DNA from: Tubiluchus corallicola
Lineage: Eukaryota > Priapulida > Priapulimorpha > Priapulimorphida > Tubiluchidae
Assembly (NCBI GenBank): GCA_030141605.1
Contig: JAQGDQ010000190.1
Coordinates: 248,001-312,000, forward strand
DNA: 64,000 bases
Direction: 5' to 3'
Shown: in pieces, positions 1 through 64,000 of the stretch
How positions within the stretch are numbered: position 1 is the first letter of the stretch
Layout of the letters: every line of letters begins with the position of its first letter
The notes under the pieces: generated by a model
Told to the model about the DNA's origin: nothing
Databases searched by the model: none
The model's input: only the letters and a program-made list of their open reading frames with translations
Made by a program: the position numbers and the translations under genes

Positions 1-355
1 ATCAGAAAAGCGCAAAAACAGACAAGTAAAATAAGGTAAGAAACAGCGTTCAAGTGTCGTAGAGCATGTAGTATAGCTTTTGTGGAAAAAACAGTGGTCG
101 TTTTGTCGTGTCCTAGATAAAACTCTACAAGAAACCAATGTCGTACTGAGCATGCGCAATTTCAGAATTAGTTCAGGCAACTTTCACTCTTTATCTAAAC
201 ATAAACCTGGTAACAACTGTTACTATATAATTTTTATGGTTATATAAACTAAGCTTATGGGATTTCTGCAGCTGTATGTTTCGTAATCATAAAATTATCT
301 CATTTGAGAGCTACATTTTACTGTTTGCATGTCAACACTGCCTAATAGGCTTGGG
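1..355. other. Upstream intergenic DNA, no gene seen
   Basis: AT-rich sequence with no exon-like reading frame. It probably holds the distal promoter of the gene that follows. Confidence 0.5.
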
Positions 356-363
356 TATATATA
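356..363 (+). promoter_or_regulatory. TATA box of the EGF–ApeC gene
   Basis: A TATATATA block lies 69 bases before the start codon at 432. A TATA box normally sits about 30 bases before the transcription start, which would put the start near 385–395 and leave a short 5' leader of about 40 bases. The box is seen directly; its use is inferred. Confidence 0.55.
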
Positions 364-431
364 GGCTTATGGAAGGCAAGAGCCAACTGGATCAAAGCAG
401 ACAAGTAACTTAGGCCAGTGTTCCACTCACC

Positions 432-3400
432 ATGGAAACTGTGATCATAATTTTGGGCTGTTTCTTCATTTGCTTATCTATAGGTATAGTATCTTGTTCG
501 TTGCAAATTTCGAATAGCAAGCTAGAAAAATTGTGATACCGATCTTAAAAAACATATTGCCACGAGAAATTGATGTTTAGGCACATAATTAACTCGGTAT
601 TGGCAAATATAACATTGTCTTATGTGTAATTTTGATCAACACTTTTTTCTTTTAGGTTGCAGTGACAAAAAATGTCAAAATGGAGCAACTTGCATAGGAT
701 CTGACACAAATTATTTTTGCAAGTGTGCTGAAGGTTTTGTAGGTACCCATTGTCAAAATGTTAACCCATGCTACAACAACCCGTGCTTACCAAATGGAGA
801 TTGCATAGTTCCAAATCCTGATGACACACAGGTTCCCATACCTCACCTATGCGTTTGCTACGAAGGATGGTCTGGCACAAACTGCAATGTGTGTAATCCC
901 TGTACACTAGGTCTGAACTTGTGTGGTGATTATGGTACATGCAATCTGGCGCCAGAAGGCCAAGATTGTGAAATAGAGTGCACATGCCATGATGGCTGGG
1001 TGGGTGAATATTGCAACATTGAAAATCCCTGCACTGATCAGGAAGTATGTAATGGCGGAGGAGACTGCACGCCAAATACTGAAAATCCATCACAACCTGA
1101 TTGTCATTGTTTTGAGGGTTATCTTGGCCAGCACTGTTTGCCAGATCCATGCTATGGAGATGCTAATCCGTGTGGCAGCAATGGTGTATGTCTCCCCGAC
1201 GACCTGGAAAATCCCAGCTATGCTGTGTGTGAATGCGAAGCAGGATGGATAGGACAGCACTGTGAATTTTTAGATCCTTGTTTTGATGAAATGGCCTGCA
1301 ACAACAATGGAATTTGCACGCCCGATGTGGATGACCCAACGAAGCCTGTCTGTGACTGTAATGCAGGTTACATGGGATTAACATGCTTACCCGATCCATG
1401 TTACGAAGACAGAAATCCCTGTGGTCCATTTGGTCAATGTTATCCAAATGACTATGATTACCCTACACAGTCAGAATGCATATGTGATCTGGGCTGGCTA
1501 GGGGAACACTGTGATGTGCAGAATCCATGCTATGGCACTGCCAATCCATGTGCAAATGGTATATGCCATTTTGATCCTGAGAGTCCAGAGGACGTTTTCT
1601 GTACTTGTTATAGTGGTTGGATAGGAGAGTATTGTGACACAGTAAATCCCTGTTATGGAGATCCATGCGAAAATGGGCAATGTACTTATGATGAAGAAGA
1701 CCTTGACAATGCTTACTGCACGTGTGAAGTAGGTTGGATAGGCGAATATTGCCAAATTCTTGACCCTTGTTATGAAGACGCTAATCCATGCGTGCACGGG
1801 TCCTGTAGTTATGATCCCTATGACATCTCCCAAGCTGTCTGCACATGTGATAGTGGATGGGGTGGCGTACATTGCAACAGAGGTACAGTGATTTTTGCTA
1901 AATGTTATTCATACAACTCTTCTCAGCACAAAAACTGCTTCCAGTGCCGCTAATGTTAGTTAGATATTACAATAGCTTACAGACTTGGCAGGTCTTTGGA
2001 AGGACGTTTTTTGCAGCAACATATTCAACTCATAAGAAATGAAAATTGTGAGTTGATTCATTAGGCTGTACAAAATCAGTTGAGATTATAGGGCTCAATT
2101 TTGTTACAGTTCAGTGTTCACCTGGTTATTACAGTATGGATGGGACTGAACCTTGTGACCAATGTCCTCTGAACACCTACCAATCAAATTCCGCATCAAT
2201 TATATGCATTGAATGTGAAGAAGGAAAAATAACTGAAGATGTTGGGAGTACTAGTCCAGACGATTGTGTAGGTAAGTTAAGCAAAATCCATAATCTAAAT
2301 ATTCTAAGGTATGGAACAGCAAATCAGTCTCTTGAGCTATACAAAGAAATAAGGGAATGATTTTCAAAATCTACAGATGCAAACATTCACGTTAAATCGC
2401 ATATAAACTTTGAATTACAGATCCCCCATTATGGCCCAGAGGATACTACGGGTTGCCTATGCCAGATGTGGGTTGTCCCAAAAGTTTCAATCAAAAATTC
2501 ACTTGGCAAACAGGTACACGACACCAGGACACAGAGAGAGGAAATGAATGGAGTTTACCGCTTCACTTTCCACCGAGATATGGTAAGTTATGTCTAATCT
2601 TTCAATGCCAAAATGATTTAGACCCTCAGAACAACCATTAATAATGTTTATATTAAACATTATAAAACAAGTATTATATAACATTAGACATTATAAGGCC
2701 TAGATATAAAAACCCTATAATGTGCACTATCAATATTTTAGCACTTGACAGCGTTGACCAACATTTTTGCATGAAGAATGTGTACAGTGAACAAGGTGAT
2801 AATGAATGGGAGGAAGGAAAATACTGTCTGTTCAAAGCTGACAATGAAATTTGTCCATCAGGGTTTAATGAGGGATACATCAAATGGGACGACAGACTAA
2901 TGTTTAACCAGAACAGTCTAACAGGTAAGAACGACAAATGGATGGTGCACCAGCACACTTTTTGTTGGAGGGTTGGCATTGTAATTTGTCACTTCTATTT
3001 GCGCAACTTAAACATGATTTATATAGGCGCTGTAAGCAACGTGCTACAATGGCACAATCTAGAGTTAATAATTTTAATAAGAAGCGGTCGACTCATAGCG
3101 TATACATGTTGCATAAATTTCATACATTCTTTTAAGGACTTCACAGCACAATTTGAATCATCGTTAATAATATTTCTCATGATTAAGGTTCGTACCCGGA
3201 AGGTAAATACGGGATGAATACAGAAATTCATTTCTGCTGCCGAGTAAACGGTTATGCTAACGAAGCCATCAGTTTGCCCAACAATGCGCCATTTTACTTG
3301 TTGCAGTACGGAGATGACTGCCAGAAGGTAGTTCACTTTAGTTCATATTAGCATAGCCCATATATACGGAATTATGAATGCGTATTAGCATAAGAATATA

Positions 3401-4429
3401 CAAGACTCTATCTATTAAACAGAACTGCATAATGTAGGACTAATTTAGATTGCATGTATAATTGTAGCAATATATCGTGCGACCATTATTATATGCACTT
3501 TGACCTATTTTAATAAGTGTTAACTTCAAGCAGCTAACCATGGTTAGTATGTACAGGGTAAGTCGAGAAGTTACTCAGTTATTACTGACCTCCTTGCACG
3601 GAAAACAGCCAAAAGAAAACAAACAAAAACCCGAAGAACAGCGTGTAATTTTGAAAAAAGAACAGTTGTTATAAAGAGCAGTTGTTTTAGTATTTGATGT
3701 TGACACCACTTGTAGGTGGCGATTAATCGGACGGGGGCTACAATATAATGCTGAATTTTCTCAAAGAGGTCTCACGACTAATTTGTTGAATTTCTTCAAC
3801 AACTTAATTGATTTTGCTGGAGATAAAAATTGAAAAGAAAGGGAATAATATATCATAATGTCAAAAATAGTAAGAAGTATTAAACAGACGTTTATATCTA
3901 TTTGTGACAACTTTTAAGTCTAAAGGATCTATCATTTTGACATCTTGTTCATACCTATAGTAGTATATAAACTTTATTTATTATGAGCGGATTTAAATGC
4001 GGTACAATACCATTACTGATCACAGTATATCCACTATGAGTGGTGTTGAAAATATGGTACATTTTAGATAAGGACAGATATATACAATTAGTTAGTTCGA
4101 GAATATAATTACACAAATTGTTAGTTCAAAAATACGAGTAGTTCATTAGTTAATACTTATCTGAAATATAGACCTATAGTCTCCTTTTTGCCTATAGTAG
4201 TGTGTTTGTCAATTTCGCGTTAAAATAACGGATAAAATTTTTGCTTTGTCTAATGACGTTGTCCGATAATGATATTTTACAGGTAAAAGGCATGACCTCC
4301 ATAAAGGAATGGTTTTTCTGGGACTGTAATAAGTGGCCTCCAACTGTCACCTCTTCATCTGGTTGGGTTCCAAAATCTACAGTCGGACGAGATGTGAAGC
4401 TTCATTATTGTTACTACGCACCAGCTTAA
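432..4429 (+). CDS. Secreted EGF-repeat / ephrin-receptor-like / ApeC (apextrin-like) protein, 7 exons, 690 aa
   Basis: Exons read from the sequence: 432–483, 656–1882, 2110–2271, 2421–2582, 2742–2924, 3188–3327, 4283–4429; total 2073 nt with stop. Every junction has GT…AG and keeps frame. Exon 1 encodes a signal peptide (METVIIILGCFFICLSI), so the product should be secreted. Exon 2 encodes ten EGF-like repeats (about residues 19–426), many opening with a DPCY/NPCY motif. Exon 3 (about 427–480) is a GCC2/GCC3 module (CSPGYYS…CDQCPLNTYQS…CIECEEGK). Exons 4–7 (about 481–690) form an ApeC domain, with landmarks PRGYYGLPMPDVGCP, DQHFCMKN, GKYCLFK, HFCCRV and DVKLHYCYY. ApeC proteins include sea-urchin apextrin (apical matrix) and amphioxus apextrin-like proteins that bind bacterial peptidoglycan. 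A matrix or microbe-recognition role is therefore inferred, not shown. The first five introns are short (about 140–260 bp); the last is 955 bp. Confidence 0.9.
656..1882 (+). repeat. Tandem array of ten EGF-like repeats in one exon
   Basis: This single 1227-nt exon encodes ten six-cysteine EGF-like units of about 33–44 residues. Each ends in the usual C-x-C…GW/GY-x-G-x-x-C pattern (for example CDCNAGYMGLTC, CICDLGWLGEHC). Units 2–10 share an N/DPC opening, and units 5, 7, 8 and 10 share NPCY/DPCY followed by a second NPC. The stretch between cysteines 4 and 5 is acidic and proline-rich. The exon starts and ends in phase 1. The first unit differs (CSDKKCQNGATC) and is closer to a standard EGF domain. 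Confidence 0.9.
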
Positions 4430-4538
4430 GATGCCAGCAAAGCGGCTATAATTTCTGAGATTTCATGAAGTCATCTTGCGCAAAAAGCTTGCATTCAGAA
4501 CGATTAACACTTAACATACCAGCATTGTGCTTCACTTA

Positions 4539-4544
4539 ATTAAA
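4539..4544 (+). terminator. Possible poly(A) signal of the EGF–ApeC gene
   Basis: ATTAAA, the common variant polyadenylation hexamer, lies about 110 bases after the stop codon at 4429. Another ATTAAA follows near 4664. No canonical AATAAA is seen closer to the stop. Confidence 0.4.
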
Positions 4545-6468
4545 TATGTTAATCAATCACTATGATGTCCTTCTAGATTTAGAATTTACATTCTTAAGGA
4601 CGTGCTTGACTAAATGGCGGTGTTCATAACATGTCATTAACTAATTTTTCCTTAAAACAACAGCATTAAATCAAAATATTTAGCTGTCATAGACTACCAT
4701 ACTCTTTCCACTTTTGACAGAATGTGAGAAGTTTTTGTACACTGCAATTTAATTTGTAAGGGGGTTCATATTATGAAATCTCAAATCGTCGTCAGGTCCA
4801 TTAACAACGCCTGGTCATTTTGTAATTTTTCTGCAACATTAATCATAAATTTATTCAAAACATGCCAAACTGTTTTATTCGCTGATTTTATTTGTAGGAC
4901 TTTATTACACCGTGGCATTGTGAGATATTTCACCACACAACCTTTGAGTGGTACGTCAGCAAACGCCTTGAACATGCCTGAACCTTTGAGCAGCGCGTTA
5001 GTAAGGCACGAAAATCGTTCAAACCTCGCAGCTGCAGCAGTTATTTCGTTTTTCTAGCTTGGGGGCAGATTTCTTTTATCTGCAGTCTACTGTTGAAAGG
5101 GATTAGGCGGGTAATTTGCCTGCTTGATGCTAGAAGACGTATAAAGCGCAACAAATGATGGCGACGAGGACGATGACGGTGATTATGAAAAGTGGGTTCA
5201 TTACGGCCTTGCGTGAAATTGCTCCTGTATCAATAGCAAAAATACTGCACAAAATAAACGCGAGACAAAACATAAAAAACACAAAATATGAAATCAGTAC
5301 TTCTACAAAATCTGTTTTAAAATTAATAACAAATTAATAATACTAAGCTGTACTTTACATTGAAATTTAGGGCGAAATCACTCTTTAGCTACAAAATAGT
5401 TGAAATTTCAAGATAAGTACAGGCTGCTTTGTAATAAAGGACATCGACCAATCTACATGCAAAACAATAACGTGGATTTGAGTTATCCACTTTGTAGAAG
5501 TGCCCTCTGAGACTATTGAGCGGCAGAACGTGAGTTAGATAATTTAGCGCCTGTAGTCGTAAATTGAAAGAAGCCAGCACATGTATGTGTATGAGCCAAC
5601 TGGTGCATGCGGCAAACGTGTGGATAATGGACAAGAAAATGTAAAAATATTGATCTTCAATAACAAAGTGAACGTTTATTGCTAATTCAGGATAAAGACC
5701 TGCCTGGTGCTTTAAAGAAAATTTGACGCAAAGTGAGCAAGACAGTTCAAAAATACACCCTTTGCAAAATGTGTGCATGATAACGGAGAGCATAATACTT
5801 ATTAACAAGGATTACTTCCTGTAATAAAATTTAACACACTGTGTGGCTGTTCTTTCTAACGTTCCTGTGAACGTTAAAGCTAAAGGATTAGAAAATAAAA
5901 ATTATATGCCGATGCTAAATAAATATCATTGTATATTGCAACAAGAATTTATTAAGATCATTCTAATACCACAGGCTTGATTATTGAACACGTGGCAAGT
6001 TGAATCACGTCAATTTAGGAAGCAGTCAAAAGACAACTAAACTTTTTCAAAGAAAATCACTAGCAGTTGTTTGGAATGTGTTAATCCGCCACGATAAACA
6101 TCACAGCGATTACGGTGTACATGCAATAAAGCTTTTCAACACACGCATTGCCTTAGGGTAACTTTCATGTAGTTCACGCTACAATGAGGATGTTGAAAGC
6201 TCACCGTAACCATCAATGATGTCGTATTAAAGCATTGTTTTTTAAAGTGCCGCCTTTAGGACCCACATAACAGAAAATTGAAAAATGATCGTCGCACACC
6301 TAATTTGGAGTTAAAAATTATTTGATAGTGTACTGCAATACGACTCTAATGGTATCTCTAATCGTAGGTAATGCATACGAATAGTAGAAAGGCGCTTCGT
6401 AACAATAAAATCAAATGGTATATTAATATGCCTACATATGACACGCCAGAAGTTACCGCAATCACGCT
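4545..6468. other. Intergenic DNA, no gene supported
   Basis: No exon-like reading frame. A 130-codon open frame on the minus strand near 5389–5793 shows no recognisable domain and no splice context. The stretch includes a repeat fragment near 5059–5190. Confidence 0.5.
5059..5190 (+). repeat. Dispersed repeat 3' end, partner near 50.05 kb
   Basis: The block around GGGCAGATTTCTTTTATCT recurs at 50049–50071 with one mismatch over 23 bases. In both places a GAT/ATG-rich stretch follows within about 100 bases. This fits two decayed copies of one retroposon ending in a simple-sequence tail. The outer limits are uncertain. Confidence 0.35.
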
Positions 6469-7856
6469 TAGGGGTATTCGAGGTTCTGGATGGGGATCAA
6501 TAGTTCGGAATCAGGGTTCGAGACGCTAACTGGGTTCGAGATCGAATTTGTCAGGGTTCCGGATGAAGTCGTCGGGTCGGAGTTCTCGACCCCGAATATA
6601 ATTATCAGTAAATGAGATAAAAAATTACGAAATTATTTCATTCTCTCGTTCACTTCTTCAATTTTAGCTCTAACCTATTAATATTTCGATGATTGTGACA
6701 TGGCGTTCACCTAGCGGCGATAGTTTCAAATGGTTTGATCTACAAGCTGCAGCTAGACCTATTTGCTAAGCAAACTTAATGCACTAACGGTAATCTTGTT
6801 TGCTATGAAGTCAAAATAATTGTACTGTTAAAAAGAATTATGCATATGCATAAGGAGTTATTATTGACTAACTCGCTGACTGATTAGTTGTTTCGGCGGA
6901 TGTTAGATGGGAAAGATATTTTAAGTTTAAAACGCAGATGGTATAAATCAAGTTACTTCAAAACAGTTCAATAAACCATTTACTTACAGAGCCGATGTTT
7001 GGAAAATAATGTGGTCTATTTTGATGTATTACGTAGAAAAGCTATAATTATATAGTTTTAGGTGTAAATTCGTAAACGGCGGTAATCGTGTTATTAGTCA
7101 AATTGGGTGGTGATGAGAACCTGACCTGACCTGTTCGGCATAACATCAAACTACGCTGATACTGCTATTTGTAATGCTACATTACAAACAATTACTTGCT
7201 AATGCTTACATGCCATTGCTTGCACTTTTCATTAGTTTTACTTTTTCTTTACTTATTTTAAGTTTTCTATTACTTAATTATTTTAGTTTAATATATGCAT
7301 GCTTTCTTTGTATATATGCTTTTTATGAACTTTGTACCTGGTTTAAAGAATAAAATAAAGTTACGAATACACTAATAGCAGTGAGACAAAAATCACGTAA
7401 AAACAATAAAGGCCCCAACTTTTATATGTTTTCCAGATTATTCTTCCAACATTATTTACAAATTACACCAACCCTGGGTGTGAGTCCCCGTGCGACCACC
7501 AAAATAAATTAGTCACATTCATTAATAGCTGCAGTTCTCTGTATGTGTCACCAATGAGTAATTCATGCGTTGACTTTAAATTATTAACAAGACGTTTTAA
7601 AGAGTAACGGAACATTGGTAATCACGCCATACAGCTATAATCAATAAAATCTCAATAAAAATATTTTATCACAAAATTTAAGCTACAAAGAGCACGAATA
7701 ACTTGGTAAAGGGCTCATTACTCTTGATAAGCCTCAAAACCAGAAGTACTTTTACAATTATTATAAACTTTTAAACTTCGGGGTCGGGTTTCGGAACAGA
7801 ACCGAATGTTTGGGAACGTGGTTCGGGATTTGAAAAAAGTTCCCCGAACACCACTA
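6469..7856. mobile_element. Candidate non-autonomous DNA transposon
   Basis: The left end begins TAGGGGTATTCGAGG. The reverse complement of the right end begins TAGTGGTGTTCGGGG. Both arms continue for about 120 bases with GTTCGGG / CGACCCCGAA-type motifs in inverted orientation. The interior is AT-rich and has no reading frame. The TAG-G-GGTG-like termini recall hAT elements, but no 8-bp target duplication is present; a TA flanks both ends. Boundaries and superfamily are tentative. Confidence 0.4.
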
Positions 7857-10800
7857 ATAGATAAAAGATAGATAAAACCTTTATTTGCCAATTAAAATTT
7901 TTGTATAAGAAATGTATATTGCGTAAGGGAGGCAGCATACCAGTCAATCATATACAGAGTATGCAACAGAATATTGGGAATAGCGTCATCAACAACAAAT
8001 AGAATGAAAAAAGAACTACGAACAACAAGTAAAGAGAATCTATTATTTTACTCAACATTATAAAATTACTCGTAATTAATAAAACTTCAAAACACAGGTT
8101 ATGTACAAAATTTACATATTTACAAAATTAAAAGAATACTAAAATGATGAATATAATAAAATTAGTTACTTTCATTATGCATAAAAATTAGCAATATTCT
8201 ATATCATAATTATGATGTCATAGATTACAGATCATGTCTATTTTTAAGCGTTTCGGGCTATTAAATTCACGGTCGTGGAAAAATATAAGAATTGTCAGCA
8301 GGCCTAACAAAATCATGTCTATTTTGGGTAAAAGAAATATGCTTGCAAGATTATGTACTGTAAGCTTGGATAAACTCATTAGTAATTAACTAATTAAACA
8401 AGCAATACGACATTTTGCTGTTAACTTGAGCAAAAATGACGACATTTTATATAGATGAGATAGACCTGCAGAATGATATTCCAAGCCCTGCATGCAGCGG
8501 TGCGGTGTGCTGACAGTGCGCCCAACGGAGGCGTCTGGTGCGGCTTGTTACCGACCCACCTCTCTACTGACAAAACTGAGGAAACAGACAAAGACATGGC
8601 ACTCACTTCAGATTCATCGTGCGTAAGGGAGACTGCTATTGAGCACAACACGCGACTAAGTAGATCAGTGGTAATTGAATAGGCTGGCAATAATGAGTGC
8701 AAATTGCACAATAAATCAAGCTTCATAGGACTAGCTCTTCAGCTCAGAACATTTGCGCATGCGTAGCTTAATACAAGCGATGTAATTAATTCGAACAAAT
8801 CCGGATTTAAACGTGGCTTGAAATGATTCACAAGCACTCAAGCAGGTACAAAACAACGAGTAGTGAAATAACATTAAAACTAAACAGCATATGGAAATGA
8901 ACGACCTTAAGAGTGAAAATCAAAATGGAGAATGGCCGTCATTATGTGCATTACTATGCAACCACTCATGGTCCATGGCTACTTATTATGATCCGCCCAA
9001 AGTAAAATGCTTGTTAAAAGCTTGAAATGTTTAGTCTATTTAGTCGGCTAGACTTGACTATATGCAGAGTTTTCTGACTTCTGCAATGAGTATTTCGCCT
9101 CTGGGCTAAATGCAAGCTTACGCCTCTACACCATGCTCAATAAACTGCACAAGCTATATGTTGAGGAAAACCGATTCTTGCAGAGGATTTTGACGGGTGT
9201 TTCAATTATATTCAGATTTTTCTTCATCAAAGAATATTATTCTTTGTGAGCTGAACAGACAAAAGAATTCATGAAGAAGCTGTTACACGGTATAAAACAA
9301 AGTGAGAGAACAGACAAATGTAAAATTAATAGGCGTAACATCGCGTACAATGCATAAAAAATGAAGTACGTTATTAGAATTAATGGCAGGAAGTTACAAA
9401 TGCATTTTTGTGGCAATGCTGAACTACTCCTAGTTTACTCCTACTTACAAAGAAAAAACCTAAAAAAATGTGTAACGAATTCTCTGAAATACGATTTTAA
9501 ACATCGAATGCAGTTTACAGTTTACAATTAAGATTATAGAGAATAATCAGAATACTAACACCTCTCAAGAGGTTAATAAAAATGCCCAATGCAATTTGAA
9601 TAAAGACACTGAATAATTAATTAACTACGTACAATTGCACGTTGTTGTTTCAGTACTTGAGCCGTTATATTTCTTAGCAATAAAACTTGCCTTGTTTTTT
9701 TATTTTGGCACAACGCTTGTTGATAGTTCAATAAATTAATTTGCTTATTAATTTTATAAGGCCTTTGGAGTTGTTTGCAGTTGCTTTTGCTTTTTACTTT
9801 TTATAATAATTGTTGTAATTTTTGGTCGTTTATAATAATTCCTATTCGAACTAATGTTTTCTGCAGTTCAAAATCGACTTTAAAAAAATATGCTTACTTA
9901 CTAACCTATGACGGCTTGCGTTACGTGTAAGAATATGTTAATAACTAAATATGCGAACGAAAACTGCAAAAGGAATCATACGCCACAAGTCCTACACGTA
10001 GGTGTTTCTAAAATCGCGATTTTGCAAACGCCACTGCGGAGGTTCGAGGACCTCACGCACATTAATACAAAATAAGCGATTATTAGACATGATCATTCAA
10101 TAAGTTTTTACACCGTAATGGCTGATGTACATAATATAAGCATGCTGCGCACGAACCGATTTAATTAGTTAATGGCAGGAAATTCGTGAAATAAATTTCC
10201 TACTCTGCCAGCCATTTCAACATTTTACCATCAAGTCCCCCAAGACGACTGTAAAACGGTGAACATTATACGTGAAACGAATGAGAAAATCTCTTTTTAT
10301 TAGCATCGGGTTTTATGTCAGCTGGATTCATTGGTGCATATAGACTTTTACAACCGTCGATGTAGTAGAATAATACACTGCAAAATACATTAGGCTGGGC
10401 AATCTGCAAATTACTATATAAAACCCTGAATCTCTAATATACGAGGCTAGATCTATAGCTTATATAGGCCTACACACACCCTACTATGTAGTTAATTTCC
10501 GAAGGCTCTTCCAAATCCTTTTCTCAGCCTACACTGCACTGTTATATTGCAATGCTAATGGATAAATAAATAAATAAATCTATCTAAGTCTAAATCATTC
10601 TTTCAACATGCCGAAGAATTAATTGAACAGCAGCGAAAAGAGGACCCCAATGCCTAACACGATTACATTTACAACTTGGACTCAATAACAACAGTAATAA
10701 GCACAGAAGAATTCCCTGACAACGCGGCGCACCGGTAATTAGGTTAAGAGCGGAACCTCATTCGACCGTCAGTCTAATTTAGAGCTCTTAGCGTAGATCG

Positions 10801-12760
10801 ATTCGTGATTTGGAGCTCACTCTACGAAGTAGCATGACTAGCATCTCATTGTCCGAAAAGGAGGTAGATGTTCCATGTAAGAACGTCACGAAATATTGGA
10901 AAACTTTTTCAGCTGTATTAACATGCCACATGGAACACCCACAAAGGGCTTACACGGGTTTGAGGCATTTCCTTTAAGCGCCTCACGTGCGTTCATCAGT
11001 ACAGCACGCCTTATCACTGCACCAGTATCACAGTCACCAGACATCAACTGCCAAATTGACCCCACTGCCAAACCTGCCACGCCAAACTCGCCAAATGTGC
11101 CATACCGCCAAACCTGCTAAATTTGTCATACCCCGAAACTGCCAAAACTACTTCTGTAAAAAAGTGACTGTACGAGTTAGCTCCCATGTAAGCCAATTGT
11201 GGATTTTCCACGTACCATGTTAATACAATACAAAGTTTTACAACATTTTATGACCCCCCTCTTAGTTACTCTTACATAGAACATCTACGGAAAAGGAAGA
11301 GCGTTTACAATCTCGACAGGGTTGCGTATCGTCTATTTACAAAAGTTAGCCAACGCTAACTGTTACAAATCAGTATACCGACAGATTATCTAAAAACAAA
11401 TTGAAAAATAAGAGGCCCACGCCATAGCTTCTTTATTACAAGGTTCGTGAATTGCATTCACATATCCTCTTATCAAGAAAAGCCTCTGTTGTAGGCATAC
11501 ATACGTGTTTGGCAAGCTCTTCTAGCCAGGCCGACTTTAACAATTGCACAATGCCACCAAGCATGCATGAAATTGGTAAACACTTTTGTCACATAAATTT
11601 TAATGCTTTCACTGAAGGTTCATGTCTAGTAATAGACCTACTTACCATGCGAAAATCTTCTATGGAGCAAATGAAATATGGCTGGTCTGCTCTTTGACTA
11701 TCCAAGAACACGCAGTCTGAAAATAAAATGTCCAATGAGTCAATCGCAAGTCAGAACATGAATTTTGCTTTTCATCAGGAATTATTACCATAAAAAAGCA
11801 GACGAAGAATGATCATTCGTTAATTTTCTGACATAATTTGAACACAGGTATAAGTTTAACACTCAATAATCAGACCACACGTGCAGTATGTTCTCGATAT
11901 TTCCCTTACACGTTTCATTTTTATTCATTACAAAATATTAGAACTTTTTAAAACCAAACGAGCAGTTATAAAATGTGGTTAAACTGAGTACAGACTCAGT
12001 GGCGTGACGGTAAAGACAACATGTTTTGTCCTTGCAATGCACCATGTTCAGTGCCATGCTTGGCCGAATAGCTAAATTAAAGGTGCTCTTAATAAAACGC
12101 AATGGCAATAACATGTGACATATTGTAATTTTCACGGTGCGAAAGTCAACTTGCTGAAGCTGAAGTTGCTGACAAGTCAATGCTGTGCTCAAGAAATCGT
12201 TTATATATAATTCAAGTGCAATTATGAGATTTTCGGAATCTACTCTCGGATTTTATCCGACGCAGAAGTCACACAAAGTAAAATCAATAAACTTAATATC
12301 ATTTGCCGTCTCTCAGTAACTGTCAGTTACACGGAAGGCTTCACATGGCAACACTGCATGCTTCATATTGAGAGAAGCCAATTCAGTGAGAAATTCTATT
12401 ACTCGCAACATCATAGCAAAGAACAAGAAGACGCAATAATTTCCTCGTGGAAACTTGGCAAGTTTTCCTGACAAGACACTTAGAAAACTATAAAGTAGCA
12501 CTATCCAAATACGTGCTAGATATTTTTGAATATTAAACATCATAAACCTTGTTAGGAGAATTGGTGAGTTGCAAACGTAATGGTAGTTTTAATACTAAAT
12601 GCAGCGCCTGACTAAAAATGGCGCTGGAAACAGCAACATTCTCGGCCATTCAGCATAACTTAGCATTTCCAATCTGAGATCGTTCTGTCTAACAATGAAA
12701 TAGTTAGCCAGGACATAAGGGATGAACTTTCAACTTTGGACTGTTTCGACCATTGGGGAA
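7857..12760. other. Intergenic DNA, no gene supported
   Basis: AT-rich, with only short open frames. Small features include a 19-base near-perfect palindrome at 9228–9246 (CAAAGAATATTATTCTTTG), an AATA run near 10563–10578, and a loose array of TGCCAAACC-like words at about 11048–11155. Confidence 0.5.
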
Positions 12761-12832
12761 TGCCTAGTGGCCTAGTGGTCTAACGGGTGCCCTGTAAGCA
12801 GAAGCTCCCTGGTTCAAATCCAGGCTACATTT
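12761..12832 (+). repeat. tRNA-derived element (SINE head or tRNA pseudogene)
   Basis: A perfect box A (TGGCCTAGTGG, 12768–12778) and box B (GGTTCAAATCC, 12811–12821) stand at tRNA spacing. The T arm is a perfect 5-bp stem (CCTGG/CCAGG) and the D arm pairs with wobbles. The acceptor stem pairs only in its inner three pairs and the anticodon arm does not form a 5-bp stem with a 7-base loop. So it is not a functional tRNA. It is best read as the RNA polymerase III promoter head of a SINE or as a decayed tRNA copy. Confidence 0.65.
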
Positions 12833-15694
12833 TACATTTCTTATCTATCAAGTTTTGTATCAAACTTTCGTTAATTGTGAGTTTGCGTCAACATCAATAA
12901 TACTCTGTACATTAAGATCATAATAATTATTTCTCATCGTTTGATTGGTCAGCATTATTCAGAATGGCCTGTCTGTAGGAGGAGACGTGTAAATATTATT
13001 ACATAGTTCTTATCTAATTATTTGTAAATAAATCACTAGGCCAAAGAATACCATGTAAAACCATTAACAAAGCAATTCAGTGCAAGAGTGCACACGACGC
13101 GCTTGTAATAGAGAGCCCTGCGGGTGTATCACACCTGTCAATTATTTTCACTAGAGCAAAAGCTTTGAATACGGGCTCAAACTGATTTGCCATCTTTAAT
13201 GCAAAAGAACTAACTTGCATCCTTTTCACATAAACGCGGCGCTGCATATTATACATATCAGTGTTTTATCTCTTACTAGCCAGCCTCACATTCGTTTGTT
13301 TGGCTTTGATTTGTAATTGGATCTGACAGAAGAGTCTTATACAGAAGTGGCTAAGGAGAAAAAGGGGATGACTGTAACCGAAATTACCTAACTCCCGATG
13401 CTAGACTACAAACCACCACCAAGCCTACTTTAATTTAAGATTCAAATTAATTTACTCTCCATGTATATGTATAAAATACACTTTGGTTTATTTCCAATTA
13501 ATTTTATCCATCCAGTATTACGTAACCAATGCACAATATAACACGTTTTACGAATCGTGGTTGACATTTTCTTAAATTTACAGCCCATTTACAATGAAAT
13601 AGCATTCCTTCAAGCATTAAAAGCAGTAAATTTATGTTTTTTAAAAAATCTTTAAAACGTCAAATACTTCTGTCTTATATCTAACAGCGAACAACCGATT
13701 TGGATGGTGATTCGTATCAGTCGTATAGCATCCACCGATGCAAGAAATCAGTTGTAGCTAACCTGAATATAGTCATTGTTTTCTTATGTTATGTTTTCTT
13801 TTTGACTTCTTTTTATCTGTTTTCATTCAACTAACTGCTACATAGCTCTTCTTTATTCTGCTCTTTTCTCATTATCTTCATTCTTCATTGTTTATTTCAC
13901 GTTTCATTGTGGCTTAACAAGGTCCCCTTTATAACTACCATGCGGCAAACTTCAACATATAGTACGCTTAGTGAGTCAGAATTTATTTTATCATTTTTTC
14001 AGTTATGAAATAAAAGTTGTACATGTACATGTATTAATGTTGTTTGCTGATGAAATAAACTGATTTTGAATTTGAGTGCACTGCAGTCATACGTAGGGTG
14101 ATGCCTCAGCTTCTAACCTTAACCTTTTGAAAAACTTCAAAATCGTGGGGTCAACACTGCAATCAATAGTTCATTAAGTCTATTGCCATATCATTCCTAA
14201 ATGCAGAAATATTCTATTTATAAATCAAGTTTTTCACATGGCCCTCTTAGTTGTGGAACCCTAACTAGACAATGATTTCCCTGTTAACATTTCAAAATCA
14301 ACACCAGTAGGTCTCTTACCGCTAGCTAATTAATTAGTTTTAAGTGTCTTGATAGATCACAGGTCCCGCTATTCGGTGATTTCTAGAAAAGTGTAATTTA
14401 CATTCAATTATATAACTCAGTACAGCTAGATCTTAGAAACACTTTTTAAGCTTTATGTATGATTCTTCATTCTGGCATTCTGTCAAACATGTAAAAAACG
14501 TAATGCTCTGTATAGTCTCAACGATCATATACTTTTATTTTAAAAACTTTCACTCTAGCGGGCCATTACGTTTTTATGTTAAAGATGGCAAGCCTCAAAA
14601 GAGCTTTCTCAAATCATGTGTAATTGGTACTGGAGTTGTTGTATAGGCTGCAAACATTTCGTAAACTTCTGTCTAATAAAGCAGCTTAAGTAAATGAACA
14701 CAAAAGTAGGATGCGTCAACATAATCAGCACATATACAGACAACTTTCATTTTGACAGCTGCTTCTAAAATAACAAGAACACTTGCTTAGAAAAACTTCG
14801 TTTAAGAACGCTGCGTATGCGTTAAGAACGTTCGTAAGACCTATAGTCCCATAGCGAGAGGTTTATTCTCATGCATGCGTGCATATGTATTATGTAAAGG
14901 GTGATACGTTAATGTTCAAAGAAAATTAAGTATGTTATACACAGAATACATTTTTGTGCATATTTGGGATTTCATTATAGTATGTTAAGAAGTACGCTAA
15001 CACAGATTTCACAGTTCTACTTATTTCGAATCAATATTCTAAAGAATCTAAAGTCTTAAGCCACGCAATATACACCTTTGTTTCAAGATAACTGTACCGC
15101 GCATTTGTTTACACTGGTTATCTACAGTATTATGTTTTAATAAAAAGAAATCAACAGAGTGACATTTGACCTGAAATTCCGGTTAACCTATTCACTAACA
15201 GTGGCAAGTACAGAAGTACTTCAACAAGATTACGTATACCTCAATGTTATCACAAGTTCGCGTGCAAGCGTACAATTAATGCTGAAGTCGTTTAATGAAA
15301 TATATGCAGCACTATATAATTACTATGGCGCGCTCAGTCGAGTATTATAAACGTGTGCTATAATAATGAATTGCTTTGTCCTGGGCATGCTTTGCTAATA
15401 AAGAGTGTTTATGCGCTGGGTTATTATAATACACCAATCTATCAAGTCGGGAGTTAGAATCTGTTTGAGTGAGATTGTATTTACTATGAGGTAAATTTGC
15501 CTTATCACAGGAACACCTGAACGCAGGAGAGAGGAAAGATTATAACTTATTCATGTACAATGATTATAGTTATGTACCTAAAGCATATACTATCCTATAA
15601 CTTGTCGTTTTAAAGAGTAAATTAAATTTACATTAACCATTTAATGACATTTATATATTCGTTGTAAAAAATATTTTTCTATAATAATTTACAC
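12833..15694. other. Intergenic DNA with LINE 3'-UTR-like stretch
   Basis: No gene is supported. The 13770–14075 stretch is T/C-rich and ends in GATGAAATAAACTGATTTTG. This resembles the 3' untranslated region and tail of animal non-LTR retrotransposons in plus orientation, but no reverse-transcriptase remnant precedes it. Confidence 0.35.
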
Positions 15695-15824
15695 CAAAAC
15701 ATATGGGACGCTATCCACTTTCAAAGGAGAGACTTGCAGCATCATACCTAATTACATTTTAGCAATTTATTTTTAAAATGTTTAGTTCTCTCCATTGAAA
15801 GTGTCTTGTCCCACGTGTTTTGCA
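15695..15824. mobile_element. Small palindromic MITE
   Basis: The left arm (15695–15737) has CAAAACATATGGGAC then CACTTTCAAAGGAGAGA. The right arm (15784–15824), reverse-complemented, reads CAAAACACGTGGGAC then CACTTTCAATGGAGAGA. About 40 bp pair with few mismatches around a 45-bp AT-rich centre, as expected for a short MITE. No target duplication was identified with confidence. Confidence 0.6.
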
Positions 15825-18800
15825 GAATACACTTTACAACGTCTGTGTTACAGCTGATTGAAATATTACTGAACTTATGAAAAACGAGTAAAACTTAAAA
15901 TTAATGGGTGTACAGTGCTCACAGAATCACAGTATATGTGGTGATACTTTTGCAATGATTGGGCAAAAAGCAAGTCAAAATAAGTTTTTTGCTTGTGTTT
16001 TTTTATTTCTGTCAAAATGATCCATTAACTTGTAATAATTTCTGACAAAAATACTTATTAGAGCTAACAGGTTCTTGTCGCTTTATTGCCACGAACAGAA
16101 GTAAAGAGTTCGAACAACGTAGAAAGATGCATCTGTAAGATCAGGCTTTCAATACAACCAAGCGCTCTGCAGGATGAGCCTTCTTAAAATGAAAATGAAT
16201 GTAGTAGGGCTGTGGTACAAAAGAAATTTATCAATGTGTCTGCCCGAACCGCAATGGGACAGGATTTTTTCTCCAAATCTTGTCATTTGAAGCAACTAAG
16301 TACACACAGATGCACAGATTCCACACACTCGTGAGTCTCTGCACAGCGCATGCATAATGCAATAATGGGAATGGGATAAAAGGAAACAGTCTGAGCTACG
16401 AATGGATGGTCACATTATTCATTGAAACAAGTTGGTTACTTAATTCCAAGCCACGTGAAAGCAGTCACTTTTTCACAAGTGAAATAATAGTACATTTTTG
16501 GAATACCAATTACTAAACTCAGTTCTACTGTACACTACAAAAACTTTTAAATCTAACAGTTATCTTTAGAGCAATGAGTGACCTATATGACACCCCCGGT
16601 TTGGGGCATCCCTTGAGCTTTACATCACTCTTTACATGATCAATAGCTCTTCCACATTGCACCAGACTCCATTTTCTTGCAAGCGGACATTATTATATTA
16701 TTACTCATGCTGCATATTTAAAGTAATTGAGTGAGTTGATGAGAATGAAGTTGAACGTGAGCTCCGAAACTACACATTAATTGCAAAGTTCTGTAATAAT
16801 TACTTATGACGAAAAGCATTCATACATAAATTACTTCACCTGGATCAGTAAAAGCTAGGCCATTTCGTATTAGCTAACCCGAAGAAATCTTGTTCAGGAC
16901 GAAAACCAGTGAACGAAACGAAAATAAGCTCAACCAATCTATTTGTGCAAGTACAAGGCTAAACGCTTACTTAAACTACAATATCATATGTCATACATGT
17001 ATGATGTGGCATGAATAGTAAGTGTACACAGTAATGTTTATTTGAGAGATAACATAATTGGCAGCAAGTAAATATGTAATATCCTGAAGTGATGTTACAA
17101 AATCAGCCGTGTTGGCTTTTTGATAACAATGATATTTACATAAGAGTTGCTCCGTTACAGTGGGGCGGTACTATTTTGTTGCTTCTTTCTTTTGCAACAA
17201 AAACAGCACACGCAAATTGAAGAAACGTAAAACTAATTGAACAGCTTATTACAACAGCAGACTGACTGCGATGATGGATAATTACTGTTGAATGACCACA
17301 TTATCATCATCATCGGTGCAATGCTCCAAATAATTCGTTCATTTTACCAATGATCAAACTGTTTCAAATGTTTGATTGGGTAATGCTTTATTCAGTGAAC
17401 ACATGAGGCTTCAACTCAACTCAATCGTGTTATCGTTTTGGTGTTGTCTTATCTTTTCATTTATTACGTTAACTTGCAAAAAAATCGTTTAATTACACCA
17501 ACAAAAGATCGAGCAAATCTAACACAAACCACGCCATTGATACATGTGGGATTTCAAAGTTTTCCATTCAGCGTGTTTGCCTAGTGAATGTTCAGCGCAA
17601 TTCAGCACGTTCACTTGCGCGAAAAACAGTAATTTTATCAGCAGCAGCTGTTGATTTGTCATTAAACTGACAGACGCAAATTACATATTTCTGTGATAAA
17701 CTATTCGATCAGTGGACGGTATATACGCAATAATTTCACCTGATGACAAACAGTTATTCTTAATAAAAGTAACAGTTAGAGTACTGCATAATGAAATAAG
17801 CCATCGAGCTCAGTGCATATAATCAGCTTGCTGTAATTCAGACACGCCTACGCGGAATAATTAAGACCTGGGTTTCGTTTGATATTTTATGCCATAGCTT
17901 TTCTATACGGCTCGACACATTGTACCCCAAATTCAGCACTCAATGGCCTAATGTAGATTACCGTGGCAAGATTGGAATCTAGCTCATTATATTTTATGAG
18001 ACATGAACTGGCAGAAGTGTCTCACCAATATTTGGGTCATATACCGTGTCCCTCGATGAGCCTCACAGAATTACTCACTGACTAGATTTAACACTAGTGC
18101 CTGGTCACTTATTCCACTTGCTTAGAAACTTTGGGGATAATGCAAAACTGGTTACGTACGCATGTTCTTCAGTATTTAATACTATTCATTTATATATCTC
18201 TCTTGATATGGCCTGTGGCGACAGGCCGGCCAGCGATGTATCTTTCGGAAAGACGCAACACTTTTCATATGAATGTAGATTAAAATGCGTTCAATTTCTG
18301 CATGTATGAGTAGAATAAACGAACAGTGAACAGTGTACCAAACTGGTTAGGTACGTTCAGCCCCCCCCCCGGTAGTAACATTGTTTTGACAGATGTACCA
18401 TATTGGCGTACTTCTAGCAAAGTGAAATTCCACTACCCAGTCAAATACCAACGCCAAGAGAAGCGGAACGGAAAGGTTAACGCTTTAATAATAACAGTAT
18501 AATGGATCACTGATCGTAATTTATGAACTATAAGCTAACAGTCACTATTATGATCTTGATCAGATTTGGCAGAATTTTGCCAAAGCACTAAGTCAGTTCT
18601 TAACCGAACTCATATTGTACAAAATTGTTGGTAATGGGCTCTTTGTATTTGCTGTAATTATAAAGGGTGTCATTTCACAATTCCCATACCACTTACTTTG
18701 TTTATAAATTTCGCACACGCAAACAGATACAAGCCATTGTATAATCAAGTACAACTGCGTACTACAATATAGTAAGTAGTTCCTGTCAATAAGAATTTTT

Positions 18801-19016
18801 AAGCTTTTTACTCGGTACAGCTGTGTTACACTAGTCCTGAAAGTTCATTACATATACATGCATTGCATATACACTGTAAAAGTAGCATATGGAAAAAATG
18901 TAAAATGGTAAAAATGGATAAGGAAAAATGGCACAGAAAAAAGGGTCAAATGGAAAAACATGGCACACTTATAAAATATAAATTCAGTGAAAAGGCTACT
19001 GTGATATATTTTATTT
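15825..19016. other. Intergenic DNA, no gene supported
   Basis: No exon-like frames. It contains a cytosine run at about 18361–18371 and imperfect AAAATGG-type repetition at 18885–18960. Confidence 0.45.
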
Positions 19017-19215
19017 ATCTTTACCTCTGCTAAGGATCTTATGCTTGTTTTTTCTGTCAGTAAGCCTATTATGCAAAAACTACGTAACGGATTTCCACGA
19101 AACTAAGAAGGTGTAAAAGCAAAAAAGCTGCATTTTGACACAAATTCCAGGGGGTGAAAACCCCCCAATTGGCCGTTTTTCGCTCGTTCTTTTTTACAAA
19201 AGTTGATCAAGTACA
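19017..19215 (+). repeat. Possible dispersed invertebrate repeat
   Basis: The order 'TTTACCTCTGCTAAGGA', then 'CAAAAACTACGTAACGGATTT', is like a repeat I recall from other aquatic animal genomes, in which a CCTCCGCCAAGGAGG-type start precedes AAGTTATGGACGGATTT. This rests on memory of the motif and is unverified. Confidence 0.25.
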
Positions 19216-22200
19216 GAAACATTCGTGAAGCACTTCGTGGATATCTCAGAGTGAGTGTTATTGCACTCTGGGAAAAAAATGACTTGACTATAAGATACAG
19301 TACTTCTTTTTTATTATCTCTATCGACACAAACAACGACGAGTTAATTCTAGGTTCCATTTCGAAAAATTTTCGTTTGGAAAGAAAAAAGTGTCATTTTC
19401 CTGTACGATTTCCTACACGTTCCGACACAGGCTGCAATGAAAAATCACCAACATCGCAATATCGCCGAAATTAACTAGTGCATGTTGCTATATAGTTTGT
19501 ATTTGCTCAAAGAACTGTTTGACAGAAAAAAGAATGATTTCAGTATACATGTATAAACTTTATTCTGTAAATTTAGCAGCAAAAACATTTATTAAATATT
19601 TTGACTGTCAATTATTAACATTTTACAGCCGTCGTTAATACACCCACTTTTATGTTTGCAATTTAATCATTTACACATTACTAAGTATCGAGCAATTTAC
19701 ACCAAATTGACATGAATTGCATAATGTCTGGTTAAAAGAAAAATTAAAAAGCTTATTGCTATAATATTCTGAGCAACATTTGCCACCGATTTACGCCGCG
19801 TAATTACCGCGAATAAAAACAACGCTGTGTTTTATTAATCACGCAGTTCAGACTCAAATAATTACGGCTTCCTATGGCGGATCTACGCATCTGAGGAAAT
19901 ACACTACCACTTAGCTGTGTGTAAAGAGAAACTTCGCTTATTAGAAGTGTAAAAATTTCAAAAAACGAAATCGTGCTGAAATAGTTGAACGCCTTGTTTC
20001 AAAGCAAAAGAAACAAGTCAAGTAACCCATTTTTGTGATCATGCATCCCGATTAGATGCGGTCTCACGACCAACAAGATCCGCCCTCGGTTTGCTGTCGG
20101 GATGAAAGCCACAATCATGGCGAAGTTTTTCACCATTCTTAAAACAAGCAGCCCATTTTGCGGCTATGTTGACACAGCTAGTAAAATAAACAAATCTACT
20201 CGAGTATTTAAGGCATCAACTACACACCAGCTAACTGTAGGGGCGAGTCCAGTACCGGGTGTGTTATCGCAACAGGAAAAATGCATCTTCAGTAACTGCA
20301 ATCTTGGCTCCGCTTAAAAATATTATGCAGAATCTATCGTTGAAACGCTGAGCTCGTAAATTCGATATTTCTCCAGTTAGCGGTGATTACTTAGCCGTTT
20401 GAAAAAAATTCTCTGCCGTTTTGGATCCGGTTTAAGCTGCTGGTGTCGGTTGAACTGTCATTATTCACACTAGAATGGTTAGAACCGTCAGGCTTACATG
20501 AATTATTATGTTAGCACGGAGGAAAAAACTTGTGAAAACGCGGCAGTCAGTCCAATTTAATAATCGATTGAAACAACTGCCAGTTTACGACAAGGGAAGT
20601 AGGATATACATTGTCAAGCAATATTTTATTTCACGATGAATTTAACCGTATCATTATGTTCGTGGAACCACGCTAAAAAAGTAATCGAGGTTTTTTTTGG
20701 ATTGCCACTGTCATTCTAGCTGTTGCTGCCTAAAATGCGAATGCAGCTTTATATAAAAAAAGGGAACGCAGATTACAAATTAGATCGAATACTGAAGCAG
20801 AAAAAAATTATTTCATCAATAATATACACTTCACTTGTGTTAGACGAGTGAAATACTACAAGATCTAAGTTAATCTTGGAAAGATAAAGAACAAACAAAA
20901 CATTAATGGTGTGTCAGTAATAAAGTAAAGTCTAGCCGTATCTCAACACCTACAGAACTTACCGTAACTCCTACAGAAAGCTATTATTGTGCAATTTGTT
21001 AATATGTCATGTTAATAAGCAATAGGTCTCGCCAAATCTACACAACTTTGAAAGAGATGAGCTCAGACAACTATTAGCTCAATACAAGCATCCTAGCTCT
21101 TAATATGAAGGACTATTTTTGTGGATAAAAATGTGATGAGAAAATTATTGAGCACCTATTCTACTAAGACTGTACTATTAACTAGGCGCAGGCTAGCTTC
21201 AAGTCGAGAGAATTCCTGGAGAACGAAGGAAAGCATTCAGCCGAAATTACATAAATAATATTTCCATAATGTTAATCAAACTCCTAAAATCACTTTACCT
21301 AGATATAAAAACACGATTAGGTATAAAAGATAGCAACCAAAGTTTACTGCAGCTTCTGTTAGGTGTTAGCATAAGCATAATAACAAATTCGTGGTTGGTT
21401 ACAGCAGCGCTGTAAGAATCTGCATAAATGAATTTAGTGTAACCCCCACGTCGTAAGGAAGGGCTTGAGAATGGCTAAGAACTCTTTATGCAAACTTTGT
21501 CCCTACTCCAACTAGCGATTTTACACTGCTTTCTCACCATGAATAACACACATGTCGCTAACAGACTTCAAAATTATCTGCACACTTCCTATGTACATTT
21601 ACAAGGTGTTCCTCTGTTTGCAAAACGTTTAAACAAAAAAGTAGAAAAGCGGGGTGAACTCTTCTCTAAGCACTGAAATTGGACAATTTAAAATTTATAA
21701 CATTGTACAAGGCGTATAAAGATTACACTGAGGACTGCAGATTATAGGAGAAATCAATATAGAAGCTTGTGAGAACTAGTCAACTAGTGAACAACTGACA
21801 AGTTTAATGCACTTGCGCAAAAGCAAGACTGCCACCGAGAAAAATAAACAGGAAAAATCGTATAAACAAAACAAACGGCAAGAGCATTAACAATAAAGCA
21901 TACAAAAGTTACCGCCATTCTGCACATCTATCTAAAGTAGCTTTGAAAGATCTTCTTTTGGTAACTCTGGAGTGAATTGACTTCAAAAATACACGGAATT
22001 ATAAAGTACATTCTTCATTTCTTCAACAAACAATAGCCGTTAACAAAAATGTGCCATCAAAGGAATCACAAACTATGACTTCGCAAAATAGAATAACTAC
22101 TTACAACATATACTGTGTATACATGTATTAGAAATGTAAAAAAATATTTAGACATCTTCCAAGGACTTGTCAACTGTGATGAACGTGTAATTTGAGAAAC

Positions 22201-22777
22201 AGTTCCACTGAAGCAGTAAAAAACCGTTGCATAACAAACTGTTGCGATGTATTAATTACCGTTTTTCACCTTGAGCCAAGTGTGTCATAGAGATTCGCTG
22301 GCTATGCAGAGACCATTCTCAAAGTCATGAAATAATTTTGGGCGTTTTCACATCAGTCACTAACTCAACAAGCAGGTTATCATTAATGTGATTTTTTTCT
22401 CCGTACAGATTAACATTTAGTGCTAAACGCAGTTCAAAATCATCAGTCACTTTCGCCATTGCTGATGCCTGATGACATCGATTTAAAACGAAGACAAAAA
22501 TCTAGTATGAAGAATTTAAATTATCCCTGATGTTGTAGTATAGATTAAGTCCTAGTATTGACTCCATGCTCTGTCAACGCCTTTAAAAAGTGGTTTTGCC
22601 CTAATTGACGTCTAACATTATGTCAGTCATTTTCGTTGACTGCCCAATCAGCGTGCAAATTATTTCACCCCTGCAGCAGGTACGTTCGGGACATTTAGCT
22701 ACAGCTCCGTGTTTGTGCTTATGAAACAGAGCAATCAGTTTATCTGCTGATTAAACATTAGTTGTGACTGTCATGTT
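19216..22777. other. Intergenic DNA, no gene supported
   Basis: Only short open frames without domain signatures or splice context. Confidence 0.45.
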
Positions 22778-22802
22778 GTTTAGTTTAGTTTAGTTTAGTT
22801 TA
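22778..22802. repeat. (GTTTA) pentanucleotide run
   Basis: Five tandem copies of GTTTA. Its reverse complement (TAAAC units) matches the AAACTAAACT tail type seen on some LINEs, including the tail near 60.7 kb here. It may be the tail of a decayed minus-strand LINE. Confidence 0.7.
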
Positions 22803-22975
22803 ACTTAGACAATTATTGTTGTCCTGCGTGAGCTGCTATCCCGAATGCTGTTGAGCGTGCTTACGTTGCAGCGGGGGCGGAGGGATAGCCCAATAAATTT
22901 GACGTCAATTGGGAACAAGTAGGTGCACAACGTGGGCGGGGTTACCTGGAACACAGTCTCATCCTTCAGTTACTC

Positions 22976-23535
22976 ATGGATTATGCATTGTGCCAAAAAA
23001 GCTTTTCCATAGTCTATATGGACTTTAGTAAAGCGCACGACTTTTAGGATTTTGTGGATTTAAGAATCAGGCATGGTCATCAATGCAGAGAATACAAAAT
23101 TTATGGTGGTGAACGGGTGAATAGGGACTACACTTATTTGGACTACACTGTTTTTACTCAAGATGGGTTGCCTCAAGCTGCTGTTACGGAAATTTTAAAT
23201 CCAAGCAACTACACGTGACGAAATTTATCTATTTTGCAAGCAAGAACATTGACTTTCCATTTTAGAATGAACGTAAAGAGCTAGAATCTGCATTGCTCTC
23301 GTCTATACTTCATGGGTATGGAGCCTGTATATGCAATGCTCGTATTGAAGAAGTCGCATATCGCATTACTATCAAAGCTCTACTGGGGGTTCGAACTTCT
23401 ACCTCAAACGACGTGTAATTTTTAAAACTTGGTATTAATTCACTTGGTATACCTTCACTTGAAGTGAGGGTCAACGTACAAAATGTACAAAAAGTTTGTT
23501 TCGAAATTGGTAAACTACCGTCGAGCTATAACGGA
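22976..23535 (+). mobile_element. Decayed LINE reverse-transcriptase fragment
   Basis: Pieces in shifting frames follow the order of a non-LTR reverse transcriptase. SIVYMDFSKAHDF (to 23044) matches the Y-x-DFSKAFD block. GMVINAENTKFMVVNG (23070–23117) matches the G-x-x-IN-x-x-KTK block. DYTYLDYTVFTQDG (23126–23167) matches the YLG block. From 23284, a thumb/C-terminal piece includes ALLGVRTSTSNDV and LGINSLGIPSLEVRV. Stops at 23045 and later, frame shifts, and loss of the stretch that should hold the catalytic FADD box show that it is dead. The element type is a LINE; the clade (CR1/L2/Rex-like) is a guess. Confidence 0.8.
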
Positions 23536-24550
23536 TGACCCGTTTACTTTGGCACGGAATTTCTGTAAAGATGTACGAACAAAGGTATATAAATAAAATA
23601 GTGTTAAATGTAGTAAAACTAGTAAACTGCGGATCATATACAGACAAATGTAGAGAGACGAAAGATCTATGTCTGGGATTCTGACCGTACAAAATGCAAG
23701 ACTTATTTGGAAAAGAATCCCAGCTTGCCAGTTTATGGGAACACAGAATACCTGAGCACAAACGTATAATCACCACAAGAATATGATTCTCATCCTGCAA
23801 TTTTGCTATAGAAACAGGTCGTTGGGCAAATACACCTAGTGAGCAGCGGTTGTGTACTCGCGGAAAAATGCAGACTGAAGAACACTACTTGTGCGAGACA
23901 TAGCGAGTGCCCTGGAAATGCGCTCCATAGATATGCGCTTAATTATAGCAACATTGGAAATTCATTCATTCCATGGAGAATTATTTGAAATTGGAAATTT
24001 CATTTATGATTGTATGCGTAAGACTTTGAACTAAATATTATAGGTTTTTGTTACATGTCATATAATTGCATGATTTGTGATTATCACGTAAGTAGAAAAT
24101 TTCACACAAATAGGTGCAAATAGTTGTTAATACTAGCTTCACAGATTTTCCAAATAATGTACTTGCTCTGAACCCCCACTGATTTCAAAGTTCGTGTATC
24201 TGTGTAAATAATTTGTGCAGTTATGTTCGGTCTGATGTTTGGCATAATCTAAAAATAATTACCTGGGCTCTGCCCGCTGAAAAACCATCGGATATTCGTT
24301 GATAATGTAAAAATGTTTTCATGTAAAAATTTAATTTTCAGAAATAAAATATGTGACTATGTATCTAAGTCTAACTAATACTAAGTCTACTTAGGAAATG
24401 TATAAAGACAGTCACACTGACGAAGCACAAATAAATTGAAATAAACATATTTTTTCACACCTGTTGAATATATACATGTAAACTACAATTACAACTATAG
24501 TATAAGTGTCATGTTGCTACGCGTAGGTTAGATACCTAAAGCATACATAC
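23536..24550. other. Intergenic or intronic DNA, no exon recognised
   Basis: This lies immediately downstream, in its sense, of the minus-strand exon at 24551–24863, so it is probably the start of that gene's first intron. No second exon could be recognised here. Confidence 0.4.
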
Positions 24551-24863
24551 CTCCAGGTTTGTACACCTCCCCGTTTGGAGCCTCATACATGATAGGTTCA
24601 CCTTTCTCATTAAATTTACAACACTTCGCTTTCGGATATTTCGCGCTGTAGTCATATGCATCAGCCATATCCGCTCGCTTCCGCTTTGAAGAAGCCAATT
24701 TCGAGTCATTATCGACCGCAGTTTCCGAATTACTCTCCGAGGAAGCGTTTTCCAACCTGCTACAAGTCTCCTCGTTTTTCTGTTTTTCCGGCGACTTTTG
24801 TTTCAAAGTTTCACCCAGTTTCTGTTTAACGTTATCCGATTTGCCGTCGCCATTTTTTGCCAT
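24551..24863 (-). CDS. First coding exon of an unrecognised lysine-rich, probably nuclear protein (partial)
   Basis: Read on the minus strand, the first ATG is at 24863 in a good context (ATCATGG). The frame stays open upstream only to a non-ATG codon. The exon gives 104 residues plus one base before a strong donor, CCTGGAG|GTATGT at 24551/24550; beyond it the frame stops after seven codons, as expected for an intron. The protein begins MAKNGDGKSDNVKQK and is rich in Lys, Glu, Ser and Asn, with a KRKR cluster that looks like a nuclear localisation signal. Its C-terminal part (AKCCKFNEKGEPIMYEAPN, then GEVYKPG) looks folded and conserved, and could be the lead-in to a chromatin-binding domain such as BAH, but I do not recognise the family. 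The region is richer in CpG than its surroundings, as at many 5' exons. Later exons were not found. Confidence 0.6.
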
Positions 24864-25439
24864 GATGCTTTTTGCTGTCGTAAGACGCACCGTCAATTTA
24901 ATCCAGTTTGTGTGTTCTGCTTTATTTACACACGCCTCTCTACCTCATGATTTAATCACGCACAATGAGGTCGATAATGTAAGGCTAATCTACAGCTACA
25001 GCTCAGTCACACTTAAGAGATAATCAATGTCTGCTATATCCAAACTTTTCATATCTGCACGAGCAATCTTCTTTGTGCAAGTCATGACAAGTGTTTTTCT
25101 TAGTCTGCGCTATCAGCCACGTGAATAACATCACCAAATAAGTTTTAGGGAGCTGTTCGTTAGTCTTAACGTTTATCGAAACAAAACTGTTCTACACCCA
25201 GCAGAGTGCATAAACCGGAATATGAGGGAATATGCGTGCAGAGACGCCTGTTTTCAACATGTGTCTGTAGTAAGTTTACACTGCAGCACCGGAAAACTAT
25301 CTGCACAGTAAATGGACACTGACTCTGGAGGAGTGGTAGCGTTGTCAGAAAAGATACATAGTTTCCTGTGACAAACTAGACATCTTGTTTAGCTGGAAAA
25401 AGTCAAAAAAGTTACAAGGTTTGAACAGTATAAGAGTTC
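24864..25439. other. Probable promoter side of the minus-strand exon
   Basis: Non-coding sequence upstream of the 24863 start codon. No TATA box is evident. Nothing else recognised. Confidence 0.35.
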
Positions 25440-26210
25440 AGTTACATATACAGGGTCGTACAGAGAAAATATTCCATTCAAACTATTTAATAAAACAAAA
25501 ATTACATGTCAAAAAGGCATGCAAATTTAATAAAATAACAAATGAACATATATATTTTATGCACAAGAGAAAATTAATGTAAATTTTGTGTTTTATTTTG
25601 CTGAACTTTTTAAAATGAGATGTTTAAAATTGTATTCCCATAACCATGAATAGGAAATTTTGGACCGGTTTAATGAAACAAGAAACTCAGCTGCTGATAT
25701 TTCTTATCTACATAATTTAGAAAAATGTGTCATGTTCTACATGCTTTCTTTCCAATTCGGTCACTTTACGAAGCGTAGGTCAGAATTGGTCAACAACTGA
25801 ATTAACTTAATTTTTAAGAAATTTAGCTCATTTTTGAAGCAAGTTTTCAGAAGCATCTTTCACTTCTCTTGCATGACGCGCTAGAGGATTTAAATCAAGG
25901 CTGTTTGTCAAGTCATGTACATAAAGAAACATCAAAACCTGAGTTTCTTTTTCATTTTAAACAGTCAATTTTGGAAAAAATTCTTATTCGTGACTATGGA
26001 AACATAGTTTTGAACGCCACATTTCTAAAATGTTCAGCAAAAATAAAACATAAAACTGACAACAAAATATTTCCTTTAGTATAACATATATCTATTCATT
26101 GTTATTCTATTAAATCTTTGTGTCTTCTTGATTTGTAATTTTTGTTTTATTAAAGAAATTGCAGGGAATGTAATGTTTCCTGCACGATCTATTAAATATG
26201 TTTGTTGCGT
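25440..26210. repeat. Inverted repeat pair (about 125-bp arms)
   Basis: The arm at about 25440–25563 and the reverse complement of about 26081–26210 align: both contain TTTAATAAAACAAAAATTACA followed by a diverged A-rich stretch and AATAACAAATGAA / AATAACAATGAAT. They are separated by about 520 bp. This could be a long-terminal-inverted-repeat DNA element or two head-to-head copies of a dispersed repeat. Open frames in the two arms give similar peptides (LIKQKL…), which simply reflects the repeat. Confidence 0.55.
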
Positions 26211-28680
26211 TTTGTAACGACATAAAATGATCATATCACTTACAAGTATTAACTCAAAATTGTACACTGTATTTAGTATACGTGTAGTACTACAGCAAAT
26301 TTGGCAAGACCTTTAGCCATAGGCAATCTCGCGAGTTATAAAATTGTTTATAGAAGATACAGATTCATTCGAAGTATGCCCATTAAGTAATAAAATGATT
26401 TTGCTGATACCCTGTTTCATTTTCAAAATGAATGTAACTTTTTTAAACTCGCTATCATTGGTACGAAATCAATATTATGATTTCACTACGATTTTGTTAG
26501 TCAATGCGGCACCAAGGTATGTACGATTCCTACTTCCCAATTAACTAAAGAATAAAGTGTACTAGTCCGCTAATCAGCAATTTTCAACAATATGTTGATG
26601 ATTCGATAGGATTTACAGGTTAACAAATGAAAAACACACATGGTAGCGACTAAATTTTTAATCAATCAGTGGCAGTCTTGCTGCTACAGGTAACCCAAGG
26701 GATCCCCCACTCTCAGCAAACACGGACTGGATAATGCAGTTCTCATTCAGAACTTACACTGGTCGATTTTAATAAACCAGTAACAACGATGTTTAATACG
26801 ATTGCAAGTGCGTATTATTCTGTGCACGCTAACTGTCTTACATACTCTATAAATATTCTCGCAACAGTTAACTCTGCTTAAATCTCGAAAGATCTTACAG
26901 GCAAGAATTTTTTACATCCTTAAGTCGGCGCGTAGAAAAGGATTCATATTCCTACCCCCTGTTGGGCAGGCAGGCAACCAAATAGATTCCCTAATCGGCA
27001 CCCCTTTCCAGGTTGCCAGCCGGCAAAACAGATTAAGTGTATGCTCTCGTGATACCTCTCAACAACGCCCTAAAGCAAAAAATCTGCAATTTCAATTACG
27101 CCAATAAAACCATAAAATTGTCTTCAAACACCGCCAGGTATTAATATATTTATCAATCAATAACGCAAAAGGTAGCGAGCGAAATGCTAAAGTAAACAAA
27201 GACATGTGCACAGCGAACAGCACACAAAACCAAATGATTTCACCGAGTTGAACTGCCAAAGCATTCAAAATTGAATTTTTAACACTATATATCTCCTGCC
27301 ATGCATTAATTTGTACTGTGAGTTTATATACTTGCAGTATAATTATCACTTCTATATACAAAACCTGTAGATAAACTGCAATCCTTTCACTGTCTTTACA
27401 ATGTGTCATTATTTTTTTGTTTTTAATACGCAAAGCTCACAGAGTAGACAAGACTAGACTACAAAAACCTTTTCATACAGAACTCATTTTCATTATACAT
27501 TCGCAAAGCAAATATTTCTGCCGAGCAGCACCCCGAGAGCATTTAAACCGAGCGGCACTGAATTAATAGGGGTGACGAATTCGGAGCTGATTTGATCTGA
27601 AGATGAGTGAATTGGTCTCAGGGCTGCTTGTCTCACTAATGACTTGGTCCTGATGTTAACTTGTCTCAGTTGTGATTTGGTTTCAGGATTAATTGCTACA
27701 TCAAAATGACCTAATAATGATGGAAATTCAATTTAAAGAGTTGGCGAACCGCATTATTATTCTATCTTCAAAATCAAAGACTGTGAGTTATGCACCTTCT
27801 ATCAAGTAGTACTGTAATTATTCAATGCTGAAGGACCATGTTAGTCATTAGAAAATGGTTACTAACAAGCGCAAACAAGAAGCAGCTGGTTTATTGAACT
27901 GAAAACGGCGTTGCGTTCCTCGTGTTTTATACTGCATGCCAAGTGACAACCGAGAGAACGGATAGGGCTTCAAACAGTTAGCTAAAGCAGCATTGCTTAG
28001 TGCAGGCTGGCTTCGCGACCTGATGTATCAGGGCACCCACAGGGGTTTAGGAAACGAGACCTGCGCCATGGGATTGACTTTCAAGCTGTATTCACGTATC
28101 AATTGCAAACACATGCTGCAATGATTCACAGCGTTGAATAAACAGCATAAAATACTTGTAATGATTTTCAGTCGCTTTGCAAACGCCGGCCCGGTTACAC
28201 GAGTTTACCGAATTCCACACACATTCCAGCTTACAAACAAACTTACAGCACGCTCTGCCCGCAATAACGCTTTGATTTTCAAATACACCGCAAGTTTCCA
28301 TTTGAAGAACTACTCAAAGTTACCTCGCAAGGTATGATCACAAACAAACGTACTAGCAAGTCACCGTTATTCAACTACGGGCGCTTTCGTTTCCAACTTT
28401 AAATTTTCCACATGTGATCACGGTTTGCTCCTTTGCAGTTTACTTAGAAGTTAGTAAGTGTACACTGGGGCTACTGTGGCAATTGTCTGCAAAATGTATA
28501 CTGTTAATCATACGACACCACCAATTGCCACGTTAATTGGCGTAATACCTGAACAACGTCAGCATTGTGACACATTTCCTGAATGTTGGTTTAATTTCTG
28601 CAATGTAAGATGCAAACATCAAGTTGATTTTCTTGCAAAACTGTGCAAGTTTGCAATGTATTTGCTGTACATAAACTAAA
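26211..28680. other. Non-coding DNA, no gene supported
   Basis: No exon-like frame. A GC-richer patch at about 26955–27025 contains GGGCAGGCAGGCAACC and an imperfect inverted partner GGTTGCCAGCCGGC. Its nature is unknown. Confidence 0.4.
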
Positions 28681-28962
28681 GCAAAACCGAACCCAATCTT
28701 AAGCTATAGGTCAAAACAATCTACTCTGTAAAATATTGAAAGGAAACACTTTTTTTCGAAAATGACTTATGTGAAAGAATTATTACCACACAAACACAAT
28801 TTCGCGTTCGCGCCACTAGTTCTTCGCTGTTACATGCATTTCGCCATAGGCTAGTTAGACGGGCACTAGCGCCTGCATTTCGGAAACGCACTGCACAAAA
28901 ATAAATACTGTACCTCAGTTCAGATGTGTTAGTTTGTGATGAACTACACACGTTCGACAGCT
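28681..28962 (-). repeat. Dispersed repeat, copy A (minus orientation)
   Basis: The reverse complement of this block aligns with about 37030–37296. Shared words include ACACATCTGAACTGAG, CTAGTGCCCGTC, AGTGGCGCGAACG, and a common end near GATTGGGT-CGGTTTTGCTTTA. Homology continues a little beyond 28962 (TTCAAATTTCA, GTGCTCGCG) towards about 29015. It is a member of an unnamed interspersed family. Confidence 0.65.
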
Positions 28963-31900
28963 CATACGCGAGCACAGCGGTAAATATGAAATTTGAATTT
29001 TGAGTCCATATCCGCTACCTCGCACATTGTGCTAACGCTAAACAAGAATCGGCAAATAAATGTCTTTACCATTTCTTTCCCTGTCACGCATCCAACTACT
29101 ATAAGTTCCTCGTGTTTCTAGTTAATCATAGACGTCTCCAATCGATACGCGTAAAGCAAGTCTGCAACACTGCGGAGAATACGCAAGAGATGGAAAATTA
29201 TTAGGGTATTAATTGTCGCACTGCTAATCGGCGACTAAATTTACATGGTAATTTAATCACGTGACTCGTGTAATTACAACAACTCGTTATACGAGCTCAC
29301 GCCTAAAGCAAAACATCTTGTGGTGGCGCTGGGCAACAACTAAAATGTCTACAACTAAAAGATCTCATCAGCTGGGGGAAATGAGTTCTCAGCTAACTGC
29401 AGAGTCTGTAATTATAGAGCAATGAAGACTTGCAACGTATAGTCGTGATTGTAATTGACGATAGTGCTGTGTTACAGCTCATACTTCATCTGATTGCACG
29501 CATAAGTAGAAAATAGTACAAAAATCTTAGTCGCCACTCATTTCTCGTGTCACACGTTTTATATTCCTCACAAAGCATATAAAGTAGAACCTTGAAACGC
29601 AAGGAGTTAATTGCCACAGAGTAATCAATGGTCATTTAAATTCAAAGCGTCAAAATTAAATTCGTTCATTACATTTATCATACTTCATACACCATCCATA
29701 CTTCTACTGATGTGAAGTTTATACATGAATCAGGTTAGAAAATTTATACAACTGTCACACTAAAGGCGACTGAAAGCTGACTAACTTATCAAATAAATCT
29801 TTATTATACATGGGGTGGCAATTAAAATACACTCAAGGAATATTTGCACCCTTAGCGTGCATCGAATAGTTACAACACAATAAGCACATGGTACAATAAT
29901 AGACGCTATGTTTATCTGCTTTATGGCAATCTAAGAGGAAAATCAGAAAAACGTTTAAATTTCGTGTAAAAAGCCGTTTATAACGTAAGTTAATTAATGC
30001 TTGTATACAAAGGTAAATTTACAAATTACTGATCCATGACGGATTTACAACGTGAGTGGTAGATCACACGAGATACATAAACTGATCTTAAGTAAAGAGC
30101 AGGAATATTACTTTGCAAACCGGAATTATAAGAGGGAGCCAATTTACGGTGTCCACGTTGTGAAGGGTTATATAGCTGCACATCACGTCACATTCAGCGC
30201 TCGAAGAAGGCTAGCCAAGCTGTGCAAACATACCCCATGTTTACTCTGCTAAAGTTACATGTTTTTTCAGAGGATGATAACTAGGCATACAGACATATTG
30301 GGCAGTGTACTTTTTAACTCATTCTGATTTCAATTTTAATTTAACGGTTGCTTAATTATAGCTATTTGGCGTTTCAGTGCGGTTTGTTATTTTGTGATGC
30401 GATTCAGGTCAACTGAATTTTGTAGCACATCGACTGCTGTTAAGAAGTTTATTTATTCTTTATACTAGTAGATCTAAGATCAGGCAATAGATGATAGACT
30501 CTAAGTTTCTTTACGACTCAAATTCACGAGAGCTGATCAAGCAAATTTAATCAATGCAGAGGATACACAGTATCTGATCACGTCTGTTTCCATTAGTATA
30601 GAATAACTAGATTTGTTCATTTGATGACGCAGTTTTCTTATAGATGTCTGTCTGCGTGCACGAAAAGTGAGAAAAAACTCGAAAACGGATGGACACTTAT
30701 AAATAGACAGTAAGCTGCAGCCATAAAGCAGCATGCATAATTTACAACCAGTTCCACATTAAACATACGTTAATGAAGTCGGCGTAACACAGAACAAAGA
30801 ACATCATCTGCCACACTGACAAAGCGTGAACACACCACAGTATTGCATTAAATCACCTTTTAATTTCCGCTCTTACATGTATAATACCTTGTTAGTGTGT
30901 GTGCTTGGTTATAAAGTCACGTGGGGCAAAGCAGCTACGAACTAGTTGTCACACTGCTTAAATTCTAAGCCATGGTTTGGAATTTAAGAAACCTGTCTTA
31001 CTGAACATAAAGGAAAACGTCACAAGGAAGAAACTATAAAACTATTATACACACGTGCACGTTTTCTGGTAAACTAAAGAATGTATCGATTTGAACAAGC
31101 TCTACTTACTACTCCAAAAGGACTCATGAACAGCCTTGCAACGTTGCTCATAAGTCACGCAGTACAAATTTTCGCCCTTTATCGCCCTGCCCAATCACTA
31201 GGTTTAATTTTAAATTCTGCCAAGAGAATCAATTCAAGTGAATCATCTATTAAATGTCAACTTTTCAAGCGCACGTAAAATTCTCAAACTCATCAATAAC
31301 GCGTACATTGGGTAATTCAGCCTTTAATACTTCAAGTAAAATTGCTAGAAGGCAAACTGCTACAAATTAACGTGTATGTAGAAATCAACGCACATACGAG
31401 CATTTTCATAATCAAGCTGTATTCTTTTCAAGCGATTTTAGAACTCTACACATCACTTTATCAAGAGTTTATTCATTTTCCACATTGCATCATTACAATT
31501 AGCATTAAAATACAGATAATTTTCCATTTGAGTAAATATAAATATAAATATGAATAAATGCAATATTATTAAGAAATTTCATAATGCGGGATATACATGT
31601 GCAAATTTCATTACAGAATAATTTTTTGATGCATACAGTTTGAGCCTAAAAGCATAGCTTGACAGGCCAAACTGTATGTGGAAATCTTAAAAAAAATGGG
31701 GGGGGAGTAGTGAATGAAAGATGAAATGGAGCGAGAAACTAAGAAAAACTGTGATCATGGTTACAAAGTGTTCAGTATCCTGTTAAACATAGTCACGTTA
31801 TATTAAGATTACTGTAGCAAAAATGCAGGTTATTACCATTATCAAATTGTAATAATTACCTTTAAATTTAATAAGTACATTGAACTTATTGTCATCGCCT

Positions 31901-34900
31901 TCGTAGTTACCATATGATGTAAAAATACTAAAAAATCAGCGAAACACACATGGCGCTTACTTGCAAGCCTTTTCTTACGCCATACAAAACAGAATCTAGA
32001 TCATGCACTACGCTGTATGAATACTAATTGCAACAGATTTATACAACACAACCTTCAACTGTAAAGCGACTTGCCGCTGGATATCAATCAACGTAATTAA
32101 GAAATGGTTAAGTACATAGATTATCTTGATTATACAGCTCGCTGCACCATTATTAGTTAATGTAGGTGACAGTATGATCGCAGACAGACCATCTGGTCTA
32201 ACTCTAGTCGGCCTTGTGACTACTGTTTCGCCAGTTCTGTTGACATAAATTCATTTCTATAGATTTTTGTATTGCTTTGATCAACGTCAAATTTAACTAG
32301 AATCATGACATTGTATTATAGACCTGCCAGGTCAGTTATTTCTGTAATTACACACAAGCACATACAAGCTGTTAAGTGTAAACGTTTCCTAGGTTGTTGA
32401 GTTGAGTCTGTAAATAAATGTTTAAATTGTATTCTATTACGCAATGAACAAACGAATCTTAAACACTGATGTTACTTACTGTATCCGAACAAAGCCGTTT
32501 CTGTTACCTACTATCTGCACTAACTTGATTCTAACTCGAAAATGCTATAGTTATCCTTTAATTTACGCAGCGTACATATATATTATGTTCTTGACACATA
32601 AGACCAGTATCAGAGTGTAATTTGCAAATAGTGACCACACACTATACAGCAAGGCAAGCCAGAACAAACTTACATTATCCTCCCGGTTTAGTGAAATGTT
32701 CACTGAAGTGCAAATAGTCGCACCTGCCGACTGACAATATTGTGCGTTATCCCCAGAACGTTACTTTTCTCACTCGCCAGCCAAACCCTGTCTATTGAGA
32801 ATTTGAGAATAATGGAATACATGTGTGTAGTCAAGTGAAAGAAGTCTGTGCACTCAGAGATACCAAAGCTTGATCTTCTCCCCTTTTGTATATAAGGCAA
32901 CTGGACCTCTTCCTTTTGTAATTACTATCTGCTTGGGCGTTTATTAAATGGGAGTTGCTCGCTCATATGACATTTCGATGCACACATTTCGCTGATTTGC
33001 TCGCATCGTCAAGCTTTAGTATCTCGTTAAAGTGTTATAATTATGTTCTCTGGATATATACAATAAGAAAATTTGCTTTATAAGCAAAGGGTGGAGAGGC
33101 CCTGTGCAGTTAGCTCATAAATAAAAACGTAAGGGACTCTTGTATAATATTTTAATTATCTCCTGCATGTTACTTCGATAACACGCGTACTTGTTCGAAG
33201 AACCAGCGGTACCATTTTTTAGATCTTTGGTGCCCGCGACCTCGCGGGTGGGAAGTGAGCTTTGTCGCACTACAGTTTACACATTAAGTTGTTCATTTTT
33301 TTTATTTAAATCAGACATTTAAATTATATTATTTAAATTATATTAGCCTCCGGCTAGTGTTTATCGTTTGCAAAAACGACAATAAATAGCAGTGTGTATG
33401 TTTGTAAAGAGAAACATAGAATGGGTAAGAAAAATACTCACTTTTAGCAAACTTTAGTTAAAAGAGTACAGACAGGTGTAGCGGGCCAGCGGGTTGCCAG
33501 ACGCAGTGAACCAACAAAAGAATTAGGCGACAAAAATTTGACGTCGAACGCAAAAACTGATCAATAGCAGGACTACATGGTTCAGCTTGTTTTCAATTCT
33601 TCCATCATTTCACACAGCTATTATATTAGTCTAAACTTAATCTATTGGAATTAGATCCTACATGAAAAATTGAATTCATCTGAGGCGGTTTCGTATAAAC
33701 AAACATTTTATACAAGGAAGAAACTGAAGATTTTTTGCTCGCTGGAGAATAAGCCCATAATCGCGACAGTAGAAACTTGAAGAAATTTCAAATTTATCTG
33801 TCCGAAATCTAATTACGTGCAACGATTTTAAATGTACGAATGCCCAGTACGAAGCTCACCATAGCGTTATTTACAGAAATGACGCTTGGGAAAATTGAAA
33901 AGCAACGCAAGGATATGCTTAAGTTCATAATACACGTATTAAACCCATAGGCCTAGTACTAGTAGTAGCACCGTTTTCATCTTGTCATAAGCAGTATATG
34001 TATAAGTACAACTCTGATGTATAAGTATAATCATTTTTTTAAGTCTTTCAATCTTCCATAGTCACTGTATTCTTCTGCAGACCAGGATAACGTGGAAAGT
34101 TTAAACAAAATCAGAGTAAAGATTAATAATATAACTATACCGCCAGTCAAACAGCAACCATATATATATATAGTTTAAAGTACACACTAAGCTGGGAACA
34201 GGCTTCAGGCCTAATAAGTGTAATTCAAAATCAAATTTTTACTTAAGGAGTCCGTATTCCCCAGTTTACCCTATATATTTGCATTGTTCAGAAATCGAGT
34301 CTACATGGAATCCAATCAGCCCAGACCTACTGTAGCAGTGCAGATGTTCACTAGAACTTCCGTCTCCACTACATAATTAAAAGCCACCGTAAATAATTAT
34401 ATGAGCAGAAAGCTTTCCTAGCAAATAGTATCTAGAAAGCACATACAGAATTTCAAGTACTCCATATCTATCAGATAGTTTTCCGAAATACTGACATGAT
34501 TAACCAAAACCTCTTTTGTTTCCCGCAGGATTCTTCTTTGAGTGTGCTTAGAATTAGACACCGGAAAGTGGAGAAAAATGAGAGACAGACTAACCACGGC
34601 TAGCACCAGTGGTAGCTCAATGTCTCAGTAGGAGTAGGAAGCACCTAAATAATCATTACCATACACGTTGATATCATCCTCGTACATAGCTTGAAGTTTA
34701 ACTTCATTTGATTCACAAGCTCTCCGTGTCTGAAATGCTTGCAATCAGTTTTTATGATTATGTAGCATTAGTACATAGGCCTTATACATTAATATACAGA
34801 TACAGTATAATTTCAATATTAAGACCAAGTTCGAAAAGTTGCCGTGCACTAAGGATACCTAAAAAAAATTAAAAAAATTAAAAACCTGGCTGAAAAGTGA

Positions 34901-36293
34901 TTTTATTGCTTTTGACACAACGACTCCTTTATCTCTATTATTATTTAACGATGCTCATGACTTTGTGATCTAAAGAGCACACTGTACTCAGAGAGAATCA
35001 AATATCTTCGCGGAATTCGCGATAATTTCTCTTCAAACGGGAGAAACGAAAACGTTTCTATCCGACAAGAATGTCCTCTATATCGACTAGAAAAGCTCAC
35101 TGTTTATACGTCTCTTGAAATCGATGCCCACATCTGTAATAGATCCCAGCAAGCAGAAGTAGAGACTTGAAGAAAACGCTGAGAACACAGCGCAGCCACA
35201 CCGTGTGCTGTGCACTGATTCAATGGCCACCACTTAAACTATCAACAAACCATGGATGTCCTTTGTCGATTGGGGTCACGTTTATTAGATACAGGCAGTA
35301 AACATGGAAGTGTGGCATTATGCGGGCGGCGTATGAGTGAGTAGCTAAATACTGCACACAGCCGTTCCAAGTTGAAGAAAAACTAAACGAAAGGGATGAT
35401 GAGAAAGCCATACGATCAGCGCTGAGGGAACAAACGCGGTATAGAGGCACTACAGCGCGGTGGCCGTTGTGGTTTCAGTGGCGACACTGGCGAGTTAAGA
35501 GTACATGAATAACTTATTAAAGTAATAGACCTGCCCTGCTTACATTTGGATTGCATGTTCATTTCGCTGTTCTTGAAAAATGCAGCAAATAAGCTAATTA
35601 TACATAAAGCGGAGGCCAGTTTAGTCATATTTACTAGGATGACAGACTGAAAGACAAACCATACCAGAAAGTGGAAACTCATTCTTATTCCTTTGTTTTG
35701 CGATATCACTTTATAACGTCTGTGCTTGTTCAGTTTCACGCACCGGTAATTCTTGTTTAAGTCAATTATGCAATAAATTACGTTTAATTTTACGCAACCG
35801 CTCATTGGCAAGATATTGGCCTACTTTGGACATGTGCTGCTGCATGCAGCGCGTTCCACAATGCTGTGAAAATGTTAAGGCTCGGGGGATTCGCATAATG
35901 GGAAGGGCTATAAAACTGCATTCAATCGAAACGAACAAGACTGCAAAAGCCCAAGCCGAAATGTAAACAACGAGTGCAACAAAACGCACTCGTAGGATAA
36001 AACTTGCAACATTAATTAGTCCCCTTAAATGTAGCCTATAAAGACACTTTTTTGCAGTTGAACACGTGGAACATCAGCATGTAACAATAACAGATCAAAT
36101 CCAAAAACACTAGTTACACTACACAGCAAGTAAGTAAATAAAACAGTGCATAAAATTCAAATGCCGTCATTTTCTGAACAATAGGATAATATGTGTACAA
36201 ATAAAAACGTATTATACAATTTCCAAAGCAAATCGATAAGGAATGCAAGCTGGCCCTAAATTGGCAACAGCAAATATTGAAATGTTGGGAACA
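28963..36293. other. Long non-coding stretch, no gene supported
   Basis: Only short open frames; the longest (about 131 codons near 35.4–35.8 kb, minus) has no domain signature. A perfect 7-bp-stem GC hairpin (CCCGCGACCTCGCGGG) lies near 33235. Small AT palindromes occur near 33300–33345 and 34160. Confidence 0.4.
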
Positions 36294-36498
36294 TGCGTGG
36301 CATGGCGTATTCATAAACTTGTTAGAAACCTGCTCACTGAGATAATGTGAGGTATTCATATTAAAGAATTTCATTTAACCTTCTTTTAATCCTTTGGTTA
36401 AACTATACGTACGTAAACATATTTATCGCGAATTGAAATTTTGTATGGTTCTTCTTTATAATGCGCATTCATTTGCCAATGTTGGCATAACATTTTTT

Positions 36499-36689
36499 GA
36501 CGCATAGTTTGCGTAGTTTAGATTGTACTGACGTATTTGCCTTTAGCAGTGTAAGTTTTTATCAACTAACACTGATTGATCATCTCTGTAAAGTTTTTAT
36601 CAGTGATTATCAATGTATTTTAATGGCAAATAAAGATTATTATATATAAGATAAAAAAATGTTATGTATATATATATATAACATTTTTT
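36499..36689. mobile_element. 191-bp insertion with 11-bp target duplication
   Basis: The 415-bp repeat is interrupted here. TAACATTTTTT stands on both sides (36488–36498 and 36679–36689), whereas the partner copy at 39.9 kb has a single equivalent (ACAACATTTTTTT). An 11-bp duplication at an A/T-rich site suits a LINE-mobilised (SINE-like) insertion. The insert carries no obvious tRNA boxes and ends in a TA run. Confidence 0.6.
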
Positions 36690-36726
36690 CGTTTTGATAA
36701 AACCATTTTAAGCAAGGAGACCTTAA

Positions 36727-37298
36727 AGGCAGACAGCATGATTTTTCATATACTATTCCATTTTCAAGTATGGTAAAAAGTATACATTTTAGCACCAATA
36801 GTGCTTGAAAAGCGTTTATGATAGTTAAATAATAGATTAAAATCTTAATTAACGGCGGACGAGCCTAACTATTGATGACACCAAAAACGAACATAATTTT
36901 CAACAGCAAAAAAATCCAAGAGCGTGTTGCACGTGTTTCTGAAAGACTGATGTACAGCGCTACAGTTAGAGATTCAGTGCGTTTTAAGATAAAAGTTCAA
37001 ATTTCAAATTCATCGCAGTGCTCACGCATGAAAAACACACATCTGAACTGAGAGGTACAGCACCTGTTTTTTTGTGCAACGCGTTTTCGAAATGCACGTA
37101 CTAGTGCCCGTCCAACTAGAGAAACAGCGAAGAGTTAGTGGCGCGAACGAAAAATAGCGTTTGTGCGGTAATATTTCTTTCACGTAAGGGGCATTCTTTA
37201 AAAAACAGACTCCTTTCAATATCAAATAGTTTCCTTTCAGTATTTTAGAGTCGATTATTTTAACTTACAGTTTAAGATTGGGTCCGGTTTTGCTTTAA
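36727..37298. mobile_element. About 570-bp insertion at TTAA
   Basis: This second interruption of the 415-bp repeat is flanked by TTAA (36723–36726 and 37295–37298), while the partner copy has one CTTAAGG. TTAA duplication is the mark of piggyBac-type elements, but the ends (AGGCAGAC… / …TTTTGCT) are not obvious inverted repeats. Its right half is homologous to the repeat at 28.7–29.0 kb, so the insert belongs to a dispersed family. Confidence 0.5.
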
Positions 37299-37470
37299 GA
37301 AAATTGCGTAGTACTGCTTACAAACCAATTATTTTCAAACTTCAAATGCAGCAGTAACTTGATATAACCTTCTGCAATGATGCATGAACGAAGTTGCACG
37401 GTTCATGTTTACTGTTAGGAAACGTTTTGCTTCGTTTGTTTTGCAAAATCGGTTAGATCATGTTGTAGCC

Positions 37471-38120
37471 TGAAGTTGCATGAGCAGTTGTTACAACTTT
37501 TACTCTTGCGCGTGACTTGACAGACTTGTATAATAGTAGCTACTTCTACTACTCAACTATAGCCCGCACACTGCTGGATTACGCCTGTGGGTGCGCCAAG
37601 GCGATGTGCGAAAATGAAATTTACATAGCAACTGAATCATTACAAGTGCTAAAATTTCTGGCTTCCTTCAATTCATGGCATACACTGCAGCGGATTTCTA
37701 TCAGCCTTCTTCACCAACAACTTCAGCGTAACCAAGCACGCGTTTTCAATCATTTCTTCCGCTTATGAAATCAAATGACATCGTGCCAGTCAAACGCATT
37801 TGCGAAAAAGCGGCACAATCTTCAGTTGCATCAATAATGCTATATAATATCCAATTTATTTCGCATAAATGCAAAACATGATAAAATATTTCATTTGACA
37901 AAGATAAGTAGGATGCTTATACTAGATGAAAAACAGGTGTTAAACTCAGAGCGAAACGAGTTTAATGCTGATATTTTCATGCCATAGCAACAGAACGCCG
38001 AACCATATGATGTCAGAATGGATTTAATAAGGGAAGGCTGTATAGGCCGACTGTTCACTCCTGAAAGTCATTAAGACAATGGGGTCGATTTATCGTAATC
38101 ATCCCCAAAATATATAAGAG
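37471..38120. other. Non-coding DNA, nothing recognised
   Basis: No exon-like frame and no repeat identified within this stretch. Confidence 0.4.
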
Positions 38121-38159
38121 TGTAAGTCACTCTTGTGTAAGTCACTCTTGTGTAAGTCA
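38121..38159 (+). repeat. 15-bp tandem repeat, 2.6 copies
   Basis: The unit TGTAAGTCACTCTTG is present twice perfectly, then as nine further bases. The unit includes GTAAGT, which resembles a splice donor, but no exon precedes it. Confidence 0.9.
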
Positions 38160-38237
38160 GTACCTCCTTATTCATGTTGAAAATTGCTGGTAGAAGGTGG
38201 ATCCAGAGGTGTTTTCTAATAATATTTTCAAGTATGC

Positions 38238-38263
38238 GTGTGTGTGTGTGTGTGTTTGTGTGT

Positions 38264-38313
<50 letters not shown>
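38238..38313. repeat. (TG)n microsatellite, 76 bp
   Basis: Dinucleotide TG run with two interruptions (TTTG and GGG). Open frames across it on both strands are low-complexity artefacts. Confidence 0.97.
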
Positions 38314-38315
<2 letters not shown>

Positions 38316-39714
38316 CAGTTTCCACGATATGTAGGCCTCACAGCACTAATGATTTGCTGTAGAAGCTCGTGAATTCATAAGAGCCAGGAGAACCACGAAA
38401 AGGTGTTAAAATTGTCACACTGTCACAGTAGAACGTCAATGGTACTTTGCTGTTTGTTTGAATGAACTAAAAATAACGCAATTTTCAAATTTCTACAGTT
38501 TTTATTGGCCTACAAATAAAGAGAAAAATGAGAAAACGATTGCCACTTACTAAATAAAAAAGTCGCTTGCTCAAGTTTTAATCTGGAAGCAAAGCCAGTA
38601 AATATAATACATATATCTAACGTAGCACGAATTCCTTCTTGTTCTGCATGTTGTAACAATAGGAAACCAAGTTGCAAATTTATGAATTAAAATAAATTAA
38701 TAGGATAATACGGTGTTTCCCTTACGTTAATTAGCAAGTTCCACTACCCGGTTTTTCATAGTTTCACAGTTAAAGTGCAATATCACATTTCTTATTTTAA
38801 GGAATCTTTACATTTTTGAGCACGAAAACATGCAATTTACGTCTTCCTGCGTGTGCAATTTGTGACGCTCATGTTATCTGTTGTACTGAGCTATTTTTCA
38901 TAAACCAGTTCTTGTTGGCTGTAATTTATAACGGGAAGCATATTATGTCTTTAGATCTGTTATTAGACAACGAAAAATTATCTTTAAGTACGTATATACC
39001 TCATATTTAACCTTATATATAATAACATCTTTGTTTAAGAGATTACAGTTTGTAAACAATGATTGTAATTGAGTCTCATTAAGCCATCAATGCCCATCAT
39101 CACATACAACTTTGTTCCAGCTTCGTCCTAAGACGTCATAGAAAGCAAGAGCCAACTATACACATACGGCCAAATAATTTATACACTTTAAATAAATTAT
39201 AAACTGACACCCACAAAGTACTGTAAAATAGCTCGGCGTGACATTTTTTCACGTTCGGGTTGGAACTTACGTCGGCATTACAAAAGCGGCCAACATAATT
39301 AATGCCCGCGGTAATGTACACTAATATACGTCATTCTGGGATTTGGTTTTCAGTGAACCAACTGACAGCTGCAAAGACCAACAAGAGAAAAAAACGATAA
39401 CTCGTCGAACAGTTAGCAGTTAATGGCTCTAATCACATGTGCTTTATCATATCTGATAAATCAGTTTACAAATGGTGGCCCTACTACATTGTTTTAGGTG
39501 CAAACCTCATCTGTATAATTAAGGATGGGATGCGATCAATGATGATGAGAAATATTTAATAAAATAATAGAAAAAGTTATATATACGGTGCTTCTATTTA
39601 CAAGCATTTGTAATGTTTCATTGGCAATCGGAGAGGAATCAAAGTCAAAGGATGACAAATTCTTCTACTGCTCCACTGAAAGAGAAATGTTTGGTATGCC
39701 ATTTTATGGCAACA

Positions 39715-40132
39715 TGGTTTAACTGATTTTGCAAAACAAACGAAGAAAAACGTTCTCTAACAGTAAACATGTACCGTACAACTTCGTTCATGTTCTTCTC
39801 TCATTGCAGAAGGTTATATCAAGTTATTGCTGCATTTCAAAATAACTGGTATTGTAAGCAGTACTAAGCAATTTCCTTAAGGTCCCTTGCTGGAATATGG
39901 TTTTTATCAAAACAAAAAAATGTTGTAACGCTACATTGACAAAGGCAAATGAATGCGTACTTATTAACAAGAACCAGATAAAATTTCAATTCGCGACAAA
40001 TATGTTTATCTAGGTATAGTCTAACAAAAGGCTTAAAAGAAGGTTAAATAAAATTCTTTGATATGAATACCTCACATTATAGCAGTGAGCAGGTTTTTAA
40101 CAAGTTTATGAATACGCCATACCACGCACTGA
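39715..40132 (-). repeat. 415-bp repeat, copy 2 (uninterrupted)
   Basis: Reverse-complement partner of the interrupted copy at 36294–37470. Both copies have the GCGTGG-C/T-ATGGCG end on the outside, about 2.2 kb apart, so they may be two independent insertions or the long terminal inverted repeats of one 3.8-kb element. Confidence 0.75.
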
Positions 40133-43100
40133 TCTTTTCATAAACGCCGAATACTCACGTCACTATAGTTTCCATCAGCTTAGAAAGATTAGGCTAGATT
40201 GTGTCTATTCTTTACATCTTTAGTGATTACACGGAGTAGCATTACACAGTCAGTGCACACAATTCCACTAGTCTAGCCCATTATCAAGCGCACAAGCTAG
40301 CAGGACTGAATCAATACCCAAGCCCTAATAAATACTCCACTGACTGCCGTATAAACGTTCTTTGTGCGGTGGGGAGGCAAAGATTTTTCACCTCTCTTAG
40401 CCCGTATGGCATTTCGACCTCAGACTCAACTTTAATCAGACCTCCGATTACTCTTAAGTGTAATCAGTGCTAATGATAAAACTTGAATAGATGAATATAC
40501 GCAAATCGATCCACGCTTTATTGTAGTAAGCTAATAACTTTCAAATCTATTTTTAGTTTTATCGAATCCCTCGCGGTTGTCAAAATAAATGCATGAAGGT
40601 AGGGAAGCAGAAACAGATAATAGAAAGCCTCTTTTACTATACAGCCTGTGCACTAGCCCTATATAAGTCTCTCCTGGTAGATGTTATTTAATCAGTGCAT
40701 AGGTGCTTAATATAATATCATTTTATAAAATTTGCTTATAGTTTTGCACGTCTTTATTATTTACGGTTAATCTCAATACATGTCAGATTTCTATCATATT
40801 TTACCCAATTCAGACATAGGCAATGAGATTTGCTCAGTTTGTTAAGCTCTCATCACCTCACAGTACGAACGCAATGAAATTGAAAAAAAGTTACCGCAAT
40901 CATTTAGAACACAACCCATTTTAAAATAAAAGAATTTTTAAAGCCACAAGTACTATCATGATGTAATGGTGAACGATGAAAAGCCACGGAAAAAAGTTAG
41001 AATTTTGGCTAGGAAAAGGTCCCAATTATTTTTGGCTAGGGCAAGAGTTATATCGTTTTTTCTGTGGCTTTCTTACCTGGATTCGATGTTATTATGACAT
41101 TCAAAGACGACCACATTACGGTAATATTACAGTCAACGAACATAAAGACAATGACGCTGATAACAATGATGACTGACATCACCTTGATAACGGTTACAGA
41201 GATCACCCTTACAGCTATAAAATATAAATAGTATTAAAAATATAATGTCTGATTATCTTCGATTAAAGAAGAGCTAATTAGGTCGACTTGTGTAGTTATG
41301 CATTTAAAGAAACGGCAAAAACTAAAACAACACAAGTCGTCTTTTTGCAGAGCTGTCTTGAAGTAAAACTGTTGCAGTAAAACTATGCATTTCAACTTAC
41401 ACAATCAGCGCCTTTGCCAAGCTGCCAACATTACTGAGCAAGTCGAATTCTCTCCAAACACGAGCTTATCTAGCCTCCACACGTTCTACACAATGAAACT
41501 GTGTTTCAACTCGCTGAATCACAGAAATGAGCATAATTTTGATACCATAATTATTATCTTCAAGGGAACGCTGATCTGTAATGGCTAGAAATGTGAACGA
41601 CCGGGACAAGTAGGAGCAAAACTCGAAGGATTTCATTTCATGTAGACTAAACAGTTAGAAAAAGATATAGGATTATAATTACACATTGCATACTTTATTA
41701 TAAACTAACTTAACCGATAAGTTTACCAGATGCTAGAAAACAGAACATAGAGAAATTTATGATCATGTATAATTAAAAGCTCAGTAATTACGTTTACTCT
41801 TACTTGTAAAAGTGACAGTGCTGCTGTCCAATTAGAGGCAAATAAGCGAAATTTGCTGTTGCCTTTGTGTTATCCAAGACAAGTAAGCCAGTTACAAGAG
41901 AACCAAGAAAACACAACCTATCGCGCCACACACAAACTGATAATAGTATTGCCACTTGATATGCTCTATTACCCAGAGCGTAAATGCGGCGGGTGGCATC
42001 ATTGCGTTGCGACAGGGGTGGGTGGTGGGGATGTGCAAGCAATTTGTTGCACGAAGTTCTGAAATATGATGCACCTGCTGTTGTAGATTAAAGCAACTTA
42101 AACGACATTCACAATAACACCAAGTCTAATGTAAATTATGTAAAGATAGTTTGGACCCATTCCTGCGTAACGCTTAACAAGTTAGGTGGGACGTTTAGCA
42201 ATCTTGTGATATTACGCAGTCCACGTCCTGCAATCACGTCTGATTTTTTCATTGTTGCCACAACAACAACGATAACGATGACGGCGCGATGCGTGACAGG
42301 TTTGACCATTTAAGCCCCATTCTTGGAATGGATTCAAAAATGTTATCCGACATTGCCAACCACTGGACAGCTCAGATACTTTTATCTGCGATACGTCCGC
42401 GAGGTTTGTTAGTTGAATTTTGACTATTTGTGAAAGGTTGCAATTCTTCTGCAAGCCGAATCCTGGACCTGCGGCAGAAGCTAAAAAAAGTAGAAACTTG
42501 TGGCAGGACCGGAATCTAGCTCATTTTCAACATTTTCAACCATGAATTCATTTATTATTGACATAATAGACTCGTGTTAACTTCTGTCAGTACTCACGTT
42601 TTTAATATGACAGATACTAAAACTCAACTAGAGATGAAATAACTATGTGCATAAAACACTACATAATTACATATAAAAACGGCACGAAAGGGTTCTAAAT
42701 TATAAAAAGTGCATAATGCTGTAAATGAGCTTACTATTACTTCATATTAACTACTAGTTTCATTTTTAATATCATATTTATAGAGAGAGAAGTAGCTGGA
42801 AGGTCACCTAGCCAACGGAGATAAGCACGATGGCCCTGAACAGTAAATGGATAGATGACTGCCAAGGAAGTACTTAATGAATTACTAAAAAACCAAAAAT
42901 ATAAACCTTGTTGTCAAAACACATTTCCTCTATCCCTTTATCATTAGTAAACTATATGTAAAATAAAACAAATCATATTTGATTTGAATGGAGAAAACGC
43001 TTTTATTTCCTTAATAGCATCGTGAACATTGTAATAATTATGGGATGACGTCACCTAAAGCATAGTGTAGCTCAAATGAACAAAGTCAACCTACCTGTTT

Positions 43101-45251
43101 ATTTTTCTTCTACTAGTGAATTTGGTACAGATTTTTGCATTTATTATTATGGAGACTATGGTGTTGTGCTCCACGGATTCTATCATGAGTATCATATGTT
43201 ATTGGATGTCTATTATGACTCACACGCAAGCTATAAAAGCTCTCTGCTCAGCAAACTGCTTTGGGTACACTGGAGGCTGATTGGCGGTAAACGCATATAC
43301 TGGTTTGGTAAATGCATGACTGCTTGCCGCCATACAATATTGAAACTGCAATCCGTGGGTGAACAGTCACTGCGAGTGTTGTTGCATATTATCATCCTCT
43401 TCATCAATATTATTTTTCATCAGCCTGGCTGCTAGGCAAGACGTAATTATATGTTAGACTTTTATCTAGTGGTTTTGGCTAAACCATCGCCACTGTCACC
43501 CGACTTACCACCATTTGGAACAACAAGAAACATTAAACCTCGCGAAATGTAGATACACGTAGTACATACATTCTACGCTTTAATTCTGGGTAGTGTTTGC
43601 TCTAATTCTTTATCAAATGAAGTATTAATTAGTTGTGATACCCGTTACTCCTTTTATTAGTAAACATTTATTAGCACCTTGCATTTAACATTTGAACCTT
43701 AGAGGTGCTTCCATCAGACATTGTCTGTATTGTAAATCAACATTAAACAAATAAAGTTAAAACTAAGCAAAAACACGACATTTATAGTTTCAAAAGCGCA
43801 TTAATCTTTGCTACCGTAGGCTAAGAACTGCATGTGCTTGCTTGTTGCTTCGTATGTGGGAGATCGTAGGTTCAAAACTTAAATTGTATCGCGGGTTTTT
43901 CTTGTCACCCACGCTGGTTTCTCGGCATAATGTATTCGACTTGCTATCTCCTATGCAAGCCTTAGAATCTAGGCCTGTAATGTTAATTGCTTGGCGTATG
44001 AGTAAAGGCATTTTCGCAACATTATACTAATAAACGTCTAGCAAGACAGCAAGTTCCTAATCACTTACAATTAAAGGAAGACGTCTTTCAGATTCATAAC
44101 ACGTAGCAAACAATTGAATTGCAACAATTTTTAGGGTCTCTCTAATCTCTATGTGGTTTGTCTGATTACAATTACCGCGGCACGCCTTTACAAAGAAAAA
44201 GAATTTTTTTAAATGTACTTAACATGTTTCTGATTGTCATTCACGTAGCAACGTAGCCCATTGCAAATGTTAGTGGTTCTCACTTAAGATTAGATTTTTC
44301 ATTTCACTTTAAACTGAAAGAAATCTAAAGAATATTAAATCAGCAAAAGCAATAGCTAATCTATGGCTAATGCTAGAGCAATAGCTCAATGTAATAGCTA
44401 TTTGAGAGCTTTAACTAGTGGACACTTCACCTGAGTGTGGCTGTGTTGCTACTGTCCATTATTAACAGGCATAAAGATGGCCATCATCTTATTTCTGCAT
44501 AACATTTGGAATCACTTAACGTCAATAATGTCATGAAATTCATAATCTACTCTTGTGCCTCTACTGCCCTCTAGTCGCAGAGTTGGCTTATGTAGTGCTG
44601 AACAAAGCTCGCCATTGTGGAAAATCGAGTAAAACCTGTCATAAAACATCTGAGCTTATACACTGAACTGTTTGCACCTGCTCTTAATTGCATCGTCTAC
44701 TACTTCCATTTATAACGACTATATATGCCCCTTTACGAGCATTTCAGAATGGGAGTCAAACATGCAATATTTGGCTAAATATTTACATTACTACGATGGA
44801 CCCAGGTTTGTGTCATTTGCAGTTTAGTATTATTTTCATTCTTACTTATTTATTGGCATACTAAATTACAAGCATATGACAGTGATGCATCTTTAGCGTC
44901 TGCTGAAAAGTATGGCAATGTTGATTAGAAATATTAATAATACATATAGCTTTCGTAATAAGTCTTTTATTTATACATGTATGTACCAAATTAATATTTA
45001 AAAATCATACATAAAAGCATTCTATGTTTTAAGTCAAATTTGTTATAAAAATACTTTTTGCATTCAAACTTTATGATGTGCGCATATTACGTGCCTACCA
45101 ATGAGTACCAAAAAGAGTATCAATAAAATTGCTTCTTAGCATTTTACCATACGTAACCTGGACATGCTGAAAAATGTAAGGTAGTTCAAGATATTATTTT
45201 GGTTTCATCAGTTATTCGAAAATATATCAACAAAAGCTACATGAGCAGCAG
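40133..45251. other. Non-coding DNA, no gene supported
   Basis: The longest ATG-started open frame (43076–43435, plus strand, 119 codons) has no signal peptide, repeat, known domain or splice context and is treated as chance. Confidence 0.4.
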
Positions 45252-45788
45252 CATCTCCATCATTATCATCATAACCATCATCATCATTATCAACAGAACT
45301 ATTATCATCATTATCATCATCACATGATCATCATGATCTTCATCATTATCATCATCGTCAGGGCCTATTTCAGCCTAAGCAAGGCCTGGGGACGTGGGGC
45401 GTGTGCGGCCCCCTCGGGGGGGGGGGGGGCGTGGGCGGCACCACCATGGTTGGCGGCCAGAAAATTTTTGAACTGCTAGAATGCCGGAGAAGCATTTTCG
45501 AAGAGAAAATAGCGAGGAGGCAGTATGTTCGCATAAAGCAAAAAAATTTTACCTAGGCACGAGGCCCCCCTGGAGGGTGAACCCCCGTGGAAGTATCCCC
45601 ACTTCCCCCCTGAAATAGGCGCTGATCATCGTTATCACTGCGCTCATCATCGCCATCGTCCTTGTCATCATCATCATCATCATCGTTACTGTTATTATTG
45701 TCATCATCGTCATTGCGATTGCATCGTCATCATCACCGCCGTCGTGGTCGTGATCATCATCATCATCATCAGCAGCAGCAGCAGCAGC
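45252..45788. repeat. Compound ATC/CAT microsatellite with AGC tail
   Basis: Imperfect (ATC)n flanks a transposon insertion at 45359–45624. The distal side ends in (ATC)n then (AGC)n at about 45769–45788. Confidence 0.92.
45359..45624. mobile_element. 266-bp hAT-type MITE
   Basis: The left end reads CAGGGCCTATTTCAG. The right end, reverse-complemented, reads CAGCGCCTATTTCAG: 14 of 15 identical. Both flanks carry the 8-bp word ATCATCGT (45351–45358 and 45625–45632). An 8-bp duplication with CAG…CTG ends is the hAT hallmark. The body is GC-rich, with a long G run (about 45415–45430) and no reading frame, so it is non-autonomous. The host site is an ATC microsatellite, but ATCATCGT is not a pure repeat word, so the duplication is credible. 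Confidence 0.85.
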
Positions 45789-48700
45789 TTTCCTGGAACA
45801 AATTCTTCGCCTAAACAGAAAATTTATTTTGATTGGTAGGAAAATTAATCAAAATTTAACCAGCGGAAATAATTAACGAATTCATTTTACTGCACTTGCT
45901 CTAAAGCAGGCAAGTGAGACATTTCAGATATAGATTTCCTATTACTGCTTACTTCACATATTATTGTGTTAAAGTGTTCTAGCGACGCGGCAAACAGACG
46001 TCTCGTCGTTTCCATTTTTTTAGTGTGCTAACTCCTTCTCTGAGTTATAGAAGATTTCGAGGCGTGCATAAATTTGTGATTTTTGTGCAATCTTTAAATA
46101 CGAGGAAGCGTTTTTCTGCCCGGACTTATTTATTTTGTTTTCTGCCAAATACCTCCCAAAAACTGTTTTGTATTTTGCTACCATTTTGGTTAGCACATTT
46201 AAATGGAATTTTCATCCAACACCAACAGATCAATCTGGAGCACAAGAGAAGAAAGACGAACACGGTCACTATTATATTAGACCATTGTTAAGCCGCGTCC
46301 ACAGACAACCTTACTCTCACCACCCACTGATTCTGATTTCCTCCCTCACACGTTTGCTCGCTGCTAGCGTGCTTTGTACTACTGCAGCTGCAAAAATTTG
46401 AAAGCGCCAGAGGGAGCGATCTGCGGAGGCATTAGTCTTATTATCATGCAAACGTAGCACAAATAGCAGACCAAAAGTCAATCTAGCCGTGTTTGCTGGT
46501 TTGCTACATGACATACTCGTCTGGGTGTGACGGTCATTTGCATGTCTATTGCTATTCAAAACAACGCTGAACGTCGTTCCCCACACGCGTTATTAATTAC
46601 TGCATCAGTGACCAAATGAGGAAAAGTAGAGTCATTGCAATGACATTGTCATTTAGCTAGGAATGCAATTTTATCGCTAGGTTTACCCACACTATCCTAA
46701 CACCATATCCGCGTACAACGTGTCATAGAATTTAATGGTTTTATGATTTTACAAATATTGTTCGAACATTGCATACAGATGTGAATGTATGTGGAGGCTA
46801 ATTGCTATCTCCTTTTAGGAAAAATACAATAGTCTCAACGACTGAAGACTCACCCTTGAATAGTCATATTCTGAACATTTTGGCAGTGCATATGTCATCC
46901 CAGCAGCAGAAACTGCAAGCCTTAAATACTAATAATGCTATTAATAATAATAATAATAATAGTATTAAAATTTACAAACATTAATTAATTTTAGAGTGTA
47001 GTTTCTGTTAATGATGGCGCTAAACAATACCGAAACTTTCATATTTTGATTGTTCAAGGCTGGAAATCTTCAATGATATTATCTAGTGGCTGTTCTGGCT
47101 CATCTGGCAACATTGTTTCCACTAAAATTACGATCTCCGAGTGATAGGTATTCCTTTTGAAATGACTTCTTGCTGTAATATTGAATAGTATTCACCTCTG
47201 CCGGTATTATCTTTTACAGGATCATTTTTGATAAAGGACCCATTTACAATTACCCGCAATGGCCCTGCATTAAGTATGCTCTGCCGTTGAACATTGGGTG
47301 GCTTCCAAAGTACAAAACTGTAAATAAAAACCATTGTAAAGACTTCACCTTTAAATTACTGGACACAACGTGAGAGTATTGATATTGAGTATCAAGTAAT
47401 GATTATTCATTAACTGGCTATAGCTGTTTGTCTTGGTATGAATGATTAAAGTTTCTGATTTGGACTAACTGATTAGGTGTCTGACTTAACTGCAGTAATA
47501 TTGTCCAGTTGTAATCAGTATTTTTCGTAAGTGATCATTCTTGAATAATGATGAATGTTCAGTTCTGAACTCCTTTCTATTTCGTTTCTCTTCTCTTTTT
47601 GTCCATTTTTGCTCTATTTCTTCATCTTTACTATTATCTTTTCTTCTATAAATTCTTTCTCTGGTTAATTAATCAGTTTTTTCCACTTTTCATGGTGGTT
47701 TCACAAGCTTTGCTTCTCGACCGTCATGCAGCATCTATTTCTGGTTGATAAACTATTTTCCAGTTTAGTAAGTATATCAGTGTAGTTCTGTTACAATTAC
47801 TGATACTATATTTGATTTTTTATAGTTATAGTGCATAATAGTTATAAGATAATAGTGCAAATTGTAATGTAAAATTATATGTTGATGTGGATAATATTCT
47901 ACAAGTTACAGAGATTTAAATGTCATTTACTATTATTTTTTGCCTCTTTTCAGTCACAGTCGACAGCTCTTTAAATTCTCATGTGCAACCAGGGCAAACC
48001 GTCACCATCATTATTGTCTCTCCATTATGTATTTTATGTAGTATGAGAGTTGTTAAAACTGTGCGTGCAAACGTGAAACATTTTGTAGATAATTGCACAT
48101 AAATCCAGTATAACTAGAAACAGTTACTGACGTTACAGCTGAGAAACTAACGATTTATGACGTTACAAAATAAACTAAGATTTATTCTGCGACAGAAACT
48201 GCAAAATCTCTCCCTTCTGGCGGTGATCGGTGAAGTGTAAAAATAATTTCCTGCCGGCTTTATTGACATTAATCTCTTCTATAGTCAATTTGCAAAGCTT
48301 GCTGTTGTCTGCGCATAGTAGAGTAGATTCTGTCACTACTGCTACTCAATCAAACAGCACAAGCGTCAATGCATTTATACCATACAAATTATGCAGCCAA
48401 TGCAGAGTACAAGTTTATTGATAGATACACAAACTTAAATTTTTGATATAATTATAATTACTAGAATTGTCAAGGTGATGTTATTTATTAATCAACGAAT
48501 TCCAGTTTTATGAGCACATGAGCCGATAATAATAATATTAATATCATCCCGATCAACCCCAGTTATGTTTTTTCATGTTTTGGGTATATTGATTAATTAA
48601 GTCGTAGACTTTTTTCTTATGATACACTTTAATCGTAATTTGGACTTTAGGAACTAATCTGATTCAGTCAACTAAAAAGCAGTTCCTTTTTCATGCCAGT

Positions 48701-50048
48701 TAACCATTGACCTACAGAAAAATCACAGAAAAAATTTCACTTAGAAACGAATGACACATGAAGTTAGAGAATACGTACGGCAATACTGTATTAACTTTGT
48801 ACTACATGAACAAATACGTACTATATTATTTTAGATGCAAGCACTCATACAAGCTGCACGTTTTAGTTGTTTTGACTCACCAAAAAGGGGGAAAGTCAAA
48901 ATCCTTCTCTCTGAAGAATGAATGTTCTGTTACATGCTCTCTATCAACGTCCTGCATTCATTGGATTGAGTGGCGCAGTTAAGCAGCTTAAATACTTAAT
49001 TGTTTTAGTCGAATTTACGTAAGCCACTAAACAAAAATAGGTTTGTTGATCCGCCTTGCAGCAGCCCGTCCGCCCGCCTGCCAAGTATTGACGTACTGCC
49101 TACACTAGCATTTACTAATGACTGCTTAGCGGGCGATTATAAGGCAAGTGATCAGCGCTAAGTATTGATGCAAACGCACTCGTAGACGGCAAGATAATTA
49201 ACTGATAATGTGATTGTTGCTTTACAATAAGTTGCGTGACTGGCTGGATAATTGCGGATATATAACTGGTGGCTTTCGATGCTGGGATACAAACGCTCTT
49301 CCTCCTGGGCAAATCACTATAGTGTTCACTATTGACAAAACTACCGAGCTTTGAAAAGCCCATAAGCTAGCAGGCAGCTCCATTCCATCTTCTCCAACCT
49401 AGATGTGCTTCTCTTAGCGCGAATCATAGGAATGTGAATGTTGGACAGTATTGAGTGTCCGCGTCCACACGATGCTTTCACAGACGATGCTGACAGGCTC
49501 CTTCAGTAGACGCCTGGGTTTGTTTAATAAGCGATATTGAACATTATCAACTGCTGCTGGGGGTTCAGTGCCACTCACGGGAATTTTACTCTGTACAAGC
49601 TTATGCAAAGCTCCTTTTGAATGGCGAGCAAAACGGTCTTTCAAGACGACCTTCACATGATAAATGTGTTCTAATCCAGTTGAGAGAAAATGAAGACAAA
49701 TTCTGCGAGATACTTGATCACCATCGTAGATAAAAAGCGTTTTATTAATAATAGCTTTGTCAGTAAAGCATCCAGGACTTAATGATTCTTAACATTGAAA
49801 TTTAAATTTGCTTTACTTAACAGAATAAATTTTTGCCTATTCTTATTTTGTTCATTATACAGATCAAGCTAAAACTTGCTGGAAAATTCAGCTTCACAAT
49901 CACTTGGCCGATTTGGGCAAAAGCACGTTTTTGGTTTAATCAACTACACAAGCGTCTGGTTAGTGGTGCTTTCCGAATGATTTGCTTGACAAGCCTTTGG
50001 CATAGCAGTGTCTAGTTTTTTACTGGATTGCTGCTGTGTTTAAATATC
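45789..50048. other. Non-coding DNA, no gene supported
   Basis: Contains a short AAT run at 46942–46961 and a T/C-rich LINE-3'-UTR-like patch at about 47570–47700. Minus-strand open frames at 49115–49656 start without ATG in the second case and show no recognised domain. Confidence 0.4.
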
Positions 50049-50144
50049 TTGAGGGCAGATTTCTTTTATCTTAGATTTCTGTCTGCCCAGTGTCTACAAT
50101 AGACGTAATGGGTATGTCATGATGATGATGATGATGATGATGAT
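50049..50144 (+). repeat. Dispersed repeat 3' end with (ATG)n tail
   Basis: Starts with the GGGCAGATTTCTTTTATCT block shared with 5059–5081 and ends in (ATG)n at 50119–50144. Probably a retroposon 3' end; the upstream limit is unclear. Confidence 0.4.
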
Positions 50145-52237
50145 ATGATGAAACGTCTGGTCTCCGTAAATTGAAAGCAGGTCTCTAAAATACCTTGACA
50201 GCGCTGTGAGAATATTTCATTCATAGACATTAAGGACCGCTTTTCGAAGTGCTAGATTTCAAAACAATTTTGTGCGGAAGTTTTTAATAAGTGTTTTTAG
50301 CAGAAAAACAGGATTTCAACCTCGATTATGATTATAGCAAGCTATTATTTTATTGATTTTAGTACGCCACCTTTATTATAACGTATTAATTTGTGCGTAG
50401 GAAAACTTTGTATCAATTTTTAGGTTTTTCATCTGTAGAATTTCTCTGCCTATAGTATACCGAAGTATAATAAACTGAAATAGGTATAATTAGCTCAACA
50501 TTTTTCAATGCAGAATCGTTTTGGCAATGACTAATGATCATCTAATAGATTAGTAATACGCGAATTTTCCACGTAGTGTTTGGTAGCCTATACGCTGTAA
50601 CACGCGATGCGAGCAATTCGATCGCTCCAGTGGTTTCACGAGAATAAAGCCCTGTGTGTTATGAGAGGGCGGATTGCGTGGCAGACACAATCAGCCCCGC
50701 AACGGCTTTCATTCAGCCCTCGTCAGGAGTACACAAGCCTCAAGCAAAATTTTAATTGTTGGCAAAAAGGCCGTGCAATTTAATGGCAATTTTGTAACAT
50801 AACTGGAATGGCGAGGACCTACAGAGGTTTGTGCGAGGGAGAAGAGGAGTGGTATTGACGCCCTATCGAAGCAATGGGCTGAATTTAAAGTGGAGGGCAA
50901 AGCTAAATGTAAAAACGATTATTATGTGCTTTGATCGTACAAAACAACGTTATTTAGTAGAACTGACAGACTAAATAACACGGTATGTGATTGCCAGCCA
51001 GCAGTTATGGCAGGGATCACCAAGGGAAGTACCGTTTCCGCCATGTGAGTGTAATGCAAGAACCGTAACCCTTTCAAAGCAACAGTTTTCAATGGAGGCA
51101 GTGAAATTTGAAAAGAATATGAAACAGATCAATTAAAACAATTTTGGCTTTCTGTCGTAAAGCTGCATTGAAACAGTTCATATAGAAAAGCGTAGTAATA
51201 CGTGTCCAGAAAGTTAGGAATTTCAAAAAAGTTATTTTAACCAAATTATAGATACGTATGCATGTTCTTGTTAATAGTTGTCAAACTCGACCTATGGCGA
51301 GTTAATTGCGTGCAAAACTCTTTAGACATATGGAATTTTTTTTAAATAACAAAAACCGAAACATTAATAGCGCATGATTAGGCATTCTAGATTAGATTAG
51401 TTACCAGCGCCACCCAGTGCACAAATTGACAAAATATTACGAGCCATTTTTTATAGTCTCCCAAAATTTTGCAAAGAAATGCTTAGTTTCTGGTACGTTA
51501 CTACTGCATGCAACCCAGACAAGCGAATATTACCTTCTCTAGCAACAATTATTTGTAGGATGGTGAAATAATTTCGTAGCCGCTCGGTTTGTACAGTTAA
51601 ACCCAGGGTAAAAATCACGATTGTATTCTGATATATATACAGACATTCGTTAAAAATAAACAGTCAACCAAAACGAAAGAAAAATCGGTTTTTGTCTGTT
51701 CTGGCCCATCAAAATGTGACGTAAACGTATTAATATTTTGGAGCTATGATGGTATTGATGTTAAATCTTTATTTTCGTAAATACATATAGACAGGCAGTT
51801 CTGTAAAAATGTAATGTAATGTAAAATTTACTTATATAGCGCACTACACCATTGAAAATCTCAGCACGTTGAACAATAAAATGTATTCAAAATTCATAAA
51901 ATCTAAAGGACCTTAAAAATTAAAAAAAATTTCATCATAAAATGTACAATATAAACAAATGTGTTTTAAGATGTTAAAAGAATGTAATGAATTTGCAGAA
52001 AGTAGGACGTATTTGCAAAAATACTTCTGGTGCAAAATGCGCTGAAAATTTAATTGGAAGTTCAAATCGCTAATAAGCAATTATTAATTATAATCGTGTT
52101 GATAACTTGATTTCGTTAGTGACTTTTAAATTTCGAATCATCGGTGCACGGAATTATACGAGGCGACGCATTATGAGCTTAATAACTTGATCTTATGCTT
52201 GACTAAATCCGGTAATTGAGCAGCCTGGGTAATGATG
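50145..52237. other. Non-coding DNA, no gene supported
   Basis: No exon-like frame. A stretch at about 51820–51870 (TTATATAGCGCACTAC … CACGTTG) recalls the 'TTATATAGCGC' repeats of many marine genomes, but too little is left to classify. Confidence 0.35.
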
Positions 52238-52304
52238 GTAATGCTGAGCTCGGTTGTAAAAACTGACAAGTAATGCTGAGCTCGGTTGTAAAAACTGACA
52301 AGTA
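52238..52304 (+). repeat. Perfect 32-bp tandem duplication
   Basis: 52238–52269 and 52270–52301 are identical, starting GTAATGCTGAGCTCGG, and three more bases of a third unit follow. Absence of any mismatch suggests a recent event. Confidence 0.95.
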
Positions 52305-54468
52305 TCAATCGACTAGCTGCGAAACATCTGCTACCCTAACTGATGGACGAGTGAAGAGTATTAACATTTCTAGAATTTGCAAAATTTCTTGTTACACGTT
52401 AGAAATCAGTGTGGTTTGTGGGGTGCGCACATGAGAAAGGTAAGGACTGCTTTAAACTGAAACTAGGCTAAAAAGGAGGGTTGAAGAAGAAATAAAAACA
52501 CAGGGAAGTTTGTTAACGAAGTTGTGCAATGTTTAAGTTGGTTACTAAATGAATAGGCGGTCATCAGGAAAGCTGCTGCTGGGCATTACATCTACTTGTA
52601 TGTCTATGTATTCGAATATTTTGGTCCTACCTCAGCAATATACATAATAAATACTCCTCATGTTGAATGCTGAATTTCACTATGTAATAAGTCAGACAGT
52701 ACGTATAAAATAAACAAACAAAAGCATGCAGGTATAATTTTTTTACATTCTTTCTGAAACACTGATCATCAAGATTTAGTGTTCGACTGCAAAATAGCGG
52801 TGAAAAGACCCAATTGACCCACTGATCCCATTGTCTGCAGTACCCTATATTAAGCTTCACGGTGAACATTTTGGTCCTACCAAGTTTTCCTAGCCGTTTA
52901 TGCCGCTTGGTTTTTCGTTATAAACAATAGACAAGCACTTTATAATGCTGTATTATCGTTTTGTAACAATGCTCAGCCTGTTCCTATAACATGTCAAATC
53001 TGAAGCTAAAATGGCCGAATCTAAACCATGTCAACGGTACCTGCTACAAGACGTTTACACACAGATAATTATATAAATTGATAATTCAACTTATCATTTT
53101 TTGATTTTACGACAAGCAAGAAAATAGTCAAATAGCATCCCATCTTACAGTAAAACCACCGTCCCCTACTAGTTTGTATGTTATTTTAAAAAAAACGAAG
53201 TCAAAATTGTACTAAATGAGATTAAAAATGTTTGAAAAATGTTATTATACATTTGTGAACGAGATAAGTATTTGCTGTACAAAAAGCTTAAAAAACATGT
53301 TATACACAAAGTTGAGACGACACATTTTAAGTACCGATTGTAAAAATTTCCAATGCGCCCATCGACTTTCACCTTTATAGTGATCTCTTATTGCACGAGG
53401 CAATACATTCAATATAACCACATCATGATGTGCATTAAATACTATCTAAATGTCCTACTTCATTTGTTCCACATATTTGTAATAAAATGAAATCACAATA
53501 TCAATCACGGCAGTAGAATTGCCAGCACTATTTGAACCTAAAATTAGTCAAGCCAAACAGTTCAAATTAGAAAAAAAATGCAATTAGAAATAAGTGGCAA
53601 AATTGTTTCAAGATGGACCCAATCACACAAAAAACGTGAACTCACGAGCATTATGTTACAATGAGAAAAAGTTACAAACAATAAAAACTGTTTTACTGTG
53701 GACCTGACTTATAAAAAGCAATAACTGACACACTGAAGGCCTTATACCAATGCTTAAGAGAAAAAAGTATGAAATATTTTCAAGAAGGTACTTACTGAAA
53801 GAACTAGTAAAAACTTTAAAAGTACTAAATCATAACTACAATACCCACCATTTGTAATTTCCAAATCAAAATACGTAAAAACGTTATGACCACAATAGTT
53901 GAATTTATGATGTCTAACTTCCCCACAATTATGCCATAGCAGAGACTGTATTTTAAATTCTCTAGAGTATAGACTGAATCTTACAACATGACATATACAG
54001 CATATGAACTCATTTTGTTTTTGCATAATTGATGCATTCATCTGATTTTGCAGACTTACAATTATTATAACTTTTATATTTTGCTTTTATCTGTCATGTC
54101 CGTAATACAATTTTCGTACCTCGGAATTGAGCTATAATTCGACGACAGTGATTTTGTCTCTGCACCCAGCTAGTTTGAATTGTACTCGATATTAAGAGTG
54201 AAACATCATATGAAAACTAGAAAATGTAGTCCTTGTGTTACAGGAAATGGACTTCACCTAGTCTAGTTTTGTGTTAGTTTATGTTTTTTGTAGTCAGTTT
54301 CATATCAAACTATTATAAATGCCAGTATTTACAGTAATATAAAAAAGTCATGCACTGCAGTTCACATCTCGATAGTATAGGAAGTTTTGAGCTCATCCAA
54401 ATTTTCCTTGCTTAAAAAGCTTAGTAACAACAACAAGTTCTGAGACTCGCTAGCACTTAAGCCAAAAA
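52305..54468. other. Non-coding DNA, nothing recognised
   Basis: AT-rich sequence between the 32-bp duplication and the end of the MECR transcript. No exon-like frame. Confidence 0.4.
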
Positions 54469-54474
54469 TTTATT
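54469..54474 (-). terminator. Possible poly(A) signal of MECR
   Basis: AATAAA on the minus strand, about 280 bases beyond the MECR stop codon. Other A/T-rich hexamers lie nearer, so its use is uncertain. Confidence 0.4.
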
Positions 54475-54756
54475 GACATTGCAAAAAATAATGTTTACAT
54501 TACCAGCAACTACAAAAGGACAAACAACAAAGATAAAAATGAAAGAAAATGGCAGGTTATAAAAACAAAGTTACTTTGTTGCATTTGATGTCAATATCTT
54601 ATACAATAACCTTTGGTAATTTTTATCATTATTAAAATTCAGGAACACTCAGCTAGTAACAACTACTATTAAATCGAAGATATCTTGTCTCACAAGTTTA
54701 ATTTTACTTTTAATATTATAAAAGTGCCTCATTCTAGGGCCTTGATTTTAAGTATG

Positions 54757-55881
54757 TCACTCTTTGTTATCGCAAACAAGAAGTTGCTTGGGAGAATACG
54801 GCTTCATTGATTCCTTTACGGCTTCTAAAAAGTTATGATAAGTTACAGTTTTAACAGGTGGCAGCACTAGCTTACCAGCTTGAATCATATTAAAGATAAC
54901 ATCGAACATTGTGTCCTGTTCCCGTGTTCCTTTATGCTCTTCATTCCACTTTGTCATCCAAAATCCGGTCGCATTTTTTCGACTAAAAATCAGTGAACCA
55001 ACAGGTAAAATTACAGGTTGTCTGGACATACCTCCATAGGTGACCATAATTCCGTGATCAGCTAGGTAGCGCATGAGTTGTGTTGAACTCTTTCCTCCTA
55101 CACAGTTTAATGCAAGTAAGGGAGCCTCACGATTGAGCATGAATTCTTTCATCTCTTTGCCTAGAAAGTGTTCTTCACTTATAACAAAGTTAGCACCAAG
55201 TGACTGCATATGTGCCTTTATTTCATCGAAGTTATCTCGTTTACGGAGAATATTAATTGAGACTAAGCCCATCTCCCGAGAAAGTTGAATGACATTGTAA
55301 CCCACGCCACTGTTACAACCATTCTGTATAATTGTGTCACCGTGTTTTAGCCTTTGAAAATCACATAAAAGTCGATAGGCAGTACAAGCGTTCACTGCTG
55401 CAGTAGCAGCGTTGTAAACCGGAACATCCTCTGGAATCTTTCTAATGTTATCAGACAGCATAATAGAATGAGTACGCCATGTTCCACATCCCGAAGACGC
55501 AGGAATAACTTTATCACCTGCTTTAACACTAACGACAGCATCGCCAACATCTATCACTTCACCAACACCTTCGTTACCTGCAACAGCCGGCAGGGATGGT
55601 AATTTAGCATATGTACCCTGTATCATATTAATGTCCGCTGGATTCACGGGTGAGGCTAACATGCGCACTAAGATTTCATTTTGCTGCAGCTTCTCTGGCA
55701 AATCAATGGTGACTTTTTCTAAAACTTTTACAGGATCACCATGTTCTCTGTAGACAATCGCAAATACCTGTTCGGCCATGTTGAACAGATGACGACAATT
55801 TTGCTGTTGCTGTAGTAGCTGACACTTACTTTGAAACAAACGAAATACTGGGAACAGCCTTCTATGAACAACTGCCATCAT
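54757..55881 (-). CDS. MECR: Mitochondrial enoyl-[acyl-carrier-protein] reductase (2-enoyl thioester reductase)
   Basis: Intact single-exon coding frame of 374 residues; the human protein has 373. It catalyses the NADPH-dependent last step of mitochondrial type II fatty-acid synthesis, which supplies octanoate for lipoic acid. The N-terminus is basic, without acidic residues (MMAVVHRRLFPVFRLFQSK), as in a mitochondrial targeting peptide, and a second ATG follows at once. The catalytic tyrosine region is NPADINMIQGTY (Tyr91 here). The nucleotide-binding stretch is IIQNGCNSGVG (about 184–194). The family motifs GTWRT, ALNCVGGKSSTQL, MVTYGGMSRQPV and GFWMTKW follow in order, so the medium-chain dehydrogenase/reductase fold looks complete. 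No key residue is missing. Coding introns are absent; whether the 5' leader is spliced cannot be seen. An intronless copy could be an old retrocopy, but the frame is under clear constraint. I am confident of the identity. Confidence 0.95.
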   Translation of the reverse strand: MMAVVHRRLFPVFRLFQSKCQLLQQQQNCRHLFNMAEQVFAIVYREHGDPVKVLEKVTIDLPEKLQQNEILVRMLASPVNPADINMIQGTYAKLPSLPAVAGNEGVGEVIDVGDAVVSVKAGDKVIPASSGCGTWRTHSIMLSDNIRKIPEDVPVYNAATAAVNACTAYRLLCDFQRLKHGDTIIQNGCNSGVGYNVIQLSREMGLVSINILRKRDNFDEIKAHMQSLGANFVISEEHFLGKEMKEFMLNREAPLLALNCVGGKSSTQLMRYLADHGIMVTYGGMSRQPVILPVGSLIFSRKNATGFWMTKWNEEHKGTREQDTMFDVIFNMIQAGKLVLPPVKTVTYHNFLEAVKESMKPYSPKQLLVCDNKE

Positions 55882-58800
55882 GTATTGAATTTAAGTTAGA
55901 TAATTAGCATACAGCACACATTACAGTGAAAATCCACCAATTTATAATCTGTAAAAAACAATTTTATGAGAGTCGGGATACAGGTTGAATTTGACCAGAT
56001 TTAATAAGTAGATTGAAATTGAACTATATATACTAATTTGTCACCACTATTAGTATTTACTTGAATCTTTCAGGGTCCTTCACTGACATTCACCTCACAA
56101 ACATAGTGATACTCTGTAGACAAGATATTTACCAAAGCAGTACTCAGTCTGCATATTGATGCTGTTGCATCTACCTAAGCACTTACCTAATAAGCACTAC
56201 TACATCATGTAACTTATACACAAAAAGCAGTGACTCTCAAAATGAAAGCGGGTTTAATCAAAGAAATTTTAGATATAACCAACATAATTATTATATGATA
56301 GTCCGATCTCGGTCAGCAAACTTAACCAAGCTCAATAATTGCAATCCTCAAAAAAAATTGGAAAGTGCTGATCATTAATACTTCAGACATTCAATTCCTT
56401 TGCTATCATTAAACTTTGATTTTCTAAATAATTGGAAATAATCACATCTAGGCCTTTAAAGCTGGAAACCTAATGAAACATTCAAACATACTATCATACT
56501 TTGAGTACTTAAACTCGTATGACGTAGTTAGATGTAACACATGCCATGTATGGATAGGTTGACAATGGTTGTTTCTTCTACTGAGACTTCTAGCTTTAAA
56601 GAACTGTGCATGATGTTACTAATGATTTGAAATTTACTGATCATATTACTGAATTAAAAAAAAGCAAATATACATATTTGTATTTGTATGATAAAACGAA
56701 GGGTAATTAGCAGAGATTCATTTTTCATTTCGCTTTTTTGCAAAAGTTGTTTGAATATATTGCTGTAGTGGGATCGCCACAGTATATTACACACCGTCTT
56801 TATACTGTCTTCGTTTGACAAAATGGTCTTATTTTATTGTGTGTGTCTTCCTTAGAACAGATATGTAGCACTAACGATTTGCTATGCACACAGAATGGTG
56901 ATAATACGTGCAATTTTCTGATTCTCTTTTCTAGATCTTTTTGTAAGCCATTCTAATAAACTTTTTTGTCCTGGTGAACAAAATATCGTGTGGAAACATT
57001 TCTTCCGTCATTGTGTAATCAGAACTTGAATTCCAAACAATGTAATAACTTAATAAGAGAACATTTGCAAAATTAAAGCGCACTGAGGATGGCACATTTG
57101 ATGTCAATTACAGACTCAGCTATACTGCATAAATTAACAGGCTCATGAGTCATGGCAAATAGAATTTGTAATAAAGTATGAGCGAAGCTGCATGTTATGT
57201 TTCATGTTGCCTTTTACCCAATGTTATTACAGATTATTGTTGTTGGTTAAGTTATAGGGGCCTAGTAATACACACACCTATGTGTGTATATGAAAGTGAT
57301 ATCACCTGACCACCTGCCTCAGGCTTCTGTTGCTGATGCACGCACAGTAGCATTGACTGTGACCTCACCTCTCTGTGAAAAAATTTCTCTTTCTTCTCCA
57401 ATACGGCCTGAGCAAGAAGTCGCATGAGATATGGACTTTACGTATAAATTGCCATAATGCCAGTGTTTAGTTTGAAAGCATAAGGCCAGCAAAGAGCTAT
57501 GTCACTCTTTAGGTGAATCTGCAAATCACTGATTCAGTACTGCAGTTTGACTAAGTGGTGAGTGGTATAGTCCTCCTTACCGACTTGCAAACGTGGGAAA
57601 ACTATACAAAATTAAAGGTACGACTGTAAAACCTACATTGTAAACTTCTCCTTGATCACTCTGAATGATTGCTACATATTGCATTTACTGTTAACTAGAT
57701 CTGCAGTCCAATGGAGTTACTATGCCAACTGCTTAAAATGTGAGAAGCTGGATGTGCATAATAATAACTGTAGAGCCATTATTCTACGACTGCAGCTACG
57801 CTAGCTAGCTTATATTTGGCAGGAAAATAGATGAGCGAACTTCTCCTCTAACCCACTTAACATTGTTAAGTATTCTAAATACTGTAAAACTGTATTTTTT
57901 TGAGTATCGTTGTACAGACCAGTTTTGGTGACTGTTCTTTAAATTTGTTATGCATCTCCTATTTCTCGCATTCCTGTTTTGCATCTTATGATTTACGAGT
58001 AAAATACCTTCCGCAAGATGTAGGTGAGAACAGGCTTTAAATCTATGGCCCCAGAATAGTAACGTCAAAGCCATGAACCGTTCTACAGCTAGAATCATTG
58101 TTGTTAGGTGAAAATAAAATCATATGTCACTCCACATTGTAAAATATCTATGTGGAAAAACTGCAACATAATACTGCACATAATGCTGTGGCAAATGTGG
58201 TTCACTGAACGTAATTGAAAATCGCCACATCACCAAAATGACGTAAAAGGTACTGCCACACAGGAAAAACTTGCAAGCACTTGCTGCCATCTACTGGATG
58301 AAAGACGAAGTGGTAATCTGCCTATAGCTAGACCACGTTTATTTACATTAACCCAAGAACAAAGCATGGTAGAGTTAACATCAAATAGTGAGAAGAATCA
58401 GTTAATACAAAAACCGATAACATGCGCAATGATAGCGACTTAATGGCAAACAGATAAGCATGCCAGCGACACTGTACAGCAGATACAGGTAAACAATCTA
58501 GACTGTAGTTAATTGAGGTGGTAATGCTTCAGAACTGCAAGTAGTTTATATCAAAACATTATAACTGAAAAAAACAGACAACTAAATAGGTTCTTAAAAT
58601 TTTACATGAAGATCAGGAGCAGGAGTCAAATTGTATTTTATTAGGTGCACTAGGAAACATTAAATAAAACACTGCGTGGAACTTTCGTGTTGGCTTGAAA
58701 TCCTTGTACGCATTGTGCCGCTACATATCGTGAGAAGGTACAATGAGCACGATGCTGGGGTTCATGAATTAGGAAGTGGCAACCCGATACATAGCAAGAC

Positions 58801-58899
58801 AGCATAATGAAGACGAGGTACATGAGGATGTCTAGCAAGTGCGAACATCCCATGAAGACATAGACATAGACCATTTATTTTCTCCAATTAGTTTACCAT
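55882..58899. other. Intergenic DNA upstream of MECR, no gene supported
   Basis: Should contain the MECR promoter. No TATA box is obvious near the start codon. A short hairpin (ACACACCTATGTGTGT) lies near 57270. No exon-like frame. Confidence 0.45.
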
Positions 58900-60012
58900 C
58901 AAAAGTTTTAACATCATTAAGTAATTATAATCATGGAGCAAGGCAGGGAAGGACCATAGGGTCATCTAGTCTCCTGCCCTTTCTTATAAATAGATTAGTA
59001 CATTAAAAATTAATGGTGATGCTGCAGATAACAAAAACAAAAACAAATAAGAAAAAAAAACAATAAAAACAGTATAAATGATACAAATTAACCAAAAAGA
59101 ACTGAAAACAAAAAATAATGAAGTTAGATACCTAAATCTAAACAAAACAATACAATTATTCAGTAATTAGGATTATTATATGTAGTAGTTTCAAATGGGG
59201 TCTTATTAACAGGGGAATTTGACCAAGGTTAGTGAGTAAAGTTAAAAACTGAGAGTATGGAAAGAAAAAATAAGCATCAAAAAAGTGTAATACAGAAAAA
59301 ATTTATGAGAAAAAGTATGAGAAAGAGCAACAATTACTTAGGAGATGAGGAGAAAGAAGAAAAGAAAAAAACTTGCTAGCTTGCTTATTAGTCTTACAAG
59401 TTATGTACTACAGGTATATCCATTTAGTAAGTTTTTGTGTATTTTTTGGAAGGAGATAATAAGCTACCTTCAAAGGTATTTTTTGGCAACGAATTCCATA
59501 ATTTAACTCCTCGTGATTTTAAGCTATTGAAACCATGTCGGGTAAAAAATCTCTCCACAACATACTCCATGAAGTACAAATTAAACACAGATCATTGACA
59601 CACAAATCCTAACTAGTAAAAAATTCGTTGAATCGATGAGTCTTGTTTTGGGTTCAGCATACTGATGATAGGCCTGTGCAGATGTAGAAGTTCCGTCTAT
59701 TGATCAGATACGCCGGTGGCGTCTCCTCTATATTCGTACTGCCATGAAAATCACGGTAAAGCAGAATGCATTTTGCGATTATTCCCGTCGATTGATCATG
59801 GCAGTCTTGGTTATCTCTATTTTTGGCCAACTGTGATGAGAAATACAAGAAATCGTGTAAGCAGCACTCCAACGTAAATAGTTGGAATGCAAAGATCTTG
59901 CATATTGAACCGTTTGGATGGCGCTGACTGCTTGACTAGAGCATTTACTTCGTAAGCCCTTGACTGGAGTAACCGAAATGTCGAAGGGGTAAGCGATTAT
60001 AGTGAAAAACAC
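58900..60012 (-). mobile_element. Broken LINE, 3' end (minus strand)
   Basis: On the minus strand, frames from 60012 down to about 59465 carry C-terminal reverse-transcriptase features in pieces. VSAIQTVQYARSL comes first, then SWPKIEI, then (next frame) AKCILLYRDFHGS followed by PPAYLI, and finally SRGVKLWNSLPKNTFEG near 59545–59465. These match the VQ-R-A, WP-LE-R, K-LLYKI-HG, PPAYL and WNSLP order of CR1/L2-like elements. At least two frame shifts or stops make it inactive. The region 58900–59460 is then A-rich on the plus strand, and would be its 3' untranslated part. Exact ends are uncertain. Confidence 0.65.
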
Positions 60013-60436
60013 AAAGGTGAGGAAACCTGGAAGAAGTGTATATGGGTAGTTTCTTTTAAATATTGAAGAAGATATCAGTTGACAGTTTCAAAGATGTTTA
60101 GATGTTTAGTCCTTTCGATTAAGTATTTTTGGATAAGAAGAAAAATATTGGCTCTGGTGGCTTTCTCGAAACTTGGTTACCTTCAATTATTTATTTATTC
60201 AATCATTTATTAACTCTGCAAAATTGTCACGTTACTGAAATTAGAGATACGTACAATAATTAAAGCAGGTTAGCGAAGAATCCGTAGTCTATTTAGTCAG
60301 CCACTGTAATATAGCTACAATATTATATGTTAGTAATTATGGCACTGTTATCAATTTTATGTTAATATGACAACCATAATTTGCAGTTAAGTGGATAATA
60401 ACCAAAAATAGAAGAAGTATTAAGTTTATTGTCCCT

Positions 60437-60715
60437 AGCATGTTTTCACCATCTTCTCTTTCATTCTTCGTTGTCATTTCCTTACCCTTACTACCACCCT
60501 TGTATTTCATTTTTTGCTTTTTGTCCTGCATCTTTTACATCTTCTCTTTCCATTTTGTCTTCTACTCAATGCTGTACAAGTCTATCTTCTTGGCTTGTGC
60601 CGTTATATTAATATTATGGCGAATTTAAATTTTGTTTTTTTTGTAGTAACAACTTCTTTGTAAAATATATAACAATGTTGTATTTATGGCATTTTGGAAA
60701 TAAACTAAACTAATT
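60437..60715 (+). mobile_element. LINE 3' untranslated tail (plus strand)
   Basis: A T/C-rich stretch ends with TTGTATTTATGGCATTTTGG then AAATAAACTAAACTAA, a form typical of animal LINE 3' ends. No coding remnant precedes it, so it is a 5'-truncated insert. Confidence 0.5.
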
Positions 60716-60730
60716 TTATGATTTAAGTAG

Positions 60731-61740
60731 CAATTCAATTTAATTCAAAAACTTTATTCATCTTTAATACAAAATTTATTAAGGCTGTTATAACAGATTG
60801 TGTAAAGTATGTAGTTATTACAAAAAACCAAGCGGTCATCAACTCTGCCGGACCCATATGTATAATAACGATATAACTTAAGAATACTTTGAAAGACTAC
60901 ATGGTGTTGTTGTTAGAAAAGAGATATTGAGTGCTGTAGAGAAAATATTGTATTGATTTACATAGATCGGTTTTTAAAAATTCAACAGTCTGCAGTACAG
61001 AATGACAAGTAAACCAACATGAATGGACATAATAATAGCAGAAATAGGCAAAACGTAACTACAGTATAAAAGCAGCAAATGAACAAATGGGAATTTAAAT
61101 TGTAAATGTAACAAATGAACAAAAAGCAAACAGATTATGCAATTTAAATCATAAATGTAGCGAGTGAACATAGAGCAAGCAACTGATGGAGTTAAATCAT
61201 AAAACAAAAGCAAAATGGTAACTTTCAGTAATGTCTCTATCGATGTTTACAGAAAGCTTTCTCGTGTAGCTGTTCGATGTTCAGCTGTTCAAACCTATTT
61301 ATTATATAAGTTTGAACAGAACCTTTGAATTGGTTCACTTTAAATGCATCCATGGCTGCTTGGGGGAAGCTCGTTCCAAGTATTTACAATTTGCTGACTA
61401 AAAAATAATTTTCTCAGATCCAGTTTAGCTCATTTAATAATATCTGTAAGCTGTGTTGCCTTGATAGCATATTTGCGTAAATTTATGAACTTAATGAAGT
61501 TTCCATACTCCACTTTATCAATGCCTTTTACCAGCTTGAACACTTGAATAAGATCAGCACGAATTCTTATCGTAATAAATTTTTGTAGATTTATTGGCAT
61601 AAACATTGACAAAATGGTAAGGCTTGCATTCCTGATACTGCCTTCCTGACCCTTTTCTGAACTGCCTCAATCAAACAAATGTCTTTTACATAATGTGGGT
61701 TCCAAACCACAGTTCCAGAATTGAGCAAACTTAAGGGTCA
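60731..61740 (-). mobile_element. 5'-truncated LINE with reverse-transcriptase C-terminus (minus strand)
   Basis: From about 61735 downward the minus strand encodes SGTVVWNPHYVKDICLIEAV, then QKRVRKA, IRADLIQVFKLVKGIDKVEY, LDLRKLFFSQQIVNTWNELP. This is the VWNP-KKDI-LLE-VQ-R, R-RGDLIQVFKI-KGID and RKYFF-R-VN-WN-LP order of non-LTR reverse transcriptases. Internal stops show decay. The 3' end on this strand carries GATGAATAAAGTTTTTGAAT, then a TTGAATT-like tail, a common LINE terminus. The target-site limits are not resolved. Confidence 0.8.
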
Positions 61741-62178
61741 GTAGCAAAAATACCCTTACTTGCCTAAGCTGTAGCTATTAAAATCTCAGGATTTTCAATA
61801 CTTTTATATCTTGTATTTTTTGTACAATTCTGAATTGTAGACCATGAAAGTAAATAATAAATAAGAGATTTTTACCAAATTGATGTTTTCTTACCTTCCT
61901 ATCTCTTAACTAGGCATTTGTGCAAATGACTGATCGGTAAGATTGAAAAAGGTTAGGTACATATCATTACTATGGATAAACCATTTAAATCAAAAGATAT
62001 TGATAAATGTATCTTGATTGATTACATTGATATTGGTAAATCTTGGTCAGTCAAACGAACAAAAGCCTGATTATGCAAATTTTTCTTTTGTTTTTCAGAT
62101 TTTGAATGCATTTTTGCTGCTACACATAGCAACTATACCTGCAGTTTGTCTGACATAATTTACAATTTCATTTTACAG
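61741..62178. other. Upstream region / 5' intron of TTI1
   Basis: The sequence ends in a pyrimidine-rich acceptor (TTTTACAG at 62171–62178), so at least its last part is an intron in the TTI1 5' leader. The upstream leader exon was not recognised. Confidence 0.5.
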
Positions 62179-63776
62179 GAAAGAATGATAAGCTAATGTT
62201 GGAAAAATGGAAAAGGATGTTCAGATTGCCAAAGCTTTTTCAAATCTTCAACCTTTGTGTGTCGCTGTTGCTAAGGAACCAAGTGTTGATAATGTAGGAA
62301 AATTGACTAATGTACTGAAATCTGTACCATTACAAGCATTGCAAGAACTGCAAGAGTATGTCTTGTTTCCATTGAGAGTTATCCTAAAAAAAGGAAATGG
62401 GTAGGTTTAAATTACTTTGTTTCAATGACATTTTATTGCTCAGAATAATTCAAAAATTGAAGTATCAGTGGACTACCTGAAAAATTCAGCAGTGATCTGC
62501 CTGTCATTGGTAGCTTAGCCCAGAAATGCACCAGATAGCAATTACTAGTTTATGTGCATGCATGGCTCTGTGGTCTCTCTCAAAGGCCCATCGTCTCGGA
62601 TTCCAGTTGATCATGCTGCTGTATTCTTAGCTGTCATTTCTTGATTTTCGTTATTACGTGTAGTTGCTTGCATGCAAACTGCGTTATTTATATTTACAGT
62701 TCTGCAGTGCAAGTTAAATAAAACCGATTTTGTATGTAATTTGATTTTTATAGCTGCATAAAAAAATTAAATTTTTTTAAAAATTTAGAAAAATTTTAAA
62801 AATTAAAAAGGAATAAAATATATACCAAAAAATTCTGCAAAATTTGTTGATTTGTAAATATCCATGTTTAGTTGTAATGTACATTCTACATACTATTGAT
62901 TTGATGGGTGAATACTCATAGTGCCTGCTGGTGATGACTATTCTGGTGTCTCCGAACAGCTTACTTTTATCAACAAAACATTTATGCAAAATGACCAAAA
63001 GCTGACTAGTCACGAAAGGGTGTTGCTTGGCATTATCACAGAGATACACAATCAAAGGAATGTGTGGTTAAACATATGCTTAAATGTTTAATGTCATTAT
63101 CTTCTCTGTTACTTTAAAGTCGTACATTTATTATAGATATTTTGATGTGTTTTAGATCGAATGATTTGTATGAGGCCACTGTGGAATGCATTAAGAAGAT
63201 TGTATCCAGTGCTTCAGTATCGGAATTCAGTTTATTTGCTGATGTTTTTGTGCAGCTGTGCTTAATTCTAAGTCAGCCTGGCAACACTGAAAAACGTATG
63301 TGATGATCAAGTGTTGTAGAAAAGATCAAATTTGAAATTGAAAGCAATAATTTGTTTGCTGGAAACATTGTGCGTAAAGAAAGTTTTTTGTGCACAAAAT
63401 AAAAAAAGTGTAACACTTTCTGTTAAATTTGTACATGGCAAAAGTTCATTTAAAAAGTTTACTCAAAAAAATTGACTAAAAGTTCAATTTAGACTTTAAT
63501 TATGTAAAAATTTTCTACAAAAATGTAGTTATTTAAAATTAAATCTTATTGTTATATTGTGCACTTTTATAAAGTTAACGGTTTATGATTAGTTTCTAAT
63601 TGGATAATTTAATTCACAAATGTTTATGCTGTGTAATTTAAATGAAGAATAAAATGCACTAAAATTATAGACTGATGTAAAGTGTTTGTTTATTTTATAG
63701 TTGCTGCTTCAAGTGAAGAACTGAAGTTGTCTGTAATAACTTGTTTACGAATACTAGTTGCTAACTCAACAGATAG
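62179..63776 (+). CDS. TTI1: TELO2-interacting protein 1, first three coding exons (runs off the window)
   Basis: Exons: 62179–62400 (coding from ATG 62207), 63156–63295 and 63701–63776, all with GT…AG junctions and matching phases (2, 1, 2). The joined protein begins MEKDVQIAKAFSNLQPLCVA and continues with ALQELQEYVLFPLR, GSNDLYEATVECIKKIVSS, LFADVFVQLCLILSQPG and SEELKLSVITCLRILVANS. These line up with the N-terminal HEAT-type helices of TTI1, where human has ALQELQQYILFPLR and SEELKLAVIQGL. TTI1 is a scaffold in the TTT complex (TELO2–TTI1–TTI2), which with HSP90 and R2TP helps mature ATM, ATR, DNA-PK and mTOR-type kinases. The family is about 1,090 residues long, so most of the gene lies beyond 64000. 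The leader has an upstream out-of-frame ATG. The codon after the 62400 donor would be a stop, which supports the splice call. Confidence 0.88.
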
Positions 63777-64000
63777 GTAATGTACATTATGCAAAACATT
63801 TTGGTTACATACTGTTGTTTGCATTACATTAAGGAATTCCATGACTAAACATTGGGATTAGTATAGTTGCTAAAATGTACATTTTTTACCATACTTCAAA
63901 ACAGAGCAGGATGTGAAGAATCATCTTGTTTTCTTTTAAGTGACAAAATGATGAAGATTTGAGTCAGAAATATAACAACTCATTTATTTTTAAGACTATT
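63777..64000 (+). other. TTI1 intron 3, to the window edge
   Basis: Begins with the donor GTAATG after exon 3. An AG near 63904 could open a short in-frame stretch, but its translation does not resemble TTI1 and soon stops, so the next exon is placed outside the window. Confidence 0.55.

Follow-up and report, generated by a model that had tools for sequence, protein, structure and literature searches.

Ten EGF-like repeats and an Ephrin_rec_like module joined to an ApeC domain in a gene predicted from DNA

The ApeC domain, which occurs in aquatic invertebrates and binds glycans, has received little study, and its binding has been tested mainly in short forms. The ApeC domains of amphioxus ACP3 and ACP5 and two mollusc ACPs are reported to bind Lys-type peptidoglycan, the amphioxus and mollusc proteins are reported to agglutinate microbes without killing them, and ACP1 has been termed an essential mucus lectin of the gill (PMC8361754, PMC9585378). 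The DXED motifs of ACPs have been described as 'relatively conserved'; in amphioxus ACP5 all three are reported to be mutated, with binding retained (PMC8361754). ApeC has also been called promiscuous, with more than 20 architectures (PMC8361754): the ACPs of mollusc groups 8 and 9 are described as having over ten domains, chiefly extracellular and matrix types (PMC9585378), and certain lancelet proteins are reported to combine fucolectin, C-type lectin, CUB and ApeC domains (PMC12373286). In these reports, binding was tested with short forms or with ApeC proteins having no more than a CUB domain besides, and a long ApeC protein may therefore have a different role. The locus described here holds a compact three-part gene, and is a good test case for asking if long ApeC proteins act as immune lectins or as matrix components.

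The DNA that we analysed is a 64-kb window (C1089:248001-312000), by which we mean the whole stretch studied, and the profile searches of the genome covered 343.5 Mb in 2344 contigs. The animal is probably a spiralian, as suggested by one homeobox (L018) that looks Lox4-like, among 12 loci examined out of 37 homeodomain matches; two reports name Lox4/Lox2 signatures but do not list their residues (PMC10675955, PMC7011278). A search of the genome for COX1 (PF00115) found no match. On the forward strand of the window, between positions 432 and 4429, seven exons can be joined without a frame break to give 690 codons and a stop. The features are the following, in window positions:

356..362, + strand, TATA-like element TATATAT, 76 bases before the ATG
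432..483, + strand, exon 1, with the ATG at 432 within CACCATGG, the signal-like stretch METVIIILGCFFICLSIG and a phase 1 donor
656..1882, + strand, exon 2, ten EGF-like repeats (residues 19-424), symmetric phase 1-1
2110..2271, + strand, exon 3, Ephrin_rec_like (GCC2/GCC3, PF07699) module, symmetric phase 1-1
2421..2582, + strand, exon 4, ApeC part 1
2742..2924, + strand, exon 5, ApeC part 2
3188..3327, + strand, exon 6, ApeC part 3, with an AAG acceptor
4283..4429, + strand, exon 7, ApeC part 4 and the stop codon, with three residues beyond the profile match
4539..4544, + strand, ATTAAA, about 110 bases past the stop

The intron phases are 1, 1, 1, 1, 1 and 0, and all six introns are GT-AG. 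The sole unusual splice site of the gene is the AAG acceptor of intron 5, and the residues across this junction (GSYPEGKYG) align with those of two paralogs (GSVPHGDYG in C, GECPDGDYG in D). The TATATAT element is a possible core promoter, with two more TATA-like elements (TATATAA) at 224 and 241, and ATTAAA is a possible polyadenylation signal. The domain scores given below, together with an open frame of 446 aa, exclude a chance artefact.

The seven exons most likely belong to one gene, as predicted from the DNA. That two adjacent genes, or the two sides of an assembly join, have been taken as one is made conceivable by this very reliance on DNA for the one-transcript structure, by the frame of the EGF exon, which continues to a stop at 1951-1953 when its donor is skipped, and by the in-frame ATGs that precede exons 2, 5 and 7 (at 622, 2720 and 4253, respectively), the first of which is in frame with exon 2 only if intron 1 stays unspliced. 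To the eye, however, none of the peptides that would begin at these three ATGs resembles a signal peptide. For exons 3 and 4, the stretch back to the nearest upstream stop holds no ATG in the reading frame, and a separate second gene would therefore require an unseen exon. Further against such a composite, the phases agree at all junctions, the introns flanking exon 3 measure 227 and 149 bases, and the locus is contained in a single contig of 414,637 bases. We consider it highly improbable that the gene is a composite of either kind.

The encoded protein begins with 18 hydrophobic, signal-like residues, read directly from the sequence, and would be secreted by means of this putative signal peptide. 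In a Pfam scan of the whole protein, EGF models score over their cut-offs in exon 2, and a count of the cysteine pattern gives the ten repeats; the 62 cysteines of this exon correspond to six per repeat plus two extra in and just before the third. The net charge is about -60 for the EGF exon and -75 for the entire protein. There is no N-glycosylation sequon in the 690 residues, nor any match in the EGF array to the patterns that we used for calcium-binding EGF repeats and Asp/Asn hydroxylation. The exon 3 stretch, scanned alone, matches Ephrin_rec_like over the entire profile (1-48/48) with 51.1 bits (cut-off 23.1) and was recovered with 50.2 bits in a genome scan with PF07699; the family is absent from the output of the whole-protein Pfam scan at E <= 0.001. 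The ApeC domain (PF16977) occupies residues 485-687 and scores 193.6 bits against a cut-off of 26.5 (E 4.9e-57, profile 1-208/208), and since only three residues follow the match, the protein has no C-terminal membrane tail or anchor. These results bear out the preliminary description of this DNA as regards the coordinates, the seven exons and 690 residues, the ten EGF repeats, the GCC2/GCC3 module and the completeness of the ApeC domain.

Both the ApeC domain and the eight conserved cysteines of the ACPs are present in this protein. Three more specific identities were considered and rejected. Apextrin (MACPF + ApeC) does not fit, as MACPF is not among the seven families listed for the protein in the Pfam scan at E <= 0.001, nor do the short-form ACPs, as here EGF repeats and an Ephrin_rec_like module accompany ApeC. 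An identity as a teneurin was set aside because EGF_TEN reaches only 63.7 bits, under its cut-off of 65, and no other teneurin domain is listed; the short repeat model EGF_Teneurin does score over its cut-off (76.7 against 24.3 bits), and this model probably fits EGF repeats generally. No PDB chain matches the ApeC domain of this gene at E <= 10. An AlphaFold model of the EGF exon alone, made without an alignment, had a mean pLDDT of 42.3 and a pTM of 0.16 and was discarded.

The same genome contains other ApeC genes. The ApeC profile gave 18 exon matches (25 of 25 candidates scored), of which three are on C1089, nine on C1844, five on C390 and one on C1366, and we read these as about seven genes (one, three, two and one, respectively). 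In five of the six other genes, the domain is broken at about the same places as in the 432-4429 gene, judging from the breaks between matches, which approximate the splice sites rather than giving them exactly. The remaining gene, on C1366, has ApeC in one open frame, preceded on that strand by a CUB exon and an F5/8-type-C exon. We aligned all seven domains, joining the exon pieces of the five that are split and assuming each gene to be intact; eight cysteine columns are invariant, and the domain of the 432-4429 gene shares 37-49% identity with the other six. The DTED, DDED and DCED of paralog A are replaced by DTER, DDRL and DCNK in the 432-4429 gene, at places assigned by comparison with the paralogs, so that all three DXED motifs are altered.

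None of the 41 Ephrin_rec_like matches in the genome (49 of 49 candidates scored) falls on the contigs of the other ApeC genes (C1844, C390 and C1366). A profile built from the EGF repeats of the window, which recovered 20 domains at L008, the control locus, found nothing at E < 0.3 in the 60 kb examined around the other ApeC genes, made up on C1844 of pieces on either side of 268001-270000. Weak EGF-like tblastn matches (best E 6e-4) were seen at 1036-1419 on the minus strand of locus L002, about 4.8 kb upstream of a C1844 ApeC gene. This stretch was rejected as an EGF array, having no Pfam match at E <= 1, no match to the EGF profile and a separate open frame of 350 aa. So far as examined, an EGF array or an Ephrin_rec_like exon stands beside ApeC in only one of the about seven ApeC genes. 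Outside this genome, one short pattern picked out 14 stretches in bacterial and archaeal contigs and two short patterns picked out 12 in viral contigs, none of them confirmed as a relative of ApeC; with so few short patterns, this result does not contradict the prokaryotic ApeC-like domains that have been reported.

EGF repeats, for their part, are common in the genome, with at least 148 matches among the best 64 of 619 candidates scored, and at least seven arrays related to that of the window, each in a long open frame, are found on C426 (two), C204, C262, C564, C467 and C2241. Counted with the same pattern, these seven arrays have 7-20 repeats, and their net charges range from -25 to -132. 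Six of the seven contain 5-26 N-glycosylation sequons, and the C262 array has none. The window array is 47-48% identical to the three best matches listed outside the gene. The C262 array is collinear with it (36% identity over a 418-column alignment) and shares with it the additional cysteines at the third repeat; its frame ends at a stop codon within one of the repeats, some 2.3 kb short of the contig end, and the genome profile scans gave neither an ApeC nor an Ephrin_rec_like match on C262. On C564, an Ig-like open frame (I-set, 26.8 bits, cut-off 23.7) lies downstream of the EGF array. A comparison of nearest repeats gave a mixed picture, in which six of the ten repeats of the window have their nearest counterpart outside the gene, two have it inside, and two are tied at the level of rounded percentages.

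The symmetric phase 1-1 structure shared by the EGF exon and the Ephrin_rec_like exon indicates exon shuffling, and the simplest history of the gene is that an ApeC unit gained in this way an EGF array, belonging to a type that is common in this genome, along with an Ephrin_rec_like exon. The direction would be the addition of these two phase 1-1 modules upstream of a four-exon ApeC unit, which exists elsewhere in the genome without either of them. The gene clearly exemplifies how phase 1-1 exon modules can be combined in one protein.

As for function, we propose that the product is a secreted, microbe-binding ApeC lectin with an acidic EGF stalk, and give this reading a probability of roughly 0.5. 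The C-terminal ApeC domain would be the binding head, its ligand most likely being bacterial peptidoglycan or a related surface glycan, as suggested by analogy with the ACPs whose binding is known. The acidic, cysteine-rich array of ten EGF repeats, free of sequons, would serve with the Ephrin_rec_like module as a stalk or spacer, which could hold the head in mucus or a surface matrix or permit several heads to be linked. Microbes caught by the heads would be agglutinated and kept at the epithelial surface. The preliminary description had likewise suggested a stalk and a binding head in this protein, and we judge that reading reasonable. Peptidoglycan binding is extrapolated from other ApeC proteins, and the secretion, the shape of the stalk, the ligand, the location and the immune role proposed here are predictions. 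Because ACP5 still binds without its DXED motifs and still counts as an ACP, the motif does not define membership, and its alteration in the window gene calls for caution rather than amounting to a refutation. The intact cysteine frame, taken together with the binding of ACP5, thus favours a secreted lectin with an EGF stalk. A search for NF-kB-type sites in the 8.5-kb locus L007 found none where 0.08 were expected, and carries no information.

The EGF array itself could instead be the working part, in a structural or adhesive matrix protein where disulfide-rich, acidic repeats provide cohesion, or bind calcium or a surface, and where ApeC ties the array to glycans of the animal's own matrix, an egg coat, a shell or a glue. 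The strongly negative charge of the array and of the protein as a whole is consistent with such a role, as are reports of a multidomain ApeC protein in limpet pedal mucus (PMC7333891), of an apextrin-like protein in mussel nacre (PMC4517812) and of an ApeC or apextrin-like protein in embryo matrix, and the joint treatment of EGF and ApeC families in a report on oyster attachment (PMC10225672). The direct binding data reported for ApeC, however, concern microbial walls, and the C1366 gene, with its CUB and F5/8-type-C exons, has a lectin- or complement-like look. We regard a matrix role as the main rival of the lectin reading, and as somewhat less likely. The resemblance of the EGF exon to Delta/Jagged and teneurin-type EGF models in Pfam, and to Notch-1 and Delta-like-1 chains in the PDB, could also suggest a developmental or signalling ligand, whose repeats bind a receptor while ApeC localises it. 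Such EGF matches are generic, however, the Pfam scan shows no DSL or other signalling domain, and there is no membrane anchor; a signalling ligand therefore seems improbable to us, though not to the degree of the composite gene considered above.

A protein of this architecture might be peculiar to its lineage. It is rather doubtful, in our estimation, that the gene encodes a lineage-specific recognition or surface-matrix protein in which a member of an expanded family of acidic EGF arrays has been fused to an ApeC head. If this were true, ApeC would be displayed in this lineage as a glycan-binding head carried by a disulfide-rich stalk, and we did not find such a format described for ApeC in the open literature searched. 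The running text covered by that search gave no description of EGF and ApeC in one protein, and annotated proteomes may well already contain the architecture. The suggestion in the preliminary description of a candidate new class is too strong in view of the more than 20 ApeC architectures reported and of the many domains of the proteins in mollusc groups 8 and 9; as ApeC is already promiscuous, a new list of partners makes a variant, not a class.

Among the systems described, the short-form ACPs (amphioxus ACP1/2, oyster CgACP1, snail BgACP1) are secreted, as the 432-4429 protein would be, and resemble it in having one C-terminal ApeC domain with eight conserved cysteines. They differ from it in lacking both the EGF array and the Ephrin_rec_like module, in having DXED motifs at the places where it deviates, and in that their binding to peptidoglycan has been demonstrated, whereas that of the 432-4429 protein is predicted. 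Apextrin proper is likewise secreted with a C-terminal ApeC domain, but brings a MACPF domain that was not found here. The limpet protein P-vulgata_14 is a secreted multidomain protein with ApeC, although the domains given for it in the report are peptidase M12A, ApeC, CUB, Kringle, Sushi, C-type lectin and ShKT, with no EGF listed (PMC7333891). Mollusc ACP groups 8 and 9 also join ApeC to many extracellular and matrix domains (PMC9585378). Amphioxus ACP5 (CUB + ApeC) is similar in several respects, as it too is reported to have an extra extracellular domain before ApeC, the eight cysteines and altered DXED motifs (PMC8361754); where ACP5 has a CUB domain and a spacer, the 432-4429 protein has ten EGF repeats and an Ephrin_rec_like module.

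The Ephrin_rec_like module of the window gene (window 2110-2271, protein residues 427-481) scores 51 bits when scanned alone, and yet it is missing from the Pfam matches that the whole protein gives with an E limit of 0.001. This omission suggests that automatic annotation may miss Ephrin_rec_like-type modules that stand beside long EGF arrays.

Long open frames encoding acidic EGF arrays of 7-20 repeats each were found at six further loci of the genome (L008, L009, L010, L012, L013 and L014, on contigs C426, C204, C564, C467 and C2241), several of them opening with a signal-like stretch. These six arrays carry 5-26 N-glycosylation sequons, in contrast to the window gene, whose array has none. 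A seventh array, at L011, is collinear with that of the window gene, and the stop of its frame falls inside a repeat; no match to ApeC or Ephrin_rec_like was found on its contig, C262.

L008, C426:33001-43000: EGF-array frame, 20 repeats
L009, C426:60001-70000: EGF-array frame, 16 repeats
L011, C262:1-6000, about 3788-2298, minus strand: EGF array
L012 (C564), 4687-5109: Ig-like (I-set) open frame
L012 (C564), 9351-9758: another EGF fragment

The L008 and L009 frames are near-alike and lie in opposite orientation with about 30 kb between them, reflecting either an inverted duplication or an effect of the assembly. On C564, the Ig-like frame lies downstream of the EGF array, with the EGF fragment beyond it, and EGF arrays of the type shared with the window gene may thus be joined to different heads.

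The surroundings of the ApeC genes on C1844, together with another open frame of the window and a further ApeC gene on C1366, comprise the following features.

L001 (C1844), 9877-9734, minus strand: stray extra copy of the final ApeC exon; its reading frame contains a stop
L002 (C1844), 931-1980, minus strand: cysteine-rich open frame, 350 aa, between ApeC genes
Window 54757-55890, minus strand: intronless ADH_N + ADH_zinc_N open frame, 377 aa
L006 (C1366:323001-333000), 4683-5162, 5385-5666 and 5951-6724: ApeC gene with upstream CUB and F5/8-type-C exons

The stray exon, upstream of an ApeC gene, is perhaps debris of a tandem duplication. The 350-aa frame ends in a long glutamate run and shows a weak EGF likeness by tblastn; its cysteine-rich part has no Pfam match. 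The ADH-type frame resembles mitochondrial enoyl-CoA reductase. The C1366 gene has its ApeC within a single open frame, preceded on the same strand by the CUB and F5/8-type-C (fucolectin-like) exons, and is partly like the lancelet proteins that combine fucolectin, CUB and ApeC.
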